64,000 nt of DNA from Phenylobacterium sp. (lineage in GTDB: Bacteria; Pseudomonadota; Alphaproteobacteria; Caulobacterales; Caulobacteraceae): the NCBI RefSeq assembly GCF_013911965.1, contig NZ_JACESE010000004.1, positions 62,001-126,000 of the forward strand, read 5' to 3'. A program made the position numbers and the translations under genes. The notes beneath the pieces were generated by a model. The model was given only the letters and a program-made list of their open reading frames with translations, ran no database searches and was not told where the DNA came from. Below are positions 1-64,000 of this stretch, piece by piece. Within the stretch, counting starts at the first letter, position 1, and each line of letters begins with the position of its first letter.

Positions 1-143
1 GCATCGGCGGGCCGATCCTGGCCGGCCAGCTCTTTTCGCTGATCTCGCCCGGCGCCCCCTTCGCCCTGACCGCGCTGCTCATCCTGCCGGCCATCTGGCT
101 GTGCCTGCAGATCATGGCGAGGGTTCCCGGCCGCAGCGCCTGA
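1..143 (+). CDS. MFS transporter, C-terminal end (gene starts before the window)
   Basis: An open frame enters from the left edge and stops at TGA 141-143. The 46 visible residues contain a hydrophobic helix (about residues 20-37) followed by a short basic tail, which fits the last transmembrane helix and cytoplasmic end of a major facilitator superfamily protein. The opening residues IGGPILAG also resemble an MFS loop entering a helix. No substrate can be inferred. The family call rests on composition and pattern only. Confidence 0.5.
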   Translation, partial: IGGPILAGQLFSLISPGAPFALTALLILPAIWLCLQIMARVPGRSA

Positions 144-157
144 GGCCGGCGGCGGAC

Positions 158-186
158 TTGCCTTTTGCGCCCCGTTCGCGTACACG
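158..186 (+). promoter_or_regulatory. Possible housekeeping promoter for rpmI-rplT
   Basis: TTGCCT at 158-163 and TACACG at 181-186 are separated by 17 bases, close to the alphaproteobacterial sigma-73 pattern. It lies 90 bases before rpmI in the only intergenic space upstream. Sequence match only; weak. Confidence 0.25.
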
Positions 187-275
187 CCCCGCTCTTCGGA
201 GCCGTCTGGCCAAAGGCATGCCAGGGCGGCTCATCAATACGCCAGAGGACGGGGCGTCCGCGCTCCGCAAGGGAA

Positions 276-476
276 ATGCCGAAACTGAAGACGAAGTCGG
301 GCGCCAAGAAGCGCTTCAAGATCACCGCGACCGGCAAGCTGAAGGCCGGCGTGGCGGGCAAGCGTCACCGGCTGATCAGCCACAACGCCAAGTACATCCG
401 CCAGAACCGCGGCACCAAGGTGATGAGCGAGGCCGACGCCAAGATCATCAAGACCTACCTGCCCTACGGCCTGTGA
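276..476 (+). CDS. rpmI: 50S ribosomal protein L35
   Basis: The 66-residue product begins [14 protein letters not shown], the conserved L35 opening, and is strongly basic throughout. The ATG at 276 follows AAGGG at ribosome-binding distance. A longer in-frame extension upstream has no family similarity, so the short form is the real one. It precedes rplT by 17 bases, the usual L35-L20 pair; infC is not beside it here. The protein is a small component of the large ribosomal subunit. Confidence 0.97.
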
Positions 477-493
477 TCGGGAGCGCATAAGAT

Positions 494-850
494 ATGGCAC
501 GCGTGAAACGCGGCGTGGTCGCCCACGCCAAGCACAAGAAGGTTCTGGAGCAGGCCAAGGGCTTCTATGGCCGCCGCAAGAACACCATCCGGGCCGCCAA
601 GGCCGCGGTCGACAAGGCCGGCCAGTACGCCTATCGCGACCGCAAGGTCCGCAAGCGCAACTTCCGTTCGCTGTGGATCCAGCGGATCAACGCCGCGGCC
701 CGCCTGGAAGGCATGACCTATTCCCGATTTATCTTCGGCCTTGAGAAGGCCGGGATCGAAATGGACCGCAAGGTCCTCGCGGATATCGCGGGCAACGACC
801 CGACCGGTTTCAAGGCCATCGCCGACAAGGTTCGCGCCGCGCTGGCTTGA
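494..850 (+). CDS. rplT: 50S ribosomal protein L20
   Basis: The 118-residue product starts [16 protein letters not shown] and carries the conserved basic core ([26 protein letters not shown]) of bacterial L20, at full family length. L20 binds 23S rRNA early in large-subunit assembly, and in some bacteria it represses its own operon. It is cotranscribed with rpmI, and a strong hairpin terminator follows its stop codon by 43 bases. Confidence 0.98.
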
Positions 851-893
851 CGGGTCGATGGGAGGCTTTACGCCGCCCGCCATCTGACAATGA

Positions 894-925
894 GCCCTCC
901 GGCGGGAGCCGCCGGAGGGCTTTTT
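894..925 (+). terminator. Rho-independent terminator (or attenuator) between rplT and pheS
   Basis: Two perfectly complementary 10-base arms, GCCCTCCGGC (894-903) and GCCGGAGGGC (911-920), enclose a 7-base loop and are followed directly by five T residues (921-925). It ends the rpmI-rplT transcript and lies 50 bases before pheS. I found no phenylalanine-rich leader peptide, so Phe attenuation of the E. coli type is not supported, though conditional readthrough into pheST is possible. Confidence 0.85.
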
Positions 926-974
926 GCTGCCCGCCCTTCCCGCGCACACGACCACGCGATAGAGCACCCAGGCC

Positions 975-2084
975 ATGACAGACCTCGACACGCTGAAGAC
1001 CGAACTGACCGCCCGGGTGGACGCCGCCGGCGACATCGCCGAGCTGGAGGCGATCCGCGTCGCCGCCCTGGGCAAGAGCGGCCAGATCTCCGAGCTGCTG
1101 AAATCGCTGGGCAAGATGAGCCCCGACGAACGCCGCGAGAAGGGCCCGGCCATCAACGGCCTGCGCGACGCCGTCGCCGGACGCATCGCCGAACGCAAGG
1201 CTGCGATGGAGGCGGCCGAACTGGATCGCCGGCTGGCCGCCGAGACGGTCGACCTGTCCCTGCCCCCGCCGCCGCGGCGCAAGGGCAGCGTCCATCCCAC
1301 CATGCAGGTGATGGACGAGATGATCGCGATCTTCGCCGAGTTGGGCTTCTCGGTCGCCGAAGGTCCGGACATCGAGACCGACTTCAACAACTTCACGGCG
1401 CTGAACTTCCCGCCCAAGCACCCGGCGCGGGAGATGCACGACACCTTCTTCATGGCGCCCGACGAGAACGGCGACCGAAAGGTGCTGCGCACCCACACCA
1501 GCCCCGTGCAGGTGCGCGTGATGCGTCAGCTGAACGAGAAGGTCCCGGCCTGGGTCGCCACCGGCCAGGAGCCGCCGATCCGGGTCGTCGTGCCCGGCCG
1601 CACCTATCGCTGCGACAGCGACGCGACCCACACGCCCATGTTCCACCAGATGGAGGGCCTGGTCATCGACAAGGCCATCCACATGGGCCACCTGAAGTGG
1701 ACGCTGGAGACCTTCATCGCCCGCTTCTTCGAGGCCGAGGGCGTGGTCAGCCGCTTCCGCCCCCACCACTTCCCCTTCACCGAGCCCTCGGCGGAGATGG
1801 ACGTGCAGTGCGACCGCTCCGGCGGGGACGTGAAGATCGGCGCCGGCGCGGACTGGCTGGAGGTGGTCGGCTGCGGCATGGTCCACCCCAATGTGCTGCG
1901 CAACTGCGGCCTCGATCCGGACGTGTGGCAGGGCTTCGCCTTCGGCTTCGGCGTCGACCGTCTGGGGATGCTGAAGTACGGCATGCCGGACCTGCGCGAC
2001 ATGTTCGCCAGCGACGTGCGTTGGCTGGGCCACTACGGCTTCTCGCCCTTCGCCATGCCCAATCCCGCCACCGGCCTGAGCTAG
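975..2084 (+). CDS. pheS: Phenylalanine--tRNA ligase alpha subunit
   Basis: The 369-residue product has an N-terminal coiled coil (about residues 1-90) followed by the class II synthetase core. That core includes motif 2 around [19 protein letters not shown] and motif 3 near [14 protein letters not shown]. It is the catalytic subunit that forms phenylalanyl-adenylate and acts with PheT as an alpha2-beta2 enzyme. About 35 residues beyond motif 3 form the normal C-terminal end. pheT follows after 102 bases. Confidence 0.98.
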
Positions 2085-2120
2085 AGGCCGTTCGAACAGG
2101 CTCCCCACCGGGAGCGCCCG

Positions 2121-2142
2121 GCGAGGCGGTCAGCCGCCTCGC
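2121..2142 (+). promoter_or_regulatory. Perfect stem-loop in the pheS-pheT spacer
   Basis: Arms GCGAGGCGG (2121-2129) and CCGCCTCGC (2134-2142) are exact reverse complements with a TCAG loop. No T-run follows, so it is not a classical terminator. It could set the pheS/pheT expression ratio or stabilise the 3' end of a processed pheS message; this is inference. Confidence 0.5.
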
Positions 2143-2172
2143 GATCCCCCTCGGACAGGAGGGGCGGATCAG

Positions 2173-2190
2173 ATGAGCGCAAGACGATGA
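2173..2190 (+). other. Five-codon leader ORF (MSARR) overlapping the pheT start
   Basis: The only strong Shine-Dalgarno sequence before pheT, AGGAGGGG at 2157-2164, is 8 bases from the ATG at 2173 but 22 bases from the pheT ATG at 2187. The 2173 frame reads five codons and stops at TGA 2188-2190, overlapping the pheT start as ATGA. Ribosomes would load on the mini-ORF and restart at pheT, giving translational coupling. The arrangement is seen directly; its use is inferred. Confidence 0.45.
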
Positions 2191-4619
2191 AGTTCACGCT
2201 TTCCTGGCTCAAGGAGCACCTCGACACCGAGGCCACCGTCGAACAGGTGGTCGAGGCCATGACCATGGCCGGGCTCGAGGTCGAGCACGTGGAGAACCCC
2301 GCGGCCAAGCTCGCCGCCTTCTCCGTCGCTAAGATCGTCGAGGCCGTGCAGCACCCCAACGCCGACCGGCTGCGTGTCTGCCAGGTGGACACCAAGGACG
2401 GCCGCAAGGAGATCGTCTGCGGCGCCCCGAACGCCCGGCCGGGTCTGACCACCATCTATGCGCCGCTCGGCGCCTATGTGCCCGGCTCCGGCATCACGCT
2501 GGAGGCGCGGCCGGTGCGCGGCGTGGTCTCTAACGGCATGCTCTGCTCGGCTTCCGAGCTCGAGGTGGCCGAGGAGTCCGACGGCATCATGGAACTGCCG
2601 GACGCCCTCCCCGTCGGCGCCTCGGCCGCCGAGGCGCTGGGCCTGGAGGCCGTCATCGACTTCGAGGTCACGCCCAACCGCCCCGACTGGCTGGGCGTGG
2701 CCGGCATCGCCCGCGACCTGGCCGCCGCGGGCCTGGGCAAGCTGAAGGACCCGTCGATCGCGCCGGTGACGGGCGGCTTCCCCTGTCCGGTGCAGATCCG
2801 CCTCGACGCGCCCGAGGCCTGCCCCGTCTTCGCCGGCCGGCTGATCCGCGGGGTGAAGAACGGTCCCTCGCCCGCCTGGCTGCAGCAGCGGCTGGTCTCC
2901 ATCGGCCTGCGCCCGATCAATGCGCTCGTGGATATCACCAACCTGATCTCCTACGACCGTGCGCGGCCGCTGCACGTCTATGACCGGGCCAAGCTCGTCG
3001 GCGACGTGGTGGTCGCGCGCCTGGGCCACGGGCAGGACCAGGGCCGCCCGGCCCACACCGACGAAGCCACGCCCGCCGAGCACCACGACGAGCAGCTCAT
3101 CGCGCTCGACGGCAAAACCTATGACCTGACCTCGGAGATGTGCGTCATCGCCGATGCGAACGGCGAGCGGCCCGTCGGCCTGGGCGGCGTCATGGGCGGG
3201 GAGTCCACCGGCTGCGACGAGGGAACGACCGAGGTCTTCGTCGAGAGCGCCTGGTTCGATCCGATCCGCACGGCCCAGACGGGGCGGACCACCGGCATCA
3301 CCTCGGACGCCCAGTACCGCTTCGCGCGCGGCGTCGACACGGGCTCGGTGGTTCCGGGCCTGGAGCTCGCCACCCGGCTCATCCTGGAGATCTGCGGCGG
3401 CGAAGCCTCGGACATCCTCGTGGCCGGAGAGGCGCCCGCCGCGCCCGGCCCGATCACCTTCGACAGGGCCTATGTGCGCCAGCTCACCGGCCTGTCGCTC
3501 GACGACGCGCGGATCGATCAGATCCTTTCCGACCTCGGCTTCGCCCTCGAAGGCGACCAGGTCACGCCGCCGACCTGGCGCCGCGACGTGGAAGGCCGCG
3601 CCGACCTCGTCGAGGAGGTCGCCCGCATCGAGGGCTTCGGCGCCCTGCCGGCCGAGCCCCTGCCCGAGATCGCCCGCCCCGCCGGCGGCGTGCTGAGCAT
3701 TCGGCAGAACCGCATCCGCACCGCGCGACGCGCCATGGCCGCCCTGGGCTATGCCGAGGCGGTGACCTGGAGCTTCCTGTCGCGGGAGACGGCGCGCCTG
3801 TTCGGCGGCGGCCAGGATGAGCTGGTGGTCGCCAATCCGATCTCCTCGGATCTCGACTGCATGCGCCCCTCGGCGCTGCCCAATCTGATCGAGGGCGCCG
3901 GCCGCAACGCCCGCAAGGGCTTCCCCGACGTGGCCCTGTTCGAGGTTGGGCCGATCTATCGTGGCGACGAGCCGGCCGACCAGTCGACGGTGGTGGCCGC
4001 CATCGTCGCGCCGCACCCCCCGCGGCGCTGGGACGGCAAGGGCGAGGATCCGCTCTTCGCGCTGAAGGCCGATCTCATCTCGCTTCTCGAGGAGCTCGGC
4101 GCGCCAGCCCTGCAGGTGGCGCAGGGTTCGTCCTCCGCCTGGTGGCACCCCGGCCGCTCGGCCCGCCTGCAGCTCGGGCCGAAGAATGTCGTGGCGGAGT
4201 TCGGCGAGCTGCACCCGCGGGTGCTCAAGGCGCTGGACGTGGCCGGCCCCGTCCTGGGCTTCGAACTGACCCTGGAGGCGATCCCCGAGGGCAAGCGCAA
4301 GGCGGTGAAGACCAAACCGCCTCTGGCGCTGTCGACGCTCATGCCGCTCAGCCGCGACTTCGCCTTCGTGGTCGAGGAGGGCGTGGCCGCCGGCGACCTG
4401 GTCCGCGCCATCGCCGGCGCCGACAAGCAGCTGATCGCTCAGGCGCGCGTCTTCGACGTCTATCGCGGGGCCAATCTGGGCGAAGGGATGAAGTCCCTGG
4501 CGGTCGAGATCCTCATCCAGCCGCAGGACCACACGCTGGCCGAGGCCGAGATCGAGCAGCTCTCGGCCAAGGTGGTGGCGGCCGCCGCCAAGGCGACGGG
4601 CGCCAGGCTGCGGACCTGA
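2187..4619 (+). CDS. pheT: Phenylalanine--tRNA ligase beta subunit
   Basis: The 810-residue product has the usual PheT order: an N-terminal tRNA-binding (EMAP-like) domain ([14 protein letters not shown] start, residues 1-150), B3/B4 editing domain, B5 domain, catalytic-like core and C-terminal anticodon-binding FDX domain (about 715-808). It ends within normal family length. Around residues 277-305 there is a His/Asp/Glu-rich stretch ([20 protein letters not shown]) in front of the conserved LIALDGKTY, where I would expect a short loop. Starts such as the 5-codon leader at 2173 are out of frame. Confidence 0.97.
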
Positions 4620-4681
4620 GCCTTGACTTCCGCCGCGGTGGCCGGCGCCGACTGGCGTCCGGTCCATTTCGGAGGAAAGCC

Positions 4682-5128
4682 ATGGAGATCAACGGCGTCG
4701 CCCACGTCTTCGTCACCGCCGGCGACTTCGAGCGCTCGCGGGCATTCTATCGCCGGCTCCTGCCCTTCCTGGGGCTGACGCCCGTGATGGATTCGGAGAA
4801 CGTCTTCTACTGCGTCGGCGGGCGGACGGGCTTCGCCGTGCAGAGGCCTGCGGCCGAGCACGCGGGCGAGCGGTTCGTGCAGAACCGGGTCGGCCTGCAC
4901 CATGTCTGCTTCCGGGCGCGGTCGCGCGAGGACGTCGACGCCCTCCACAGCTTCCTGGAGGGCGAAGACTGTGTGGTCGTTCGTGAGCCGCGGGACGACG
5001 CCTGGGCCCCCGGCTACTACTCCATCCTCTTCGAAGACCCTGACGGCGTGAGGCTGGAGCTGAACCACGTCCCCGGCCGGGGCCTGTTCGACACGCCCGA
5101 GCGCCAGGTCCAGGCGCCGCTGGGCTAG
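4682..5128 (+). CDS. VOC family (glyoxalase-like) protein
   Basis: The 148-residue product is a single vicinal-oxygen-chelate domain made of two beta-alpha-beta-beta-beta halves. The first begins INGVAHVFVTAGDFERSRAFYRR. The second contains GLHHVCFRARS and ends in the typical FEDPDGVRLELNHVPG, whose glutamate is a usual metal ligand. GGAGGAAAGCC precedes the ATG, which excludes the long upstream frame that shadows pheT. The family includes glyoxalases, dioxygenases and resistance proteins, and the substrate here is unknown. It lies 62 bases after pheT and converges with the EipA-like gene. Confidence 0.85.
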   Translation: MEINGVAHVFVTAGDFERSRAFYRRLLPFLGLTPVMDSENVFYCVGGRTGFAVQRPAAEHAGERFVQNRVGLHHVCFRARSREDVDALHSFLEGEDCVVVREPRDDAWAPGYYSILFEDPDGVRLELNHVPGRGLFDTPERQVQAPLG

Positions 5129-5129
5129 G

Positions 5130-5753
5130 TCAGAACGGGAAGATGTTCCGCTGCCGGCTGTAGGCCAGGTAGCCGACATTGGCGCCCAGGCGCAGGCCGA
5201 CCCCGGCCCGGATCGGCGCCAGGATGATGTCGTTGGCCTTCTGGTAGTTCACGCCCAGGCCGCCGACCAGGTAGGCCGAACCCTCGACGCCCGGGAAGCG
5301 CTGGAAGATCGCGTCGGGGTAATGGAGATTGTAGCAGAGGGTGAAGACCCGGCTGGCGTTGCCGCCGAAGTCCCAGCCGACGGAGGGGCCCTGCCAGAAG
5401 ACCTCCTGGGTCGGGCGGTTCTTCATGTAGAGCAGGCCGCGGCCGTAGCGGGCGCCGATGGCGATGGCGGCCGAGCCTTCCTCGCCGGCGATATAGCCCG
5501 TGGGACGGCCGTTCTCGGCGAAGATCCGCTCCACCGCCCCGCCCGCGGCCTCGGCCGTCACGCCCAGGAAATCGGAGACGTCCTGGACGATCTCCTCACG
5601 CGTATAGGTCTCGGCGGGGGTCTGCGCCGGATAGTTCGGGTCGTGTTGCGGAGCGGGCGGCCCCTGGGGCGCCGGCTGGGCCGAAGCGCACCCGGACAGT
5701 CCGCTCGCGCCGGCGACGGCGAGGCCCGAAACGATCAGCTTGCGACGGTCCAT
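5130..5753 (-). CDS. eipA: EipA-like (DUF1134) envelope protein with lipobox
   Basis: The 207-residue product begins MDRRKLIVSG and has a hydrophobic export signal ending in a lipobox (LSGC, Cys at about residue 21), then a Pro/Ala/Gln-rich linker and a domain with the DUF1134 pattern (GYIAGEEGSAAIAIGARYG, QVFWQGPSVGWDFGGNASR-like core, glycine-rich end). DUF1134 includes EipA, a periplasmic protein needed for envelope integrity in Brucella and Caulobacter. EipA is described as a soluble periplasmic protein, so the lipobox here suggests a membrane-anchored version. AAGGAGA precedes the chosen ATG; the longer frame has none. Confidence 0.7.
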   Translation of the reverse strand: MDRRKLIVSGLAVAGASGLSGCASAQPAPQGPPAPQHDPNYPAQTPAETYTREEIVQDVSDFLGVTAEAAGGAVERIFAENGRPTGYIAGEEGSAAIAIGARYGRGLLYMKNRPTQEVFWQGPSVGWDFGGNASRVFTLCYNLHYPDAIFQRFPGVEGSAYLVGGLGVNYQKANDIILAPIRAGVGLRLGANVGYLAYSRQRNIFPF

Positions 5754-5924
5754 GCGAATCTCTCTCCTTGGAGGTGTGATCGTCCCGCCCCCTCGCGGCA
5801 TCAATGCGGCGCCCGCGATTAACGGCCGCTTAAGCATGTTCGACGGGCCGCAGCCCTCGCCGCCAGGTTACAGGCTCACACCCCTCTGGCGCAGCGATCC
5901 GAGGCCATCAGATCGCGCCGGGTT

Positions 5925-7427
5925 CTAGAACTCCTGCCAGTCCTCGGCCGCCGCCGTGGGGCGGGCCTTCAGCGCCGTATTGCCGACGACCTGCATCGCC
6001 GGCCGGGCCCGTTCGGCGGGCCGCGACGGCGGCGCGGCGCGCCGACGGGTGGGCGCGCGGGCCTCGGCGCTGTCGACCGAGAAGCGGCCCATGAGACGGG
6101 TCAGTTCGTCGGCGTCCTGGGCCAGGGCGTGGCTGGCGGCGGTGGATTCCTCGACCATGGCCGCGTTCTGCTGGGTCATCTGATCCATCTGGTTGACCGC
6201 GGTGTTGACCTCCGAGAGACCCGTCGCCTGCTCCTGGGCCGAGGCGGCGATCTCCGAGACGAGGCCGTTGATCTGGCCCACCTGGGCGAGGATGCGCCGC
6301 AGCGCCTCGCCCGTGCGGCCGACAAGCTCCACGCCGGAGCTGACATGGCCGGCCGAGGCGCCGATCAGCGCCTTGATCTCCTTGGCCGCGTCGGCCGAGC
6401 GCTGGGCGAGCGCCCGCACCTCGGAGGCGACGACGGCGAAGCCGCGGCCGGCCTCGCCCGCTCGGGCCGCCTCGACGCCGGCGTTCAGGGCCAGAAGGTT
6501 GGTCTGGAAGGCGATCTCGTCGATCACACCGATGATCTGGCCGATCTCGGCCGAGGACTTCTCGATGGCGCCCATGGCTTCGATCGCCTGGTCGACCACC
6601 TGGCCGGAGGCCTCCGCGTCGGTGCGGGCGGTCCCGACCGTATCGCGCGCCTCCCGGGCGCTCTCGGCGGTCCGCCTGACGGTGGCGGTCAGCTGGTCGA
6701 GGGCTGCGGCCGTCTCCTCGAGGCTCGCCGCCTGCTGCTCGGTGCGGCGGGAAAGGTCGTCGGCCGCCTGGGCGATCTCCGCGGTGGCGCCGCTGATGCT
6801 GCCGGTGGTGCTGACGATCACGCCCATGGCGTCGGCCAGGCTGGAGGCGGCGGCGTTGAAGTCGGTCTGGAGCCGCGCATATTCGGTGGGGAAGTCTCCG
6901 TCGATGCGGCAGCGCAGGTCGCCGCCCGCCAGGGCCGAGAGACCTGATCCGATGCGTTCCATCGCCTGCTGCTGGCGCTCGTGCGCGGCCTGCTGCTCCT
7001 CGTTGCGGCGCTTGCGGTCCAGCTCCACCTCGGTCACGTCGGTGGCGAACTTGACCACCTTGTAGGGCTTGCCCGAAGGATCGAACACTGGGTTGTAGGT
7101 GGCCTGAATCCAGACCTCCTTGCCGCCCTTGCCGAAGCGCAGATACTTGTTCGAGAGGAATTCGCCGCGGTTCAGGGCCCGCCAGAACTCGGCATAGTCC
7201 GGGCTGGCCGCGTAGGCGGGATCGACGAACATCGAGTGCCGGCGCCCGACCACTTCGTCCGCGCGGTAGCCCAGGGCGCCGAGGAAGTTCTCATTGGCCG
7301 TCAGGATTGTGCCGTCGAGTGCGAACTCGATGACGGCCTGCGACCGGTGGAAGGCGGCGATCATCGCCTCCATTTCCGCCACCTGCTGCTCAGTACGCCC
7401 GTCCTGCTTCCGGCCGAACTTGATCAT
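5925..7427 (-). CDS. Soluble PAS-containing methyl-accepting chemotaxis protein
   Basis: The 500-residue product has no transmembrane segment. A PAS domain (about residues 25-135) with the usual PAC ending ([17 protein letters not shown]) is followed by a HAMP-like region (about 150-205) and a methyl-accepting signalling domain. The hairpin tip [26 protein letters not shown] is intact, as it must be to bind CheA and CheW. The last residues, EDWQEF, fit the tethering pentapeptide xWxxF that recruits CheR/CheB in other receptors. It is probably a cytoplasmic energy or redox taxis receptor like the Aer family, but no heme or flavin ligand can be assigned. The start follows GAGAGGGG. Confidence 0.9.
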
Positions 7428-7681
7428 CGGATCCCCTCTCGCCTGGTGGATGTTGCGACACATTAGATCGCGCCCACCGACATTAAGTATTTGGCAAAGA
7501 AGAAGAGCTGGTTAACGCGGCGTTTTCCACGTTCTACCCGAAGTTGTCTGGCTTTTCTTGCACTTCAAGGTAAGTCTTTTGCCCATCACGACGGTCTAGA
7601 CCTATCCATCTGGCAGAGGAGCACACTGACCAAGGGGTCGTAACATAGTTCGCCGAACAGCGCGCCGCGAGCGAATCGGGC

Positions 7682-9166
7682 CTAGCGCCAGTTCAGATAG
7701 ACCGGATTGCCGATGAGGATCAGGCGGCCCTCGCTGTCGCGCAGGTTGAGCCGCACCCAGCCCCGACGGCCATCGCCGGTGACGGCGAACCGCGTGGGTC
7801 CGTCCGCCGACAGGGGCAGGCGGTAGGGTTCGGCGCCCGAGACGAGCACTTCGATCTGGTCGCCCGGACGACCGGTCGCCTCGGCGGCGAATTCGGCCCG
7901 CAGCCCGGCCGGCAGGGCGAGATCCTCCCCCATCCGCGCGCCGCCTCCGCCCGCCCGAACGGCGAGGTCGAGGGTGCGGCCGCTGTCGCCGGCCACATCG
8001 ACGAAGACGCGTCCGGCGCGGACGGCGGCGAGGATGTCCTGCTGGGAGAGGGCTGGAGCGCGAACCACCGTGGCCGGACGGCCGACCGCCCCCGGCTCGC
8101 CGCGCGGCCGGTCGGCGTCGTGGCTGTCGCTGCCGGCGATGGCCGTGAGGCGGTGGCCCTCGTCCAGCCGCGCCTGCCAGAAGGCGACGCCGTCGAGCGG
8201 GTTCTCGGCCTGTCCCTGGAAGAGGGCCAGCGTGCCGCCGTTGATCACCTCCACCGCGGCGATGCGCGACCAGTCGGTCTCCGCGCGCCAGCCGCAGCCC
8301 ATGCAGGCTTCGCCCGACGGCAGGGCGGGATGGTTCACCGAGACCAGGCCGCCCGCCGCCTCGGCCTGGCCGAGCATGGCGTCGAGATCCGGCGTCTGCT
8401 CGCCGCCCAGGCGGAAGTCGACGAAGGCGACAGGCCCGAAGAGGTTGGCGTGCCCCTGAAAGGTGGTGATCTCTCGCCCGGCGATCACCAGGAGATCGTC
8501 GAAATAGGGCTGCAATTCCCGCAGGCCCTGGGCCTGGGAGACGGTGTTGTGGTCGGTGACCGCCACGAAGTCGAGGTCGGCCTCGGCCGCCGCCTGCAGG
8601 ACGCGGAACAGAGGACAGGCGATCCTCGCGCCGGAGCGGCTTTTGCAGGCGCCGTCGCTGTGCCCCGAATGGACGTGCAGGTCGCCGCGCCACCACCGCT
8701 CGCCGTCCGCGACCGGCGCATCGGCGAATCCGGCGAAGGCTTCCGCCCTATCGAACCAGAGCCGCGCCTCGTAGCGTGCGCGCGTCGTCGGGCGGATGTT
8801 GGGGACGCCGAGAACGAGCCGCCACACCCCCGTCTCGAGCGGTCCGGGCAGATAGGAGGGAGTGGCGTCCGTCGCCGCGACGGTGAAGCTCGCCTTGTTC
8901 CCGCCGCTCCAGCCGCGGAATCCGGCCGGACCGAAAAGGCCGAGGTCGACGGTCGTGCGGGCGTCGCGGCCCGAATAGTCGAAGGCGACGGTGATCCTCT
9001 GCGTCCCCGGCGGCGGCTCGAACGGCAGTTCGCGATAGGTCTCGTGGTCGGCGCCGGTGAGGACGCCCGTCAGGACGAGATCGGGGGCGCGATCGGGGAT
9101 CTGAGCCAGCGCCAGGACCGGCCACAGCAGAAGGGCGATCAACCCCAGGATGGCCCGGCTCGGCAT
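7682..9166 (-). CDS. CehA/McbA family PHP-type metallohydrolase, secreted
   Basis: The 494-residue product begins with a signal peptide (MPSRAILGLIALLLWPVLALAQ). After a beta-sandwich-like N-terminal region (about 25-165) comes a PHP domain with metal-binding motifs: RGDLHVHSGHSDG, AVTDHNTVS, SVNHPALP and GSDSHDADR. These define the CehA/McbA phosphoesterase-like family, named after carbaryl hydrolases. CxxC-type cysteines occur in ACMGCGWR. The true substrate is unknown. It is divergent from the gene at 9257, with a 90-base shared promoter region. A much longer upstream frame (to 10498) is antisense to that gene and not real. Confidence 0.85.
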   Translation of the reverse strand: MPSRAILGLIALLLWPVLALAQIPDRAPDLVLTGVLTGADHETYRELPFEPPPGTQRITVAFDYSGRDARTTVDLGLFGPAGFRGWSGGNKASFTVAATDATPSYLPGPLETGVWRLVLGVPNIRPTTRARYEARLWFDRAEAFAGFADAPVADGERWWRGDLHVHSGHSDGACKSRSGARIACPLFRVLQAAAEADLDFVAVTDHNTVSQAQGLRELQPYFDDLLVIAGREITTFQGHANLFGPVAFVDFRLGGEQTPDLDAMLGQAEAAGGLVSVNHPALPSGEACMGCGWRAETDWSRIAAVEVINGGTLALFQGQAENPLDGVAFWQARLDEGHRLTAIAGSDSHDADRPRGEPGAVGRPATVVRAPALSQQDILAAVRAGRVFVDVAGDSGRTLDLAVRAGGGGARMGEDLALPAGLRAEFAAEATGRPGDQIEVLVSGAEPYRLPLSADGPTRFAVTGDGRRGWVRLNLRDSEGRLILIGNPVYLNWR

Positions 9167-9256
9167 CGGCGCTCCCCGCGGTCGCACAACCTCGCGGCGA
9201 TAAACTTCGACTTCATCGGAGGCTGTCAAGTTCACCCTTCCAACTGGAGGTTCGCC

Positions 9257-10456
9257 TTGTCGGCAGTAGCGTGTTTGAGGGTTGTGGTCCGGACGGGCCA
9301 GACGGAACTGCCGCAGGATGTGCTTGCGGCCCTGGTCGCCAAGTTCACCAGCGCCTTTCTGGAGACGCGCTGGGCGTGGCCCCGGCGGTTTTCCGAGATC
9401 AACCCCTACGCCTTCCTGCTGACCGATCCCCGGGCGCCCGAACTGGACACCGCCGAGCTCGGGCGCCTGTCCGACGAACTCCACGTCCACCTGTTCGGCA
9501 AGAGCGACGAGAGCGAGGTGACCATCCTGCTCTTCGAGGGGCCGGACGAGACCCTGGACGACTTCGCCACCCTGGACGCCGAAGGCGTGGCGCGGGCCAT
9601 GACCGATCCCTCGGCCATTCCCCCCGGCGCGCGGCTGAGCCGCATCGGCCCTGACGGCACGCGCATACTGACGCCGCCGGACCAGGCGGCGGCCACGGCC
9701 GCGCCCTCCGCCGCCGCCCCGTCGGCGCCGCCGCCCGAACGGGCGCCGAACATCGAAGGCGTGCAGGGCGTCTACTATGCCGGCCGGGAGGTCTTCGTGG
9801 CCGACGTCATCAGCTGCACGCCGGCCGATGCGCGGACGCACTTCAGCCTCGTCGACGGCGACGAGCACCTGCCCGAGGAGCCGGACGTGTTCGACGCCGC
9901 CTGCGTCATCGCCGCCATGCGGTTGCTGGCCGAGAGCCCGAGCCAGACACCGCTCTACCTGCCGGTCTCCTTCTCCACCCTCATGCGGCCGACCCGGCGC
10001 GCGGCCTATGCGGACATGATCGCCATCCTGCCGCTCTCCGAACGCCGCCGCCTCGCCGCGGCCGTCTATGACGTGCCCCGCGCGCCGTCCTTCCAGGCCC
10101 TGACTCAGCTGCGCGAGGCCCTGGAGGGCCGGTTCGGCGCCATCGACCTGCGGACCAGCGACCCGGCCTTCGAGATCGACCAGCTCACTTCGCGCGCGGT
10201 GACCAGCGTCACCCTCGTCCTGCCGGCCGCCGAGCCGGAGCGCCGGCTGGCGGTCATGCGCCGCTTCGCCGCCCGTCTGCCCGCCTATCGTCGCCGCCGG
10301 ATCTGGCCGGGCGTGACCAACATCCGCAGCGCCCGCGAGCTCAAGGCCGTGCGCGAGACGCGCATCCCGTTCCTCACCGGACCGGGCGTCTGCCGCATGC
10401 AGACGGTTCCGGTGGGCGGCCGCCCCTGGTCGGCCGATCTGCTGCCCGTCGAATAG
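9257..10456 (+). CDS. Conserved protein of unknown function with TTG start, possible degenerate EAL-like fold
   Basis: The 399-residue product starts at TTG 9257, six bases after a perfect GGAGG (9246-9250). No ATG or GTG in frame is as well placed. An Ala/Pro-rich linker (about 145-165) separates an N-terminal region from a C-terminal region (about 170-395). The latter has a helix/strand rhythm including DAACVIAAMRLL and LYLPVSFSTLM that loosely recalls EAL domains. None of the EAL, NxxE or DDFGTG catalytic motifs is present, so cyclic-di-GMP hydrolysis is not expected. No signal peptide or membrane segments. Unknown function; the EAL suggestion is low-confidence inference. Confidence 0.7.
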   Translation: MSAVACLRVVVRTGQTELPQDVLAALVAKFTSAFLETRWAWPRRFSEINPYAFLLTDPRAPELDTAELGRLSDELHVHLFGKSDESEVTILLFEGPDETLDDFATLDAEGVARAMTDPSAIPPGARLSRIGPDGTRILTPPDQAAATAAPSAAAPSAPPPERAPNIEGVQGVYYAGREVFVADVISCTPADARTHFSLVDGDEHLPEEPDVFDAACVIAAMRLLAESPSQTPLYLPVSFSTLMRPTRRAAYADMIAILPLSERRRLAAAVYDVPRAPSFQALTQLREALEGRFGAIDLRTSDPAFEIDQLTSRAVTSVTLVLPAAEPERRLAVMRRFAARLPAYRRRRIWPGVTNIRSARELKAVRETRIPFLTGPGVCRMQTVPVGGRPWSADLLPVE

Positions 10457-10484
10457 GCCGCGCCGCGCCGCCGAGACGCGGGGC

Positions 10485-10498
10485 TTGATCCAGACCAA
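10485..10498 (+). promoter_or_regulatory. FNR/FixK-like box upstream of the P-type ATPase gene
   Basis: TTGATCCAGACCAA matches the FNR/FixK consensus TTGAT-N4-ATCAA with one mismatch in the right half. Its centre is about 52 bases before the ATG at 10544, a distance that allows class II activation with a short leader. It is one of four such boxes between 10.4 and 19.7 kb. Confidence 0.55.
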
Positions 10499-10543
10499 GG
10501 CGCCGAGGGTCGGGGGCGCCAGACTGGCGCGCTAGGAGACCGC

Positions 10544-13249
10544 ATGCGCGCAACGCCCCTCCCCCGCGCCGAGGCCGCCCCCGCCTGGCACGCCCTGCCC
10601 ACCACCGAGGCTCTCGATCGGCTCCAGAGCGAACCTGGGGGTCTGTCGGGCGCGGAGGCCGCCGGCCGGCTCGCGCGGTTCGGACCCAACACCTTGCCCG
10701 AACGCGGCGGGCAGGGCCTTCTCGGCGTCGTCCTCGGCCAGTTCCGCAGTCCGCTCATCTACGTGCTGCTGGCCGCCGCCGTGGTCTCCGCGGCGCTGGG
10801 CCACGGGCGCGACGCGGTGTTCATCGCGGTCATCCTGATCATCAACGCCGCCATCGGCGCCCTCCAGGAAAGCCGGGCCGAGCGCAGCGCCGCGGCGCTG
10901 AAGGCCAGCCTGAAGCTCATGGCGCTCGTCCTGCGGGACGGGGCGCGACGGACGGCGGAGGCCGACGACCTCGTGCCGGGCGACGTCGTCCTGCTGGAGT
11001 CCGGCATGGCCGCCCCGGCCGACCTTCGCCTGCTGTCCGCCCACCAGCTGCGGGTCGACGAATCCCTTCTGACGGGCGAGTCGGCCCTGGTGGAGAAGTC
11101 CGCCGACTGGCTGGGGACGGGCGACGAGACGGTGGGCGACCGTCGCAACATGGTCTTCGCCGGCTCCGCGGTGCTCGCGGGGCGCGGCGTCGGCGTGGTC
11201 TGCGCCACCGGCGAGGCGACGCAGATCGGCCAGGTGGCGGGGCTCCTGTCCGGACGGGACGCGCCGCCGCCCCTGCTCGTGCGGATGGAGGTCTTCTCGC
11301 GCCGGATCGCCCTGGCCATCCTGGCGCTCGTTCTGGCCCTCGGCCTCCTGCACCTGGCTCGCGGCGCCGAACTGGCCGAGGTCTTCCTGACCGCCACCGC
11401 GCTCGCCGTCTCGGCGATTCCGGAGGGACTGCCGGTGGCGATCACCGTGGCCCTCGCGGTCGCCTCGCTGCGCATGTCGCGGCGGAACGTCGTGGTGCGC
11501 CGCCTGCCGGCGGTGGAGGGGCTGGGCTCCTGCACCGTCATCGCCAGCGACAAGACGGGCACCCTGACCATCAACCGCCTGACCGTCACGCGGATCGTCA
11601 CTCCGGATGGGACGGGCTTCACGGTGGGCGGCGAAGGCCTCGGCCTGGAAGGGGCGATCGAGCCCATCGGCGAAGCGGCCGGGTCGGCGGCGGCCTGGGA
11701 CTCTCTGCGCCGCCTCGCCCAGGCGGCGGCGCGGGCCAACGAGGCGGTGATGAAGATCGACGACGGCGCCGTCGAGGCCTCCGGCGACCCTGTCGACGTG
11801 GCCTTCAAGGTCCTGGGGGCGAAGCTGCGCGGCGCCGCCTTCCCGCCCGGCGACACGGGAGAGCTGATCTCGCGCATTCCCTATGAACCGGAGCGGGGCT
11901 TCTGCGCGGCGGCGCACCGTTGCGGCGAGGGCGCGCGCCTGTCGGTCAAGGGTGCGCCGGAGCGGATCCTGGCCATGTGCCCGCCGGAAGCGCGCGCCGA
12001 GGCTCTGGCGGCGGCGGAGGCGCTCGCGGCCGAGGGCTACCGGGTCATCGCCGTCGCCGAACGGATGCTGGGCCGACCAGACGATCGGCTGGAGCCGGCT
12101 CTGGAAGGCCTCGAATTCCTGGGCCTGGCCGGGCTGATCGATCCTCTGCGCCCGGAAGCCTTCGAGGCCGTGGCGCTCTGCCGGTCGGCGGGCGTCGAGG
12201 TGCGCATGGTCACGGGCGATCATCCGGCCACGGCCAGCGCCATCGCGCGGCGGCTTGGCATGGCCGCGCCGGAAGAGGTGCTCACCGGCCGCGAACTCGC
12301 CGCTCTGACCGAGCCGGCGCTCTCGAAGCGGATCTCGGAAGCCCGCATCTTCGCGCGCGTCGAGCCGGCCCAGAAGACGCTGATCGTCCAGGCCCTGCAG
12401 GACGCCGGCCACTTCGTCGCCGTCACGGGCGATGGGGTGAACGACGCCCCGGCCTTGAAGACGGCGCATGTCGGGGTGGCCATGGGCGCTTCCGGATCGG
12501 ACGTGGCGCGGGGGGCGGCGGACCTGATCCTGGTGGACGACAACTTCGCCTCCATCGTCGCCGGCGTGGAGGAGGGCCGGGCGGCCTATGACAACATCCG
12601 CAAAATCATCTGGATGCTGATCAGCACGGCGATCGCCGAGGTGGCGCTCGTCGCCCTGGCCTTACTGTTCGATCTGCCGATCCCGCTGACCGCGGTCCAG
12701 ATCCTGTGGCTCAACCTGGTGACCAATGGCGTCCAGGACATCGCGCTCGCTTTCGAACGCCGCGAGCCCGACGCCATGGCGCGCCCGCCGCGGCCGCCGG
12801 GACAGCCGATCTTCGACCGCCGCATGATCGGCCAGTGCGCGACGAACGGCCTCTACGCCGGGGTGCTGGGCTTCGGCCTGTTCGCCGCCCTGCTCTTCCA
12901 GGGATGGACGGAGGCCGAGGCCCGCAACCTGACCCTGCTGTTCATGGTCTTCTTCGAGAACGTCCACGTCCTCAACTGCCGCTCGGAGACCCGCTCGCTG
13001 TTCCGCATCCCCCTGCGCGCCAACCCCTGGGTGCTGGCCGCGGTGGCGGCGGCCCAGGCGCTCCATGTCGCGGCCATGTACACGCCCGGCGTTCGCGGCG
13101 TCCTCGGCGTGGCGCCGGTCGCACCCGCAGAGTGGCTCATGGCCCTGAGCCTGGCCGCCTCGGTCGTCCTGGTGGCCGAGGCGCACAAGGCGGTCGCCCG
13201 CAGGATTGACCCCCATCAAGGCGCCGCCGTCCTCGCGAGGTCAGGCTGA
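10544..13249 (+). CDS. Cation-translocating P-type ATPase (P2 type)
   Basis: The 901-residue product contains an N-terminal cation ATPase domain, the actuator motif LLTGES, the phosphorylation site DKTGTLT (Asp336) preceded by the SAIPEGLPVA helix, and the hinge VTGDGVNDAPALKTAHVGVAMG. A hydrophobic C-terminal block of about six helices completes it. The PEGL sequence in helix M4 and the lack of CPx or N-terminal metal-binding domains place it with P2A/P2B-like Ca2+/Mn2+ or Na+/K+-type pumps rather than heavy-metal pumps; the ion is not determinable. TAGGAG precedes the ATG. It starts a low-oxygen block with a PhaC-like gene and stress genes. Confidence 0.92.
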   Translation: MRATPLPRAEAAPAWHALPTTEALDRLQSEPGGLSGAEAAGRLARFGPNTLPERGGQGLLGVVLGQFRSPLIYVLLAAAVVSAALGHGRDAVFIAVILIINAAIGALQESRAERSAAALKASLKLMALVLRDGARRTAEADDLVPGDVVLLESGMAAPADLRLLSAHQLRVDESLLTGESALVEKSADWLGTGDETVGDRRNMVFAGSAVLAGRGVGVVCATGEATQIGQVAGLLSGRDAPPPLLVRMEVFSRRIALAILALVLALGLLHLARGAELAEVFLTATALAVSAIPEGLPVAITVALAVASLRMSRRNVVVRRLPAVEGLGSCTVIASDKTGTLTINRLTVTRIVTPDGTGFTVGGEGLGLEGAIEPIGEAAGSAAAWDSLRRLAQAAARANEAVMKIDDGAVEASGDPVDVAFKVLGAKLRGAAFPPGDTGELISRIPYEPERGFCAAAHRCGEGARLSVKGAPERILAMCPPEARAEALAAAEALAAEGYRVIAVAERMLGRPDDRLEPALEGLEFLGLAGLIDPLRPEAFEAVALCRSAGVEVRMVTGDHPATASAIARRLGMAAPEEVLTGRELAALTEPALSKRISEARIFARVEPAQKTLIVQALQDAGHFVAVTGDGVNDAPALKTAHVGVAMGASGSDVARGAADLILVDDNFASIVAGVEEGRAAYDNIRKIIWMLISTAIAEVALVALALLFDLPIPLTAVQILWLNLVTNGVQDIALAFERREPDAMARPPRPPGQPIFDRRMIGQCATNGLYAGVLGFGLFAALLFQGWTEAEARNLTLLFMVFFENVHVLNCRSETRSLFRIPLRANPWVLAAVAAAQALHVAAMYTPGVRGVLGVAPVAPAEWLMALSLAASVVLVAEAHKAVARRIDPHQGAAVLARSG
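13206..13219 (+). promoter_or_regulatory. FNR/FixK-like box before the PhaC-like gene
   Basis: TTGACCCCCATCAA fits TTGA(T/C)-N4-(A/G)TCAA with good half-sites on both sides. It lies inside the last codons of the ATPase gene and is centred 57 bases before the ATG at 13270, so it could drive the PhaC-like gene independently. Confidence 0.5.
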
Positions 13250-13269
13250 GTCGAAAGGGAGGCTCGATC

Positions 13270-15057
13270 ATGACGCGCGCCTACTCCGCCGCGACGACCC
13301 CTGCGGCCTGGCTGGCCGGGGCGCTGGATCAGCTGCGGGCCCGCCCCGAACCCGATCTCGACCCCTTCGACCGCCGGCTGCACGGACGTTTCGCCCTGCT
13401 CTCCGGCGGCCAGTCCCCGTGGGCGGCCTTGCAGGCGTGGGAGGACTGGGCCTTTCACCTCTCCGTCGCGCCAGGCCGGCAGATCGAACTCTGGCGGGAA
13501 GCCGCCGACGCGGCCATGACGCTCTGGCGCGAAACCGTCAGCGCCGGCGGAGACTGGGCGTTCCGCCCGGAGCCTGGCGACCGGCGGTTCCGGCATCCGG
13601 ACTGGGACGGTCTGCCTTTCCGCCTGCTGGCCCAGGCCCATCTGGCGGCGGAGGCTCAGTGGCGCGCCGCCACCACCGACATCCGCGGGGTGGCCGAGCA
13701 CCACCGCCGCCGGGTCGAGTTCCTCGGCCGCTTCGCCCTGAACGCGGTGGCGCCGGTGAACTTCCCCTGGACCAATCCCCAGGTGCTGGCCGCCGCCGCC
13801 GCCACGGGCGGCGGAGTGTTCGCCGCGGGCGCGGCGCTGCTGATCGAGGATCTGATGCGCTACGCGGCCGGAGCCCCCCTGAAGGGCCTGGACGCCTTCC
13901 GCGTCGGCGAGACGATGGCCCTCTCGCCGGGCCGGGTGGTCCTGCGCAACGCGCTGATGGAGCTGATCCAGTATGCGCCGGCCGCCGAGACGGTGCGCCG
14001 CGAGCCGGTCGTGATCGTCCCGGCCTGGATCATGAAGGGCTACATCCTGGATCTGACGCCCGAGGACTCCCTCGTCCGCCAGCTGACGGAGGCGGGCTTC
14101 ACCGTCTTCATGATCTCCTGGAAGAACCCGGGCGCCGAGCTGCGCGACACCAGCTTCGACGCCTATCGCGAGCAGGGGATCATGGCCGCTCTCGACGCGG
14201 CCCTGGCGATCACCGGCGCCGGCCAGGCCCATGCGGTCGGCTACTGTCTCGGGGGCACGGCCCTGGCCATCGCCGCGGCCGCCATGGACCGCGACGGGGA
14301 CGAGCGCCTGGCCAGCCTGACGCTTCTGGCCGCCCAGACCGACTTCGAAGAGGCCGGCGAGCTGATGCTCTTCATCGACGAGAGCCAGCTTTCGCTGCTG
14401 GAGGACCTGATGCTGGTCCAGGGCTATCTGGACGCCCGGCAGATGGCCGGCGCCTTCAACGCCCTGCGCGCCAACGAACTGGTCTTCGCCCGGCTGGTCG
14501 ACCGCTATCTGCTCGCCGCGCCGAAGCCGGCCGGCGCCCTGGACGCCTGGCTCGCCGACTCCACGCGCATGCCCGCGCGCATGCACGGCGAGTATCTGCG
14601 TCGGCTGTTTCTCGACAACAGCTTCGCCCATGGCGAGTACCCGGTCGCGGGGCGGGCGGTGGCGCTCAAGGACATCCGCACGCCGATCTTCGCCCTGGGC
14701 GCCGAGCGCGACCACATCGCGCCCTGGCGTTCGGTCTACAAGATCCGACTGCTGGCCTCGGCGGAGACGACCTTCGTCCTCACCGGCGGGGGGCACAACA
14801 CCAGCGTCCTGAGCCCACCGGGAAAGCCGCGCGCCTACTACCAGATCGGCCGCAGCAACGCCGGCGCGCCCTTCGTCGACCCGGACGTCTGGCTGCAGGA
14901 GACCCCGCGCCAGGACGGATCCTGGTGGCCCGCCTGGATCGCCTGGCTGGAGGAGAAGAGCTCGGCCGAGCGGGCGCCGCCGCCGCCGCTGGGCCGGCGC
15001 GAGGCCGGCTACCCCGCCTTGGAGCCGGCGCCCGGCCTCTACGTGCTGGAGACCTGA
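13270..15057 (+). CDS. PhaC-family poly(3-hydroxyalkanoate) polymerase-like protein
   Basis: The 595-residue product has the PhaC N-terminal region followed by an alpha/beta-hydrolase fold. The lipase-like box is GYCLGG with Cys326 as nucleophile. The catalytic aspartate is in GAERDHIAPW and the histidine in TGGGHNTSV, so the full Cys-Asp-His triad is present. The polymerase would extend hydroxyacyl chains from CoA thioesters. Length and order match class I synthases. No phaA/B/P genes are adjacent. This lineage commonly sits with universal stress and P-type ATPase genes in oxygen-limited regulons, so it may not be the main PHB synthase. A GGGAGG site precedes the ATG. Confidence 0.85.
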   Translation: MTRAYSAATTPAAWLAGALDQLRARPEPDLDPFDRRLHGRFALLSGGQSPWAALQAWEDWAFHLSVAPGRQIELWREAADAAMTLWRETVSAGGDWAFRPEPGDRRFRHPDWDGLPFRLLAQAHLAAEAQWRAATTDIRGVAEHHRRRVEFLGRFALNAVAPVNFPWTNPQVLAAAAATGGGVFAAGAALLIEDLMRYAAGAPLKGLDAFRVGETMALSPGRVVLRNALMELIQYAPAAETVRREPVVIVPAWIMKGYILDLTPEDSLVRQLTEAGFTVFMISWKNPGAELRDTSFDAYREQGIMAALDAALAITGAGQAHAVGYCLGGTALAIAAAAMDRDGDERLASLTLLAAQTDFEEAGELMLFIDESQLSLLEDLMLVQGYLDARQMAGAFNALRANELVFARLVDRYLLAAPKPAGALDAWLADSTRMPARMHGEYLRRLFLDNSFAHGEYPVAGRAVALKDIRTPIFALGAERDHIAPWRSVYKIRLLASAETTFVLTGGGHNTSVLSPPGKPRAYYQIGRSNAGAPFVDPDVWLQETPRQDGSWWPAWIAWLEEKSSAERAPPPPLGRREAGYPALEPAPGLYVLET

Positions 15058-15063
15058 GGGCGG

Positions 15064-15513
15064 TCAGCTGCGCGCGCGCACCGCCCGCAGCCGCTCGCGG
15101 ATCTGTTCGGCGCCTTCCCGCACGCACTCGTGGGCGTCCGAACCCGCCAGCCGGTCGTGCGCCGGCTTCGGCAAGGCCGAGCGGAGGGCGCCCAGCGCCC
15201 GCGGGGGCGCCATCAGCACCAGGTGCTGATAGGTGTTGCGGCTCGCCGCCTGTCCGAGCGCCTCGGCCACCCGGCGGAGAAAGCGGTCCTCCGCCTCCTG
15301 ACGCGGCGCATGCTCGCCGCTCTGATGACGGCCCGGGCCGCCGCTCTCGTGAACGGTGGCGCCGTGGCTGGTCGCCTTGGGGAAGTCGCCGCCGCTCTGG
15401 CTCATGCGCCAGTCGGGCAGTTCGTGAACCGCGCCGGCCTTGAGCCGTTCCTCGAACACCTTGGCCTCGGCCCCGTCGGCCGCCACGATCCAGGTCACAC
15501 CTTCGTCTTGCAT
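15064..15513 (-). CDS. Host attachment family protein
   Basis: The 149-residue product fits the Host_attach family (PF10116). It opens with WIVAADGAEAKVFEE, continues with a charged HESGG...HQSGEHAPRQEAE loop, and ends in a helical half with NTYQHLVLMAPPRALGALR. The family was named from plant-associated bacteria, but its fold resembles the eRF1/archaeal release-factor-like nuclease superfamily and its role is unclear. Start chosen at the ATG eight bases after AAGGG. It is divergent from the universal stress gene with an FNR-like box between them, and converges on the PhaC gene seven bases away. Confidence 0.8.
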   Translation of the reverse strand: MQDEGVTWIVAADGAEAKVFEERLKAGAVHELPDWRMSQSGGDFPKATSHGATVHESGGPGRHQSGEHAPRQEAEDRFLRRVAEALGQAASRNTYQHLVLMAPPRALGALRSALPKPAHDRLAGSDAHECVREGAEQIRERLRAVRARS

Positions 15514-15569
15514 GAACATCACCCTTGCGAACTGCGGGACCATGCTGCGCCGGCCGGGGCTCGCCGCCC

Positions 15570-15583
15570 CTGACCCAGATCAA
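15570..15583. promoter_or_regulatory. FNR/FixK-like box in the divergent host-attachment / universal-stress promoter region
   Basis: CTGACCCAGATCAA has one perfect half-site (ATCAA) and one half with a C for T. It is centred 63 bases from the host-attachment start and 77 bases from the universal stress start, so it could serve either. Weaker than the other three boxes. Confidence 0.4.
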
Positions 15584-15653
15584 TTCGGCGGCGAGGCTCT
15601 CGCCTAGGATGTGACCTGGCGTGCAAGACACCCTCGCCGCTCCGGAGCTTCCC

Positions 15654-16514
15654 ATGACCGAGACGACATCCCCAATGCAGGCCGCCGCCCCCGGCGGGAT
15701 CGTCCGCATCCTCGTCCATGCCGAGCCGGCGGGGCGCTCGGCGGGGCTCGTGCGGGCCGCCGCCGACCTCGCTCAGAGGCTCGGCGCGCAGCTGACCGGA
15801 CTGGGCGCCGAGATGGCCGAGCCTCTCGCTCCGGCCAATCCCTATGCCGGCGTGACCACCGCAGAGTGGGTCGCGGCCATGTCCGAGCAGATCGAGGCCA
15901 ATCTGAAGTCCGCCGAGGCCGAGTTCCGCAAGGCCGCCGAGGGCCTGGGCGCGGAGTGGCGCATCTGCCGCGACATGCCCGCCCGCGCCCTGGCCATGGT
16001 CGCCCGCTCGGCCGACCTCGTGATCGTGGGCGCGGCCCCCAGCGTGAACTACTACCGCGCCGCCGATCCCGCCGAGGTGGTCATGCAGGCCGGCCGTCCC
16101 GTGCTGATCGCCCCCGAAGGCGCCGACCATTTCGCGGGCCGTGCGGCCGTGGTGGCGTGGAAGGATACGCGAGAGGCGCGGCGGGCGGTGATCGACGCCC
16201 TGCCCCTGCTTCGCCGGACGCAGGAGGTGGTGGTCCAGGCGGTCTGCGCCGAACCGGACGCCGAATACGCCGAGGCGCAGACCAGCGACGTCGCCGCCTG
16301 GCTCGACCGGCATGGGATCAATGCGCGGGCGCGCGTCTCCGCCGGCGTCGAGGCCGACGTCGTGGACGAGCTGAACGCCGAGGCCCTGGCCATAGGGGCC
16401 GATCTGATCGTCGCCGGCGCCTACGGCCACAGCCGCCTGAGGGAATGGGCCTTCGGCGGCGTCACACGCACCCTGCTCGACGAGCCCCGCTGCTGGCTGC
16501 TGCTCAGTCACTGA
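15654..16514 (+). CDS. Tandem-domain universal stress protein
   Basis: The 286-residue product carries two UspA-type domains. The first (about 15-150) begins IVRILVHAEPAG and has the strand-loop DLVIVGAAPS. The second (about 155-285) ends with GADLIVAGAYGHSRLREWAFGG, close to the nucleotide-binding G-2x-G-9x-G(S/T) motif. Tandem Usp proteins are commonly induced under anaerobic or stationary-phase conditions. CGGAG lies before the ATG at 15654. The upstream ATG in the same frame lacks a ribosome-binding site. An FNR-like box lies 77 bases upstream. Confidence 0.88.
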   Translation: MTETTSPMQAAAPGGIVRILVHAEPAGRSAGLVRAAADLAQRLGAQLTGLGAEMAEPLAPANPYAGVTTAEWVAAMSEQIEANLKSAEAEFRKAAEGLGAEWRICRDMPARALAMVARSADLVIVGAAPSVNYYRAADPAEVVMQAGRPVLIAPEGADHFAGRAAVVAWKDTREARRAVIDALPLLRRTQEVVVQAVCAEPDAEYAEAQTSDVAAWLDRHGINARARVSAGVEADVVDELNAEALAIGADLIVAGAYGHSRLREWAFGGVTRTLLDEPRCWLLLSH

Positions 16515-16559
16515 CGCCGCGGGCTTGTGGCCGGCGCGGCGGCGGGACATCTAGGCCGG

Positions 16560-17672
16560 ATGAGCGATCCCACCGCCTGGCCTGACCGCCGCCTCCTCGA
16601 CCTGCTGGGGCTTGAGCTTCCCATCCTCCAGGCCCCCATGGCCGGATCGTCCACGGTCGAAATGGCCATCGCCGTCGCACGCGCCGGCGGGCTGGGCGCC
16701 CTGCCCTGCGCCCTGATCTCGGCGGAGACCGCGCGCGATCAGGTCGCCCGCTTCCGTGAGGCCGTCAGGGCGCCGCTGAACCTCAACTTCTTCTGCCACA
16801 CGCCGCCCGAGCCGGACGCCGATGCGCAAGGCCGCTGGCGGGCGCGGCTGGCGCCCTACTACGCCGAGCTCGGCCTCGACGCCGACACGCCCGCGCCGGC
16901 CGCCAGCCGTGCGCCGTTCGACGAGGACTTCTGCCGCGTGGTGGAGGACCTGCGCCCCGAGGTGGTGAGCTTTCACTTCGGCCTGCCGGCGCAGGCCCTG
17001 CTTGCGCGGGTCAAGGCCGCCGGCGCCCGCGTGCTGAGTTCGGCCACGACGGTCGCCGAGGCGCGCTGGCTGGCCGATCACGGCTGCGACGCCGTCATCG
17101 CCATGGGCTTCGAGGCCGGCGGCCACCGCGGCAGCTTCCTGACGCAGGACATGGCCGCCCAGCCGGGGACCTTCGCCCTGGTCCCGCAGATCGCCGAGGC
17201 CGTCGAGATTCCGGTGATCGCCGCCGGCGGCGTCGCCGACGGACGCGGCGTGGCCGCGGCCTTCGCGCTCGGGGCCAGCGGGGTGCAGGTGGGCACGGCC
17301 TATCTGCGCACGCCCGAGGCGGCCATTCCCGACTTCCACCGCCGGGCTCTGGCGCAGGCGCGCGACGACGGCACGGCGGTCACCAACCTGTTCACCGGCC
17401 GCCCGGCGCGCGGCCTCTACAACCGGCTGATGCGCGAGGTCGGGCCGCTGTCGTCCGACGCGCCGCCCTTCCCTACGGCGGCGGGCGCGCTCGGCCCCTT
17501 GCGCGCGGCGCGGCTCGGGCCGGACTTCACCAACCTCTGGGCCGGCCAGGCCGCGGCCCTGGCCGTCGAAACCGACGCCGGGTCCCTGACCCGCCGACTG
17601 GCGGCGGACGGCCTGGCGCGGCTGGCGGGCCTTAGCGGAAGGCCGGACCCGGCTTCACGCCCAGGCGCTTGA
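16560..17672 (+). CDS. Nitronate monooxygenase / enoyl-reductase-like FMN protein
   Basis: The 370-residue product is a TIM-barrel FMN enzyme of the NMO/FabK-like family. It starts with LLGLELPILQAPMAGSS and has AMGFEAGGHRG, a glycine-rich phosphate loop (VIAAGGVADGRGVAAAFALGASGVQVGTA in pieces) and a C-terminal region with TNLFTGRPARG. Such enzymes oxidise alkyl nitronates using O2; some relatives reduce enoyl-ACP. No strong ribosome-binding site is visible at the chosen ATG. Its 3' end overlaps the DUF2892 gene on the other strand by 41 bases. Confidence 0.85.
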   Translation: MSDPTAWPDRRLLDLLGLELPILQAPMAGSSTVEMAIAVARAGGLGALPCALISAETARDQVARFREAVRAPLNLNFFCHTPPEPDADAQGRWRARLAPYYAELGLDADTPAPAASRAPFDEDFCRVVEDLRPEVVSFHFGLPAQALLARVKAAGARVLSSATTVAEARWLADHGCDAVIAMGFEAGGHRGSFLTQDMAAQPGTFALVPQIAEAVEIPVIAAGGVADGRGVAAAFALGASGVQVGTAYLRTPEAAIPDFHRRALAQARDDGTAVTNLFTGRPARGLYNRLMREVGPLSSDAPPFPTAAGALGPLRAARLGPDFTNLWAGQAAALAVETDAGSLTRRLAADGLARLAGLSGRPDPASRPGA

Positions 17673-17835
17673 AGACCATGGCCGCCGGGCAAAAGCCGGT
17701 GAAGGCGGCCTGGATCATGTTGAGGCCGGCGAAGGCGCTGAGCAGCATCCACCAGGGGCTGACATAGTGGGCGAGCGCCAGGCCCGTCAGGACGACGAGG
17801 CCGGCGAACACGAAGACGGCGCGGTCGAGGGTCAT
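17632..17835 (-). CDS. DUF2892 inner-membrane protein (YgaP-like membrane domain)
   Basis: The 67-residue product has two hydrophobic segments (about 5-24 and 28-45) separated by HYVSPWW, then GFCPAAMVFKRLGVKPG, typical of DUF2892. In YgaP the same domain is fused to a rhodanese and anchors it to the membrane; here it is a separate protein in the TrxC-SQR operon, with a free rhodanese gene in the divergent operon. That suggests a role in sulfur handling at the membrane. Confidence 0.85.
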   Translation of the reverse strand: MTLDRAVFVFAGLVVLTGLALAHYVSPWWMLLSAFAGLNMIQAAFTGFCPAAMVFKRLGVKPGPAFR

Positions 17836-17857
17836 TTTGCGATGCTCCTTGGAGGCC

Positions 17858-18298
17858 TCAGGCCCCCTGCATGAGCGCCTGGTTCACCCAGGCGGCGATC
17901 TGGTCGGCGCTCATGGCGCCGGCCTTGCGGGCCACCTCGCGCCCGTCCTGGAGCAGGATGAGCGCGGGGATGGAGGACACGCCCAGGGCCGCGCTGGCCT
18001 CGGGGGCCTCGTCGGCGTTGAGCTTCAGGAAGCGGACCTTGGGCTCCATCCGCTGGGCGGCGGCGGCAAACTGCGGCGCCATGGCCCGACAGGGCCCGCA
18101 CCAGGGCGCCCAGACGTCCACCAGCACCGGCAGGCCCTGGTTGGACCGGCGATGAACCTGGAAGCGTCCGGCGTCCACCTCCACCGGCGCGCCCTGGAAG
18201 AGTTTCTCGCCGCACCGGCCGCACCTGGCCTGGGCGGGGTCCTTGGCCTCGGGGACGCGGTTGGCGGCGGCGCAGTTCGGACAGACGATCTGGACCAT
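17858..18298 (-). CDS. trxC: Thioredoxin 2 (TrxC) with N-terminal zinc finger
   Basis: The 146-residue product starts with two CxxC pairs (Cys6/Cys9 and Cys26/Cys29) forming the zinc-binding region typical of TrxC. A thioredoxin fold follows, with active site WCGPC at 66-70 and cis-proline loop SSIPALILL. TrxC reduces disulfides and is linked to oxidative stress. Here it starts five bases after the SQR stop codon, so it is cotranscribed with sulfide oxidation and may reduce protein persulfides or accept sulfane sulfur. The ATG at 18298 fixes the start; an upstream frame shadows SQR. Confidence 0.93.
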   Translation of the reverse strand: MVQIVCPNCAAANRVPEAKDPAQARCGRCGEKLFQGAPVEVDAGRFQVHRRSNQGLPVLVDVWAPWCGPCRAMAPQFAAAAQRMEPKVRFLKLNADEAPEASAALGVSSIPALILLQDGREVARKAGAMSADQIAAWVNQALMQGA

Positions 18299-18303
18299 GG
18301 GGA

Positions 18304-19581
18304 TCAGGCCTTCAGCTTCCTGGCCCCCATCAGGTCGAGGGCCCACTTCTCGTAAAAGGGCGCGCTCTCGCCGCGTTTCACCTTGCCGATGAAGTATTTC
18401 TCGAACCCGATCTTCGCCAGGTGGACCCAGCCGCCCTCGGCCGACCAGTTGATGTTCCGGGGCGGGATCTGCGGCTGGGCGATGAAGGCCACGCCGCCGT
18501 CGCCGAAGTCCGCCAGGCAGATGGCGTTCCAGGTCGCCTCGTGCGTCGGCTCGCGGCCGTCCAGAACCTCTTTCAGGTTCTCCGCGATGGCGGTGACCAT
18601 GCTCTCGATCATGAAGCCGGTCTTGGGCACGCCGACCGGGACGGGCGTCTTGCCCACCGGCGGGATGGCCACGCAGACCCCGAGCGAGAAGACGTTCGGG
18701 AAGGTCGGATTGCGCTGGTGCTTGTCGGCCAGGATGAAGCCGCGGGGATTGGTCAGGCCCTCGATCCCCATGACCGCCGGCACGCCGCGGAAGGCCGGCA
18801 GCATCATCGAATAGGCGAAGGGCAGTTCGTGCGTGGCCTTCACCGAGCCGTCCTCGGCGACCTCCTCGACGGTCATCTGCCCTGGCGCGACCTTGGCGAC
18901 GCGGGCGCTGGTGATGAACTTGATATGCCGCTGGCGCATCTCGCTCTCCAGCAGCCCCTTGGTGTCGCCGACCCCGTCGAGGCCGAGATGGCCCACATAG
19001 GGCTCTGCGGTGACAAAGGTCATGGGGGTCCGGTCGCGCACCTTCCGGCGGCGCAGCTCGGTGTCGAGGATCATGGCGAACTCGTAGGCCGGCCCGTAGC
19101 AGGAGGCGCCCTGCACCGCGCCCACCACGATCGGTCCCGGGTTGCGCACGAAGGCCTCGAAGGCTTCGCCGGCCTTTTCGGCGTGGGCCACATGGCAGAT
19201 GGAGTGCGTGTTCGCCTCCGGCCCCAGGCCCTCGATCTCGTCGAAGGCCAGCTCCGGTCCGGTGGCGATGACGAGATAGTCGTAGAAGAGGCTTTCGCCG
19301 TCGTTCAGCTCGATGCGGTTCTCCGCCGGGTGGACCCGGCGGGCGCCGACGCCGGTGAAGCCGATCTTCTTGCGGGCCATGACCGGCGGCAGCTCGACCT
19401 CGATGGCCTCGCGCTTTCGCCAGCCTACGGCGACCCAGGGGTTGGAGGGCACGAAGTGGAAGACGTCGCCCTGGGAGACGACGGTCACTTCGGCGCGCGA
19501 GCGCACAGCTTCCTTGATTTCGAAAGCGGCGATGGCCCCGCCAAGGCCAGCTCCCAATACGGCGATGATGGGCTTCGTCAT
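18304..19581 (-). CDS. sqr: Sulfide:quinone oxidoreductase
   Basis: The 425-residue product is a two-dinucleotide-binding flavoprotein with the FAD motif AVLGAGLGGAIAAFE, an FAD-loop ATGPEL and the C-terminal membrane-facing end KIGFEKYFIGKVKRGE. Cysteines at 129, 161 and 355 align in position with the three redox cysteines reported for the Acidithiobacillus enzyme (128, 160, 356). An extra cysteine lies at 303. It oxidises sulfide to sulfane sulfur and passes electrons to the quinone pool at the inner membrane. It heads an operon with trxC and DUF2892, and a perfect FNR-type palindrome lies 40 bases upstream of the ATG. Confidence 0.88.
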   Translation of the reverse strand: MTKPIIAVLGAGLGGAIAAFEIKEAVRSRAEVTVVSQGDVFHFVPSNPWVAVGWRKREAIEVELPPVMARKKIGFTGVGARRVHPAENRIELNDGESLFYDYLVIATGPELAFDEIEGLGPEANTHSICHVAHAEKAGEAFEAFVRNPGPIVVGAVQGASCYGPAYEFAMILDTELRRRKVRDRTPMTFVTAEPYVGHLGLDGVGDTKGLLESEMRQRHIKFITSARVAKVAPGQMTVEEVAEDGSVKATHELPFAYSMMLPAFRGVPAVMGIEGLTNPRGFILADKHQRNPTFPNVFSLGVCVAIPPVGKTPVPVGVPKTGFMIESMVTAIAENLKEVLDGREPTHEATWNAICLADFGDGGVAFIAQPQIPPRNINWSAEGGWVHLAKIGFEKYFIGKVKRGESAPFYEKWALDLMGARKLKA

Positions 19582-19614
19582 GATCTGATCCTGATCCCTT
19601 CCCGGCCTCCGACA

Positions 19615-19628
19615 TTGACCCGGGTCAA
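19615..19628. promoter_or_regulatory. Perfect FNR/FixK-type palindrome upstream of sqr
   Basis: TTGACCCGGGTCAA is an exact 14-base inverted repeat fitting TTGA(T/C)-N4-(A/G)TCAA. Its centre is 40 bases before the sqr start codon, which would give a very short or absent leader if the factor bound at -41.5. It could also act on the opposite promoter. It is the best of the four boxes in the window. Confidence 0.6.
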
Positions 19629-19688
19629 AGCGGTGCGGACCGCCCGCCTCCAGGGTCGCGCCTGCTTGAACAGGTCACGTGTTTTATT

Positions 19689-19708
19689 ATATGCGCAGTT
19701 ACGCATAT
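19689..19708. promoter_or_regulatory. Probable ArsR-family operator in the rhodanese-RND promoter
   Basis: Arms ATATGCG (19689-19695) and CGCATAT (19702-19708) are exact reverse complements around CAGTTA. They sit in a strikingly AT-rich island in otherwise GC-rich DNA, 38 bases before the rhodanese start. The operon ends in an ArsR gene with a sulfur-sensor-like cysteine pair, making this its likely binding site. A second AT-rich palindrome with CATAT arms lies at 26454-26490. Confidence 0.6.
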
Positions 19709-19746
19709 TCCAATAGCGTCGCAAGATGCAGTTCCAGGAGCCGCCC

Positions 19747-20100
19747 ATGACCGCCGCCACCGACCTCACCCCCGCCCAGGTCCGCGACAGCCTCGCCGCC
19801 CGCGAGATCGTCCTGATCGACGTGCGCGAGCCGGCCGAATACGGCGCCGAACGGATTCACGGCGCGCTGAACTTCCCGCTCTCCACCTTCGATCCCGAGG
19901 CCCTGCCCGTCGGCGGAAGCCGGGCCCTCGTCCTGCAGTGCGGCTCGGGCAAGCGCTCGGCCATGGCGCTGGACCGCTGCCGCCAGGCCGGCGTCGCCCT
20001 GGCCGGACACCTGGCCGGCGGCATCGGCGCCTGGCGCGCCGCCGGGCTGCCGGTCATCCGGATCGATCCGGCGACCGGCGCCGTGCGCGACGTCCGCTGA
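19747..20100 (+). CDS. Single-domain rhodanese (sulfurtransferase)
   Basis: The 117-residue product is one rhodanese domain: LIDVREPAEYGAERIHGALN near the start, then the active-site loop LQCGSGKRSA with catalytic Cys65 and a following HLAGGIGAWRAAGLPV. It would move sulfane sulfur between thiols such as glutathione persulfide, sulfite or proteins. AGGAG precedes the ATG at 19747. It opens an operon with an RND efflux system and an ArsR regulator, and faces sqr across a shared control region. Confidence 0.9.
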   Translation: MTAATDLTPAQVRDSLAAREIVLIDVREPAEYGAERIHGALNFPLSTFDPEALPVGGSRALVLQCGSGKRSAMALDRCRQAGVALAGHLAGGIGAWRAAGLPVIRIDPATGAVRDVR

Positions 20101-20115
20101 AATCCGAGGTCCTCG

Positions 20116-21141
20116 ATGCGCACCCTCCTCACCGCAAGCCTTTTCGCCCTGGCCCTGGCCGGCGCCGGCTGCGCCGAGCGCGAGGCCACGCCGACACCCG
20201 AGGCGGCCGCCGCCAAGGGCGAGCGCCTGACCCTGCGCCCGCAGGCCGTGGCCGACCTGAAGCCGGCGGCCGCCACGGTGACCACCCGCGACATGGCCGA
20301 GGCCCGGGCGCGCATCGGCGGCACCCTGGTGGAACTGGCCGTCCGGGAGGGCGACCTGGTGCGGAAGGGGCAGCTGATTGGCCGCGTGGCCGACGAGCGG
20401 CTGAGCCTGGAGACCGCCGCCTACGGGGCCCAGGCCGCCGCGGCGGCGGCCGAGGCGGCGCGCGCCGAGGCTGATCTGGCGCGGGTCCGCACCCTCTACG
20501 AGAAGGGCTTCTACGCCAAGGCGCGGCTCGACCAGGCCGAGGCCGCCGCCAAGGCCGCCCGCGGCCAGGCCCAGGCCGCCCAGGCCCAGCGGGCCGCCAG
20601 CGCCGAACTCGGATCCCAGGGCGCCATCTTCGCTCCCACGTCCGGGCGCGTGCTCGCCGCCGACGTGCCTGCGGGCTCGGTCGTCTCGCCGGGCCAGTCG
20701 GTCGCCACCATCACGGCGGGCGAGCCCGTGCTGCGGCTGGAGATTCCCGAGGCCCAGGGCCGCGCCCTGCGGGTCGGCCAGAAGGTGTCGATCGAAACCG
20801 GCGACCTGCCCGGCCTGGCCGGCGAAGGCGTGATCAGCCAGCTCTATCCGGCGGTGAACGCCGGCCGGGTGGTGGCCGACATCACGGTTGCGGGCCTGAC
20901 CGCCGACCGCGTCGGCCAGCGGGTGCGGGTGCAGGCGCCGCTGGGCGAACGCCAGGCCCTGGTTCTGCCCGAGCGCTATGTCGCGACCCGGTTCGGGATA
21001 GACTTCGTGCGCGTGGTCGGTCCCGAGGACCGCGTCAGCGACGTGGCCGTCCAGACCGCCCCGGCCCCGGTCGAGGGCATGGTCGAGATCCTGTCGGGCG
21101 CGCGACCCGGCGACGTGGTCCTGAGCGCCGGAGCCTCCTGA
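20116..21141 (+). CDS. RND efflux periplasmic adaptor (membrane fusion) lipoprotein
   Basis: The 341-residue product has a lipoprotein signal (lipobox AGAGC, Cys about 19). A split biotinyl-lipoyl-like domain follows, GGTLVELAVREGDLVRKGQ at about 72 and IFAPTSGRVLAADV at about 175. A long alanine-rich coiled-coil hairpin lies between them, with beta-barrel and membrane-proximal domains after. It links the inner-membrane RND pump to an outer-membrane channel. The stop codon overlaps the RND start (TGATG), showing tight coupling. No outer-membrane factor gene is present, so a shared channel must be used. Confidence 0.92.
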   Translation: MRTLLTASLFALALAGAGCAEREATPTPEAAAAKGERLTLRPQAVADLKPAAATVTTRDMAEARARIGGTLVELAVREGDLVRKGQLIGRVADERLSLETAAYGAQAAAAAAEAARAEADLARVRTLYEKGFYAKARLDQAEAAAKAARGQAQAAQAQRAASAELGSQGAIFAPTSGRVLAADVPAGSVVSPGQSVATITAGEPVLRLEIPEAQGRALRVGQKVSIETGDLPGLAGEGVISQLYPAVNAGRVVADITVAGLTADRVGQRVRVQAPLGERQALVLPERYVATRFGIDFVRVVGPEDRVSDVAVQTAPAPVEGMVEILSGARPGDVVLSAGAS

Positions 21142-24100
21142 TGAAGCTCGGCCTGTCCGGCCGCCTGACCCAGGCGACCCTCCATTCGCCCCTGACGCCC
21201 CTCTTCCTTCTGGCGGCGATCGCCATGGGCCTGCTGGCCCTGATGTCGATCCCGCGCGAGGAGGAGCCGCAGATCAGCGTGCCCATGGTCGACATCATGG
21301 TCGCGGCCCCGGGCCTGCGCGCGCCCGACGCCGCCGAGCTGGTGGCCAAGCCGCTGGAGACCATCGTCCAGAGCATCGACGCGGTCGACCACGTCTACAC
21401 CCAGGTGGAGGACGACCAGGTCCTGGTCACCGCCCGCTTCGAGGTCGGCGAGGATCCCGACGACGCGGCCGTGCGCGTGCACGAGAAGGTCCGCGCCAAC
21501 TACGACCGGATTCCCGTCGGCATCCCTGAACCGATGATCGTCACGCGCGGCATCAACGACGTGCCCGCCGTCGTGCTGACGCTGAGCCCGGAGCCCGGAG
21601 CGGCCGACCGCTGGACCGACCAGGCCCTCTACGACATCGCGCTCAAGCTGCAGAACGAGGTGGCCAAGGTCGAGGATGTCGGCCTGACCTTCATCGTCGG
21701 CGGGCGCCCCGACGAGATCCGCATCGAGCCCGACCCGGAACGGCTCGCCCTGCGCGGCGTGCCGCTGAGCTCGGTCATCGACACCGTCCGCCAGGCCAAC
21801 CGCAGCTTTCCCGCCGGCGTGATCCGCGAGGAGGGCCAGGCGGTGCAGGTGGCGGCGGGCGAGACCCTGCGCTCGGCCCAGGCCGTCGGCCTGCTGACCG
21901 TCGCCTCGGTGGACGGCGAGCCGGTCTATCTTCGCGATGTGGCCAATGTGGTCCAGGCGCCGCGGGAGGACCAGGCGCGCGTCTGGCGCTATGCGGAGAG
22001 CGAGGATGGCTGGCGCCAGGCGCCCGCGGTCAGCCTGGCCATCGCCAAGCGCAAGGGCGCCAACGCCGTCGTCGTCGCCGAGCACATCCATGAGCGCGTC
22101 GAGACGCTGAAGGGCTCTCTGATTCCGGAGGGTCTGCAGGTGTCGGTCAGCCGCGACTATGGCGAGACGGCCAACGAGAAGGCCAACGAACTGCTCTTCC
22201 ACCTGGGGCTGGCGACCGTCTCCATCGTCATCCTGATCGGCTTCGCCATCGGCTGGCGCGAGGCCGGCGTCACCGCCGTGGTCATCCCGACCACCATCCT
22301 CCTGACCCTCTTCGCCTCCAATCTGATGGGCTACACCATCAACCGGGTCAGCCTGTTCGCTCTGATCTTCTCCATCGGCATCCTGGTCGACGACGCCATC
22401 GTCATGATCGAGAACATCGCCCGCCACTGGGCGATGAAGGACGGCCGCAGCCGCACCCAGGCCACGGTCGAGGCCGTCGCCGAGGTGGGCAATCCGACGG
22501 TGGTGGCGACGCTGACCGTCGTGGCCGCCCTGCTGCCCATGCTGTTCGTCTCGGGCCTGATGGGCCCCTACATGGCGCCGATCCCGGTCAACGCCTCGGC
22601 GGCCATGGTCTTCTCCTTCTTCGTCGCCGTGGTGATCGCGCCGTGGCTGATGATCCGCTTCGCCCGCCAGACGCTCGCCGCCGGCCATGGGCACGCCGAG
22701 GGCGAGGGCCGGATCGGGGCGGTCTATCGCAGGATCGCCGGCCGCGTGATCGCCAGCCGCCGCAGCGCCTGGATCTTCCTGATCGCCGTGGGCGTCGCGA
22801 CCCTTCTGTCCATGGCCATGTTCGCCACCAAGACGGTGACGGTGAAGCTGCTGCCCTTCGACAACAAGTCGGAGCTGCAGGTGGTCGTCGACCTGCCCGA
22901 AGGGACAAGCCTGGAAGCCACCGAACGGACGCTGGATGCGGCGGCCGCCATCACCCGCACCCTGCCCGAGGTGACGGCCATCGAGGCCTATGCCGGCACG
23001 GCCTCGCCGTTCAACTTCAACGGCCTGGTGCGCCACTACTTCCTGCGCGAGCGGCCGGAGATGGGGGACCTGGCGGTCACCCTGTCGCACAAGTCCGAGC
23101 GCGATCGTGCGAGTCACGCTGTGGCGCTCGACCTGCGTAAGCGGCTGGCCCGCCTGCCCCTGCCGCCCGGCGGTTCGATCAAGGTGGTCGAGGCTCCGCC
23201 GGGTCCGCCGGTCATGGCCACCCTGCTGGCCGAGATCTACGGCCCGGACGCCGGGACCCGTCGCGCCGTGGCCGCGGAGGTGAAGGAGATCTTCCATCAG
23301 GTCCCCTACATCGTCGACGTGGACGACAGCGCCGGCCAGCCGCGGCCGCGCCTGCGCCTCACCCCGGTGCGCGAGCAGATGGAATACCTGGGCGTCCCCG
23401 AAGGTCAGGTGCTGGACTCCATTGGCGCCGTCCTGGGCGGCTCCACCGTCGGCTATGCGCATCGGGGCGAAGGCCGCACGCCGCTGGAGATCTCCATCCG
23501 ACTGCCGCAATCCGACCGCACCTGGAGCCAGCGGCTGGCGACGACCCCCGTGGCCCTCGCCGACGGGCCGCACGGGCGACGCCTGGTCGAGCTGGGCGAG
23601 GTGGTCGACGCCACCGAGGAAGCCGGCTCGCACCTGATCTATCGCCGGGACGGCCGCGACGCCGAGATGGTCACCGCCGAACTGGCCGGCGAGTACGAGG
23701 CGCCGATCTACGGCATGCTGGCGGTGGGCGACGCCATCGAGGCGCACGACTGGGGCGACCTGCCCAAGCCCGAGGTCCGGCTGAACGGCCAGCCTCTGGA
23801 CGAGAGCACGCCCACCCTGCTGTGGGACGGCGAGTGGGAAATCACCTGGGTGACCTTCCGCGATATGGGCGCGGCCTTCGCCGTGGCGATCCTGGGCATC
23901 TATGTGCTGGTGGTCGCCCAGTTCAAAAGCTTCCGCCTGCCGCTGGTCATCCTGACGCCCATCCCGCTCACCCTGGTGGGGATCGTCATCGGCCACATCC
24001 TGTTCGGCGCGCCGTTCACGGCCACCTCGATGATCGGCTTCATCGCCCTGGCGGGCATCATCGTCCGCAACTCCATCCTGCTGGTGGACTTCATTCGCCA

Positions 24101-24383
24101 CTCGCAGGGGGAGGGCCGGCCGCTCCGCGACGTGCTGCTGGAGGCCGGCGCCATCCGCTTCAAGCCGATCGTCCTGACCGCCCTGGCGGCCATGATCGGG
24201 GCGGCGGTGATCCTGTTCGACCCCATCTTCCAGGGTCTGGCCATCTCGCTGCTCTTCGGCCTGGCCTCCTCCACCCTGCTGACCGTGCTGGTCATCCCGG
24301 CCATCTACGTGGTCCTGCGCGACGACGGCCGCCCGGCCAGCGCGCAAGCCGCCTTGTCCGGCCACGGAGGGAGCCTAGATTAA
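21141..24383 (+). CDS. RND family efflux transporter, permease subunit
   Basis: The 1080-residue product has the RND layout: first helix near residues 18-35, a large periplasmic loop, helices 2-6 (about 340-520) with the proton-relay segment GILVDDAIVMIENI, a second periplasmic loop, and helices 8-12 ending near 1060. SIPREEEPQISVPMVDI after helix 1 is typical of AcrB-like exporters. It lacks obvious heavy-metal (CzcA/CusA) methionine or acidic signatures, so the substrate is unknown. Linkage to rhodanese, SQR and a sulfur-type ArsR suggests export of sulfur compounds or toxic thiol products. Confidence 0.93.
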   Translation: MKLGLSGRLTQATLHSPLTPLFLLAAIAMGLLALMSIPREEEPQISVPMVDIMVAAPGLRAPDAAELVAKPLETIVQSIDAVDHVYTQVEDDQVLVTARFEVGEDPDDAAVRVHEKVRANYDRIPVGIPEPMIVTRGINDVPAVVLTLSPEPGAADRWTDQALYDIALKLQNEVAKVEDVGLTFIVGGRPDEIRIEPDPERLALRGVPLSSVIDTVRQANRSFPAGVIREEGQAVQVAAGETLRSAQAVGLLTVASVDGEPVYLRDVANVVQAPREDQARVWRYAESEDGWRQAPAVSLAIAKRKGANAVVVAEHIHERVETLKGSLIPEGLQVSVSRDYGETANEKANELLFHLGLATVSIVILIGFAIGWREAGVTAVVIPTTILLTLFASNLMGYTINRVSLFALIFSIGILVDDAIVMIENIARHWAMKDGRSRTQATVEAVAEVGNPTVVATLTVVAALLPMLFVSGLMGPYMAPIPVNASAAMVFSFFVAVVIAPWLMIRFARQTLAAGHGHAEGEGRIGAVYRRIAGRVIASRRSAWIFLIAVGVATLLSMAMFATKTVTVKLLPFDNKSELQVVVDLPEGTSLEATERTLDAAAAITRTLPEVTAIEAYAGTASPFNFNGLVRHYFLRERPEMGDLAVTLSHKSERDRASHAVALDLRKRLARLPLPPGGSIKVVEAPPGPPVMATLLAEIYGPDAGTRRAVAAEVKEIFHQVPYIVDVDDSAGQPRPRLRLTPVREQMEYLGVPEGQVLDSIGAVLGGSTVGYAHRGEGRTPLEISIRLPQSDRTWSQRLATTPVALADGPHGRRLVELGEVVDATEEAGSHLIYRRDGRDAEMVTAELAGEYEAPIYGMLAVGDAIEAHDWGDLPKPEVRLNGQPLDESTPTLLWDGEWEITWVTFRDMGAAFAVAILGIYVLVVAQFKSFRLPLVILTPIPLTLVGIVIGHILFGAPFTATSMIGFIALAGIIVRNSILLVDFIRHSQGEGRPLRDVLLEAGAIRFKPIVLTALAAMIGAAVILFDPIFQGLAISLLFGLASSTLLTVLVIPAIYVVLRDDGRPASAQAALSGHGGSLD

Positions 24384-24387
24384 CGCC

Positions 24388-24738
24388 ATGAGCAAAGCCC
24401 CCGCCGCCGTGGCCGAACAGTTGCCCAAGCCCGCCGAACTGGCGGAACTGGAGGCCAGCGCCGCAGCCGCCGCGCGCCTGATGAAGCTGATGGCCAGCGA
24501 GCAGCGGCTGATCATCCTGTGCAAGCTGGGCGAAGGCGAATGCTCGGTGGGTCAGCTCGCCGAACATGTGGGCCTGGCCCAGTCCGCCGCCTCCCAGCAC
24601 CTGGCCAAGCTGCGCGCCGAGGGCGTGGTGGGGACGCGGCGCGACGGCCAGACCATCTATTACCGCCTGACCGATCCGGCGGCGGCGCGGGTCATCGACA
24701 CGCTCTGCGACATCTATCGCGGCAAGACCAGAGGCTAG
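24388..24738 (+). CDS. ArsR-family repressor of SqrR/BigR (persulfide-sensing) type
   Basis: The 116-residue product is a winged-helix ArsR protein. Its recognition region is VGLAQSAASQHLAKLRAEGVV and the wing is RRDGQTIYYRL. Cys45 (in IILCKLG) and Cys107 (in IDTLCDIY) fall at the positions of the cysteine pair that forms a polysulfide bridge in SqrR (41/107) and BigR (42/108). A third, Cys52, is extra. It follows the RND gene by four bases, so it probably autoregulates the rhodanese-RND operon through the palindrome at 19689. Its stop shares CTAG with the convergent methyltransferase gene. Confidence 0.88.
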   Translation: MSKAPAAVAEQLPKPAELAELEASAAAAARLMKLMASEQRLIILCKLGEGECSVGQLAEHVGLAQSAASQHLAKLRAEGVVGTRRDGQTIYYRLTDPAAARVIDTLCDIYRGKTRG

Positions 24739-25343
24739 AGCGGGCGCCGGGCGACCAGGTCGATGAGCGCCGACGGACCGCTGTGGCCGGCGCCCTCCTC
24801 GATCGTCGCCTCATAGGCCTGGAGGCTCAGGATCTCGAAGTCGGAGAAGGCCTCGGCCAGCAGCGCCTCGGTGTACAGGTTCTCCTCCGCCCTCGGGCCG
24901 CCCGTGCCATAGGCGATCTGTTCGGGACGGTAGCCTTCCAGCAGGAGCAGGCCGCCGGGCTTGAGCGCGGTCTTCATGTTGTCGAACAGCCGCGCCCGCA
25001 GCGGCGGATCGGCGAACTGGATGAAGATGGCGGCCACCAGGTCGAAGCGATCGGCGGGCCAGCTCCAGGCGGAGAGGTCGGCGATCTCGAAGGCGAGTTC
25101 GACTCCCCTGCGCGCCGCCAGGCGCCGCGCCTTGTCCTGGGCCACGCGGGAGGCGTCGATCGAAAGAACGTCCAGGCCCTGCTCGGCCAGCCAGACGCCG
25201 TTGCGGCCTTCGCCGTCCGCCACGGCCAGGGCGGTCATGCCCGGGCGCAGGCGGTCGGACTGCCGGGCGAGAAAGGCGTTCGGCGCCTCGCCGAACAGGT
25301 AGGCCTCGCCCTGATAGCGTTCGTCCCAGAAACCGCTCGTCAT
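24735..25343 (-). CDS. Class I SAM-dependent methyltransferase (TehB/thiol-methyltransferase-like)
   Basis: The 202-residue product begins MTSGFWDERYQGEAYLFG. It has a SAM-binding motif I in TALAVADGEGRNGVWLAEQG, an acidic residue ending strand 2 (SIDAS), and post-motifs DLVAAIFIQFADP and LKPGGLLLLEGYRPEQ. The N-terminal WDERY with 'FG-E-PN-FL' is shared with methyltransferases annotated near tellurite or thiol detoxification. It overlaps the TauE/SafE stop by four bases (ATGA) and so is translationally coupled to it. Methylation of sulfide or a thiol is a reasonable inference; small-molecule specificity is not provable here. Confidence 0.82.
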   Translation of the reverse strand: MTSGFWDERYQGEAYLFGEAPNAFLARQSDRLRPGMTALAVADGEGRNGVWLAEQGLDVLSIDASRVAQDKARRLAARRGVELAFEIADLSAWSWPADRFDLVAAIFIQFADPPLRARLFDNMKTALKPGGLLLLEGYRPEQIAYGTGGPRAEENLYTEALLAEAFSDFEILSLQAYEATIEEGAGHSGPSALIDLVARRPL

Positions 25344-26119
25344 CCCGTCAATCCCTTCCACGCCACGTAGGCGGCCACGACCAGGACAAGGCTGGCGAAC
25401 AGTCGCCGCGCCATCAACTGGCGTTGCGCCAAGAGGCCGGCGAGCTTCAGGCCGACGGCGCCGCCCGCCGCGCCGCCCAGGACGAACAGCCCGGCCACCG
25501 GCCAGACGACGAGGCCGGAGATCGCATAATTGGCCGAGGTCGCCGCGCCGAACAGGGCCACCGACAGCAGCGAAGAGGCCGCCGCATTGGCCAGAGTCAT
25601 GCCTGTGGCGGCCATCAGGCCGGGCACGATGAGAAAGCCGCCGCCGATGCCGAAGAACCCTGCGGCGAAGCCGGTGATCAGGCTGATCGGGGCCAGGCGC
25701 AGGGTCAGACGCCAGCTGATATGGACGTGGGGATCGCCGGCGTCGCGCGGCCGGCGCATCATCGAGACGGCGATCGCCGCCATGGCCAGGGCGAAAAAGG
25801 CGAGCAGGGCCTGGCCGTCCACCTGCTTGGCGAGGCTGGAACCGGCCAGCGTCCCGGCCAGGCCCGCGGCGGCGAAGACGCTGGCGCAGGGCCACTTTAC
25901 GCGCCCGCCCCGCGCATGGCCGGCCAGGTTGATGGCGGCGTTGACGGCGACCGCCGCCGCCGAGGTGCCGATGGCCAGATGGGTGTCGCCGAGACCCACC
26001 ACATAGAGCAGGGCCGGCGTGGCGAGCACCGACCCGCCGCCGCCGAAGACCGCCAGCAGCAGGCCCACGACAGCGCCGCTCAACACCGCCAGGATCGCGA
26101 CCGCGGGGTCTAGAGCCAT
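25340..26119 (-). CDS. TauE/SafE family membrane protein (sulfite/sulfur-compound exporter type)
   Basis: The 259-residue product has about seven to eight hydrophobic helices and two related halves. Each half carries the family's glycine-rich stretch (VFGGGGSVLATPALLYVVG near 23 and GFFGIGGGFLIVPGLMAATG near 160). TauE/SafE proteins move sulfur-containing anions such as sulfite or sulfoacetate. In BigR-type operons such a protein removes sulfite formed by the persulfide dioxygenase, which fits the divergent dioxygenase gene here. Its start overlaps the ArsR gene end by ten bases. Confidence 0.88.
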   Translation of the reverse strand: MALDPAVAILAVLSGAVVGLLLAVFGGGGSVLATPALLYVVGLGDTHLAIGTSAAAVAVNAAINLAGHARGGRVKWPCASVFAAAGLAGTLAGSSLAKQVDGQALLAFFALAMAAIAVSMMRRPRDAGDPHVHISWRLTLRLAPISLITGFAAGFFGIGGGFLIVPGLMAATGMTLANAAASSLLSVALFGAATSANYAISGLVVWPVAGLFVLGGAAGGAVGLKLAGLLAQRQLMARRLFASLVLVVAAYVAWKGLTG

Positions 26120-26445
26120 GGCTCGCTCCGTCCGGACCCGCGCCGGTCCATGACCTCGGCCAGGGTCTCCAGAAGCCGCATCACGTCGGGGTCGGCGATC
26201 CGGTAGAAGATGGTCTGGGCCCTGCGGCGGGGCGCCACCAGGTGATCGGCCCGCAGCCGCGCCAGGTGCTGCGACAGGGCCGAGGGCGAAAGCCCCACAG
26301 CGGCGGCCAGCTCGCCCACCGAACGTTCCCCGCTCCGCAGGACGCAGAGGATCTGCAGCCGGCGCTCGTTGGCGAGCAGGCGCAGCAGATCGGCCGCGCC
26401 GGCGGCGCGACGGGCCAGGTCCTCCAGCGGCGGTGCGTCGTGCAT
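26110..26445 (-). CDS. ArsR-family repressor with only one of the two sensor cysteines
   Basis: The 111-residue product has the ArsR winged helix (VGLSPSALSQHLARLRADHL; wing RRRAQTIFYRI). The alpha-2 cysteine is kept (Cys34, in LQILCVLRSGERSVGEL), but the C-terminal partner position of SqrR/BigR is occupied by a leucine (RLLETLAEVM). It is placed like BigR: first gene of an operon with TauE/SafE and divergent from a persulfide dioxygenase. It may form mixed persulfides, use another inducer, or depend on the second ArsR protein for sulfur response. Confidence 0.87.
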   Translation of the reverse strand: MHDAPPLEDLARRAAGAADLLRLLANERRLQILCVLRSGERSVGELAAAVGLSPSALSQHLARLRADHLVAPRRRAQTIFYRIADPDVMRLLETLAEVMDRRGSGRSEPWL

Positions 26446-26453
26446 GAGGAAAT

Positions 26454-26490
26454 TATATGTACGATTGCTAATTTAGCAAGTTTGCATATA
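26454..26490. promoter_or_regulatory. Nested AT-rich palindrome, probable ArsR operator and divergent promoter
   Basis: An inner exact repeat, TTGCTAA (26465-26471) and TTAGCAA (26473-26479), and an outer one, TATATG (26454-26459) and CATATA (26485-26490), share the same centre, base 26472. The site fills the gap between the ArsR start (26445) and the dioxygenase start (26513) and is far more AT-rich than its surroundings. The nested symmetry suggests two repressor dimers or a repressor plus overlapping promoter elements. Confidence 0.65.
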
Positions 26491-26512
26491 TTGGGGCCGA
26501 AAGGAGCCTCCC

Positions 26513-27364
26513 ATGTCCGTCCAGCAGCACGCCTTCTTCCACGAACCGACCTCGACGGTGACCTATCTGGTCTGGGACGAGGCGACCGGTCAGGCGGCGG
26601 TGATCGACCCGGCGCTCGATTTCGACGCCCGCTCAGGCAAGCTGGCCGCCGCCTCGGCCGACGCCATCCTCGCCTTCGCCGCCGAACGGGGCCTGAAGAT
26701 CGTCTACGTCCTCGAGACCCATGCCCATGCCGACCACCTGTCGGCGGCCGACCATATCCGCCGCGCCACAGGCGCCGCCGTGGTGATCGGCGACCAGATC
26801 ACGCGGGTCCAGAGCCACTTCGCCAAGGTCTTCGCCGCCGCCGACGTCGTTCCGGACGGTTCGGCCTTCGACCGGCTGGCCGCCGACGGAGACCGTCTGC
26901 CGCTGGGCGAGAGCGAGATCATCGTCCTCCACACGCCCGGGCACACGCCGGCCTGCGTCACCTATCTCATCGATGGCGCGGCCTATGTGGGCGACACCCT
27001 CTTCATGCCCGACTACGGCACCGCCCGGACCGACTTTCCCGGCGGGGACGCCGCCACCCTCTACCGTTCGATCCGCCGGATCCTCGACCTGCCGCCGGAG
27101 ACGAAGATCTTCGTCGGCCACGACTATCTGAGCGGCGATCGGACGACCTATGCCTGGGAGACCACCGTCGCCGAGGAGCGGGCGGGCAACGTCCATGTCC
27201 GCGACGGGATCGGCGAGGCCGAGTTCGTGCGGCGGCGGCAGGCGCGCGACGCCACCCTGCCCGCCCCCAACCTGCTGCTGCCTTCGCTTCAGGTGAACAT
27301 CCGGGGCGGCCGGCTGCCCCCGGCGGAGGATGGACGCGTGTTCCTTAAACTGCCCGTCTCGTAA
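26513..27364 (+). CDS. MBL-fold persulfide dioxygenase (ETHE1/Blh-type)
   Basis: The 283-residue product is a metallo-beta-lactamase-fold enzyme with THAHADH (His70, His72, Asp74, His75), HTPGHTPA, GDTLFMPDYGTARTDFPGG and FVGHDY. This is the mononuclear-iron ETHE1-like pattern including the conserved D-GR/AR-DF loop after strand 8. It oxidises glutathione persulfide with O2 to sulfite and glutathione. No fused rhodanese domain is present; the separate rhodanese at 19747 could supply that step. AAGGAG precedes the ATG, and the promoter is shared with the ArsR-TauE operon. Confidence 0.92.
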   Translation: MSVQQHAFFHEPTSTVTYLVWDEATGQAAVIDPALDFDARSGKLAAASADAILAFAAERGLKIVYVLETHAHADHLSAADHIRRATGAAVVIGDQITRVQSHFAKVFAAADVVPDGSAFDRLAADGDRLPLGESEIIVLHTPGHTPACVTYLIDGAAYVGDTLFMPDYGTARTDFPGGDAATLYRSIRRILDLPPETKIFVGHDYLSGDRTTYAWETTVAEERAGNVHVRDGIGEAEFVRRRQARDATLPAPNLLLPSLQVNIRGGRLPPAEDGRVFLKLPVS

Positions 27365-27378
27365 GGGCGGGCGGCCGC

Positions 27379-28008
27379 CTATTCCTCGCCTGTCGCCGTC
27401 TGACGTTCGCCATCGTGCAGGAGCAGGCTGACGGCTTCGGTGCGGTTGCGCGCCCCTGCGGCGCTGAGGATGGCCTGGACGTGCAGCTTCACCGTCGCCA
27501 CCGAGATGCCGAGGAGCTTGGCGATCTCCTTGTTGGTGCGGCCGCGCTGCATCTGTTCGAGCACCTCGCGCTGCCGCTTGGACAGCCGTTCCAGGGGCCC
27601 GCGGGCGCCGAGTTCGCCCGGCTCCGCCTCGTCGAAACAGGGGAAGTACTCCCCGCCCGCCAGAACCAGGCGCAGGGCTGCGGCCATCAGCTCCGGTTGG
27701 GAGGTCTTCGGCAGCAAGGCCTTGAACCCGAGCGCGAAGGCCATGCGGGCGACCACCGTGTCGGGCGCGGGCGTCGTCACCAGCCGGCGGGCGGCGGGCG
27801 TGGACAAGGACTGGGTCAGCACCGACTGGGGCGCCGCGCCATGGGGCAGGTCCACCACGAGCAGATCATAGGGCCGCCCGTCGCGCGGCAGCTCATCGGC
27901 AGTGGTCGCGAGCACGGGGACGACTTCGAATTCGCGGCGGATCAGCTCGGCAAGGGCTTCTCGGCAGAGTGGCTGGTCACTCGACACCGCTATTTTAAGT
28001 TCAGCCAC
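27379..28008 (-). CDS. LuxR/NarL-family response regulator
   Basis: The 209-residue product has a receiver-like domain (residues 1-120) with the phosphoacceptor strand YDLLVVDLP and the conserved lysine in ALLPKTS. A LuxR helix-turn-helix follows (about 145-200; LSKRQREVLEQMQRGRTNKEIAKLLG). Only one of the two usual acidic metal ligands is visible near SSDQP, so phosphorylation may be weak. The start is uncertain: GTG 28008 gives a normal receiver length, and an in-frame TTG at 28044 adds 12 residues; neither has a good ribosome-binding site. It diverges from a hybrid kinase that could be its partner. Confidence 0.82.
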   Translation of the reverse strand: MAELKIAVSSDQPLCREALAELIRREFEVVPVLATTADELPRDGRPYDLLVVDLPHGAAPQSVLTQSLSTPAARRLVTTPAPDTVVARMAFALGFKALLPKTSQPELMAAALRLVLAGGEYFPCFDEAEPGELGARGPLERLSKRQREVLEQMQRGRTNKEIAKLLGISVATVKLHVQAILSAAGARNRTEAVSLLLHDGERQTATGEE

Positions 28009-28240
28009 CCGCCCGACCCGTGGTTCGCCAATATCGGCGTTCAATGTAAATCCATGTCCCTAGTAAGGGCATTGATCTGGACCGTCACCTAGCCGAGCGG
28101 CCAGGGTCGATTAGCCGCCACCCGGCCCTTTCCCGGCCTTCGCGACAGCCGCTGATCCGCCGTCCTGGCCATGAGGGGGAGTTTCTACCTGCGTCCGAAC
28201 CCCTGAAGTTTGAGACAGGTCACTTTGTGGGGGAGTTGGG

Positions 28241-30307
28241 ATGGCGACTGCGGCGGCGCCTTCGCCTTCGGCGGAAATCTTGAGACGCCACGGTCTGGAA
28301 GATGTGCTGGTCAGCGACTTCCTGAGGTCGCCCTTCGCCTTCATGGTTCTGGAATTCGACGAGCGCCTGGAGTTCGTCTCCGGCGCCTGCGTCCTTCCGA
28401 AAGAGGGGGCGGGCCCCGCCCCCTGCGCCGCCGGCCTGCCGCTCCGGCGCCTGTTGAGCCCCAGCGACTACGAGGTCGCCGCGCCCCTGATCGAGGACGC
28501 CCTGGCGGGGCGGGCCGGCGGCCTGCGGATGGAGTTCGGCGAAGGCGACGCACGCCGCGCCCTGAAGCTGGGTTTCCTCTCCCGCCGCCGGGCCGACGCC
28601 CTGGCCGGGCTCGTCCTGACCGTGGAGGACGTCACCGCCCGCACGGCGGTCATGGCGCGGATGAAGGCGCTGGAAGACCGGCTGTCGGCCATCCTGACGT
28701 GCGCGGCCGACGCGGTGGTCGTCATCGACACCAGCGGGATGATCGAGGACGCGAACGCCGCAGCGGCGCTCCTGACCGGCTGGGACGCCGAAGAGCTGGT
28801 CGGGCGCCCCGTCGTCCAGCTGATGGACGAACCCTATCGCAGCGCCCACCAGGGCCGGATCGAAAGCTACATGGACACCGGACGGTCGGGCATCCTCAAC
28901 GTCGCCCCGCGGGTCCTGCCTCTGCTGCACAAGAGCGGACGCACCGTCCCCATCGAACTGTCCGTCGGCGAGGCCTTCATCGCCGGCGAACGCAAGTTCA
29001 TCGGTGTCTGCCGCGACATCAGCGCGAGGCTTCAGAAGGACGAGGCGCTGCGCGCCGCCAATGCGGAGCTGCGGGGGAAGATCGCCGAGCTGGAACGGCT
29101 GAGCGCCAGCCTCGAGGCCCAGAAGCGTGCGCTTCAGGAACTGGCCCAGGAGAACGCCCAGGCCCGCGTGCAGGCCGAGGCCGCCAATCACGCCAAGTCG
29201 CGCTTCGTCGCCACCATGAGCCACGAGCTGCGCACGCCGCTGAACGGCATACTGGCGGTGGCCGACGCCCTGTCGCGGCGAGACCTGGCCGACGCCGACC
29301 AGGAACTGGTCGAGATCATCCGCTCCTCCGGCCGGGGACTGCTTTCCATTCTCAACGAAGTGCTCGACCTGGCCCGGGTGGAGTCGGGCGCCCTGAGGAT
29401 CGAGCCCTCGACCTTCTCGCCGCGCGAGGTTCTCGACGACGTGGCCGAGGTCTGGCGGTTCGCCGCCGAGGCCAAGGGAATCGCGCTCAAGGTTTCCGGC
29501 GCGCGTCTCCCCGACCAGGTGGTGGGCGACGCCAAGCGACTGCGGCAGGTGCTCTCCAATCTGGTCAACAACGCCATCAAGTTCACCGACCGCGGCGAGG
29601 TCCGGCTGTCGGCGCGTCCCCTGCCGCGCAGCGAGGTGCTGCGTTTCGAGGTCTCCGACAGCGGGCCGGGCATCGAACCCCAGGATCGCGAGCGCCTGTT
29701 CGAACCCTTCGTGCAGGCCGACTCCGAACGCACCCGCAAGCACGGCGGCACGGGGCTGGGCCTGGCGATCTGCCGCGAGATCGTCAGCCTGATGGGCGGC
29801 CGCATCTGGGCGCAGAGCGCCGAGGGCGGCGGGGCCTGCATCGTGGTCGAGATCCCCTTCCCCCGGGCGGGACGGACCGCGACCGCGGCGACCGCGCCCG
29901 CCGCGCCGGCCGCCGCCAGCCTCCCGACAGCCGACGATCCCCTGGTGCTGGTCGCCGAAGACCATCCGCTGAACCGGCTGGTGGCCTCCATCATCCTCGA
30001 GGAGGCGGGCGTGCGCTTCGAATTCGCCGAGGACGGCGAGGCGGCGGTGGAGGCGGTCAGGAGCGGCCGCTTCGACCTCGTCCTGATGGACGTGAACATG
30101 CCGCGCATGGACGGGCTGGAAGCCACCCGCCGGATCCGCCAGCTGGAAGGCCGCGCCGCCAGCGTGCCGATCGTCGCGGTGACGGCGAACGCCTCGCCCG
30201 AGGAACAGGAGATCTGCCGCAAGGCCGGCATGGACGAGTTCGTCTCCAAGCCGATCGCGGCCGAGGAACTGCTCCAGACCCTGGCCCGGCGCCTCACGAA
30301 GCGCTGA
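28241..30307 (+). CDS. Cytoplasmic PAS hybrid histidine kinase with C-terminal receiver
   Basis: The 688-residue product has no membrane segment. A divergent N-terminal sensor-like region (1-135) precedes a PAS domain (about 145-270, ending FIGVCRDISARLQ), a coiled coil (270-315), HisKA (FVATMSHELRTPLNG, His328), HATPase with N box LVNNAIKFTD and G boxes, and a receiver with phosphoacceptor Asp617 (LVLMDVNMPRMDG). It may act through a phosphotransfer protein or with the divergent LuxR regulator. A GGGGGAG site lies before the ATG. The layout resembles soluble Caulobacter cell-cycle or stress hybrid kinases, but no specific orthologue can be named. Confidence 0.9.
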   Translation: MATAAAPSPSAEILRRHGLEDVLVSDFLRSPFAFMVLEFDERLEFVSGACVLPKEGAGPAPCAAGLPLRRLLSPSDYEVAAPLIEDALAGRAGGLRMEFGEGDARRALKLGFLSRRRADALAGLVLTVEDVTARTAVMARMKALEDRLSAILTCAADAVVVIDTSGMIEDANAAAALLTGWDAEELVGRPVVQLMDEPYRSAHQGRIESYMDTGRSGILNVAPRVLPLLHKSGRTVPIELSVGEAFIAGERKFIGVCRDISARLQKDEALRAANAELRGKIAELERLSASLEAQKRALQELAQENAQARVQAEAANHAKSRFVATMSHELRTPLNGILAVADALSRRDLADADQELVEIIRSSGRGLLSILNEVLDLARVESGALRIEPSTFSPREVLDDVAEVWRFAAEAKGIALKVSGARLPDQVVGDAKRLRQVLSNLVNNAIKFTDRGEVRLSARPLPRSEVLRFEVSDSGPGIEPQDRERLFEPFVQADSERTRKHGGTGLGLAICREIVSLMGGRIWAQSAEGGGACIVVEIPFPRAGRTATAATAPAAPAAASLPTADDPLVLVAEDHPLNRLVASIILEEAGVRFEFAEDGEAAVEAVRSGRFDLVLMDVNMPRMDGLEATRRIRQLEGRAASVPIVAVTANASPEEQEICRKAGMDEFVSKPIAAEELLQTLARRLTKR

Positions 30308-30357
30308 AGGGCGCAGGCCGCGCCGAACCGGCGACCGCATGACCGCGTTCCCAGCCC

Positions 30358-31386
30358 ATGGCGCGAAAAGTACCGGGCTTCAGCGGTCCGTGGCGGGACT
30401 CCGCACGCCTGGCCGTGCAGTCGGCGGCGGCGGCGGCGGCCACCTGGTTCGTCATGCAGCGGCTGGAACTGCCGCACACCTCCTGGGCGGTGATCTCGGC
30501 CCTCTTCGTCGTCCAGCCCAGCCTGGACGGCACCTTCACCGCCGCCCTCGGCCGCATCGCCGGCACTGTGGTGGGCACGGTGGTCGGCCTGGCCACCGTC
30601 ATCCTCTTCGGCGGACACGATCTGACCGCCCTGCGGCTGGTCCTGGCCGCCCTCGGCGTCAACGCCGTCTCCCACTTCCGGCCGAACATGAGCTACGGCG
30701 TCGTCGCCGCCTCGGTGATCGCGCTGGAGGCCGACCCGCAGGTGGTGGGCGGCGCGGCCGAGCGGGCCGTCGCCATCATGCTGGGGGCGGTTCTGGGCGC
30801 CGCGGCGGCGGTCGCCGTCTGGCCCGACAGCGCGCGCGCCCGCGCCAACAGAAGCCTGCGCGAGGCCCTGGCCACCTGCCGCGATCTGCTGGGCGAAAGC
30901 CTGCAGGCCGCATTGGGCCAGGAGAGCCAGGATCGCGCCGCCATCCGCGACCGCTTCCTCGTCCAGCTGCGCGAGGCGCGGCAGGCCGCCGCCAGCGTCC
31001 GCCTGGGCAAGCGGAAACGGCCGTCGCTGACGGAGGCCGTCGAGGGGGTGGAGCGCCTGTGGCACGCGCTGGTGCTCATCCAGCGGGCCCTGGAGCACGA
31101 GCCGTCGCGCGGCATGACGACCCAGTCGGAGCTCGGCCGGTCCGTCGACGACGCCCGGACCGCGGCCTGCGCCTATCTGTCGGCGATCGAGGCGCACGGC
31201 TCGGGCGAGACGGTTCGCGAGCCGGCCCGGCGGCTGGTGGCGGCGGTCGACAGCGCCCAGGAGACGGCCCGCAAGACGGCCGAACACACACCTGGCGAGG
31301 CCGCCGCCATCGAGGCCCTGGTCTTCGGCCTGGGCGAGGTCCGCCGGAGCCTCGACGACCTTCAGCCGATCTGGACCCGCGGCTGA
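30358..31386 (+). CDS. FUSC family inner-membrane protein
   Basis: The 342-residue product starts with about five hydrophobic helices (30-155), including SWAVISALFVVQPSLDGTFTAALGRIAGTVVG, the signature of the fusaric acid resistance/aromatic acid exporter (FUSC) family. A cytoplasmic alpha-helical region rich in Arg and Glu follows (about 160-340). It has only one half of the usual duplicated form, so it may dimerise or be a simple variant. No adaptor protein gene is adjacent. It lies 50 bases after the hybrid kinase on the same strand. Confidence 0.8.
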   Translation: MARKVPGFSGPWRDSARLAVQSAAAAAATWFVMQRLELPHTSWAVISALFVVQPSLDGTFTAALGRIAGTVVGTVVGLATVILFGGHDLTALRLVLAALGVNAVSHFRPNMSYGVVAASVIALEADPQVVGGAAERAVAIMLGAVLGAAAAVAVWPDSARARANRSLREALATCRDLLGESLQAALGQESQDRAAIRDRFLVQLREARQAAASVRLGKRKRPSLTEAVEGVERLWHALVLIQRALEHEPSRGMTTQSELGRSVDDARTAACAYLSAIEAHGSGETVREPARRLVAAVDSAQETARKTAEHTPGEAAAIEALVFGLGEVRRSLDDLQPIWTRG

Positions 31387-31390
31387 GGCC

Positions 31391-32320
31391 TCAGGCCTGG
31401 TTGACCGTGTTGGTCTTCAGGATGGCCGCGCCCTCGGCGGACAGGTCCTTGCGCGTTTCGGCGAGCGAGAGGGGTCCGGCGAGGGTGGCGTTCACCGCCT
31501 CCATACCGTCCGGTCGCGATCCCCGGGCCAGGAGGTAGCGCAGGGAGATCCGCTCGTGATCGGCGGCGTCGGGCTGGGTGCCGTGCAGGGTGCAGGCATG
31601 CCACATGGCCGCATAGCCCGCCGGCCCGGTCAGGACGAGCTGGTCGACCTTCGCCTCGCCGCCGCGGCCGTCGCGATAGGTCCAGGCCTCGGGCCCGGCG
31701 CGCTCCAGTTCGTGCGGGAAGATGGTGCCGCCGAACCGGTGGCTGCCCTTCAGGAGGAACAGCGGGGCGTCCAGGCGTGTGACCGGGTGCAGATAGACAT
31801 AGAGGGTCAGGAAGTCCGCCGGACGATCCTTGTAGTCGATCAGGTCCTGGTGGAAGTCGATGCCGTAGAAATAGGTCACGTCGCGGTACTCGGGCCGCAC
31901 ATAGGCGCCGAGATTGTTCACCGGATTGCCCAGGATCCGCTGGCGAAGCCACGCCGGCACCGAGGCCTGGGGCACGCCGCAGACGATCTTCTTGTTCAGG
32001 ATCTCGTAGTCGTCGCCCAGGAGCGCGCTGACCGCCTCGACGATGTGCGGCGCCCTCTCCACGAAGCCGAGCCGATCCTCGAACCGCTCCAGCAGGTTGC
32101 GCCCGGGCCGCGGATTGACCCCGGTGTACTGCGGGTGGGCGTCGAACTCCGCCTCGGTCAGGAACAGCCGGTGGTCGAAGTCGCGGTCGGCGCGGATCTC
32201 CGCCAGCAGGTCGGCGGCGGCCTTCGGATCGACCCGTTCGTCGAAGACGTGGGCGCCGTCGACGATGAAGTCGTCGATGGCGGGATGGACGGTGGGAGCA
32301 GTCATCGCGGCGGCGGTCAT
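31391..32320 (-). CDS. Phytanoyl-CoA dioxygenase (PhyH) family protein
   Basis: The 309-residue product is a non-heme Fe(II)/2-oxoglutarate oxygenase. The double-stranded beta-helix core holds the metal motif HQD (FHQDLIDY, about residue 183) and a distal histidine in ACTLHGTQ. The 2-oxoglutarate-binding arginine is likely in HERISLRY. The PhyH family hydroxylates diverse substrates including acyl-CoA, amino acids and secondary metabolites; none is assignable. Two ATGs five codons apart are possible starts and neither has a strong ribosome-binding site. It converges on the FUSC gene four bases away. Confidence 0.82.
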   Translation of the reverse strand: MTAAAMTAPTVHPAIDDFIVDGAHVFDERVDPKAAADLLAEIRADRDFDHRLFLTEAEFDAHPQYTGVNPRPGRNLLERFEDRLGFVERAPHIVEAVSALLGDDYEILNKKIVCGVPQASVPAWLRQRILGNPVNNLGAYVRPEYRDVTYFYGIDFHQDLIDYKDRPADFLTLYVYLHPVTRLDAPLFLLKGSHRFGGTIFPHELERAGPEAWTYRDGRGGEAKVDQLVLTGPAGYAAMWHACTLHGTQPDAADHERISLRYLLARGSRPDGMEAVNATLAGPLSLAETRKDLSAEGAAILKTNTVNQA

Positions 32321-32492
32321 GGGGTCGGCCCAACTCTCAGCCCTGGTGTCGAACCAGAGTCGCACCGGTTTGGTTAACGGCGTCTTCCCCGCCCGACCAC
32401 GGCCTGACGCCGCGCCTCCGGGATCGCCCCACATTGCCCGCGCCGTCGCGCCGCCCTAGCCTCCGCCCGAAAGCAGAGAACGGGTTTGCGCC

Positions 32493-32876
32493 ATGATCGA
32501 AGCGGTCAAGTACGGGTTCGCCAACTACGCCAGGTTCGACGGCCGCACCGACCGGGCGACCTTCTGGTGGTGGGTGCTGGCGGTGGTCCTCGCCTTCCTC
32601 GCCGCCACCATCCTCGATGGCGGCCTCGCGAATGGGCGGATGGAGCCCTTCAGCACGCTTCTCGTCCTGGTCATCTTCCTCCCGCACCTGGCCATGGGCG
32701 TGCGGCGGCTGCACGACATCAACCGCACCGGATGGTGGGTGCTGGCGGGCCTGATCCCGTTCTTCGGCACGCTCCTTCTCCTCTTCTTTTACGTCCAGCC
32801 CAGCCATCCTGCGGGCGAGCGCTTTGATCCGCCAGGTCCCGCGCCCATGCCGCCTGAGCCTCCGCCGGCCGCCTGA
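32493..32876 (+). CDS. DUF805 small membrane protein
   Basis: The 127-residue product has the DUF805 pattern: an N-terminal FANYARFDGRTDRATFWWWVL, three hydrophobic helices (about 22-42, 53-70 and 80-100), a conserved arginine-rich turn VRRLHDINRTGWWVLAGLIP, and a proline-rich tail. Members are inner-membrane proteins of unknown function, sometimes linked to stress. It is followed by the TfoX-like gene after 11 bases, probably as one transcript. Confidence 0.88.
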   Translation: MIEAVKYGFANYARFDGRTDRATFWWWVLAVVLAFLAATILDGGLANGRMEPFSTLLVLVIFLPHLAMGVRRLHDINRTGWWVLAGLIPFFGTLLLLFFYVQPSHPAGERFDPPGPAPMPPEPPPAA

Positions 32877-32887
32877 AGCGCCGCGCC

Positions 32888-33241
32888 ATGGCCCGCGATG
32901 CCGGTCTCGAAGCCCTGGTGCGCGAGCATCTGGACGAGGCGCTGGGCGGCGCCTCGGGCCTGTCCGAAAAGCCCATGTTCGGCGGCCTCGCCTGGATGCT
33001 GGACGGCCACCTGCTCTGCGGCGCCAGCGACCGCGGCTTGATGGCCCGCCTGGGCAAGGGTCAGGACGCCTGGGCGCTCGCCCATCCGCAGATCGAGCCC
33101 CTGCGCGCCGGCCGTCCCCTGCCCGGCTGGATCATCGCCGCCGAAGACGCCTGGTCCGACGACGCCCTGCGCGCGCGCCTGCTGGACGCCGCGCTCGCCT
33201 TTGTGCGAGGGCTGCCGGCGAAGAGGCCTGATCTGGCTTGA
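32888..33241 (+). CDS. TfoX/Sxy N-terminal domain protein
   Basis: The 117-residue product matches the TfoX N-terminal domain: EKPMFGGLAWMLDGHLLCGASDRGLMARLGKG, then a segment ending in the helical DAWSDDALRARLLDAALAFVRGLP. Full TfoX regulates competence in gammaproteobacteria, but single-domain proteins like this are common elsewhere with no proven role. It is the last ordinary gene before the toxin/immunity patch, and DNA with a different character begins within 60 bases of its stop. Confidence 0.85.
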   Translation: MARDAGLEALVREHLDEALGGASGLSEKPMFGGLAWMLDGHLLCGASDRGLMARLGKGQDAWALAHPQIEPLRAGRPLPGWIIAAEDAWSDDALRARLLDAALAFVRGLPAKRPDLA

Positions 33242-33301
33242 CCATTCGCAGGCTTGCGTTCTCTATTTGTCCACGACTGACGCGGTCAACCGAGGGCGCT
33301 G

Positions 33302-33469
33302 ATGCTGCAGATCCTCCCCCACGCGCGGGGCGAAGTCATCGAATACGATGTGACGCCGCTCTACGATGGCGAGGCGTCGCCTCCCGCTCACGTGGTGATG
33401 ACGGCGACGGGAACGCGGGAAGCCCCCGCCGGCGTCGTCATACAGGCGCCGAGGACAAAGCCGAAGTGA
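33302..33469 (+). pseudogene. Remnant of a DNA/RNA non-specific endonuclease toxin C-terminus
   Basis: A 55-residue frame begins at ATG 33302 (weak GAGGGC upstream, in-frame stop 24 bases before). It reads EVIEYDVTPLYDGEASPPAH, then VVMTATGTREAPAGVVIQAP. This matches my knowledge of the end of Endonuclease_NS_2 toxins, which have a VxYxVTPxYxGxxxxP pattern followed by a strand and a VxxNP-like end. The His-Asn-Asn catalytic half is missing. Its TGA overlaps the GTG start of the SUKH gene by four bases, as in intact toxin-immunity pairs. It could still be expressed as a tiny leader. Confidence 0.5.
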
Positions 33470-34107
33470 GCATCGAAGCCCTCCGGAAGGTCGCCCCGCC
33501 GCCCGCCATCCCCATCGCGCCCTTCATGGGCTCTTGGGGGCCTCTCGAGCTTCAGCTCAGGAGCAAGCTTCCGGAGGACTACAAGAGCCTGGTGCGCCTC
33601 TATGGCCTGGGCTCCTTCCTCGACTTCTTCTTTTTCTATCTGCCCCAAGGCCGAAACCGCTATGTGCGGTTGGAGGCCGAGATCTCCGTCGTCTGCAAGA
33701 TCTTCGCGAACGACGATTCTCTCCCCTATCCGGTCTGGCCAAACCCGGGCGGGCTCTTGCCCGTGGGCCGCACCGACAATGGCGACTACATCTTTTGGCT
33801 GACGGAGGGCGAGCCGGCGGATTGGCGGGTGGTGGTGTGGGACCGGGGCCTGATCCTCGACGCCTGCGAGACGTTCGACTGCGACCTCACGACCTTCATC
33901 GCGGGCGTCATCACGGGGGAAATCCGCCCGACCGCCTTTCCCGAGGACCTGCTGCCCTACGAGCCGCCGTTCACCCCCCTCGCAGCCGACCCGCCGGACG
34001 ATGAGGAGCCGGGCTGGCCCGCATCCAGCGCCTATGGTCCCGTTCGGCTCAAGATCCTCACGCCAGATGGGCGGGCCGACAGCGGCCCAACGTCCGACGA
34101 CGCTTGA
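33466..34107 (+). CDS. SUKH (SMI1/KNR4) family immunity protein
   Basis: The 213-residue product has the SMI1/KNR4 pattern: LPEDYKSLVRLYGLGSF, then LLPVGRTDNGDYIFWLTEGE, then WRVVVWDRGLILD and a final FIAGVITGEI. SUKH proteins are the most widespread immunity proteins of polymorphic and contact-dependent toxins and often neutralise nucleases. The GTG start at 33466 overlaps the stop of the nuclease-tail remnant (GTGA), and GAGGA lies ten bases upstream. The toxin appears lost, leaving an orphan immunity gene. An Asp/Glu-rich tail (about 175-213) follows the domain. Confidence 0.85.
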   Translation: MSIEALRKVAPPPAIPIAPFMGSWGPLELQLRSKLPEDYKSLVRLYGLGSFLDFFFFYLPQGRNRYVRLEAEISVVCKIFANDDSLPYPVWPNPGGLLPVGRTDNGDYIFWLTEGEPADWRVVVWDRGLILDACETFDCDLTTFIAGVITGEIRPTAFPEDLLPYEPPFTPLAADPPDDEEPGWPASSAYGPVRLKILTPDGRADSGPTSDDA

Positions 34108-34172
34108 AGCCTTCGCCGGGCGGCGCGATGACTGGTGCGCCGCAAAGCGCGGCTGTCGCCGGGAGGGAAGGC

Positions 34173-34562
34173 ATGTTCAACCACATCATGGTCGGATCGA
34201 ACGACATCGAACGGTCCAAGCGCTTCTACGACGCCGTGCTGGGCGTGCTGGGGGCGGGCGAGCCGATCCGCAACGAAGCGCCCACCGGCCACATGCGGCT
34301 CTTCTACCGCCACGACGGCTCCACCTTCTGCGTCAGCGAGCCGATCAATGATGAGCCGGCCACCTGCGCCAACGGCGCCACCATCGGCTTCAAGTGCGCC
34401 TCGCCCGAGCAGGTGAAGGAATTCCACGACGTGGCCGTGGCCCATGGCGGCGTCTCCATCGAGGACCCGCCCGGCCTGCGCCAGGGCGGCCTGGGCGCCC
34501 TCCACCTCGCCTATGTCCGCGACCCCGACGGCAACAAGCTCTGCGCCCTGCACCGGCCGTAG
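34173..34562 (+). CDS. VOC family (glyoxalase-like) protein
   Basis: The 129-residue product is one vicinal-oxygen-chelate domain. It opens MFNHIMVGSNDIERSKRFYD, has CASPEQVKEFHDVAVAHGG in the second half, and ends YVRDPDGNKLCALHRP. This is a glutathione-independent dioxygenase/resistance-like subtype common in alphaproteobacteria. GGGAGGGAAGG sits before the ATG, which decides the start over two upstream candidates. It is an ordinary-looking, GC-rich gene between the SUKH gene and a broken gene, so the accessory patch may consist of more than one insertion. Confidence 0.85.
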   Translation: MFNHIMVGSNDIERSKRFYDAVLGVLGAGEPIRNEAPTGHMRLFYRHDGSTFCVSEPINDEPATCANGATIGFKCASPEQVKEFHDVAVAHGGVSIEDPPGLRQGGLGALHLAYVRDPDGNKLCALHRP

Positions 34563-34564
34563 GG

Positions 34565-34946
34565 GCATGTTCGCGTGCTCCGCGGTCGGGGCGACCTCAA
34601 TGGGATAGCTCTCGGAGAGATCGCGCCCCGCCAGGACGTTGTCAGCCCAGTCCTGCGCAATCGCGCAATAGAGCTGCAACGCGAGGGCGGGCGTCGGCGT
34701 GTCGTCGGTTTCGAAATGCATGGGCGGGAGATCGCCGACGACGGCCCACCGCTCCGTATCCTCAGGCTTTCTCGGGCGGTCGAAGCGCACGAGGAAGAGG
34801 CCCAGGATCGGCGCCACGCCGAACGCGAGCACGACCTCCGAGATCGGCGCGTGCGCATCCCGATCCACGAAGGCCCAGGCCCGAGCCCCAAGGGCCTCGA
34901 GCCCCTCGACCTCCTCCGGACTCGTGTAGTCGATGTCGAGGCCCAC
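34565..34946 (-). pseudogene. C-terminally truncated gene, DUF4826-like
   Basis: From a GTG at 34946 the frame reads about 126 plausible residues, including WAVVGDLPPMHFETDD, ALQLYCAIAQDWADNVLAGR and PIEVAPTAEHANM. This recalls DUF4826 (VVGDLPS, W--AV--G, PT-E-A-ML). At about 34565, exactly where the VOC gene ends on the other strand, similarity stops. The frame then runs on for some 175 residues purely antisense to the VOC and SUKH genes, to 34032. This looks like a deletion or recombination junction that removed the last 15-20 residues. The family assignment is tentative. Confidence 0.45.
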
Positions 34947-35081
34947 GGGGAATTGCGATCAGTCGACCAGCATGTCCGCCTCATAGCTTAGGTGCGGACG
35001 AAGCGGAAGAACAAATTGCGAACAAACGCCACGTCTGCGATGGTGTGAATCTCTTCAGAACAATTTCGGTCTCTCTCGCCG

Positions 35082-35561
35082 ATGCATGGCGTCTCTCCCC
35101 ATCCGGGCCTCTTTGGCGGGCAGGTGGTCATCGCAGTCACTTCGTGGGACTGGAACCTGCGCGTAGGCGCGCCGCCAGCCCGGGGCCTCTCGGGCGTGTC
35201 GGAACCAATGCGAGACCGCGATTTTGCGCTGGCCGGGCGCGTCTGCGCGCCGGAAGCCGCGTGCGGCAAGACCTTCAAGGCGCGCCTAACTCCCTTCGGC
35301 CCGAAGGTCCGCTTTGGCCGAAAGGGTCAACAAGCCCTGGGGGAGATAAGGATATCCCCCGCGGGCGCTGAGGATGAGATCCAGGCGGTCTTGATGCTGC
35401 CGGAAGCCGCGATCGCCACGACGGCCCTTTCGCTGACGTCGCATTGGCGATTCCTGCAGGTGCATACCCGGAACGAGACATCCGACAGCGCCGAGGTGAA
35501 GGCCTATTTCTTCCAGAGGGAGATGCCCTCCGCCTTTTCGGACCGAACCGATGCTGGCTAG
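35082..35561 (+). CDS. Small unknown protein A of a tandem related pair (immunity-like)
   Basis: The 159-residue product has no family I recognise. Its C-terminal half (DEIQAVLMLPEAAIATTALS, then LTSHWRFLQVH, ending VKAYFFQREMPSA) aligns in pattern with the C-terminal half of the next gene, so the two are diverged paralogues. No signal peptide or membrane helix. The ATG at 35082 lacks a clear ribosome-binding site; an in-frame GTG at about 35124 is an alternative. It overlaps the next gene by 11 bases. Position between two toxin-immunity systems suggests an orphan immunity protein, by inference. Confidence 0.6.
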   Translation: MHGVSPHPGLFGGQVVIAVTSWDWNLRVGAPPARGLSGVSEPMRDRDFALAGRVCAPEAACGKTFKARLTPFGPKVRFGRKGQQALGEIRISPAGAEDEIQAVLMLPEAAIATTALSLTSHWRFLQVHTRNETSDSAEVKAYFFQREMPSAFSDRTDAG

Positions 35562-36033
35562 CGCGCGGCAGGAATTCGTCGTTGAGCTGCTTTCGGTCGA
35601 CGGAGGGCTTAGCCTGCTGCCCAGCCCTCCGGGAATGCCAAAGCCGCACCGCTTCCAGGGCGGCCTGATCTATTCCCGGATGTTGAACGTGGAGGGCCGC
35701 CTGGTCTCTCCCGAGCCGCTGGCCGGCCGCCGGATCCGCCTGTGGATATCGCCGCTGGAGCGCCAGCCGCTGTGGCGGCGCCGGGCGCCCGAGATCGGCT
35801 ACATCTGCGACCGCGCGGGCGACCTCCCTGGCGGGGGGCTGGAGGCGGGGATCCACATCCCGGAAGACGACTGGCTGACGAGTCTCCACTGCCTGACGAC
35901 CATCTGGCGCAGCCTCAGACTTGCGGGAATCGATGGTGACGGGCGGCAGATGCGGCTGGCGGAGTACGCCTTCTCGTCAGCCTCTAGCCTGATGCTCCCG
36001 ACCCCAACGGCCGGCTCAGTTTCGCAGAGTTAA
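35551..36033 (+). CDS. Small unknown protein B of a tandem related pair (immunity-like)
   Basis: The 160-residue product has an N-terminal part with QEFVVELLSVDGGLSLLPSP and IRLWISPLE, and a C-terminal part GGLEAGIHIPEDDWLTSLHC with LTTIWRSLRLAG and RLAEYAFSSASS. The C-terminal part matches protein A in order: an acidic turn, a hydrophobic I-x-IPE strand, a T-x-W helix and a final Y-F/A-F strand. No catalytic motif is apparent. Translation probably couples to gene A through the 11-base overlap. A perfect 7-bp hairpin immediately follows its stop codon. Confidence 0.62.
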   Translation: MLASARQEFVVELLSVDGGLSLLPSPPGMPKPHRFQGGLIYSRMLNVEGRLVSPEPLAGRRIRLWISPLERQPLWRRRAPEIGYICDRAGDLPGGGLEAGIHIPEDDWLTSLHCLTTIWRSLRLAGIDGDGRQMRLAEYAFSSASSLMLPTPTAGSVSQS

Positions 36034-36289
36034 CCTCGGCGCCGCCGAGGCGGCTCTTGGGCGGTTCCGCGAAGACCGAACGGGGATCGAGCAGCCCCCG
36101 GACTACTCTGCCTGGAGAGGAGCGCCCCCTTCTTAGCCCGAAGCTTCCAGTCATTTGTTCGTGTTTTGTTCTCGACGTTAGACGTATCAGGCGCCATAGT
36201 GACGCTGGCCCTAGTTGGGGCGTGAGTTCGCATTCCCTCACCAAGTACGCATTGCTGAAGGAGCGGCCGTTTTCGGCCGATGATGAGCC
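36034..36289. promoter_or_regulatory. 256-base control region before the GHH toxin, with hairpin 36034-36050
   Basis: Immediately after the TAA of the preceding gene, CCTCGGC (36034-36040) and GCCGAGG (36044-36050) form an exact stem with a three-base loop but no T-run. Further on, about 36150-36180 is a relatively AT-rich stretch (TCATTTGTTCGTGTTTTGTT) that probably contains the toxin promoter. No operator repeat was recognised. Confidence 0.4.
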
Positions 36290-37405
36290 ATGGGCGAAAG
36301 CTTAGAGCAGTTTTTGAACCGGCAACGCCGGAAGGCGAAACGTGCGGCCCTAGACATAACGGCTGCCGCCCAAGAAGCTCGGCGCACTGCGATGGGCGTT
36401 GCTCAGTCCGTCGCAAGCCGATCCCCCGAGGAGCTTTTGCGCCAAGGCGAGCAGCTTCTGCGGCATACTCAAAGTCGGGCCACTGAAGCGGCGACAAACG
36501 TCCAACGAGAAATCAAGCGACAAGTCACCGCTGTAAAGAGTGGTATCGAACAGAATCCGCAGTTGCGGTCCGTCGCCACCGACGCGACCCGCACGGCGGG
36601 CAACGTGGCCGGCGTCGTTCGGGGTGGACTACACGCCGTCCAAGGACTGGCGGACGGTGCGATCTTCCTCACACGATACGCGAACCCGCTAGATCCCTAT
36701 TTGAGCCCGCCAGGACAGTCGGCGCGCGACGCGGTCGAGCAGGCAGGCGTCTCAGTGGCTCGCTACATGATCGATGGCGCTATGCACCCTCAGAAGGTGG
36801 TGGATGACGTGACGTCCTTTGCACGGCAATTGCGGGCCGACGTCGATCCTCGTGCAACGCCGACGGCCCCCACCTTCGAAGGCGAACTGCAGCGGCAGTT
36901 CGATATCGGGCAAAACCAAGGGGAGTTGATGTTCGACGTGGGATCGCTCGCAATCGGAGGCCCTCTGGCGAAGACGGTGAAGGGCGTGAGCCGTGTCTCC
37001 AATGTCGGTAACGTCGAGCACTACCTCGCCATGGGATTGAAACCTCGCCAGGCTGCACGCTTTGCAGAACCCTATCTTAATGGAATGGGGCACCACTTCT
37101 TTCCCAGGAAACTCAAACTGCCGGCGGCATTTAGCGAGAGCGTTTTCAACGTTCTTAGGCCCGCCGAGATCAGCCGCGGTGATTTCTATAAGCTACACTT
37201 TCAAGTCGATCCGTCGTATCACGGAGGGCCGATATTTCGAGGCGAGAAGGGGTGGAGCGGGAAGGCGTTGGGCTGGAAAAAGTACGGGCCTCTCGGCCGT
37301 CTCTGGCATGGCAGCCCGGCGCCCTTGAAGGCGCGGGTCGGGGGGCTCGGCGCTACGGCCGGAAATCTGATGTATTCGCCCGAAGATGAAGGCATCGATC
37401 CATGA
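36290..37405 (+). CDS. Polymorphic toxin with C-terminal GHH-type HNH/EndoVII nuclease domain
   Basis: The 371-residue product has a helical, Arg/Gln-rich N-terminal region (1-110) with no signal peptide. A central 'pre-toxin' segment follows, with GELMFDVGSLAIGGPLAKTV (about 215-235). The C-terminal domain (about 255-355) contains MGHHFFPRK (His268, His269) and further His/Asp residues (KLHFQVDPSYHGG). The GHH signature is that of Tox-GHH HNH/Endo VII nucleases, which cut DNA in competitors. Its TGA overlaps the next ATG by four bases, the standard toxin-immunity arrangement. Base composition is less GC-rich than neighbours. The export route is unknown; no VgrG, PAAR, Rhs or TpsB gene is present. 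Confidence 0.7.
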   Translation: MGESLEQFLNRQRRKAKRAALDITAAAQEARRTAMGVAQSVASRSPEELLRQGEQLLRHTQSRATEAATNVQREIKRQVTAVKSGIEQNPQLRSVATDATRTAGNVAGVVRGGLHAVQGLADGAIFLTRYANPLDPYLSPPGQSARDAVEQAGVSVARYMIDGAMHPQKVVDDVTSFARQLRADVDPRATPTAPTFEGELQRQFDIGQNQGELMFDVGSLAIGGPLAKTVKGVSRVSNVGNVEHYLAMGLKPRQAARFAEPYLNGMGHHFFPRKLKLPAAFSESVFNVLRPAEISRGDFYKLHFQVDPSYHGGPIFRGEKGWSGKALGWKKYGPLGRLWHGSPAPLKARVGGLGATAGNLMYSPEDEGIDP

Positions 37406-37824
37406 GACTGCGACCTGAGATTCAGTTCTGCTCCGGCTTCCCGGATGACTCTGTCGAGGATGACACCGACTTCGTCGTCTGGCCGGGGCGGAACATCGCC
37501 GAGGCGCTGAAAGCCGGCCTCGAGCAGAAGGGCTATCGTGTTTCCGAACCGATCGATGCGCAAGAACACGGATGGGAGCTCGACATCTGGCGCGGACAGA
37601 AGCGCCTCTGGGCCCAGGTCAGCGTCATCGATTCCGAGGAAAACTACCTCATCACTCAGAATATGACCTTCTTCCTCTGGCCGGACCGAAAGCTCTTTCG
37701 TCAGTTTCTACTCGACCTGCAGGAAGTCATTCAGGCCGAACCCCGCTTCCGCAATGTGAAATGGTTCGAAAAGGGGGGAATATCCGCCGATTCCCCGCCC
37801 GCTGATGGGCCTGTCGCCGATTGA
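37402..37824 (+). CDS. Probable cognate immunity protein of the GHH toxin
   Basis: The 140-residue product is acidic at its start and has the block [20 protein letters not shown] followed by [20 protein letters not shown] and [13 protein letters not shown] do not recognise a named Pfam family. Single-domain size, no signal peptide and the ATGA overlap with the toxin make an immunity role the simplest reading. A cytoplasmic immunity protein fits a toxin that acts on DNA or RNA. The gene ends 87 bases from the tRNA-Ser 3' end. Confidence 0.65.
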
Positions 37825-37911
37825 ACCCGACCGGTTCGTGCTGACGGTAGGGCCAGGGCGAGAGAACGGGGGTGGCCGCCATACCGGCGCCAGTAGCCTA
37901 TCCGATAGGGC

Positions 37912-38001
37912 TGGCGGTGAGAGAGGGATTCGAACCCTCGATAGGCTTTCACCTATACACGCGTTCCAGGCGTGCGCCTTCAACCACTCGGCCACCTCAC
38001 C
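37912..38001 (-). tRNA. tRNA-Ser (GGA anticodon)
   Basis: The minus strand folds as a class II tRNA. Acceptor arm GGTGAGG pairs with TCTCACC, the anticodon loop CTGGAAC reads GGA, there is a long variable arm (ATAGG...CCTAT), the T loop is TTCGAAT, and CCA is encoded (37912-37914). It reads UCC and UCU codons. The polymorphic-toxin patch starts just past its 3' end, which is a usual side for integration events. Confidence 0.95.
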
Positions 38002-38203
38002 TCACGTCGCAAAGGGCCAGGCCCCCGCGGCGGAAGGGCGTCTATATAGCGAGGCGGGGGGCGGGGGCAAGCCGCGCGGCGCACGACGCCTGCGGCGCCT
38101 TTGTCGCGCCCCTTCGCGGACGGCCTCAGGCGTCCTATCTCTTAAACCAAAGCCCTGTGGCCGCGCGGTTGCGCGCCGGCCGCGCCAGCCCGAGAGGTCG
38201 CCC

Positions 38204-38854
38204 ATGTTCTTCCGCAAGCCCGCCGAACTGCCCACGGCCGAGACGGCTCTGCCCGGCAGGGCCGATCCGATCCCCACGGCCGACACCCATTTCGTCAACG
38301 GCCGGCCCCTGCACGGCCCCTATCCGGAGGGGCTGGAGACGGCGGTCTTCGCCATGGGCTGCTTCTGGGGCGTGGAGCGGGTCTTCTGGCAGCTGCCGGG
38401 CGTCTATGTGACGGCGGTCGGCTATGTGAACGGCCTGACGCCCAACCCGACCTATGAGGAGGTGTGCAGCGGCCGCACCGGCCACACCGAGGCGGTGCTG
38501 TTGGTCTATGACCCGCGCGTGGTCACCTACGAGCAGCTACTCAAGGTCTTCTGGGAGAACCACGACCCGACCCAGGGCATGCGCCAGGGGAACGACATCG
38601 GCACCCAGTACCGCTCGGGCGTCTATGTGGAGAACGACGCCCAGGCCCAGGCCGCCGTCGCCTCCAAGCAGGCCTATGAGCAGGCTCTGTCGGAGAAGGG
38701 CCTGGGCCCCATCACCACCGAGATCGTCGAGGCCGGTCCCTTCTATTTCGCCGAGGCCTACCACCAGCAGTACCTGGCCAAGAATCCCGGCGGCTATTGC
38801 GGCATCGGCGGCACGGGCGTGACCTGCCCCATCGGGACCGGCGTCGAGGCGTGA
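38204..38854 (+). CDS. msrA: Peptide-methionine (S)-S-oxide reductase
   Basis: The 216-residue product has the MsrA active site [13 protein letters not shown] (catalytic Cys53), [26 protein letters not shown], and the C-terminal [16 protein letters not shown] with Cys196-region resolving cysteines plus a final GVTCPIGTG. It repairs methionine-S-sulfoxide in proteins using thioredoxin. The start at 38204 follows GAGAGG. Its TGA overlaps the GTG start of the YjbR-like gene. Confidence 0.96.
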
Positions 38855-39192
38855 CCCCGGAGGCGATCGAGGCCTGCGCTCTGGCCCTGCCGGGCGCGAC
38901 CCTATCGGTCCAGTGGGGCGACGACCACGTCTTCAAGGTGGGCGGCAAGATGTTCGCAGTGCTGGGTTCTGCCGGCGGGCTGTCGTTCAAGGCGAGCGAC
39001 CTGGCCTTCGAGGTGCTGACAGAAGGCGGCCCGGCCCGGCCGGCGCCCTATCTGGCGCGGGCGAAGTGGGTGCGGTTCGACGACCTCGACAGCCTCGATC
39101 CCGACGAGGTCGCCGATTGGCTCGCCACCGCCCACGGCCTGGTCGCCGCCAAGCTGACGCGGGCCCAGCGGCGCGAGATCGGGCTGGCGTGA
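38851..39192 (+). CDS. MmcQ/YjbR family protein
   Basis: The 113-residue product starts at GTG 38851 (GTGA overlap with msrA) and reads [39 protein letters not shown] and [19 protein letters not shown]. This is the YjbR/MmcQ pattern, a CyaY-like fold resembling DNA-binding domains. Function is unknown; translational coupling to msrA suggests expression together. A longer upstream frame shadows msrA. Confidence 0.88.
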
Positions 39193-39195
39193 GCC

Positions 39196-39939
39196 TCAGA
39201 TCTCCGCCGGCGGCTTGGCGACGGGCTCGGGCGGCGGCAGGTCCTCCAGGATCTGCCGCAGGTCGGCGATGGCGACCGCCGCCTTGGACCGCCGCTGGCG
39301 CCAGACCAGCAGAAGGACGGCGCTGATCGTGGCGGCGATGAAGGCCGTGGCGCCGAAGATCCAGCTCGCGGCGGCCAGGGCGAAATAATAGCCACGCACC
39401 CCGGCGTTGAAGGCCGACAGAGCCGGATTGATCAGCCGGCCCGAAGCCTCGCCATAGGTTTGCAGCACGGCGGCCTCGGCGCTGATCGGCGCGGCCCCGA
39501 TGACCGCGATGGTGTAGTTCATCTGGCGGATGGCCCAGATGAAGTCGAGCAGACCGCGGGCGAGCGTGAGCAGCACCAGGGCCAGCTGCAGCTCGAAAAG
39601 CAGCCGCGAGGAGGTCTTGATGACGATCAGGCTCGAGGCGCTGCGGAAGGCGTCCTCGCCGCCGAACAGCACGCCGGCGGCCGCGGCGATCAGGAGCAGG
39701 TTGGACGAGGCGAAGAAGGAGGCCGAGTTGATGGTGTGGCCCAGAAGCTGGCCGTCCATGAACTTGTTCTCGCGCACGGCCATGTTGCGCATCCAGGCGA
39801 CCCGGATCACCCCCATGTCGAGATTGATCATGTGCCGCCGGCCGAGCGCGGCCTTCACCAGCGGTTCGTAGGCCAGCCAGGCGATCGCGAAGAGCGCCAG
39901 GGCGACGGTGTCCAGCGTCGAGAGCCGCAGGGCGTCCAT
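39196..39939 (-). CDS. DUF599 membrane protein
   Basis: The 247-residue product has four main hydrophobic segments (about 8-26, 72-95, 110-130, 185-215). It carries the DUF599 pattern around MGVIRVAWMRNMAVRENKFM and GQLLGHTINSASFFASSNLL. A basic and proline-rich cytoplasmic tail ends the protein. The family has no proven function. It lies six bases after the MHS transporter gene on the same strand. Confidence 0.87.
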   Translation of the reverse strand: MDALRLSTLDTVALALFAIAWLAYEPLVKAALGRRHMINLDMGVIRVAWMRNMAVRENKFMDGQLLGHTINSASFFASSNLLLIAAAAGVLFGGEDAFRSASSLIVIKTSSRLLFELQLALVLLTLARGLLDFIWAIRQMNYTIAVIGAAPISAEAAVLQTYGEASGRLINPALSAFNAGVRGYYFALAAASWIFGATAFIAATISAVLLLVWRQRRSKAAVAIADLRQILEDLPPPEPVAKPPAEI

Positions 39940-39945
39940 AGCGCC

Positions 39946-41280
39946 TCAGTCCTCCAGGATCAGGCTACGCTTGCGGCTGTCGCCGAGCAGGATGGAGACC
40001 ACCAGGGCCACGCCCATGATGGCCGAGACATAGATGTAGAAGGCGCTCTCGATCCCCTGGCCCTTGAACCACAGAGCCACGGCCTCGGCCGTGCCGCCGA
40101 AGACGGCGTTGGCGGTCGCATAGGGCAGGGCCACCCCGAGGGCGCGGACATGGGCCGGGAAGAGCTCGGCCTTGGTCACGGCGCTGACCGAGGTGTAGCC
40201 GGTCAGGATGACGATCAGCAGGGTCATCAGGCCGAAGGCGACAAGCGCGTCCGTCGTCCCGGCCATCAGCGTCATGACCGGATAGGTCAGGACCATGCCC
40301 GCCCCGAAGGTCAGGGCGAGATTGGTCCGCCGCCCCCACTTGTCCGACAGCCAGCCGAACAGCGGCAGCAGGAAGAGATAGACCACCAGCGCGCCGGCGG
40401 TGATCGAGGTCGCCGTGTCCTTGGCGAAGCCGGCCGTGTTGACCAGGAACTTCTGCATGTAGGTCGTGTAGGCGTAGAAGGCGAGCGAGCCGCCCGAGGT
40501 CAGCAGGAAGATGGCCGCCGTCTCCCACGGATGGTGCAGGAACAGCATCATGGTCTTGCCGCGCTCGGCCCCGGCCGCCTGGGCGTTGGTGAAGGAGACG
40601 CTCTCCTCCAGGCCGCGCCGGATCCAGAAGACCACCACGGCCAGCAGTCCGCCGATGAAGAAGGGGATGCGCCAGCCCCAGCTTTCCAGGGCCTCCGTCG
40701 GCATGAGGTTCTGCAGGATGATGAGCACCAGCAGGGCCAGCAGCTGTCCCGAGATCAGCGTCACGAACTGGAAGCTGGACCAGAAGCCGCGCCTGTTCTT
40801 CCCCGCCATCTCCGACAGGTAGGTGGCGCTGGCCCCGTACTCGCCACCCACCGACAGCCCCTGAAGCAGGCGGGCGAGGAGCAGCACGATGGGCGCGCCC
40901 ACGCCGATCATGGCGTAGTCAGGGGTGATGGCGATGACGAAGGAGCCGGCGCACATCATGGCCACCGACAGGGACAGCGCCGCGCGCCGCCCCGCCCGGT
41001 CGGCATAGAGTCCCATCAGCCAGGCGCCCACGGGCCTGGCCAGGAAGCCGATGGCGAAGACCGCGGCCGCCTGAAGCAGCTGCGCCGTCTGGTCGCCGTC
41101 CGGGAAGAAGTGCTTGGCGAAATAGAGGGCGAAGGAGGAGTAGGCGAACCAGTCGTACCACTCCACCAGATTGCCGGCCGAACCGCCGGCGATCGCCTTC
41201 AGCCTCTGGACAGGCGTGAGCCCCGTGGCCAGCAGTCCCGCCGGCGCCTGTGCGTCTGCGCCCGTCTCGGTCGCCGTCAT
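39946..41280 (-). CDS. MFS transporter of the metabolite:H+ symporter (MHS) family
   Basis: The 444-residue product has twelve predicted helices. The MHS opening is GGSAGNLVEWYDWFAYSSFA, helix 2-3 loop GLYADRAGRRAALSLSV, and RLLQGLSVGGEYGASATYLSEMA in helix 4-5, as in KgtP (2-oxoglutarate) and ProP/citrate relatives. It imports a dicarboxylate or similar compound by proton symport; the sequence resembles the alpha-ketoglutarate subgroup most. DUF599 follows on the same transcript. Confidence 0.9.
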   Translation of the reverse strand: MTATETGADAQAPAGLLATGLTPVQRLKAIAGGSAGNLVEWYDWFAYSSFALYFAKHFFPDGDQTAQLLQAAAVFAIGFLARPVGAWLMGLYADRAGRRAALSLSVAMMCAGSFVIAITPDYAMIGVGAPIVLLLARLLQGLSVGGEYGASATYLSEMAGKNRRGFWSSFQFVTLISGQLLALLVLIILQNLMPTEALESWGWRIPFFIGGLLAVVVFWIRRGLEESVSFTNAQAAGAERGKTMMLFLHHPWETAAIFLLTSGGSLAFYAYTTYMQKFLVNTAGFAKDTATSITAGALVVYLFLLPLFGWLSDKWGRRTNLALTFGAGMVLTYPVMTLMAGTTDALVAFGLMTLLIVILTGYTSVSAVTKAELFPAHVRALGVALPYATANAVFGGTAEAVALWFKGQGIESAFYIYVSAIMGVALVVSILLGDSRKRSLILED

Positions 41281-41371
41281 GCCTCTCCCCCCGCAAGACT
41301 TGTGCTTTGGCGGGGGATGCTAGGGAGGTGCGGCCCGAAGCGAAAGCCCCGCGAGCGCCGGCGCAGCCGCC

Positions 41372-41530
41372 CTATATCTGGCCGAGCAGGACCAGGATCA
41401 GCACGATCACCAGGACGAGGCCCAGGCCGCCCGAGGGAAAGTAGCCCCAGCTGCGGCTGTAGCCCCAGGTCGGCAGGGCGCCGATCAGGGCCAGGATCAG
41501 GATGATCAGAAGGATGGTGCCAAGCGTCAT
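41372..41530 (-). CDS. DUF3309 small membrane protein
   Basis: The 52-residue product (MTLGTILLIILILALIGALP start) has two hydrophobic helices separated by TWGYSRSWGYFPSGGLG, the DUF3309 signature. Such proteins are common in alphaproteobacteria and are often in the general stress regulon. A canonical EcfG promoter lies 50 bases upstream. It is too short to stand out by length, but the sequence is diagnostic. Confidence 0.88.
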   Translation of the reverse strand: MTLGTILLIILILALIGALPTWGYSRSWGYFPSGGLGLVLVIVLILVLLGQI

Positions 41531-41579
41531 GTCCGCTCTCCGTCAGAGCGGACCACGACGGCCGCTCGCGTCGCAGCAG

Positions 41580-41604
41580 AACGACGGCGCACGGCTCAGG
41601 TTCC
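41580..41604 (-). promoter_or_regulatory. EcfG (SigT)-type general stress promoter for DUF3309
   Basis: On the minus strand, GGAAC (41600-41604) and CGTT (41580-41583) are separated by 16 bases, the exact consensus of the alphaproteobacterial general stress sigma factor. It is 50 bases upstream of the DUF3309 start. Confidence 0.75.
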
Positions 41605-41632
41605 GGCGGCGGGCGCCCGGACCGGGCGGCGC

Positions 41633-42037
41633 CTATTCGGCGGCGTCGGCCGTGTGGAGGTGGGAGTCGCGCTCCTTCACGCCCAGCGCGTAGAGCCCGC
41701 CGATGAAGGCGCCCTTGATCCTGGGCAGCATCCAGAGCGTCGCCAGAGCCAGCGGCGCCAGGGTGGCGGGCACGACGAGCCAGACCGGCGCCTCCCAGAT
41801 GAAGGGGAAGAGCAGAAGCGGCGCCACGATCAGGTGGCCCACGATGAGGATGGTGAAATAGGCCGGGCCGTCGTCGGCCGGGTACTGGGCCAGGTCATGA
41901 CCGCACTCGTGACAGGCCGGTTCGACCTTCAGGTAGCGCCAGAAGAGAGCGCCCTTGCCGCAGTGGGGGCAACGGCCGGCGAGGCCGCGCTTGAGGGCGG
42001 TGAACAGGCTCGGACGGGGTTCGGACATGGCGCTCAT
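41633..42037 (-). CDS. DUF983 zinc-ribbon membrane protein
   Basis: The 134-residue product has the DUF983 pattern: RGLAGRCPHCGKGALFWRYL with CxxC, a second EPACHECGHDL CxxC, then two transmembrane helices (about 62-80 and 85-103) and WMLPRIKGAFIGGLYALGV. The two CxxC pairs probably bind zinc. Family function is unknown, though it often lies near cytochrome-oxidase genes; none is present here. The ATG at 42037 fits; a second ATG is three codons on. Confidence 0.9.
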   Translation of the reverse strand: MSAMSEPRPSLFTALKRGLAGRCPHCGKGALFWRYLKVEPACHECGHDLAQYPADDGPAYFTILIVGHLIVAPLLLFPFIWEAPVWLVVPATLAPLALATLWMLPRIKGAFIGGLYALGVKERDSHLHTADAAE

Positions 42038-42179
42038 ATGCGGCCTCCGGCGAGGCAGGAAAAGGGCGGCGCGCCGTCGCAGCGAGTAAACCCGCCTCGG
42101 CCCGGCCAGGTTGCGCGCCCGGCGGTCGGCTTCCGCGGCCGGCGCCTCGTGGCCGCCCGCGGAAGCGCAGATGGAAGCC

Positions 42180-42317
42180 TCAGCGCTTCACGTCCTCGGC
42201 GGTGTTCTTCACCGCCTGGCCGGCGGCCTCGACATCGCGGCCGAGGCCCGCGACCGTGTTGCAGGCCGACACCATCAGGGCGGCCGCGGCGGCGGCCAGG
42301 ATCATCACCTTGCGCAT
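42180..42317 (-). CDS. Entericidin-like small lipoprotein
   Basis: The 45-residue product has a lipoprotein signal MRKVMILAAAAAALMVSAC (lipobox VSAC) and the entericidin A/B ending NTVAGLGRDVEAAGQAVKNT followed by AEDVKR. Entericidins are envelope lipoproteins; in E. coli EcnB is a bacteriolytic toxin and EcnA its antidote, but single copies like this are common in alphaproteobacteria with unclear roles. Confidence 0.9.
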   Translation of the reverse strand: MRKVMILAAAAAALMVSACNTVAGLGRDVEAAGQAVKNTAEDVKR

Positions 42318-42415
42318 GGATCGTCGATTCTCCGGAGAACCGGGCCCCATGGCCCGGCTTGCGGCGCGATCTAAGCCGGCGCCCCAGGAGGGATCAATGG
42401 AGAAGGCGGCCGGCT

Positions 42416-42601
42416 TCAGCCGGCGCTGTCGTCCACCACTTCGGCGTCCGGCGCGTTCTTCTTGATCGACTCGATCATGTTCTTGGCGCTCGATTTCGAG
42501 GCGTAGCCCTCGGAGGAGAACATGACCTCGCCGTTGGACGCCCGGAACCGCACCCGGAATTCGCCCGCCTTGTCCTTGAAGATCTCGAACTTGTAGGCCA
42601 T
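42416..42601 (-). CDS. DUF1508 (YegP-like) protein
   Basis: The 61-residue product begins MAYKFEIFKDKAGEFRVRFR and contains GEVMFSSEGYASKSSAKNMI, one unit of the DUF1508 repeat (YegP has two). The protein is a small beta-alpha fold of unknown function. GAGGGAGGG precedes the ATG. A longer upstream frame shadows the Mut7-C gene. Confidence 0.9.
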   Translation of the reverse strand: MAYKFEIFKDKAGEFRVRFRASNGEVMFSSEGYASKSSAKNMIESIKKNAPDAEVVDDSAG

Positions 42602-42659
42602 CGCACCCTCCCTCGGCGGTTTGTCGGATAGCCGACTCTCGCCAAAGGACCGCCGGAGA

Positions 42660-43115
42660 TCAAGCTTGCCCGGCCAGGCCCTCCAGCCGGGCGCGGATGC
42701 GGCGCACGTGGCTGCCGGGCCAGTAGAGGCGGCCGCAGACCGGGCAGGTCCGGAACGGCCCGGACCCGGACCGCGCTTCGGCCGGCATTCGCGATCTCTC
42801 CTGCGCATCGGCGGCGCGGAGCTCGGCATTGTCCATGGCGCAGCGCGTGAACGGCGCCGCCAGCCAGTCGACTTCGACCGCGGCGGAGAGGCTCCGCGCC
42901 TGATCGAGGACGCCGTCGCCCTCGATGCGGACGCCGTCGGGATGCGCCGCCTGCGCCAGTTCGCGGTCGCGGGTGAGCAGGAGGCGTCCCTCCGCCTTCG
43001 CCTGGGTCAGCAGATCGGCGTCCGGCGCCCCGCCGCCCGCCAGGGCGGTGTCGTGGCCCGCCGAGCGCAGCAGACGGGCCAGCCGGGTCAGCATCTCGTC
43101 GCACAGGAAGCGCAT
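42660..43115 (-). CDS. Mut7-C RNase domain protein (PIN-like)
   Basis: The 151-residue product fits Mut7-C. An N-terminal PIN-like core has MRFLCDEMLTRLARLLRSAG, GHDT, DADLL and LLTRDRELA with conserved acidic residues. It ends in a zinc ribbon with CPVCGRLYWPGSHVRRI (CxxC) and one earlier cysteine (TRCAMDNAEL). PIN-fold members are nucleases; the specific RNA is unknown. GGGGGAAG precedes the ATG chosen. Confidence 0.87.
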   Translation of the reverse strand: MRFLCDEMLTRLARLLRSAGHDTALAGGGAPDADLLTQAKAEGRLLLTRDRELAQAAHPDGVRIEGDGVLDQARSLSAAVEVDWLAAPFTRCAMDNAELRAADAQERSRMPAEARSGSGPFRTCPVCGRLYWPGSHVRRIRARLEGLAGQA

Positions 43116-43237
43116 CTTCCCCCTAACGCGCCCCGCCGGGTTTGGCCCGTTCGCCGTCCGGCGCCATTCTTCGGTCTCGCCCCGGGCTGGAGCCGCCGGA
43201 GGCGCCGACAACAAGGGCTCCGGGGAGGATCACCACC

Positions 43238-44131
43238 ATGCCAAGCCTCGTCCACCTGCCGCCAGACGCGCCAGCCGAAGAGATGACCGCCGCTCTGGAC
43301 CGCGACGGCGCCCTCGTCGTCGACGATGTGCTGAACGCAAGCCAGGTCGCCGCGCTCAAGGCCGAGCTCGCGCCGTTCGTCGAGGCCACGGCGCCCGGCC
43401 AGGACGGTTTCACCGGCTTTCGAACCACGCGCACCGGCGCATTGGCGGCCCGCTCGCCGGCCTGCCGTCCGCTGATCCTCGATCCCCGCGTCCAGGCCCT
43501 CTGCGCCCATCTGCTCAAGCCCAACTGCGAACGCTGGCAGCTGCACCTCACCCAGCTCATCCGCATCATGCCCGGCCAGGGCGCCCAACCCATCCACCGC
43601 GACCGCTGGGCCTGGGGGGCGCATCTCAAGGGGCTGGAGCCGCAGCTCAACACCATCTGGGCGGTGACCGACTTCACCGAGGCCAACGGCGCCACACAGG
43701 TCATCCCGGGTTCCCAGGCCTGGCCCGACGACCGCCGCGCCGAGCCCCACGAGATCGCGCGGGCGACGATGAAGGCGGGCTCCGTGCTGGTCTATACGGG
43801 CAGCGTCTTCCACGGCGGCGGGGCGAACGACAGCGACGGCGACCGCTGGGGCCTGAACATCACCTATGCGCTCGGCTGGCTGCGGCAGGAGGAGAACCAG
43901 TATCTGTCCTGTCCGCCGGAGATCGCCCGCACCTTGTCGCCCGAGCTCCAGTCCCTGCTGGGCTACGATCTTGGCGGCTATGCGCTGGGCTACTACACCC
44001 CGCCCCTGCCGCCCGGCCAAGGTCCGGAGCTCGTCTCGCCGGCCCATGCGCTGACGGGGGAAGCCAGCGGCTCGCGATTCGGCTCGGGCGAGGACCTGGC
44101 GGCGCTCAGCTCCCAGTTGCGGGCGGGCTGA
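43238..44131 (+). CDS. Phytanoyl-CoA dioxygenase (PhyH) family protein
   Basis: The 297-residue product is an Fe(II)/2-oxoglutarate oxygenase of the PhyH family: GQGAQPIHRDRWAWG with HxD, NTIWAVTDFTEANGATQVIP, GSQAWPDD, and SVLVYTGSVFHGGGANDSDG with the distal histidine. The conserved arginine is in the following strand region. The GSxxH/VFHGGG pattern is like ectoine hydroxylase and related enzymes, but substrate is undetermined. GGGGAGGA lies nine bases before the ATG. It is followed by an EcfG promoter driving the next gene separately. Confidence 0.85.
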   Translation: MPSLVHLPPDAPAEEMTAALDRDGALVVDDVLNASQVAALKAELAPFVEATAPGQDGFTGFRTTRTGALAARSPACRPLILDPRVQALCAHLLKPNCERWQLHLTQLIRIMPGQGAQPIHRDRWAWGAHLKGLEPQLNTIWAVTDFTEANGATQVIPGSQAWPDDRRAEPHEIARATMKAGSVLVYTGSVFHGGGANDSDGDRWGLNITYALGWLRQEENQYLSCPPEIARTLSPELQSLLGYDLGGYALGYYTPPLPPGQGPELVSPAHALTGEASGSRFGSGEDLAALSSQLRAG

Positions 44132-44140
44132 TCCGGCGCG

Positions 44141-44165
44141 GGAACGGCGGGGGCTCGGGGCCGTT
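44141..44165 (+). promoter_or_regulatory. EcfG (SigT)-type general stress promoter for the PNPOx-like stress gene
   Basis: GGAAC (44141-44145) and CGTT (44162-44165) are separated by 16 bases, matching the EcfG consensus exactly. The downstream ATG is 33 bases further on. The controlled gene is itself of a 'general stress protein' family, which supports the call. Confidence 0.8.
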
Positions 44166-44197
44166 CGGCTGGTGACATCAGCACGAAAGGAGCCCCC

Positions 44198-44686
44198 ATG
44201 GCCGACCCCGCCGAACTCGAAGCCAAGTTCTGGAAGGCGCTTAAATCGGACCGCACGATCATGCTCGGCCTGACGGGCGTGGAGGAGGGCCACAGCCAGC
44301 CCATGACCGCCCAGATCGAGGGCGACGAGGGCGGCCCGATCTGGATCTTCAGCGCCAAGGGGGTGGACCTGGTCCAGGCGGCGGGGACCGGCCACCGCGC
44401 CATGGCGCACTTCGCCTCGAAGGACCATGACCTGTTCGCGACCATTCACGGCCGCCTCGTCCCGGACAACGACCGCGACGCGATCGAGCGTCTCTGGAAC
44501 CCCTTCGTCGCGGCCTGGTACGAGGGCGGCAAGGACGACCCGAAGCTTCAGCTCCTGCGATTCGAGCCCGAGCGCGCGCAGATCTGGCTGAACGAGCACA
44601 GCCTGTTCGCCGGCGTGAAGGTGCTGATGGGCCGCGACCCCAAGAAGGACTACCAGGACAAGGTCGGCGAAGTCCGTCTCGACTAG
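44198..44686 (+). CDS. General stress protein, pyridoxamine 5'-phosphate oxidase-like
   Basis: The 162-residue product has the split-barrel flavin-binding pattern of Pyridox_oxase_2 'general stress protein 26': TIMLGLTGVEEGHSQPMTAQ, GPIWIFSAKG, AMAHFASKDHDLFATIHGRL, IERLWNPFVAAWYEGGKDDP and LRFEPERAQIW. Members bind FMN/FAD and are stress induced. AAAGGAG precedes the ATG, and an EcfG promoter is just upstream. Confidence 0.92.
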   Translation: MADPAELEAKFWKALKSDRTIMLGLTGVEEGHSQPMTAQIEGDEGGPIWIFSAKGVDLVQAAGTGHRAMAHFASKDHDLFATIHGRLVPDNDRDAIERLWNPFVAAWYEGGKDDPKLQLLRFEPERAQIWLNEHSLFAGVKVLMGRDPKKDYQDKVGEVRLD

Positions 44687-44714
44687 GCTTGAGATCGGCG
44701 GCCCCGGGCGCTGA

Positions 44715-45260
44715 CTAGGGGCCGCAGTTCCACTGGCCGGGAATGGTCCGGCTCGCCCCGTCGGCGCGCTGATAGGTCAGCGTCGCCGGCCGCGGCGGGG
44801 ATTCGCCGCCGCCGACGGGCTCGCCCGTGACCTCGATCACCACGGTCTTGCCGCGGCCTGCGAAGCTTGTTCCCCCCAGCATGCCGTCGAAGCCGCCGGG
44901 CGCGGCGACGCGCTCCACATAGTCGCCGACCTTCACCACGCCCACGGCCGGATCGGACGAGGCGACGTTCCCGCGCGCGAGCAGCAGGGCTTCATCCCCG
45001 CTCGTGATGAAGCTGCAGGCGAGTTCGCCCGGCAGGGTCTCGGCCTCGATGTCCTCGGACGTGAGGGCGTTCAGCACGATCTCCGATCCATCCCCGCCGA
45101 CGGTTTCGCCCGCCGCCGCCGGAGCGGCCGCGGGCGCGGCCGGCGATGCAGCCGGCGCGGCTGGCGCTGGGACATCCGGCGGCGAGGCCGGTTCGGAGCA
45201 GGCCGCGAGCGCCAGGGCGGCGATCAGCGGCAGGACGGCAGAGGCGCGAAGGGAGGTCAT
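44715..45260 (-). CDS. Putative lipoprotein of unknown function
   Basis: The 181-residue product has a lipoprotein signal ending LALAAC (Cys about 20), then a long Ala/Pro-rich linker (about 22-55), then a globular domain including IEAETLPGELACSFITSGDE, VGDYVERVAAPGGFDGMLGG and a C-terminal WNCGP; two cysteines in the domain could pair. No family recognised. The ATG at 45260 follows two GTG codons that could also start. It is downstream of the hybrid kinase on the same strand. Confidence 0.75.
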   Translation of the reverse strand: MTSLRASAVLPLIAALALAACSEPASPPDVPAPAAPAASPAAPAAAPAAAGETVGGDGSEIVLNALTSEDIEAETLPGELACSFITSGDEALLLARGNVASSDPAVGVVKVGDYVERVAAPGGFDGMLGGTSFAGRGKTVVIEVTGEPVGGGESPPRPATLTYQRADGASRTIPGQWNCGP

Positions 45261-45317
45261 CACCACACAGGCTGGAGCTGGCCGATTGGTTCCGGCGGAG
45301 CGGCCATTGTACTCGAC

Positions 45318-46844
<1,527 letters not shown>

Positions 46845-47001
46845 TTAGGGCTCCGGATGGGGAGCCGCGATTTTCCACGCTCACGGCGCCTAGGCGGTTA
46901 ACGGCCGTCGCCGGAGGCCAAATCGGTCGTCCGCGCCATCGCGCAGACGTCCCGCCAAGCCGGCGGCCCGAGGGGGTGCTGCTTCGCCGGACCGGCGGCC
47001 G

Positions 47002-47805
47002 TCAGCTTCCGAACCCGGGCGCGAGGAAGACCCCCATGGGGCAGGCGCCGCCGGAACCCGCGCTGCTCGCCGAGATGCCGTCCGCCGGCTGCGTGAGATG
47101 CGCCTCCACCCGCGCCCTCATCTCGTCGTAGGTGGGTTGATGGTCGCTCTGGATGATGTCGAGCAGGACGTGACGGTCGCAGGCGTATTCGTCGAAGGCG
47201 TAGACGCCCTCCAGGTCCATCATCGCCGAGGCCGGGCTGGTCGTCAGCATGAGCGTCCGCAGAGGCTTCAGCGGCTCGCGCGGCACGACGATGAAGGTCA
47301 GATGCCGCACGAACGGCCCGTTCTTGTAGTCGCCCTCGACCGCGATCACCATGTTCTCGCCAGCGGCGAAGCCGCCCAGCATCCGCCCGCGGATCGGACC
47401 GTCGGGGAAGGTGAGAGCCGCCACGATGGCCGCGGAGACGGCGAGCTTCTCGCGCTCGGCCGCCTCGGCGTCGCCCAGTGCGATGGCGCTCTGCACCGCC
47501 GTCAGACCGGCCAGGCGCGCCAGGGGCGAAGGACCATGGCGCGGGACGTTCTGGGCGAGGTTCAAGGCCGAGGCGAAGTCGCCGTCGCGGTAGGCGAGGT
47601 CCGAGCCGAGCGCATAGGCCGCTTCCGTCCCCTCGGCCTTTCCACAGGCGGCGATCACGGCGTCGGCGCCGGACTTCGCCTCCTCCCATTTCTGGGCATT
47701 CCAGGCCGCCAGGACCGGCCGCGTGGCGTCGAGCACCGCCTCGCGCGACTGGCAGTCGATGGGGCCGGACAGGCTGGCGGCGGCGATCAGGGCAAGCAGG
47801 GACAT
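47002..47805 (-). CDS. Secreted protein of unknown function
   Basis: The 267-residue product has a short signal peptide (MSLLALIAAASLSGPI). A TPR-like helical region (about 30-120; AWNAQKWEEAKSGADAVIAA, SDLAYRDGDFASALNLAQ) precedes a beta-rich C-terminal half with HLTFIVVPREPLK and YAFDEYACDRHVL. The TPR-like repeat is only a resemblance. Cysteines at about 18, 54 and 213 might pair. No named family. It lies 86 bases from the lepA stop on the same strand. Confidence 0.7.
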   Translation of the reverse strand: MSLLALIAAASLSGPIDCQSREAVLDATRPVLAAWNAQKWEEAKSGADAVIAACGKAEGTEAAYALGSDLAYRDGDFASALNLAQNVPRHGPSPLARLAGLTAVQSAIALGDAEAAEREKLAVSAAIVAALTFPDGPIRGRMLGGFAAGENMVIAVEGDYKNGPFVRHLTFIVVPREPLKPLRTLMLTTSPASAMMDLEGVYAFDEYACDRHVLLDIIQSDHQPTYDEMRARVEAHLTQPADGISASSAGSGGACPMGVFLAPGFGS

Positions 47806-47891
47806 GCGACCTCGGGGGCAATGGCTCGCCCACCCTGGCCGGCAATTGCGACATCCGCAACCTTAGGGCGCAACGCCGCCCGCAGCACGTC

Positions 47892-49697
47892 CTAGTCGGC
47901 GTCCATCTTCAAGGCGGCGATGAAGGCTTCCTGCGGGATCTCGACCTTGCCGAACTGGCGCATGCGCTTCTTGCCCTCCTTCTGCTTGTCGAGGAGCTTG
48001 CGCTTGCGGCTGGCGTCGCCGCCATAGCACTTGGCCGTCACGTCCTTGCGCAGGGCGCGGATGGTCTCGCGGGCGATGATCCGGCCGCCGATGGCCGCCT
48101 GGATGGGGATCTGGAACATGTGCTGCGGGATGAGGTCCTTCATCCGCTCCACCATGGCCCGGCCGCGCATCTCAGCCCGCGTGCGGTGGACCAGCATGGA
48201 CAGTGCGTCCACCGGCTCGGAATTGACCAGGATCGACATCTTCACCAGGTCGCCGGTGCGGTACTCCTCGATCTGGTAGTCGAAGGAGGCGTAGCCCTTG
48301 GAGATCGATTTCAGGCGGTCGTAGAAGTCGAAGACCACCTCGTTCAGCGGCAGGTCGTAGACCACCATGGCCCGCTGGCCGACATAGGACAGCTCCCGCT
48401 GCTCGCCGCGGCGGTCCTGGCAGAGCTTGATGATCGAGCCCAGGTGTTCGTCCGGCGTCAGGATGGTGGCCTTGATCCACGGCTCGGCGATGGACTCGAT
48501 CCGCACCGGGTCGGGCAGGTCGGCCGGGTTGTGCAGCTCGATCTCCTCGCCGCTGGTCAGCGTGACGCGGTAGACGACGCTGGGGGCCGTGGCGATCAGG
48601 TCGAGGTCGAATTCGCGGCTCAGCCGCTCCTGGATGATCTCCAGGTGCAGCAACCCAAGGAAGCCGCAGCGGAAGCCGAAGCCGAGGGCGGCGCTGGTCT
48701 CCATCTCGAAGGAGAAGCTGGCGTCGTTCAGGCGCAGCTTGCCCATGGCCGCGCGCAAATCCTCGAAGTCGGCGGCGTCGACGGGGAAGAGGCCGCAGAA
48801 GACCACCGGCTGGGCCTCGCGGAAGCCCGACAAGGCCTGGGCCGTCGGGCGCTTCTCCTCGGTGATGGTGTCGCCGACGGCGGCGTCGGCCACCTCCTTG
48901 ATCGAGGCGGTGATGAAGCCGATCTCGCCGGGGCCGAGCTCGTCCACCTCGGTCTGCTTGGGCCGAAAGACGCCGATGCGGTCGATGCCGTAGGTGGCGC
49001 CGGTCTGCATCATCTTGACCTTCTGGCCGGCCTTCATGACGCCGTCGATGACGCGCACCAGCACGATCACGCCCAGATAGGCGTCGTACCAGGCGTCGAC
49101 GAGCAGGGCCTTCAGCGGCGCGTCCGGGTCGCCCTTGGGCGCCGGCAGGCGGGTGACGATGGCCTCCAGGAGGTCGCCGATCCCCTCGCCCGTCTTGGCC
49201 GAACAGAGGATGGCGTCGGAGGCGTCGAGCCCGATCACGTCCTCGATCTGCTGGCGCACCCGCTCGGGCTCGGCGGCCGGCAGGTCGATCTTGTTGAGGA
49301 CCGGCACGATCTCGTGGTCGTTGTCGATGGCCTGATAGACGTTGGCGAGCGTCTGCGCCTCCACGCCCTGGCTGGAGTCCACCACCAGAATGGAGCCTTC
49401 GCAGGCCGCCAGCGAACGGCTGACCTCATAGGCGAAGTCCACGTGGCCGGGCGTGTCCATCAGGTTCAGGACATAGGTCTCGCCGTCCTTGGCCTTGTAG
49501 TGCAGGCGCACGGTCTGGGCCTTGATGGTGATGCCCCGCTCCCGCTCGATCTCCATGGAGTCGAGCACCTGCTCCTTCATTTCGCGCTGGGTCAGCGCGC
49601 CCGTCTCCTGGATGAGCCGGTCGGACAGGGTCGATTTCCCGTGGTCGATGTGGGCCACGATGGAGAAGTTGCGGATGCGCGAGAGCGGGGTCGTCAT
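47892..49697 (-). CDS. lepA: Elongation factor 4
   Basis: The 601-residue product is a translational GTPase with G1 [15 protein letters not shown]3 DTPGH, G4 NKIDLP, domains II-III and EF-G-like domain V, and the LepA-specific C-terminal domain ([20 protein letters not shown]). LepA back-translocates or remodels stalled ribosomes. Length and order are standard. The ATG at 49697 is clear, and the GST gene follows on the same strand upstream. Confidence 0.98.
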
Positions 49698-49746
49698 GCG
49701 ACGGCCTCTATCACATCCCTGCGAATGCGCGAGGGGCGTGATCGCC

Positions 49747-50388
49747 TCAGCCGCCGACGCGCTGGGGGCGGACGCTGACCTTCTCCAGGACGTGTTCGCG
49801 AAAGGCGGGCCGCTCGCAGAGGCGCGCGTACCAGTCGGCGAGCGCGGGCAGCCGCGGCGGCTCGAGTTCCGGCGGGACGCGGAACCAGCGGTGGACGGCG
49901 ACGCCGAGGGCGAGGTCGGCGACGCTCAGCTGTCGACCCATGACGAAGGCGCGGCCGGCCAGCCGTATCTCGAGGACCTGGAGCACGTCCACGGCGGCGG
50001 CGACCGAACGGCCCATCTCGGCCGGGTCGGGGCTTGAACGGCGATAGGCGGTGCGCACGGCGCCTACGGCGCGGGCCGGGGCGGCGGACCAGTCCATCCA
50101 GGCCTCGGCCTGCCAGCGCGCCTGCGGGTCCTCCGGCCAGAGTCCGGCCTGCGGATGGCGGCTCGCCAGCCAGCGGATGATCGCCGCCGATTCCCACAGG
50201 CTGAAGCCCGTGCTCGTCGTGATCGCCGGGATGCGCCCCGGCGGACTGACGGCCCGGAACGCCGGATCGTCATTGCCGCCGAAGTCGCCGCCCCAGTCGC
50301 GCCGCTCGACGCTCACTCCGGCCTCGCCCGCCGCCCACATCACCCGCGCCGTCGCCGAGGAGTCGCTCCGCCCCCACACCGTGATCAT
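49747..50388 (-). CDS. Glutathione S-transferase family protein
   Basis: The 213-residue product has an N-terminal thioredoxin-like GST domain ([20 protein letters not shown] start, cis-Pro region [20 protein letters not shown]) and a helical C-terminal domain with the N-capping-box-like [10 protein letters not shown]. The S of SDSSA may act as the glutathione-activating residue. GGAGCAGGA precedes the ATG. The long upstream frame is not real. Confidence 0.87.
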
Positions 50389-50572
50389 GGTCCTGCTCCG
50401 GCAGCCTCGGCGCACACCTAGCCGCCGGAGACGACGGGGCGTCGTCACGGCGCCGCGGACCGCCCTCGACAACCTCGCCGATTGGCGCCGCCCCACAGAC
50501 GAACGGGCTGGACGGTGACCGAAAAGCAGCCGAGTCTTTCCGTGCGGAACACGGGTTTCTGGGGCGCGGTCG

Positions 50573-51664
50573 ATGGACGGACTTCGGGAGCGGCTCGGCT
50601 ACTTCTTCGATTCCAACACCCTCAATCCGCACGGCATCTGCCTGATGTGGCGTCCGGAGCTGATCTGGACGCACGCCATCTCCGACGTGCTGATCGGCCT
50701 GGCCTACTTCTCCATCCCGCTCGCCCTCGGCGTCTTCCTCTGGCACCGCCGCGACGTGAAGTTCAGCTGGGCGATCTGGATGTTCGTCGGCTTCATCATG
50801 CTCTGCGGCGTGACCCACTTCATGATGGTCTGGACGCTGTGGAACGCCGACTATGGCGTCGAGGCCCTGATCAAGGCCGCGACTGCCGCCGTCTCGGTCA
50901 TCACCGCCTTCGCCCTCTGGCCCCTGCTGCCGCGGGTCATCGCCCTGCCCTCCCCGGCCGAGCTCGAGCGCCGCATCGCCGAGCGCGACGCCGCCCTCGT
51001 CGAACTGCGGGCGGCCATGGACACGATGGTCGAGATGCGCGAGCACGAGGCGCGGCAGAAACTGCTGCTCGACGAGCTGAACCACCGCGTGAAGAACACG
51101 CTCGCCTCGGTGCAGTCGATCGCCGTCCAGACCCTGAGCGGCGAGCAGGATCCGGAGGCGGCCCGATCGACCTTCATCGATCGCCTGATGGCGCTGTCCT
51201 CCACCCACAATCTGCTGGTCAAGCGCAGCTGGGAGGGCGCGGCCTTCGAGGACCTGGTCAACGCCAGCCTCAGCCACTACGGCCAGCCCTACCGCTTCTC
51301 GGGCGAGCCGCTCGCCATGTCGCCGAACACCGCCGTCACACTGGGCATGGCGCTGCACGAGCTGGCGACCAACGCCCTGAAGCACGGCGCCTGGGCCAAG
51401 GGCGGCCGGGTGGAGATCGAGGCGGAGGTCGATGAGGTTGCAGGGGCGACCGTCATCACCTGGCGCGAACGCGAGGGGGGAGCGGTGGCGGCGCCGGAGC
51501 GCCGAGGCTTCGGCTCGCGGCTGCTGGAACGCGGCGTGGCGGGTGAGCTGGGCGGTTCGGTGAGCCTGGACTTCGACGCCCTGGGGCTGTGCTGCGTCAT
51601 CCGCACGCCGATCGGTCCCAACCTCCGGCCGGCGCGCCACGACGATCTCGCAAAGAGCGCCTGA
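50573..51664 (+). CDS. HWE histidine kinase with ETR1-like ethylene-binding membrane domain
   Basis: The 363-residue product has three N-terminal membrane helices (about 33-53, 65-85, 97-118). Residues Asp38, Tyr45, Ile48, Pro49, Cys78 and His82 match plant ETR1 Asp25, Tyr32, Ile35, Pro36, Cys65 and His69, the Cu(I)/ethylene site, with identical spacing throughout. After a coiled coil (125-165) is an HWE-type kinase: phosphoacceptor His171 in LLDELNHRVKNTL, the WE motif in RSWEGA, and N box HELATNALKHG. It has no receiver. HWE kinases often signal to general stress or light responses. Ligand binding is inferred from residues, not shown. Confidence 0.88.
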   Translation: MDGLRERLGYFFDSNTLNPHGICLMWRPELIWTHAISDVLIGLAYFSIPLALGVFLWHRRDVKFSWAIWMFVGFIMLCGVTHFMMVWTLWNADYGVEALIKAATAAVSVITAFALWPLLPRVIALPSPAELERRIAERDAALVELRAAMDTMVEMREHEARQKLLLDELNHRVKNTLASVQSIAVQTLSGEQDPEAARSTFIDRLMALSSTHNLLVKRSWEGAAFEDLVNASLSHYGQPYRFSGEPLAMSPNTAVTLGMALHELATNALKHGAWAKGGRVEIEAEVDEVAGATVITWREREGGAVAAPERRGFGSRLLERGVAGELGGSVSLDFDALGLCCVIRTPIGPNLRPARHDDLAKSA

Positions 51665-51783
51665 GCCGGCGGCCAGGGCCGCGGCGGTGAGCGCCTGCGC
51701 CCCGGCGCGCAGTTCTGACCCATTCGCGCGCGCCAGCCGGCCGCGAACATGACAATCTCCGCCCCCCGCATGCGGAGTCGTCC

Positions 51784-53037
51784 ATGATCAAATCGCTCAG
51801 CCTCTTCGTCCTCGGCGCCCTCGTGGCCGGCCTCGTCACCGGTTCGGCCCTGTTCGCCTATGGCGGACCCGCCGCCCTCCGTGCGGCCGAGGTGGTGGAG
51901 GCGCTGGGCGCGCTGTGGCTGAACGCCCTGCGCATGACCATCGTCCCGCTGGTCTTCTCGCTGCTGGTCACGGGGGTCGCCTCGGCCGCCGACGCCGCGG
52001 CCACGGGCCGCCTGGCGGCGCGGGCCTTCGCGCTCTTTGCGATCATGCTGGTCATCGGCGCGCTCTTCGGTCTCTTCGCCATGAGCGGCCTGATCGCCCT
52101 CTGGCCGGTGGACCCGCAAGGCGCGGCGGCCATGACGGCGGCGGTGGAGGGTCAGTCCACCGTCCAGGTTCCGCCGGGCTTCGCCGCCTGGCTGCCGACG
52201 CTCGCCCCCTCCAACCCGATCCGGGCGGCGGCCGAGGACGCCATCCTGCAGATCGTCGTCTTCGGCCTCATCTTCGGCTTTGCGCTGACCCGCCTGCCCC
52301 AGGCGCAGAGGGGGCTGCTGACCCAGGTCTTCCGCGCGCTCGCCGAAACCATGATCGTCATCGTCCGCTGGGTGCTGCTGGCGGCGCCGGTTGGCGTCTT
52401 CGCCCTGGCGCTCGGCATCGGCCTGCGGGCCGGGCTCGGCGCGGCCGGCGTGCTCGCCCAGTATGTGGTCATGGTGACCGGCGTCACCGCCGCCATCGCC
52501 CTGCTGCCCTACGGCCTCATCCTGCTCACCCGCCGCAGCCGGTTCGCCGATTTCATCCGCGCCACCGCGCCGGTCCAGGCGCTGGCCTTCTCCACCCAGA
52601 GCTCGCTGGCCTGCCTGCCGGTCATGCTGGAGAAGGCGCAGGACGATCTGCGCGTGCCGCCGCGGGTGGCCGGCGTGGTCCTGCCCCTGGCGGTCGCCAT
52701 CTTCCGCCTGAGCAGTCCGGTGGCGAACCTCGCCGTCGCCGTCTTCGTGGCCCACCTCTACGGCCTGTCGCCCAGCTTCGCCCAGTTCGCCGCCGCCGTC
52801 GCCGTGGCCTTCGTCATCTCCATCGGAACCGTCGGCCTGCCGGGCCAGGCCTCGTTCTTCGCCAGCATCGCCCCCATCTGCGTCGCCCTCGGCGTGCCGG
52901 TGGAGATCCTCGCCGTCCTGCTCGCCGTCGAAGTCATCCCCGACATCTTCCGCACCGTCGGCAATGTGACGGCCGACATGGCGGTCACCGTCGTTCTGGA
53001 GGACGAGGCGCCCGAGCCGGCGACGGCCCTCGGCTGA
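51784..53037 (+). CDS. DAACS family dicarboxylate/amino acid:cation symporter
   Basis: The 417-residue product has about eight helices plus two re-entrant loops. Family motifs include FSTQSSLACLPVML (HP1 serine-rich tip), the helix-7 region FRLSSPVANLAVAVFVAHLYG in place of the usual NMDGT, GTVGLPGQASFF in HP2, and EVIPDIFRTVGNVTADMAVT in helix 8. It imports C4-dicarboxylates or amino acids with sodium or protons. The NMDGT motif seems replaced, so cation coupling may differ. It is probably transcribed separately from the kinase gene. Confidence 0.88.
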   Translation: MIKSLSLFVLGALVAGLVTGSALFAYGGPAALRAAEVVEALGALWLNALRMTIVPLVFSLLVTGVASAADAAATGRLAARAFALFAIMLVIGALFGLFAMSGLIALWPVDPQGAAAMTAAVEGQSTVQVPPGFAAWLPTLAPSNPIRAAAEDAILQIVVFGLIFGFALTRLPQAQRGLLTQVFRALAETMIVIVRWVLLAAPVGVFALALGIGLRAGLGAAGVLAQYVVMVTGVTAAIALLPYGLILLTRRSRFADFIRATAPVQALAFSTQSSLACLPVMLEKAQDDLRVPPRVAGVVLPLAVAIFRLSSPVANLAVAVFVAHLYGLSPSFAQFAAAVAVAFVISIGTVGLPGQASFFASIAPICVALGVPVEILAVLLAVEVIPDIFRTVGNVTADMAVTVVLEDEAPEPATALG

Positions 53038-53102
53038 CGCATCCCCCGGGGCGCCCGGCGCGTAACTCCCCTGCAGCCCGACGCATGGGAGAGGATCAGG
53101 CC

Positions 53103-53894
53103 ATGGGCCTCTGGCAGCTTCTCTGGATCAACGCCGCCGTCCTGGTGTTCAGCTACGGCGTCCTCTGGGCCATCGCCCAGCGACTGAAGGACGTCAGCTT
53201 CATCGACGCCTGGTGGCCGACCGGCATGGCCGTGCTGGCCTGGACCAGCCTGACGCTCGCCGGCGCCGGCGGCGTCCACGGCTGGCTCCTGGCGGTCCTG
53301 TGCACCTTGTGGGCCGCGCGGCTGGGCGGTCACCTCTTCCGCCGCTGGCGCCGCCACGGCAGGGAGCGGCGCTACGAGGAGATGCTGGCGGAGGCGCGGG
53401 AGAAGCGCGGCTGGACCTTTCCGCTGGCCAGCCTGATCGTCGTCTTCGCGCCCCAGGCGCCGCTGCAGTTGATCGTCGCCCTGCCGGTTCAGCTCGGCCA
53501 GATCGAGGCCGTCCCGCTCGGTCCGCTCGCGCTGGCGGGCGCGGCGCTGGCGGTCTTCGGGACCATTTATGAAGGCGTCGCCGACGCCCAGCTCGACCGC
53601 TTCAAGGCCGACCCGGACAGCAGGGGCAAGGTGCTCGACACCGGCCTTTGGCGCTACAGCCGCCATCCCAACTATTTCGGCGAGGCCTGCGTCTGGTGGG
53701 GTCTCTACATGATCGCCGCCGAGACCGGCCTGGGCGCCTGGTCCCTGGCCGGCCCCCTCCTCATCACCTTCCTGCTCGCCAAGGGCAGCGGCGCGCCGAC
53801 GGTGGAAAAGGGCATGGAGGAACGCCGGCCGGGCTATGCGGACTACATCCGCAACACCTCGTCCATCATCCCCTGGCCGCCGAAGGCGGACTGA
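53103..53894 (+). CDS. DUF1295 (steroid 5-alpha-reductase-like) membrane protein
   Basis: The 263-residue product has about six to seven helices and the DUF1295 pattern: SFIDAWWPTGMAVLAWTSLT, WAARLGGHLFRRWRRHGRE, FKADPDSRGKVLDTGLWRYS and RHPNYFGEACVWWGLYMIA. The HPNYFGE motif binds NADPH in the 5-alpha-reductase fold. GGGAGAGGAT precedes the ATG at 53103, ruling out the much longer upstream frame. Substrate is unknown. Confidence 0.88.
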   Translation: MGLWQLLWINAAVLVFSYGVLWAIAQRLKDVSFIDAWWPTGMAVLAWTSLTLAGAGGVHGWLLAVLCTLWAARLGGHLFRRWRRHGRERRYEEMLAEAREKRGWTFPLASLIVVFAPQAPLQLIVALPVQLGQIEAVPLGPLALAGAALAVFGTIYEGVADAQLDRFKADPDSRGKVLDTGLWRYSRHPNYFGEACVWWGLYMIAAETGLGAWSLAGPLLITFLLAKGSGAPTVEKGMEERRPGYADYIRNTSSIIPWPPKAD

Positions 53895-53961
53895 CCGGCG
53901 ATTGCCTCCCCGCCCCGCAGCCGCTTAGCTGCCGGCAAGAACAGACAAAGGGAGGCGAGAC

Positions 53962-56310
53962 ATGGGCGCACGCGCAGGACTTGTGGCGGCCGTCGGACTG
54001 GCGGCGCTGGCGGCTTCGGCCGCGGCCGAACCCTCGCGCCTCGCGCGCTCCGTCGCGGGGCTGCAGGCGCCGGCGGAGATCCGGATCGACCGCTGGGGCG
54101 TCGCCCACATTTATGCGGGCAGCGTCCGCGACGCCCTCTTCCTGCAGGGCTACAACGTCGCCCGCGACCGGCTGTGGCAGATCGACCTGTGGCGCAAGCG
54201 CGGGCTCGGCCGTCTGGCGGAGGACTTCGGCCCGCAATACGTCGCCCAGGACCGGGCGGCGCGCCTGTTCCTCTATCGCGGCGACATGGACGCCGAATGG
54301 GCCGCCTATGGCCCGGAAGCCAAGGGCTACGCCGAGGCCTTCACGGCCGGGATCAACGCCTTCGTGGACGAGATCGAGCGCGGTGAGCGGCCCTTGCCGG
54401 AAGAGTTCGAGATTACGGGCGCGCGGCCGGCGCGCTGGGCGCCCGAGGAAGTGGTTCGCATCCGCAGCCATGGCCTGACCCGCAACGCCGCCGCCGAGGT
54501 CGAGCGGGCGCGGATCACCTGCGAGGCCGGGCTCGAAGCCAACGCCCTCAACCGCAAGCTCGAGCCGGCCCGCGAGATCGCCCTGCCCGAGGGGCTCGAC
54601 CCCTGCGCCATCCCCGCCGAGGTTCTGGCCGACTACCGGCTCGCCACCCAGTCGGTGAGCTTCGAGGCGGGCGAGGTGGTCGTCGCCGCGGCCGAGGATC
54701 TGCCGGCCGAAGCCATAGGCTCCAACAACTGGACCATCGCGCCCTCGCGCACCGCCACGGGGCGTCCGATCCTGGCCAACGACCCGCACCGGGCGCACGG
54801 CGTCCCGTCGCTGCGCTACATCGTGCACCTGGAGGCGCCGGGCTTCTCGGCCATCGGCGCCGGCGAGCCTGCCCTGCCCGGCGTGTCCATCGGCCACAAC
54901 GGGACCATCGCCTTCGGCCTGACCATCTTCCCGGCCGACCAGGAGGACCTCTACGTCTACGAAACCGATCCGGCGAACCCCGGGCGCTATCGCTATGGCG
55001 ACGGCTGGGAAGAGATGCGGGTCGAAGAGGAGACGATCGCCGTCCGCGGCGGCGAGCCCCACACGGCGACCCTGAAGTTCACGCGCCATGGCCCGGTGGT
55101 CTTCGAGGACGTCGCCAACCACCGCGCCTATGCGGTGCGCAGCGTCTGGGGCAGCCCGGGGACCTCGGCCTATTTCGGCTCCGCCGACTACATGACCGCG
55201 CGCAACTGGGACGAGTTCAAGAGCGCCATGAGCCGGTTCGGCGCGCCCAGCGAGAACCAGGTCTTCGCCGACACCTCCGGCCACATCGGCTGGATCGCGG
55301 CCGGGCGCGTGCCCGTGCGGCCCAACTGGGACGGACTGACGCCGGTGCCCGGCGACGGGCGCTACGAGTGGGACGGCTACCTGCCCGCCGACCAGCTCCC
55401 CAGCGCGTTCGATCCGGACCAGGGCTGGCTGGCCACGGCCAACCAGTTCAACCTGCCGCCGGGCTATGAGCGCCAGGTGAGCTACGAGTGGAGCAACGAC
55501 GCCCGCTTCACCCGCATCGCCGAGGTCCTGGCCGCCGACGACAGCGTCACCCTCGCCGACTCCATGGCCCTGCAGACCGACCCGACCAACGCCACGGCGC
55601 GGGAGATCCTGCCCCTGCTGGCGGGCCTCAGCCCCAGGGACGCCGAGGTCGCCTCCGCCGTCGCCCTGCTGCGCGACTGGGACGGCCGCGCCAGCGCCGA
55701 CAGCGCCGCAGCCGCGCTCTACGAGGTGTGGATCTTCAAGCATCTGGGCCGGGTCGCCGTGGCCAGGGCCGCCCCGGCGCCGGCCGCCCGCATCATCGGC
55801 TCCGGCGACCTGCCGGCCGTGACCGATTTCCTCGCGACCGCCGACGCCGCCACGCGGGACGCCATCCTGAGCGAAAGCCTGCAGGCGGCCTTCAGCGAGG
55901 TGCGGAACAAGCTTGGCCCCGACACCTCGGCCTGGCGCTGGGGCGACCTGCACCAGGCCCGGTTCGAACACCCGCTGAGCCCGCTCGTCCCGCAGGGCGA
56001 CCGCGAGCGGCTGGCCGTCGGGCCGGCGCCGATGTCGGGCACGATGCTGAGCCCGCTCGCGGCCACCTGGCGGGCCAGCGACTACCGCGTGGTGGCGGGC
56101 GGCTCCTTCCGCATGGTCCTGGACGTGGGCGAATGGGACAACAGCCGCGTGGTCAACACGCCCGGCCAGTCCGGCGATCCGGCCAGCCCGCACTACCGCG
56201 ACCTCTTCCCGCTGTGGGCCAAGGGCGAGTACGTGCCGCTGGTCTATTCCCGCCCGGCCGTGGAGGCCGCCACCGAGACGGTGATCGTCCTGACTCCCGC
56301 CAGCCGCTAA
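53962..56310 (+). CDS. Penicillin acylase family Ntn-hydrolase (acyl-homoserine lactone/penicillin acylase-like)
   Basis: The 782-residue precursor has a signal peptide (1-22), an alpha-subunit region with IRIDRWGVAHIYAGSVRDAL and GYNVARDRLWQIDLWRKRG, a spacer, and the autocleavage site at AEAIG|SNNWTIAPSR, where Ser254 becomes the N-terminal nucleophile of the beta subunit. Family sequence continues with ANDPHRAHGVPSLRYIVHLE, IGHNGTIAFGLT and NDARFTRIAEVL. The enzyme hydrolyses amides such as beta-lactam side chains or acyl-homoserine lactones; the latter is common in this subfamily. GGGAGG precedes the ATG. Confidence 0.92.
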   Translation: MGARAGLVAAVGLAALAASAAAEPSRLARSVAGLQAPAEIRIDRWGVAHIYAGSVRDALFLQGYNVARDRLWQIDLWRKRGLGRLAEDFGPQYVAQDRAARLFLYRGDMDAEWAAYGPEAKGYAEAFTAGINAFVDEIERGERPLPEEFEITGARPARWAPEEVVRIRSHGLTRNAAAEVERARITCEAGLEANALNRKLEPAREIALPEGLDPCAIPAEVLADYRLATQSVSFEAGEVVVAAAEDLPAEAIGSNNWTIAPSRTATGRPILANDPHRAHGVPSLRYIVHLEAPGFSAIGAGEPALPGVSIGHNGTIAFGLTIFPADQEDLYVYETDPANPGRYRYGDGWEEMRVEEETIAVRGGEPHTATLKFTRHGPVVFEDVANHRAYAVRSVWGSPGTSAYFGSADYMTARNWDEFKSAMSRFGAPSENQVFADTSGHIGWIAAGRVPVRPNWDGLTPVPGDGRYEWDGYLPADQLPSAFDPDQGWLATANQFNLPPGYERQVSYEWSNDARFTRIAEVLAADDSVTLADSMALQTDPTNATAREILPLLAGLSPRDAEVASAVALLRDWDGRASADSAAAALYEVWIFKHLGRVAVARAAPAPAARIIGSGDLPAVTDFLATADAATRDAILSESLQAAFSEVRNKLGPDTSAWRWGDLHQARFEHPLSPLVPQGDRERLAVGPAPMSGTMLSPLAATWRASDYRVVAGGSFRMVLDVGEWDNSRVVNTPGQSGDPASPHYRDLFPLWAKGEYVPLVYSRPAVEAATETVIVLTPASR

Positions 56311-56342
56311 ACGGGCAGGTGGGCGACCACCTTCCGGGTCAG

Positions 56343-56573
56343 TTAGGCGTCGATGCCCTCCATCATCGGCGTGGTCCTGCGCCAGGCCTGGAAGCCGCTC
56401 TGTGCGGCGGCCGGCGCCTCGTCCAGATCGCCGGGGGTCGCCACCGCCAGCCGGCCGATCACCGCCTCGTCCGCCGGCTTGACGATGTCGAGCCACTCGC
56501 CGCCCGAACCCGGGCGCCGCTCAGCGCAGCCTCGATCGCCGCGCTCAACGGGCCGGCTCCTTGGCCGCCGCAT
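56343..56573 (-). pseudogene. Aldehyde dehydrogenase N-terminal fragment
   Basis: A 76-residue frame contains WLDIVKPADEAVIGRLAVAT, then DLDEAPAAAQSGFQAWRRTTP. This is the start pattern of aldehyde dehydrogenases (vNPaTgevIg-v--a---Dld-AvaAA--AF--Wr-TtP). It stops within a few residues, before any catalytic or NAD-binding motif, between the acylase and the 2OG oxygenase. It is a decayed remnant; its 5' end overlaps the oxygenase stop by 29 bases. Probably not expressed. Confidence 0.5.
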
Positions 56574-57726
56574 CGGCCTGGTACTCGTTGACCGCCTTGC
56601 GCTTGAACGGGTTCTCCCTGTGGATCGGGAAGTCGATCTTCAGCTCGCCGCGGACGATCTTCTTGCGCAGGTGCTTGGCGCCGTGGACGCTGAAGCCCGC
56701 CAGGTGATCGCCGGCGACGATGCGGGTGTAGCGCGAGGGGTTATCCGCGGTGACGAACTGCGGCAGCGGCTCGACCACCACGTCGTAGTCCACCGCAAAG
56801 AACAGCGGCATCGAGAAGCGCTCCTTGCCGGTGTTCACCACCCGATGCTGGGTCGCCTTGAACCGCCCGTTGGTCCAGCCCTCCAGCAGATCGCCGACAT
56901 TGACGATGTAGGCCCCTTCGATCGGGGGCGCCTCCACCCACTCGTCGGCGGCGTTCATCACCTGCAGGCCCGGTCCGCCGGTGTGCAGGATGGTGAAACA
57001 CTCGAAGTCCGAATGGGCGCCGATGCCCAGATGGTCGTTGTCCATCGGCCGGTCGTTTTCGGGATAGTGCAGCAGGCGAAGCTGCGAGGGCGTCTTCCTG
57101 GTGCGCTCACGGAAGAAGTCGGGGTCGAGACCGAGGCGCTCGGCGAAGGCCTGGAACAGCAGGTCGCCGACATCGCGCACGGCGTCGTAATAGGCCATGA
57201 CCTCCTCCCGAAAGCCGGGGATCCAGTCGGGCCACTGGTTGGGCACCAGCATCAGGTTGCCGGCCTTGAAGTCCGGGTCGTCCTCGTCGATCTCGATGGC
57301 CAGGTCGAAGGCCGCGTGCAGGCGGGGCTTGGTCAGGTAGTCGTTGTCCGGGCTCGGCTCCACCAGCCGGTAGAGCTCCGGATCGCCGTCGTCGTCCTCG
57401 TCGGAGATCGGCGCCCAGCCGCGCGTGCCGGGCGAGTTGCGGATGTGCACCCTCTCGCGCAGCTCCCGCGGCGAATAGTGGAACTGGCGCGACAGCTCGT
57501 AGGTGCGGTCGATCAGCGCCTGCGGCACGCCGTGGTTCCGGATGTAGAAGAAGCCGACCGTCTCGCAGGCCCGGCCGATCTCGACCACGGTCGCCGCCTT
57601 CGCCTCCGCGTCGTCGCCGCGAAGGGCGGCGATGTCGATGACGGGAATCTCGGTGAAGGCCATCAGCTTGGCGCCCATGGCGCCCACCGATGTCGGCTCG
57701 GTCTGCGTCGCTTCGCCGGTGCTCAT
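56545..57726 (-). CDS. Isopenicillin N synthase-like Fe(II)/2OG oxygenase (paralogue 1)
   Basis: The 393-residue product has DIOX_N (EIPVIDIAALRGDDAEAK, VGFFYIRNHGVPQALIDRTY) and the 2OG-Fe(II)_Oxy core: HxD in LGIGAHSDFECFTILHTGGP (about residues 245-264), the distal His in FKATQHRV, and RxS in ERFSMPLFF. It lies divergent to a polyamine-type ABC operon with a palindromic site between, and a paralogue lies at the operon's other end. The pair may hydroxylate the transported compound, as inference. AGGAG is ten bases before the ATG at 57726. The giant frame running to 60156 on this strand is a shadow of the ABC genes. Confidence 0.87.
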   Translation of the reverse strand: MSTGEATQTEPTSVGAMGAKLMAFTEIPVIDIAALRGDDAEAKAATVVEIGRACETVGFFYIRNHGVPQALIDRTYELSRQFHYSPRELRERVHIRNSPGTRGWAPISDEDDDGDPELYRLVEPSPDNDYLTKPRLHAAFDLAIEIDEDDPDFKAGNLMLVPNQWPDWIPGFREEVMAYYDAVRDVGDLLFQAFAERLGLDPDFFRERTRKTPSQLRLLHYPENDRPMDNDHLGIGAHSDFECFTILHTGGPGLQVMNAADEWVEAPPIEGAYIVNVGDLLEGWTNGRFKATQHRVVNTGKERFSMPLFFAVDYDVVVEPLPQFVTADNPSRYTRIVAGDHLAGFSVHGAKHLRKKIVRGELKIDFPIHRENPFKRKAVNEYQADAAAKEPAR

Positions 57727-57855
57727 GCTTCGCGTCTCCTGGGCAGGGATGACACGGCCGACGCCTCGCGGCGGGCCGCGGCGGAAACCTTGTCGGAGAA
57801 CACGGCCGCTCGCGCGGCGGGATGGGCGAGGCCCGGAGGAAATCGGCTCCAGTAA

Positions 57856-57875
57856 TACGATTTGTTCAAATCGTA
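57856..57875. promoter_or_regulatory. Perfect 20-bp palindrome in the oxygenase/ABC divergent promoter
   Basis: Arms TACGATTTG (57856-57864) and CAAATCGTA (57867-57875) are exact reverse complements around TT. The site is AT-rich in GC-rich DNA, in the 288-base space between the oxygenase (start 57726) and substrate-binding protein (start 58015). The NikR-like ribbon-helix-helix protein encoded at the end of the ABC operon is the obvious candidate to bind it. Confidence 0.65.
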
Positions 57876-58014
57876 GTCGCGGCGCCCAAGGGCGGCGCCC
57901 AGCCGCCAAGCAATCGTGCGGCGCTCGCCAGCCGGCTCGCCCATCGCTTGCCAGCGACCGGTCGCCGGTATCGGCTCGAAGGGCCCGAGCGGGGCGGCGA
58001 GTACGGAGCTGGCG

Positions 58015-59136
58015 ATGCGTGGAACCGGTCGAGGCGGACTTTTCGGCGCCGGGACGCGCGCCGGCCAGCTGAACCGACGAGGCCTGCTCCTGGGCGCAGG
58101 GGCCGCCGGCCTCGCGGGTCTGGCGGCGGGATGTTCGGGCGGCGGCGCCGGCGGCGGGCGCAGTCTTCGCGTCTCCTCCTACGGCGGCAACTTCGAGCAG
58201 GCCCTGCGCGACCACGCCTATCCGGTCTTCACAGAGGCCACGGGCATCCGGGTGGATTCCATCCCCCAGCCGGCGGGCCTGCAGTTCCTGCTGCAGCTCA
58301 TCGAGGCCAACAGGGCCGGCCAGGCCCCGATGGACCTCTGCATCAGCGCGCCGGTGGACGTGATGCGCGGCGATGCCGCCGGGCTCTGGCGCACGCGCGA
58401 CGCCGCAGCCATCCCCAACCTCGCCAACCTGCCCGACGCCTATGTGAGCCGAACGCCGGAGGGCGTCGCCGCCGTCGGCTGCATCGGCTGGTACTTCACC
58501 ATGGTCACCGATCCGAAGGCGATCTCGCCCACGCCGACGAGCTGGACCGAGCTCTGGGCGCCGCAGCACCGCAACGCCTGGGGCCTGGCCGGCACGGGCG
58601 CCGGCCCGATGTTCGAGGTCACCGCCGCCACCTTCTTCGACGGGCCGCAGATGCTGACGTCCGAGGCGGGCATCCGCGAGTGCGTGGCCAAGATGGCCGG
58701 GCTGAAGCCCAACACCAAGCTCTGGTGGGAATCCGAAGGCAGCATGCAGACCGCGCTGGAGAACGGCGAGGTGCAGGGCGGCGTCTATTTCGCCGACGTC
58801 GCCGAGACCCTGCGGGCGAGCGGCGCCTCGATCGAGGTGGTCTTCCCGAAGGAGGGCCCCGTCATCGACTTCGGCAGCTGGTGCCAGCCGACGGCCTCGA
58901 CCAAGACGGCCGAGGCCGACGCCTTCATCGACTTCATGATCTCGCCGCAGGCGCAGGAGCTCATCGCCAAGCAGATGCACGCCCCGCCGCTGATCCGCGG
59001 CGAACTGCTCGACCTCGACCCGGCGACGCGCGCCGGGCTCGCCCTGCAGACCACGCCCATCGCCATCAACCTCGAGGCGCGCCGCCTGCACCTCGACCTC
59101 ATGGTCACCGAATTCAACAAGATGCTGGCGAGCTAG
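58015..59136 (+). CDS. PotD-like ABC substrate-binding lipoprotein (polyamine/guanidino-type)
   Basis: The 373-residue product has a twin-arginine-like signal, LNRRGLLLGAGAAGLAGLAAGC, with a lipobox Cys at about 39. A periplasmic binding fold of the spermidine/putrescine family follows: SLRVSSYGGNFEQALRDHAY, FTEATGIRVDSIPQPAG, GFIGWYFT-like VGCIGWYFTMVTDPKAIS. It captures the ligand for the three transporter proteins that follow. GGAG is before the ATG. Polyamine specificity is unproven; related proteins bind guanidino, amino-sugar or other compounds. Confidence 0.88.
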   Translation: MRGTGRGGLFGAGTRAGQLNRRGLLLGAGAAGLAGLAAGCSGGGAGGGRSLRVSSYGGNFEQALRDHAYPVFTEATGIRVDSIPQPAGLQFLLQLIEANRAGQAPMDLCISAPVDVMRGDAAGLWRTRDAAAIPNLANLPDAYVSRTPEGVAAVGCIGWYFTMVTDPKAISPTPTSWTELWAPQHRNAWGLAGTGAGPMFEVTAATFFDGPQMLTSEAGIRECVAKMAGLKPNTKLWWESEGSMQTALENGEVQGGVYFADVAETLRASGASIEVVFPKEGPVIDFGSWCQPTASTKTAEADAFIDFMISPQAQELIAKQMHAPPLIRGELLDLDPATRAGLALQTTPIAINLEARRLHLDLMVTEFNKMLAS

Positions 59137-59148
59137 GGAGCGACGGTC

Positions 59149-60198
59149 ATGTTCGGACTCGAACTGCGCGACCTGACCAAGGCCTACGGTTCGCAGCTTG
59201 CGGCCGACCATGTCTCCCTCGCCATTCCGCACGGCGAGTTCGTCTGCTTCCTCGGTCCCTCGGGCTGCGGCAAGACCACCGTCCTGCGCATGATTGCGGG
59301 CCTGGAGCCCCCCACCTCGGGCGAGATCCTGCTGAACGGCCGCGACATCACAGGCCAGCCGGCGAACGCCCGCCAGTTCGGCATGGTCTTCCAGTCGCTC
59401 GCCCTCTTCCCCCACCTGAGCGTCGGCGAGAACGTGGGCTTCGCGCTCAAGCTGCGCGGCTGGGACGCCCGCCAGCGCAAGGCGCGCGTGGAGGAACTGC
59501 TCGACCTGGTCCGGTTGCCGGGCCTGGAGAAGCGGGCGGTCAGCCAGCTCTCCGGCGGGCAGCGCCAGCGGGTGGCGATCGCCCGGGCGCTCGCCCAGGA
59601 GCCGCCGGTCTTCCTGCTGGACGAGCCCTTCTCGGCGCTCGACGCCAAGCTGCGCGAGGAGATGCAGACCGAGCTTCGCCTGCTGCAGCAGCGGCTGAAG
59701 ATCACCACCGTCCTGGTCACCCACGACCAGCGGGAAGCCATGTCCATGGCCGACTCGATCGTCGTCATGGGCGAAGGGAAGATCCAGCAGCACGGGCCGC
59801 CGGTCTCGATCTACAAGCAGCCGGCCAACCGCTTCGTCGCCGACTTCATCGGGGCCAGCAACCTGCTGCCCGTCGAGGTGCTCGACGCCCACACCGTCCG
59901 CTACGGCGCCACGCCGCTGAAGGTCGGGGCGACCGGACTGCCCGCCGCCGGCCCCGCCACCCTGGCCATCCGGCCGGAGGACATACTGATCAGTCCGGCC
60001 GCCGGCGGCGGCTGCAACGAGGTGTCCGGGATCATCAAGCTGGTGCGCGACATGGGCGCCTATGTGGAGGTGCGCGTCGACTGCGAGGGCGGCGACATCC
60101 TGGGCGTCGTCCAGCCCCGCGACTGGATCGGCGCGACCCACGGCGACCGGGCCCATGTTCGTCTTCCGGCCGAACGCTGCCGGGTGCTGGCCGGATGA
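59149..60198 (+). CDS. PotA-like ABC transporter ATP-binding protein
   Basis: The 349-residue product has Walker A GPSGCGKTTVL, Q-loop VFQSLALFPH, signature LSGGQRQRVAIARAL, Walker B VFLLDEPFSALDA and switch VTHDQREAM. A C-terminal TOBE domain (about 245-345; AIRPEDILIS) is typical of polyamine and sugar importers. It powers the two permeases that follow. Its TGA overlaps the PotB-like ATG (ATGA). Confidence 0.95.
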   Translation: MFGLELRDLTKAYGSQLAADHVSLAIPHGEFVCFLGPSGCGKTTVLRMIAGLEPPTSGEILLNGRDITGQPANARQFGMVFQSLALFPHLSVGENVGFALKLRGWDARQRKARVEELLDLVRLPGLEKRAVSQLSGGQRQRVAIARALAQEPPVFLLDEPFSALDAKLREEMQTELRLLQQRLKITTVLVTHDQREAMSMADSIVVMGEGKIQQHGPPVSIYKQPANRFVADFIGASNLLPVEVLDAHTVRYGATPLKVGATGLPAAGPATLAIRPEDILISPAAGGGCNEVSGIIKLVRDMGAYVEVRVDCEGGDILGVVQPRDWIGATHGDRAHVRLPAERCRVLAG

Positions 60199-61091
60199 GC
60201 GCCGTCGAAGCCCCCTTCGCCCTTTCCGCGCCGGCCGATCGGCAAGGCCGCGACCGCTGGGTGCTGACCGGCCTGCTCGCCGGGCCGGCCCTCTATATCG
60301 CCCTGATGGCCGTGGTCCCGGCCTTTCTGATGGTGCAGATCAGCCTGGCCCATCGCGACGTGGGCGGCCTCTGGTCGCCGGGCTTCGAACTGACCCAGTA
60401 CCGCCAGCTCGCCACGCCGCTCTTCGCGCGCGTCATGGGCTTCTCCCTGCTGCTGGCCGCCAGCGGAGCGGCCATATGCGTGGCGCTCGCCTTCCCCGCC
60501 GCCTATTTCATCACCCGCATGAGGCGGCGCGCCCAGGTCGCCTGGCTCGTCTTCCTGCTCGGATCGCTCTCCCTGTCGGAAGTGCTGATCGTCTTCGCCT
60601 TCCAGGTCCTGCTCTCGACCAGCGGCTCACTGGCCGGCGCGCTCACCGCCGTCGGCCTGCTGGCGCCGGGCCAGTCGCTCTATCCCAACTTTCCGGCGGT
60701 CCTGACCTGTCTCGTCTATCTGCTGCTGCCCTATGTGATCCTGTTCTTCTATCCGGCGCTGTCCCAGCTCGACCCGGAGGTGGAGCAGGCCGCGGCCACC
60801 ATGGGCGCCTCGCGCCTGACCACCTTCGCCACCGTGATCGCGCCGATGATGCGGGGCCAGATCCTGACCGGCGTGCTGCTGGTCGTCATCTTCACCTTCG
60901 GCGCCTATCTGACGCCCCTGGTGCTCGGCCGCCCGCCGCAGTGGACCATCGCCATCCACATCAACAACGCCGCCATGGCCGCGGGCAACGTTCCCCTGGC
61001 GGCCGCCTACGCCGTGGCCGTGGTGGCCTTCATGGTCGCCCTGCTCGCCCTGACCCGGATCCTGTCGCGCCGCCCCGAGGCCGCCGCATGA
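60195..61091 (+). CDS. PotB-like ABC transporter permease
   Basis: The 298-residue product has six helices and the EAA motif (EVEQAAATMGASRLTTFATVIAP, near residue 195) of polyamine-type permeases, plus a periplasmic loop around LAHRDVGGLWSPGFELTQYR. It forms the transport channel with the next gene. Both its start and its end overlap neighbours by four bases (ATGA), so the three genes are translated together. Confidence 0.93.
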   Translation: MSAVEAPFALSAPADRQGRDRWVLTGLLAGPALYIALMAVVPAFLMVQISLAHRDVGGLWSPGFELTQYRQLATPLFARVMGFSLLLAASGAAICVALAFPAAYFITRMRRRAQVAWLVFLLGSLSLSEVLIVFAFQVLLSTSGSLAGALTAVGLLAPGQSLYPNFPAVLTCLVYLLLPYVILFFYPALSQLDPEVEQAAATMGASRLTTFATVIAPMMRGQILTGVLLVVIFTFGAYLTPLVLGRPPQWTIAIHINNAAMAAGNVPLAAAYAVAVVAFMVALLALTRILSRRPEAAA

Positions 61092-61900
61092 GGATCGATT
61101 TCGGGACGCTCGCCCGCCGGGGATTCCTCGGCCTGATCGCCCTCTTCCTGGCCGCGCCGCTGATCGTCGTCGTCTCGGTCTCGTTCAACGACACCCGGCG
61201 CATGAGCTTCCCGCCCACGGCGTTCAGCCTGCGCTGGTATGAGGCCTTCTTCGGCGACCATGGCTGGATGTCCTCGCTGGAGCGCTCGCTGACCATCGCC
61301 GCGCTCGCCGCCGCCGTCGCCGTTCTCGTCGCGCTGCCGATCACCTACGCCATCTGGCGCTACCAAGCGCGCGTCGCCCGGGCCCTGGCCGGCGTCGGCG
61401 CGGCCCTCTTCCTGATACCGGGCGTGGTGGCCGCCCTGATGCTGTCGGCCTTCTGGGGCGTCACCGGCCATGTCGGCCGGCTGGAGAATGTGGTGCTGAG
61501 CCACGCCATCGTCCTGCTGGGCATTCCGCTCTCCCTGCTCAGCGTCGGCTTTTCGGCCATCGACAAGGCCCAGGTGGAGGCGGCCCACACCATGGGCGCG
61601 CGGGATTCCGACGCCTTCCGGATGGTCGTCCGCCCCGCCATGACGCCCTACATCCTGTGCGCCTTCGTCTTCGTCTTCGTGCTCAGCATCAACGAGTACC
61701 TGATCGCCTACATGGTCGCCGGCTTCACGGTTCAGACCCTGCCGATCCGGATCTTCGCCAACATGCGCCAGGGCTACGAGCCGACCATGTGCGTGGCGGC
61801 GGTGATCTTCATGACGCTGGGCTTCGCGGCCTTCATCCTGATGTCGAAGCTCGCCGACCTGCCGCGGCTGATGGGCCGCACCCGACCCCTGGAAGCCTGA
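61088..61900 (+). CDS. PotC-like ABC transporter permease
   Basis: The 270-residue product has six helices, an EAA loop (QVEAAHTMGARDSDAFRMVVRPAMTP, about 160-186) and the PotC-type opening LIVVVSVSFNDTRRMSFPPT with FSLRWYEAFFG. It is the second permease of the transporter. An unknown protein gene follows after 18 bases. Confidence 0.93.
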   Translation: MRIDFGTLARRGFLGLIALFLAAPLIVVVSVSFNDTRRMSFPPTAFSLRWYEAFFGDHGWMSSLERSLTIAALAAAVAVLVALPITYAIWRYQARVARALAGVGAALFLIPGVVAALMLSAFWGVTGHVGRLENVVLSHAIVLLGIPLSLLSVGFSAIDKAQVEAAHTMGARDSDAFRMVVRPAMTPYILCAFVFVFVLSINEYLIAYMVAGFTVQTLPIRIFANMRQGYEPTMCVAAVIFMTLGFAAFILMSKLADLPRLMGRTRPLEA

Positions 61901-61918
61901 GCCGGAGGACCAAGAAGC

Positions 61919-62707
61919 GTGCCCGTTCCCCCCGAGGTCACCGGCGTCTGGCGCCGCGAGCGGATCACCGCGCCGGGCGGATACCTGGACGACACCACCC
62001 GCGTCTGCTGGGTGCAGTCGTTGTCCTGGTACGGCGATATCCGGGTGCGCGCCGACGCGCCCCGCAGACCCGGCGCGACAAGCTTCGCCGACTATTCCGA
62101 CGCCGAACTGGTCGAGCTGGCGCGCACCCAGGGCTTCGCGGGCCAGCTGACTGTGACGCCGCAGATGTGCGCCTGGCGGCGCGACCTCGACTACCAGCCG
62201 CCCGGCCCCGTCCCGGACGAGGGGACCTGGACGCTCGACGGCGACGTCCTCGTCGAAGGCGGCATCCATGCCGAATACGAGGAGATCTGGCGTCTGGAGC
62301 CGGAGAGCGGCGGCCTGCGCGCCGCCTTCGCCCGCGCGGGCGGCCCGGGCCTGCTGGTCATCGCCGGCGACCACTTCCTGATGATGCGCGGCCGCGGCGC
62401 GCCGTTGGCGGGCGAGTCGCTGGCGGCGCTCGTGGAGGCGGAGCTCGCCGCCGGGCGGCGCAGCGCGGCCGAGGACCTGCTGTCCATGCCCATCGCCTAC
62501 GGGCGGATCGGCGAGCGCTGGCGGATCAGCCTTTCGACGCTTCCCTGGCTGGAGGGCCGCAGTCTCTGGAACGCGCCGCCGGAACTGCACGGCGGGCGGC
62601 TGAGGCTCCCGGACGGAGAGACCTGGTCCCTGCTGGAGGCGGATGCGCCGCCCGATCGGCTGGCCGCGCTCTTCGCCCTGGCCACGACCGAAGATGAGCC
62701 GCTATGA
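61919..62707 (+). CDS. Unknown protein of the ABC operon (beta-rich, lipocalin-like pattern)
   Basis: The 262-residue product starts at GTG 61919, behind GGAGGA. It shows two repeated halves, each with tryptophan-rich strands (GVWRRERITAPGGYLDDTTR, WTLDGDVLVEGG, then WRISLSTLPWLEGRSLW). That pattern is seen in two-barrel proteins such as the fungal HRI1 family, a resemblance only. No signal peptide. Its ATGA overlap with the NikR-like gene and place in the operon suggest a cytoplasmic partner, perhaps ligand-sensing or a modifying enzyme. Unknown. Confidence 0.7.
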   Translation: MPVPPEVTGVWRRERITAPGGYLDDTTRVCWVQSLSWYGDIRVRADAPRRPGATSFADYSDAELVELARTQGFAGQLTVTPQMCAWRRDLDYQPPGPVPDEGTWTLDGDVLVEGGIHAEYEEIWRLEPESGGLRAAFARAGGPGLLVIAGDHFLMMRGRGAPLAGESLAALVEAELAAGRRSAAEDLLSMPIAYGRIGERWRISLSTLPWLEGRSLWNAPPELHGGRLRLPDGETWSLLEADAPPDRLAALFALATTEDEPL

Positions 62708-63258
62708 AGGCCGCCCCTGCCGCCGCCAAGGTCGCGATCTTGCCGAACGTCCCGCGCAAAGCCGCCGCCGACTCCGCCTCCGGCTCCCAGCTCGCCCGCA
62801 TCGGCGTGAGCCTGCCGGCCCGGCTGCTCGCCCAGGTGGATCAGATGGTGGCCGAGCGCGGCCTGCCCGGCCGCTCGCAACTGATCGCCGAACTGATCCG
62901 CCACGAGGTGGCCGATGTGGACCGCGACGGCGGCGACGGCGTCCGGGCCGGCACGATCACCCTGATCTACCGCGCCGACTCCGGCCGCGTGCGGCACGCG
63001 CTCGCCCGCGTGCAGAGCGAGTTCGTCAAGGAGGTGATCTCCTCCCAGCACGTCTTCCTCGAGGACGACCAGTCCCTGGAGGTGCTGCTCGTCCAGGGCT
63101 CGGTGGAGCGGCTGCAGCAGCTCTGCGACCGGCTGCGCGGCGTGCGCGCCGTCCAGCAGCTGAAGCTGGTGACCACCACATCCCTCCTTCCGCCGCTGCA
63201 CGCCCATGGCGGCGCCGAGATCGAGGAGACGCGGGCCGTCCGCCGCGCCGCCCTCTAG
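62704..63258 (+). CDS. NikR-like ribbon-helix-helix regulator lacking the nickel ligands
   Basis: The 184-residue product has a 30-residue extension, a ribbon-helix-helix domain (about 30-72; ARIGVSLPARLLAQVDQMVA and RSQLIAELIRHE), and the NikR-type ACT domain (about 83-165). By alignment, E. coli NikR His76, His87, His89 and Cys95 correspond to Ser105, His116, Phe118 and Ser124 here. Three of the four nickel ligands are therefore missing. It cannot be a classical nickel sensor and probably responds to a small organic ligand, perhaps the ABC transporter's cargo. It shares a CTAG stop with the convergent oxygenase. Confidence 0.85.
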   Translation: MKAAPAAAKVAILPNVPRKAAADSASGSQLARIGVSLPARLLAQVDQMVAERGLPGRSQLIAELIRHEVADVDRDGGDGVRAGTITLIYRADSGRVRHALARVQSEFVKEVISSQHVFLEDDQSLEVLLVQGSVERLQQLCDRLRGVRAVQQLKLVTTTSLLPPLHAHGGAEIEETRAVRRAAL

Positions 63259-64000
63259 GCGCGGACCGTGCGGCCGAAGCGGGGCTCGTCCTCCGGCAGG
63301 ACCAGCTCCCCTCGCGCGCGGCGGGCCTTCAGATAGGCGAAGGTGCGGGCGGTCTGGGCGAACAGGTGCTCGCCCGACACCAGGCGCGGATATCGGGGCG
63401 CTTCGCCCGGCGCGACCAGCCGCGGGTCGGGTTCGACCACCGTCTCGTAGTCGCAGGTGGCGAAGAAGGGGAAGCTGTAGCGTTCCTCGGCCACCTTCCG
63501 GACCCGGTGGGTGGTGGCGGTGAAGGCGCCATTGGTCCAGGCCTCCAGCATGTCGCCGATGTTGATGACGTAGCCGCCGGGAACCGGCGGCGCGTCGATC
63601 CACTCGCCCCGGCCGTTCAGCACCTCCAGGCCCGGGGCCGTGCCGCGCAGGATGGTGAAGAACTCATAGTCGGTGTGGGCGCCGATCCCCTCGCGGTCCT
63701 GGGCGGCGGGATCGAAGGGATAGTGGATCATGCGAAGCTGGCTGGGCGGCCGGCGGCGGTAGGGTTCGAAGTGGTCCTCCGGCAGGTCCAGCGCCAGGGC
63801 GAAGCCGCGGAACAGCCGGCGCGCCAGATCGGAGACCGCGGCGTAGTAGGCGCTCGCCGCCTCGCGGAACCCCGGCAGGTCGGGCCACCGGTTGGGCCCC
63901 AGCATCGGGGCCTCGCCCCGCGCCTCCGGCAGGTCGAGGTTGAGGTCGTAGGCCTCCTTCCGGTCGATGGTCCCGCCGGGGAAGACCTCCTCGCCCTCCG
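63255..64000 (-). CDS. Isopenicillin N synthase-like Fe(II)/2OG oxygenase (paralogue 2), 5' end beyond the window
   Basis: The frame stays open to the right edge, so the gene is cut; about 248 C-terminal residues are visible. It has LGPNRWPDLPGFREAASAYY, HxD in EGIGAHTDYEFFTILRGTAP, the distal histidine in FTATTHRV and RYSFPFF (RxS). It aligns closely with the oxygenase at 56545, including the shared NRWPD/NQWPD and GFRE motifs, so the two are paralogues flanking the ABC operon on its two sides. An internal ATG at 63905 is not the true start. Confidence 0.87.
   Translation of the reverse strand, partial: EGEEVFPGGTIDRKEAYDLNLDLPEARGEAPMLGPNRWPDLPGFREAASAYYAAVSDLARRLFRGFALALDLPEDHFEPYRRRPPSQLRMIHYPFDPAAQDREGIGAHTDYEFFTILRGTAPGLEVLNGRGEWIDAPPVPGGYVINIGDMLEAWTNGAFTATTHRVRKVAEERYSFPFFATCDYETVVEPDPRLVAPGEAPRYPRLVSGEHLFAQTARTFAYLKARRARGELVLPEDEPRFGRTVRA

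Follow-up and report, generated by a model that had tools for sequence, protein, structure and literature searches.

A stretch of 64,000 nucleotides from a Phenylobacterium sp. genome, referred to below as the window, encodes a 363-aa sensor histidine kinase in which an ethylene receptor-like membrane sensor (ETR1_N) is joined directly to a kinase core of the HWE type. The sequence makes it likely that this protein is a membrane ETR1-type Cu(I)/ethylene receptor whose HWE kinase delivers its output into a promiscuous HWE/stress phosphorelay, and sensing of ethylene gas is the probable role of the gene in the cell. Each sequence feature tested for ETR1_N receptors was found in the sensor, and likewise each feature tested for HWE kinases in the kinase. 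The direct fusion of ETR1_N to HWE forms one supported clade around Phenylobacterium.

The open reading frame occupies positions 50573..51664 of the forward strand, and its ATG start is shared by relatives whose frames open in the same alignment column. The product comprises the ETR1_N domain, a linker helix and the HWE core. The three-helix ETR1_N domain (residues 29-125; 50657..50947, +) matches Pfam PF25487 with an E value of 3.7e-36 and, at 123.7 bits vs a curated cut-off of 27, more than chance accounts for the match. The kinase core (residues 163-350; 51059..51622, +) matches PF07536 (E 2.1e-25), the HWE_HK match at residues 168-239 reaching 89.7 bits vs a cut-off of 22.8, with a weaker HisKA_2 match in the same region. 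The first-pass annotation had proposed an ETR1-type site and an HWE kinase in a single protein, and both profiles, scoring far above their cut-offs, bear this out. The linker between them (residues 126-162; 50948..51058, +) has no PAS or GAF match in Pfam; no GAF appears between sensor and kinase at E values up to 0.01, so the architecture of plant-type receptors is not reproduced. Hydrophobic segments are centred at residues 39-49, 70-81 and 104-118, and lysine and arginine number three in the loop 56-66 and none in the loop 90-95, a pattern that fits three predicted helices with the kinase on the inside.

The kinase contains the H-box histidine H171, E263 in place of the first N-box asparagine, N267 and W297-x-E299, the W-x-E motif being what we take to be a hallmark of HWE kinases. 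The feature list of this kinase family is given in the accessible part of PMC12148442. Two PDB entries of the Brucella-type LOV kinase, 5epv and 6ph4, match residues 148-355 (124 bits) and 150-355, respectively, and a PDB sequence search with the bacterial sensor profile returned no solved structure matching the sensor.

All seven ethylene-binding positions are present in the sensor: D38, Y45, I48, P49, I75, C78 and H82 are the counterparts, in the same order, of ETR1 D25, Y32, I35, P36, I62, C65 and H69, and the helix-3 signalling positions K91, T94, S98 and P110 of ETR1 correspond to K101, T104, S108 and P120. The residue matching uses Y32 and ETR1 sequence letters that we presume to be correct. 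The numbering of D25, C65 and H69 follows PMC12643061, that of I35, P36, I62, T94, S98 and P110 follows PMC6586836 and that of K91 follows PMC11819568, as printed in the accessible parts of these papers. The first-pass annotation had described a full ETR1 site with identical spacing. The six residues that it listed (D38, Y45, I48, P49, C78 and H82) were found where it had placed them, and its offset of 13 holds in helices 1-2 but falls to 10 in helix 3; its list also lacked I75, the seventh essential residue. The offset of 10 goes with a shorter loop between helices 2 and 3, as in AzoEtr1 of Azospirillum brasilense.

AzoEtr1 provides the closest functional reference. At 525 aa, the product of the A. 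brasilense locus (L136) has the published length of AzoEtr1, and it carries at the printed numbers the residues D35, C75, H79 and K98 named in the available text of PMC11819568; these align with D38, C78, H82 and K101 of the window protein. One offset of 3 relates the two proteins at 13/13 positions from H20 to P120, gap-free, and identity to the window sensor is 55% over the 110-aa query. According to the same text, direct ethylene binding of AzoEtr1 was shown, its residues 1-130 bind ethylene saturably, and neither its D35A nor its C75A form restored biofilm formation.

The residues of the site would serve any Cu(I)-bound ligand equally well, and the copper site could thus be real with a natural ligand other than ethylene, the kinase reporting Cu(I) supply or a different small molecule that binds Cu, e.g., CO or an alkene. 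Weak CopD similarity at residues 63-117 (E 0.0025; 18.6 bits, below the cut-off of 32.1) and the lack of an ethylene-related gene among the annotated neighbors lean in that direction. We nevertheless regard this reading as unlikely, since all seven ETR1 ethylene residues, beyond the metal ligands, are kept in 13/13 direct fusions and the proven receptor AzoEtr1 has the same residues at constant spacing. Copper-transporting ATPases were considered as supporting evidence and set aside: the source genome has five Cu-ATPase matches over the cut-off, and such ATPases discriminate nothing because they are present in all 14 of the 14 control genomes. The window itself contains, at about 10826-12655 (+), a P-type ATPase-like frame (930 aa) with a partial Cu-ATPase model match below the cut-off.

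Directly ahead of helix 1 lies a PHGxC motif (residues 19-23; 50627..50641, +), of which H20 and C23 are both kept in 158 of the 159 ETR1_N rows with intact D38/C78/H82. To our knowledge, plant ETR1 does not have the PHGxC of the bacterial proteins. We found no mention of the motif in the accessible portion of the literature on these receptors. Among 10 degenerate rows, a count that omits L059, L062 and L175 (which do not have the exact D/C/H), H20 is kept in two and C23 in four. A specific tie between loss of PHGxC and loss of the copper site was rejected because other conserved positions disappear about as often, P49 being lost in nine of the same 10 rows, T111 in all 10 and I75 in nine. ETR1_N-like domains with the copper site partly or wholly missing were seen in L009, L060, L063, L064 and L180 to L183, and in L063 and L064 such a domain is carried by an HWE kinase. 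The ETR1_N scaffold seems to be used without metal in some proteins.

The source genome encodes one ETR1_N. Including it, the near genomes have any ETR1_N in 9/60 cases. Among them, 7 of the 35 other members of the genus show a match, comprising direct HWE fusions in G001, G005, G009 and G018, other kinases in G017 and G027 and a degenerate sensor in G031. In broader samples, with the source counted and a few matches lying below the cut-off, ETR1_N was found in 33/299 genomes of the order, 28/385 of the class and 29/398 of the phylum. A scan of named genomes gave at least 569 confirmed loci, the best 80 of which were analyzed; Phenylobacterium ranked first in these 80, followed by other Alphaproteobacteria, and the 80 included one Saccharospirillum. 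Phenylobacterium thus supplies the best named relatives, in agreement with the Caulobacterales-like host suggested at first pass. The accompanying view of ETR1-like domains as cyanobacterial proved too narrow, given at least 569 confirmed loci, 28 of 385 sampled genomes in the class and a proven receptor in A. brasilense. The ETR1_N sensor is common in Alphaproteobacteria, and a wide range of outputs is described for proteobacterial ethylene receptors in the accessible part of a review (PMC7700396). Frames of about 127-140 aa with an intact site and no kinase also occur (L027, L028, L029, L030, L032, L033 and L035 in Caulobacterales, and L043 and L047). In both cases inspected, L027 and L035, such a frame is overlapped or abutted by a following same-strand gene for a HisKA kinase, an arrangement that might represent a split ethylene receptor.

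Outputs were classed by scores against profiles that came from the set's own rows, and the classes were checked with Pfam for L031, L037, L063, L064, L023, L003, L072 and L074. The 146 rows comprised 21 HWE kinases, 11 HisKA_2 kinases, 100 other histidine kinases and 14 sensors without a kinase in frame. The phylum sample added two HWE rows (L177 and L178) among 26 further rows, L184 being left out for want of a sensor match, which brings the fusion survey to 23/172 rows with HWE output, two of them duplicates. By draw, HWE was found at 5/9 loci of the near genomes, 6/30 of the order and 3/30 of the class; two of the three class rows (L063 and L064) have a degenerate site. HWE also occurs in 9 of the best 80 of at least 569 named-genome loci, a figure biased by the ranking of those 80 on similarity to the window. 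The pairing with an HWE kinase, called unusual at first pass, is indeed a minority output but not unique, as its presence in 23 of 172 classified rows demonstrates, even with two or more duplicate loci in that count. Pfam placed one PAS_3 in L023, PAS_4 in L031, two PAS stretches in L063 and no PAS in L037 or L064.

In the sensor-domain tree of 142 rows, built from few columns, with the bootstrap not settled and L177 and L178 left out, the direct fusions form one clade of 11 rows (support 100/99), and the HWE label needs five changes, at least three of them forced by supported branches. The direct-fusion clade is again single in the kinase-core tree (support 98/98). HWE output is therefore of more than one origin among ETR1_N proteins.

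The gene neighborhood contributed the physical context of the kinase. Upstream of it are LepA (47892-49697, -) and a divergent GST-family protein (49747..50496, -; Pfam) belonging to the same synteny group; 119 bp downstream begins an SDF-family symporter (51784..53037, +; PF00375), a conserved neighbor that is followed on the forward strand by DUF1295 and penicillin amidase in the window annotation. The kinase adjoins the symporter in the source genome, G018, G1060, G005 and G161 (5/30 symporter loci), and also in L067. In a second synteny group (L070, L072, L074 and L076, annotated by Pfam for L072) it stands between a sulfatase and CysS, whereas in L071 and L078 annotation identified a DUF1254/DUF1214 protein and S-adenosylmethionine synthetase as neighbors. 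The symporter was considered as a functional partner and is kept as a neighbor only, because the adjacency is missing in the sulfatase/CysS group, L071 and L078. In G072 (L225), the LepA, GST, SDF and DUF1295-like genes keep this order, GST and SDF have no kinase between them, and the genome lacks ETR1_N altogether; comparison with this locus suggests that the kinase was gained or lost as a single gene at the LepA-GST-SDF locus. A PAS-HisKA-HATPase-receiver hybrid kinase (45318-46844, -; Pfam) lies 3.7 kb from the HWE kinase in the window and was not seen in related loci. In G001 (L226), a gene encoding two MHYT repeats, PAS, HisKA, HATPase and a receiver lies between the L003 kinase and the SDF symporter.

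Conservation was assessed in alignment A2, 13 direct-fusion proteins from distinct genomes; L074 and L068 are duplicates of L002 and L018, with the same sensor sequence and agreeing contig coordinates. The seven binding residues, K101, T104, S108, P120, H20 and C23 are kept in 13/13, as are the HWE hallmarks E263, N267 and W297-x-E299, and H171 is kept in 12/13, the exception being L003 (genome G001), which has a tyrosine. Pairwise identity averages 0.81 for the sensor and 0.65 for the kinase. By a simple Nei-Gojobori count, dN/dS of the sensor was below that of the kinase in 8/8 pairs. For the window protein the sensor and kinase values were 0.051 vs 0.371 with L004, 0.072 vs 0.296 with L003, 0.060 vs 0.247 with L069 and 0.341 vs 0.668 with the distant L002; four other pairs gave 0.058 vs 0.237, 0.216 vs 0.424, 0.090 vs 0.239 and 0.170 vs 0.411. 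Linker values were 0.036, 0.049 and 0.036 against L004, L003 and L069. Such conservation with low dN/dS is what a working sensor should display.

Observations that count against the favored explanation include the patchy presence of the gene (9/60), the empty locus in G072, the His-to-Tyr change in G001 and the sensor dN/dS of 0.341 in the L002 comparison. The first three of these would also suit a relic, in which the sensor scaffold persists in a protein that no longer signals in the genus. Low dN/dS in both sensor and linker, together with kinase motifs that are intact (the histidine in 12/13, E263, N267, W297 and E299 in 13/13), renders a relic very improbable.

For a functional receptor, the conserved site suggests the following sequence of events. 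Each subunit of a dimer would coordinate Cu(I) with C78 and H82, D38 setting up the site, and the copper would bind ethylene. Binding would move helix 3, which carries K101, T104, S108 and P120, and the change would travel to the kinase through a continuous linker of some 45 residues that is free of GAF and PAS. Autophosphorylation of H171 would be altered, in either direction. In the last and weakest step, the phosphoryl group would go to shared receivers, most likely an MrrA-like single-domain regulator, and on to the PhyR-NepR-sigma factor stress response, so that ethylene might tune stress tolerance and perhaps attachment.

Shared receivers are proposed because no partner regulator is found beside the kinase: no stand-alone response regulator was seen among the annotated flanking ORFs, and no adjacent regulator is conserved in either synteny group examined. 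For the same reason, and unlike in AzoEtr1, support for the last step comes from genome content and from a different species. One cluster of the source genome encodes PhyR, NepR, an ECF sigma factor and a Cache-HisKA_2 kinase; from their position, we take the sigma factor to be EcfG and the kinase to be PhyK. The accessible part of PMC12148442 assigns HWE/HisKA2 kinases a role in regulating the general stress response. In Caulobacter, 11 further HWE/HisKA2 kinases were tested, of which five showed autophosphorylation; MrrA was phosphorylated by four of the five, and the PFxFATG motif is given for MrrA and SdrG (PMC5964349, accessible part). A pattern search found PFxFATG twice in the source genome, in L228 and L227. 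The former is a 132-aa stand-alone MrrA-like receiver (Pfam Response_reg, E 5.1e-9). L227 is an HWE hybrid kinase whose C-terminal receiver carries PFxFATG, located on C30 near 52.3-53.2 kb, about 7 kb from PhyR.

The ethylene receptor might instead have a private output, with its own unlinked response regulator and outside the general stress pathway. The source genome has 10 HWE-profile matches and hence a large kinase/receiver pool from which such a partner could come, and AzoEtr1 uses a dedicated regulator (available text of PMC11819568). We consider this possible but on the improbable side, as promiscuous receivers are common to HWE/HisKA2 kinases in Caulobacter and Sphingomonas (PMC5964349, in the part available) and no regulator is conserved beside the gene in either synteny group. 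A more specific combined proposal goes beyond the shared phosphorelay that we favor, and we put it forward as rather doubtful: ethylene would gate stress tolerance and attachment through MrrA/PhyR in the Caulobacteraceae HWE phosphorelay, and PHGxC (H20 and C23) would be a second functional element of bacterial receptors, e.g., a copper-entry site or an inter-subunit disulfide replacing the plant N-terminal cysteines.

Bacterial ethylene receptors with varied outputs are already in print (PMC11819568 and PMC7700396, accessible parts), and direct ETR1_N-HWE wiring is a little-studied variant. In the open-licence literature we found no publication that treats an ETR1-type sensor on an HWE kinase, or ethylene in relation to the general stress response, and the term HWE has 0 occurrences in PMC11819568 and PMC7700396. 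Very few bacterial proteins have so far been demonstrated to bind ethylene, and none of them has this type of output. An orphan ETR1_N-HWE kinase with neither GAF nor PAS would be a minimal ethylene switch, of one sensor, one linker and one kinase, and would open to direct experiment a path by which ethylene could reach the alphaproteobacterial stress network. As a small natural protein, it also suits the study of kinase control by copper-bound ethylene. The same question applies to plant ETR1, for whose sensor domain the PDB search with the bacterial profile likewise yielded no match, and G072, with the same locus and no kinase, provides a natural negative.

The window protein combines elements of several known systems. 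With AzoEtr1 it shares ETR1_N and the same residues, shifted throughout by 3; AzoEtr1, however, has a PAS and a kinase of the HisKA type (its H-box in L136 reads HEMSQPLN), whereas the window protein has an HWE kinase and no PAS, and the overlapping response regulator gene described there (PMC11819568, available text) has no counterpart seen adjacent here. Plant ETR1 and cyanobacterial SynEtr1 resemble it in the seven binding residues, the helix-3 residues and the three membrane helices. In plant ETR1 a GAF domain precedes a different kinase core, often with a receiver (PMC6586836, accessible part), while the window sensor joins its kinase directly. Other proteins likewise pair ETR1_N with HWE (L023, L026, L031, L177, L037 and L178), but they lie elsewhere in the sensor tree and have a PAS inserted or a divergent H-box; L023, L026, L031 and L177 are also longer, with PAS in both of those scanned. 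Soluble LOV-HWE/HisKA2 kinases, such as the Brucella LOV kinase (5epv, 6ph4), share the kinase core, to which the Brucella protein couples a soluble light-sensing LOV domain and the window protein, in contrast, a predicted membrane copper/ethylene domain.
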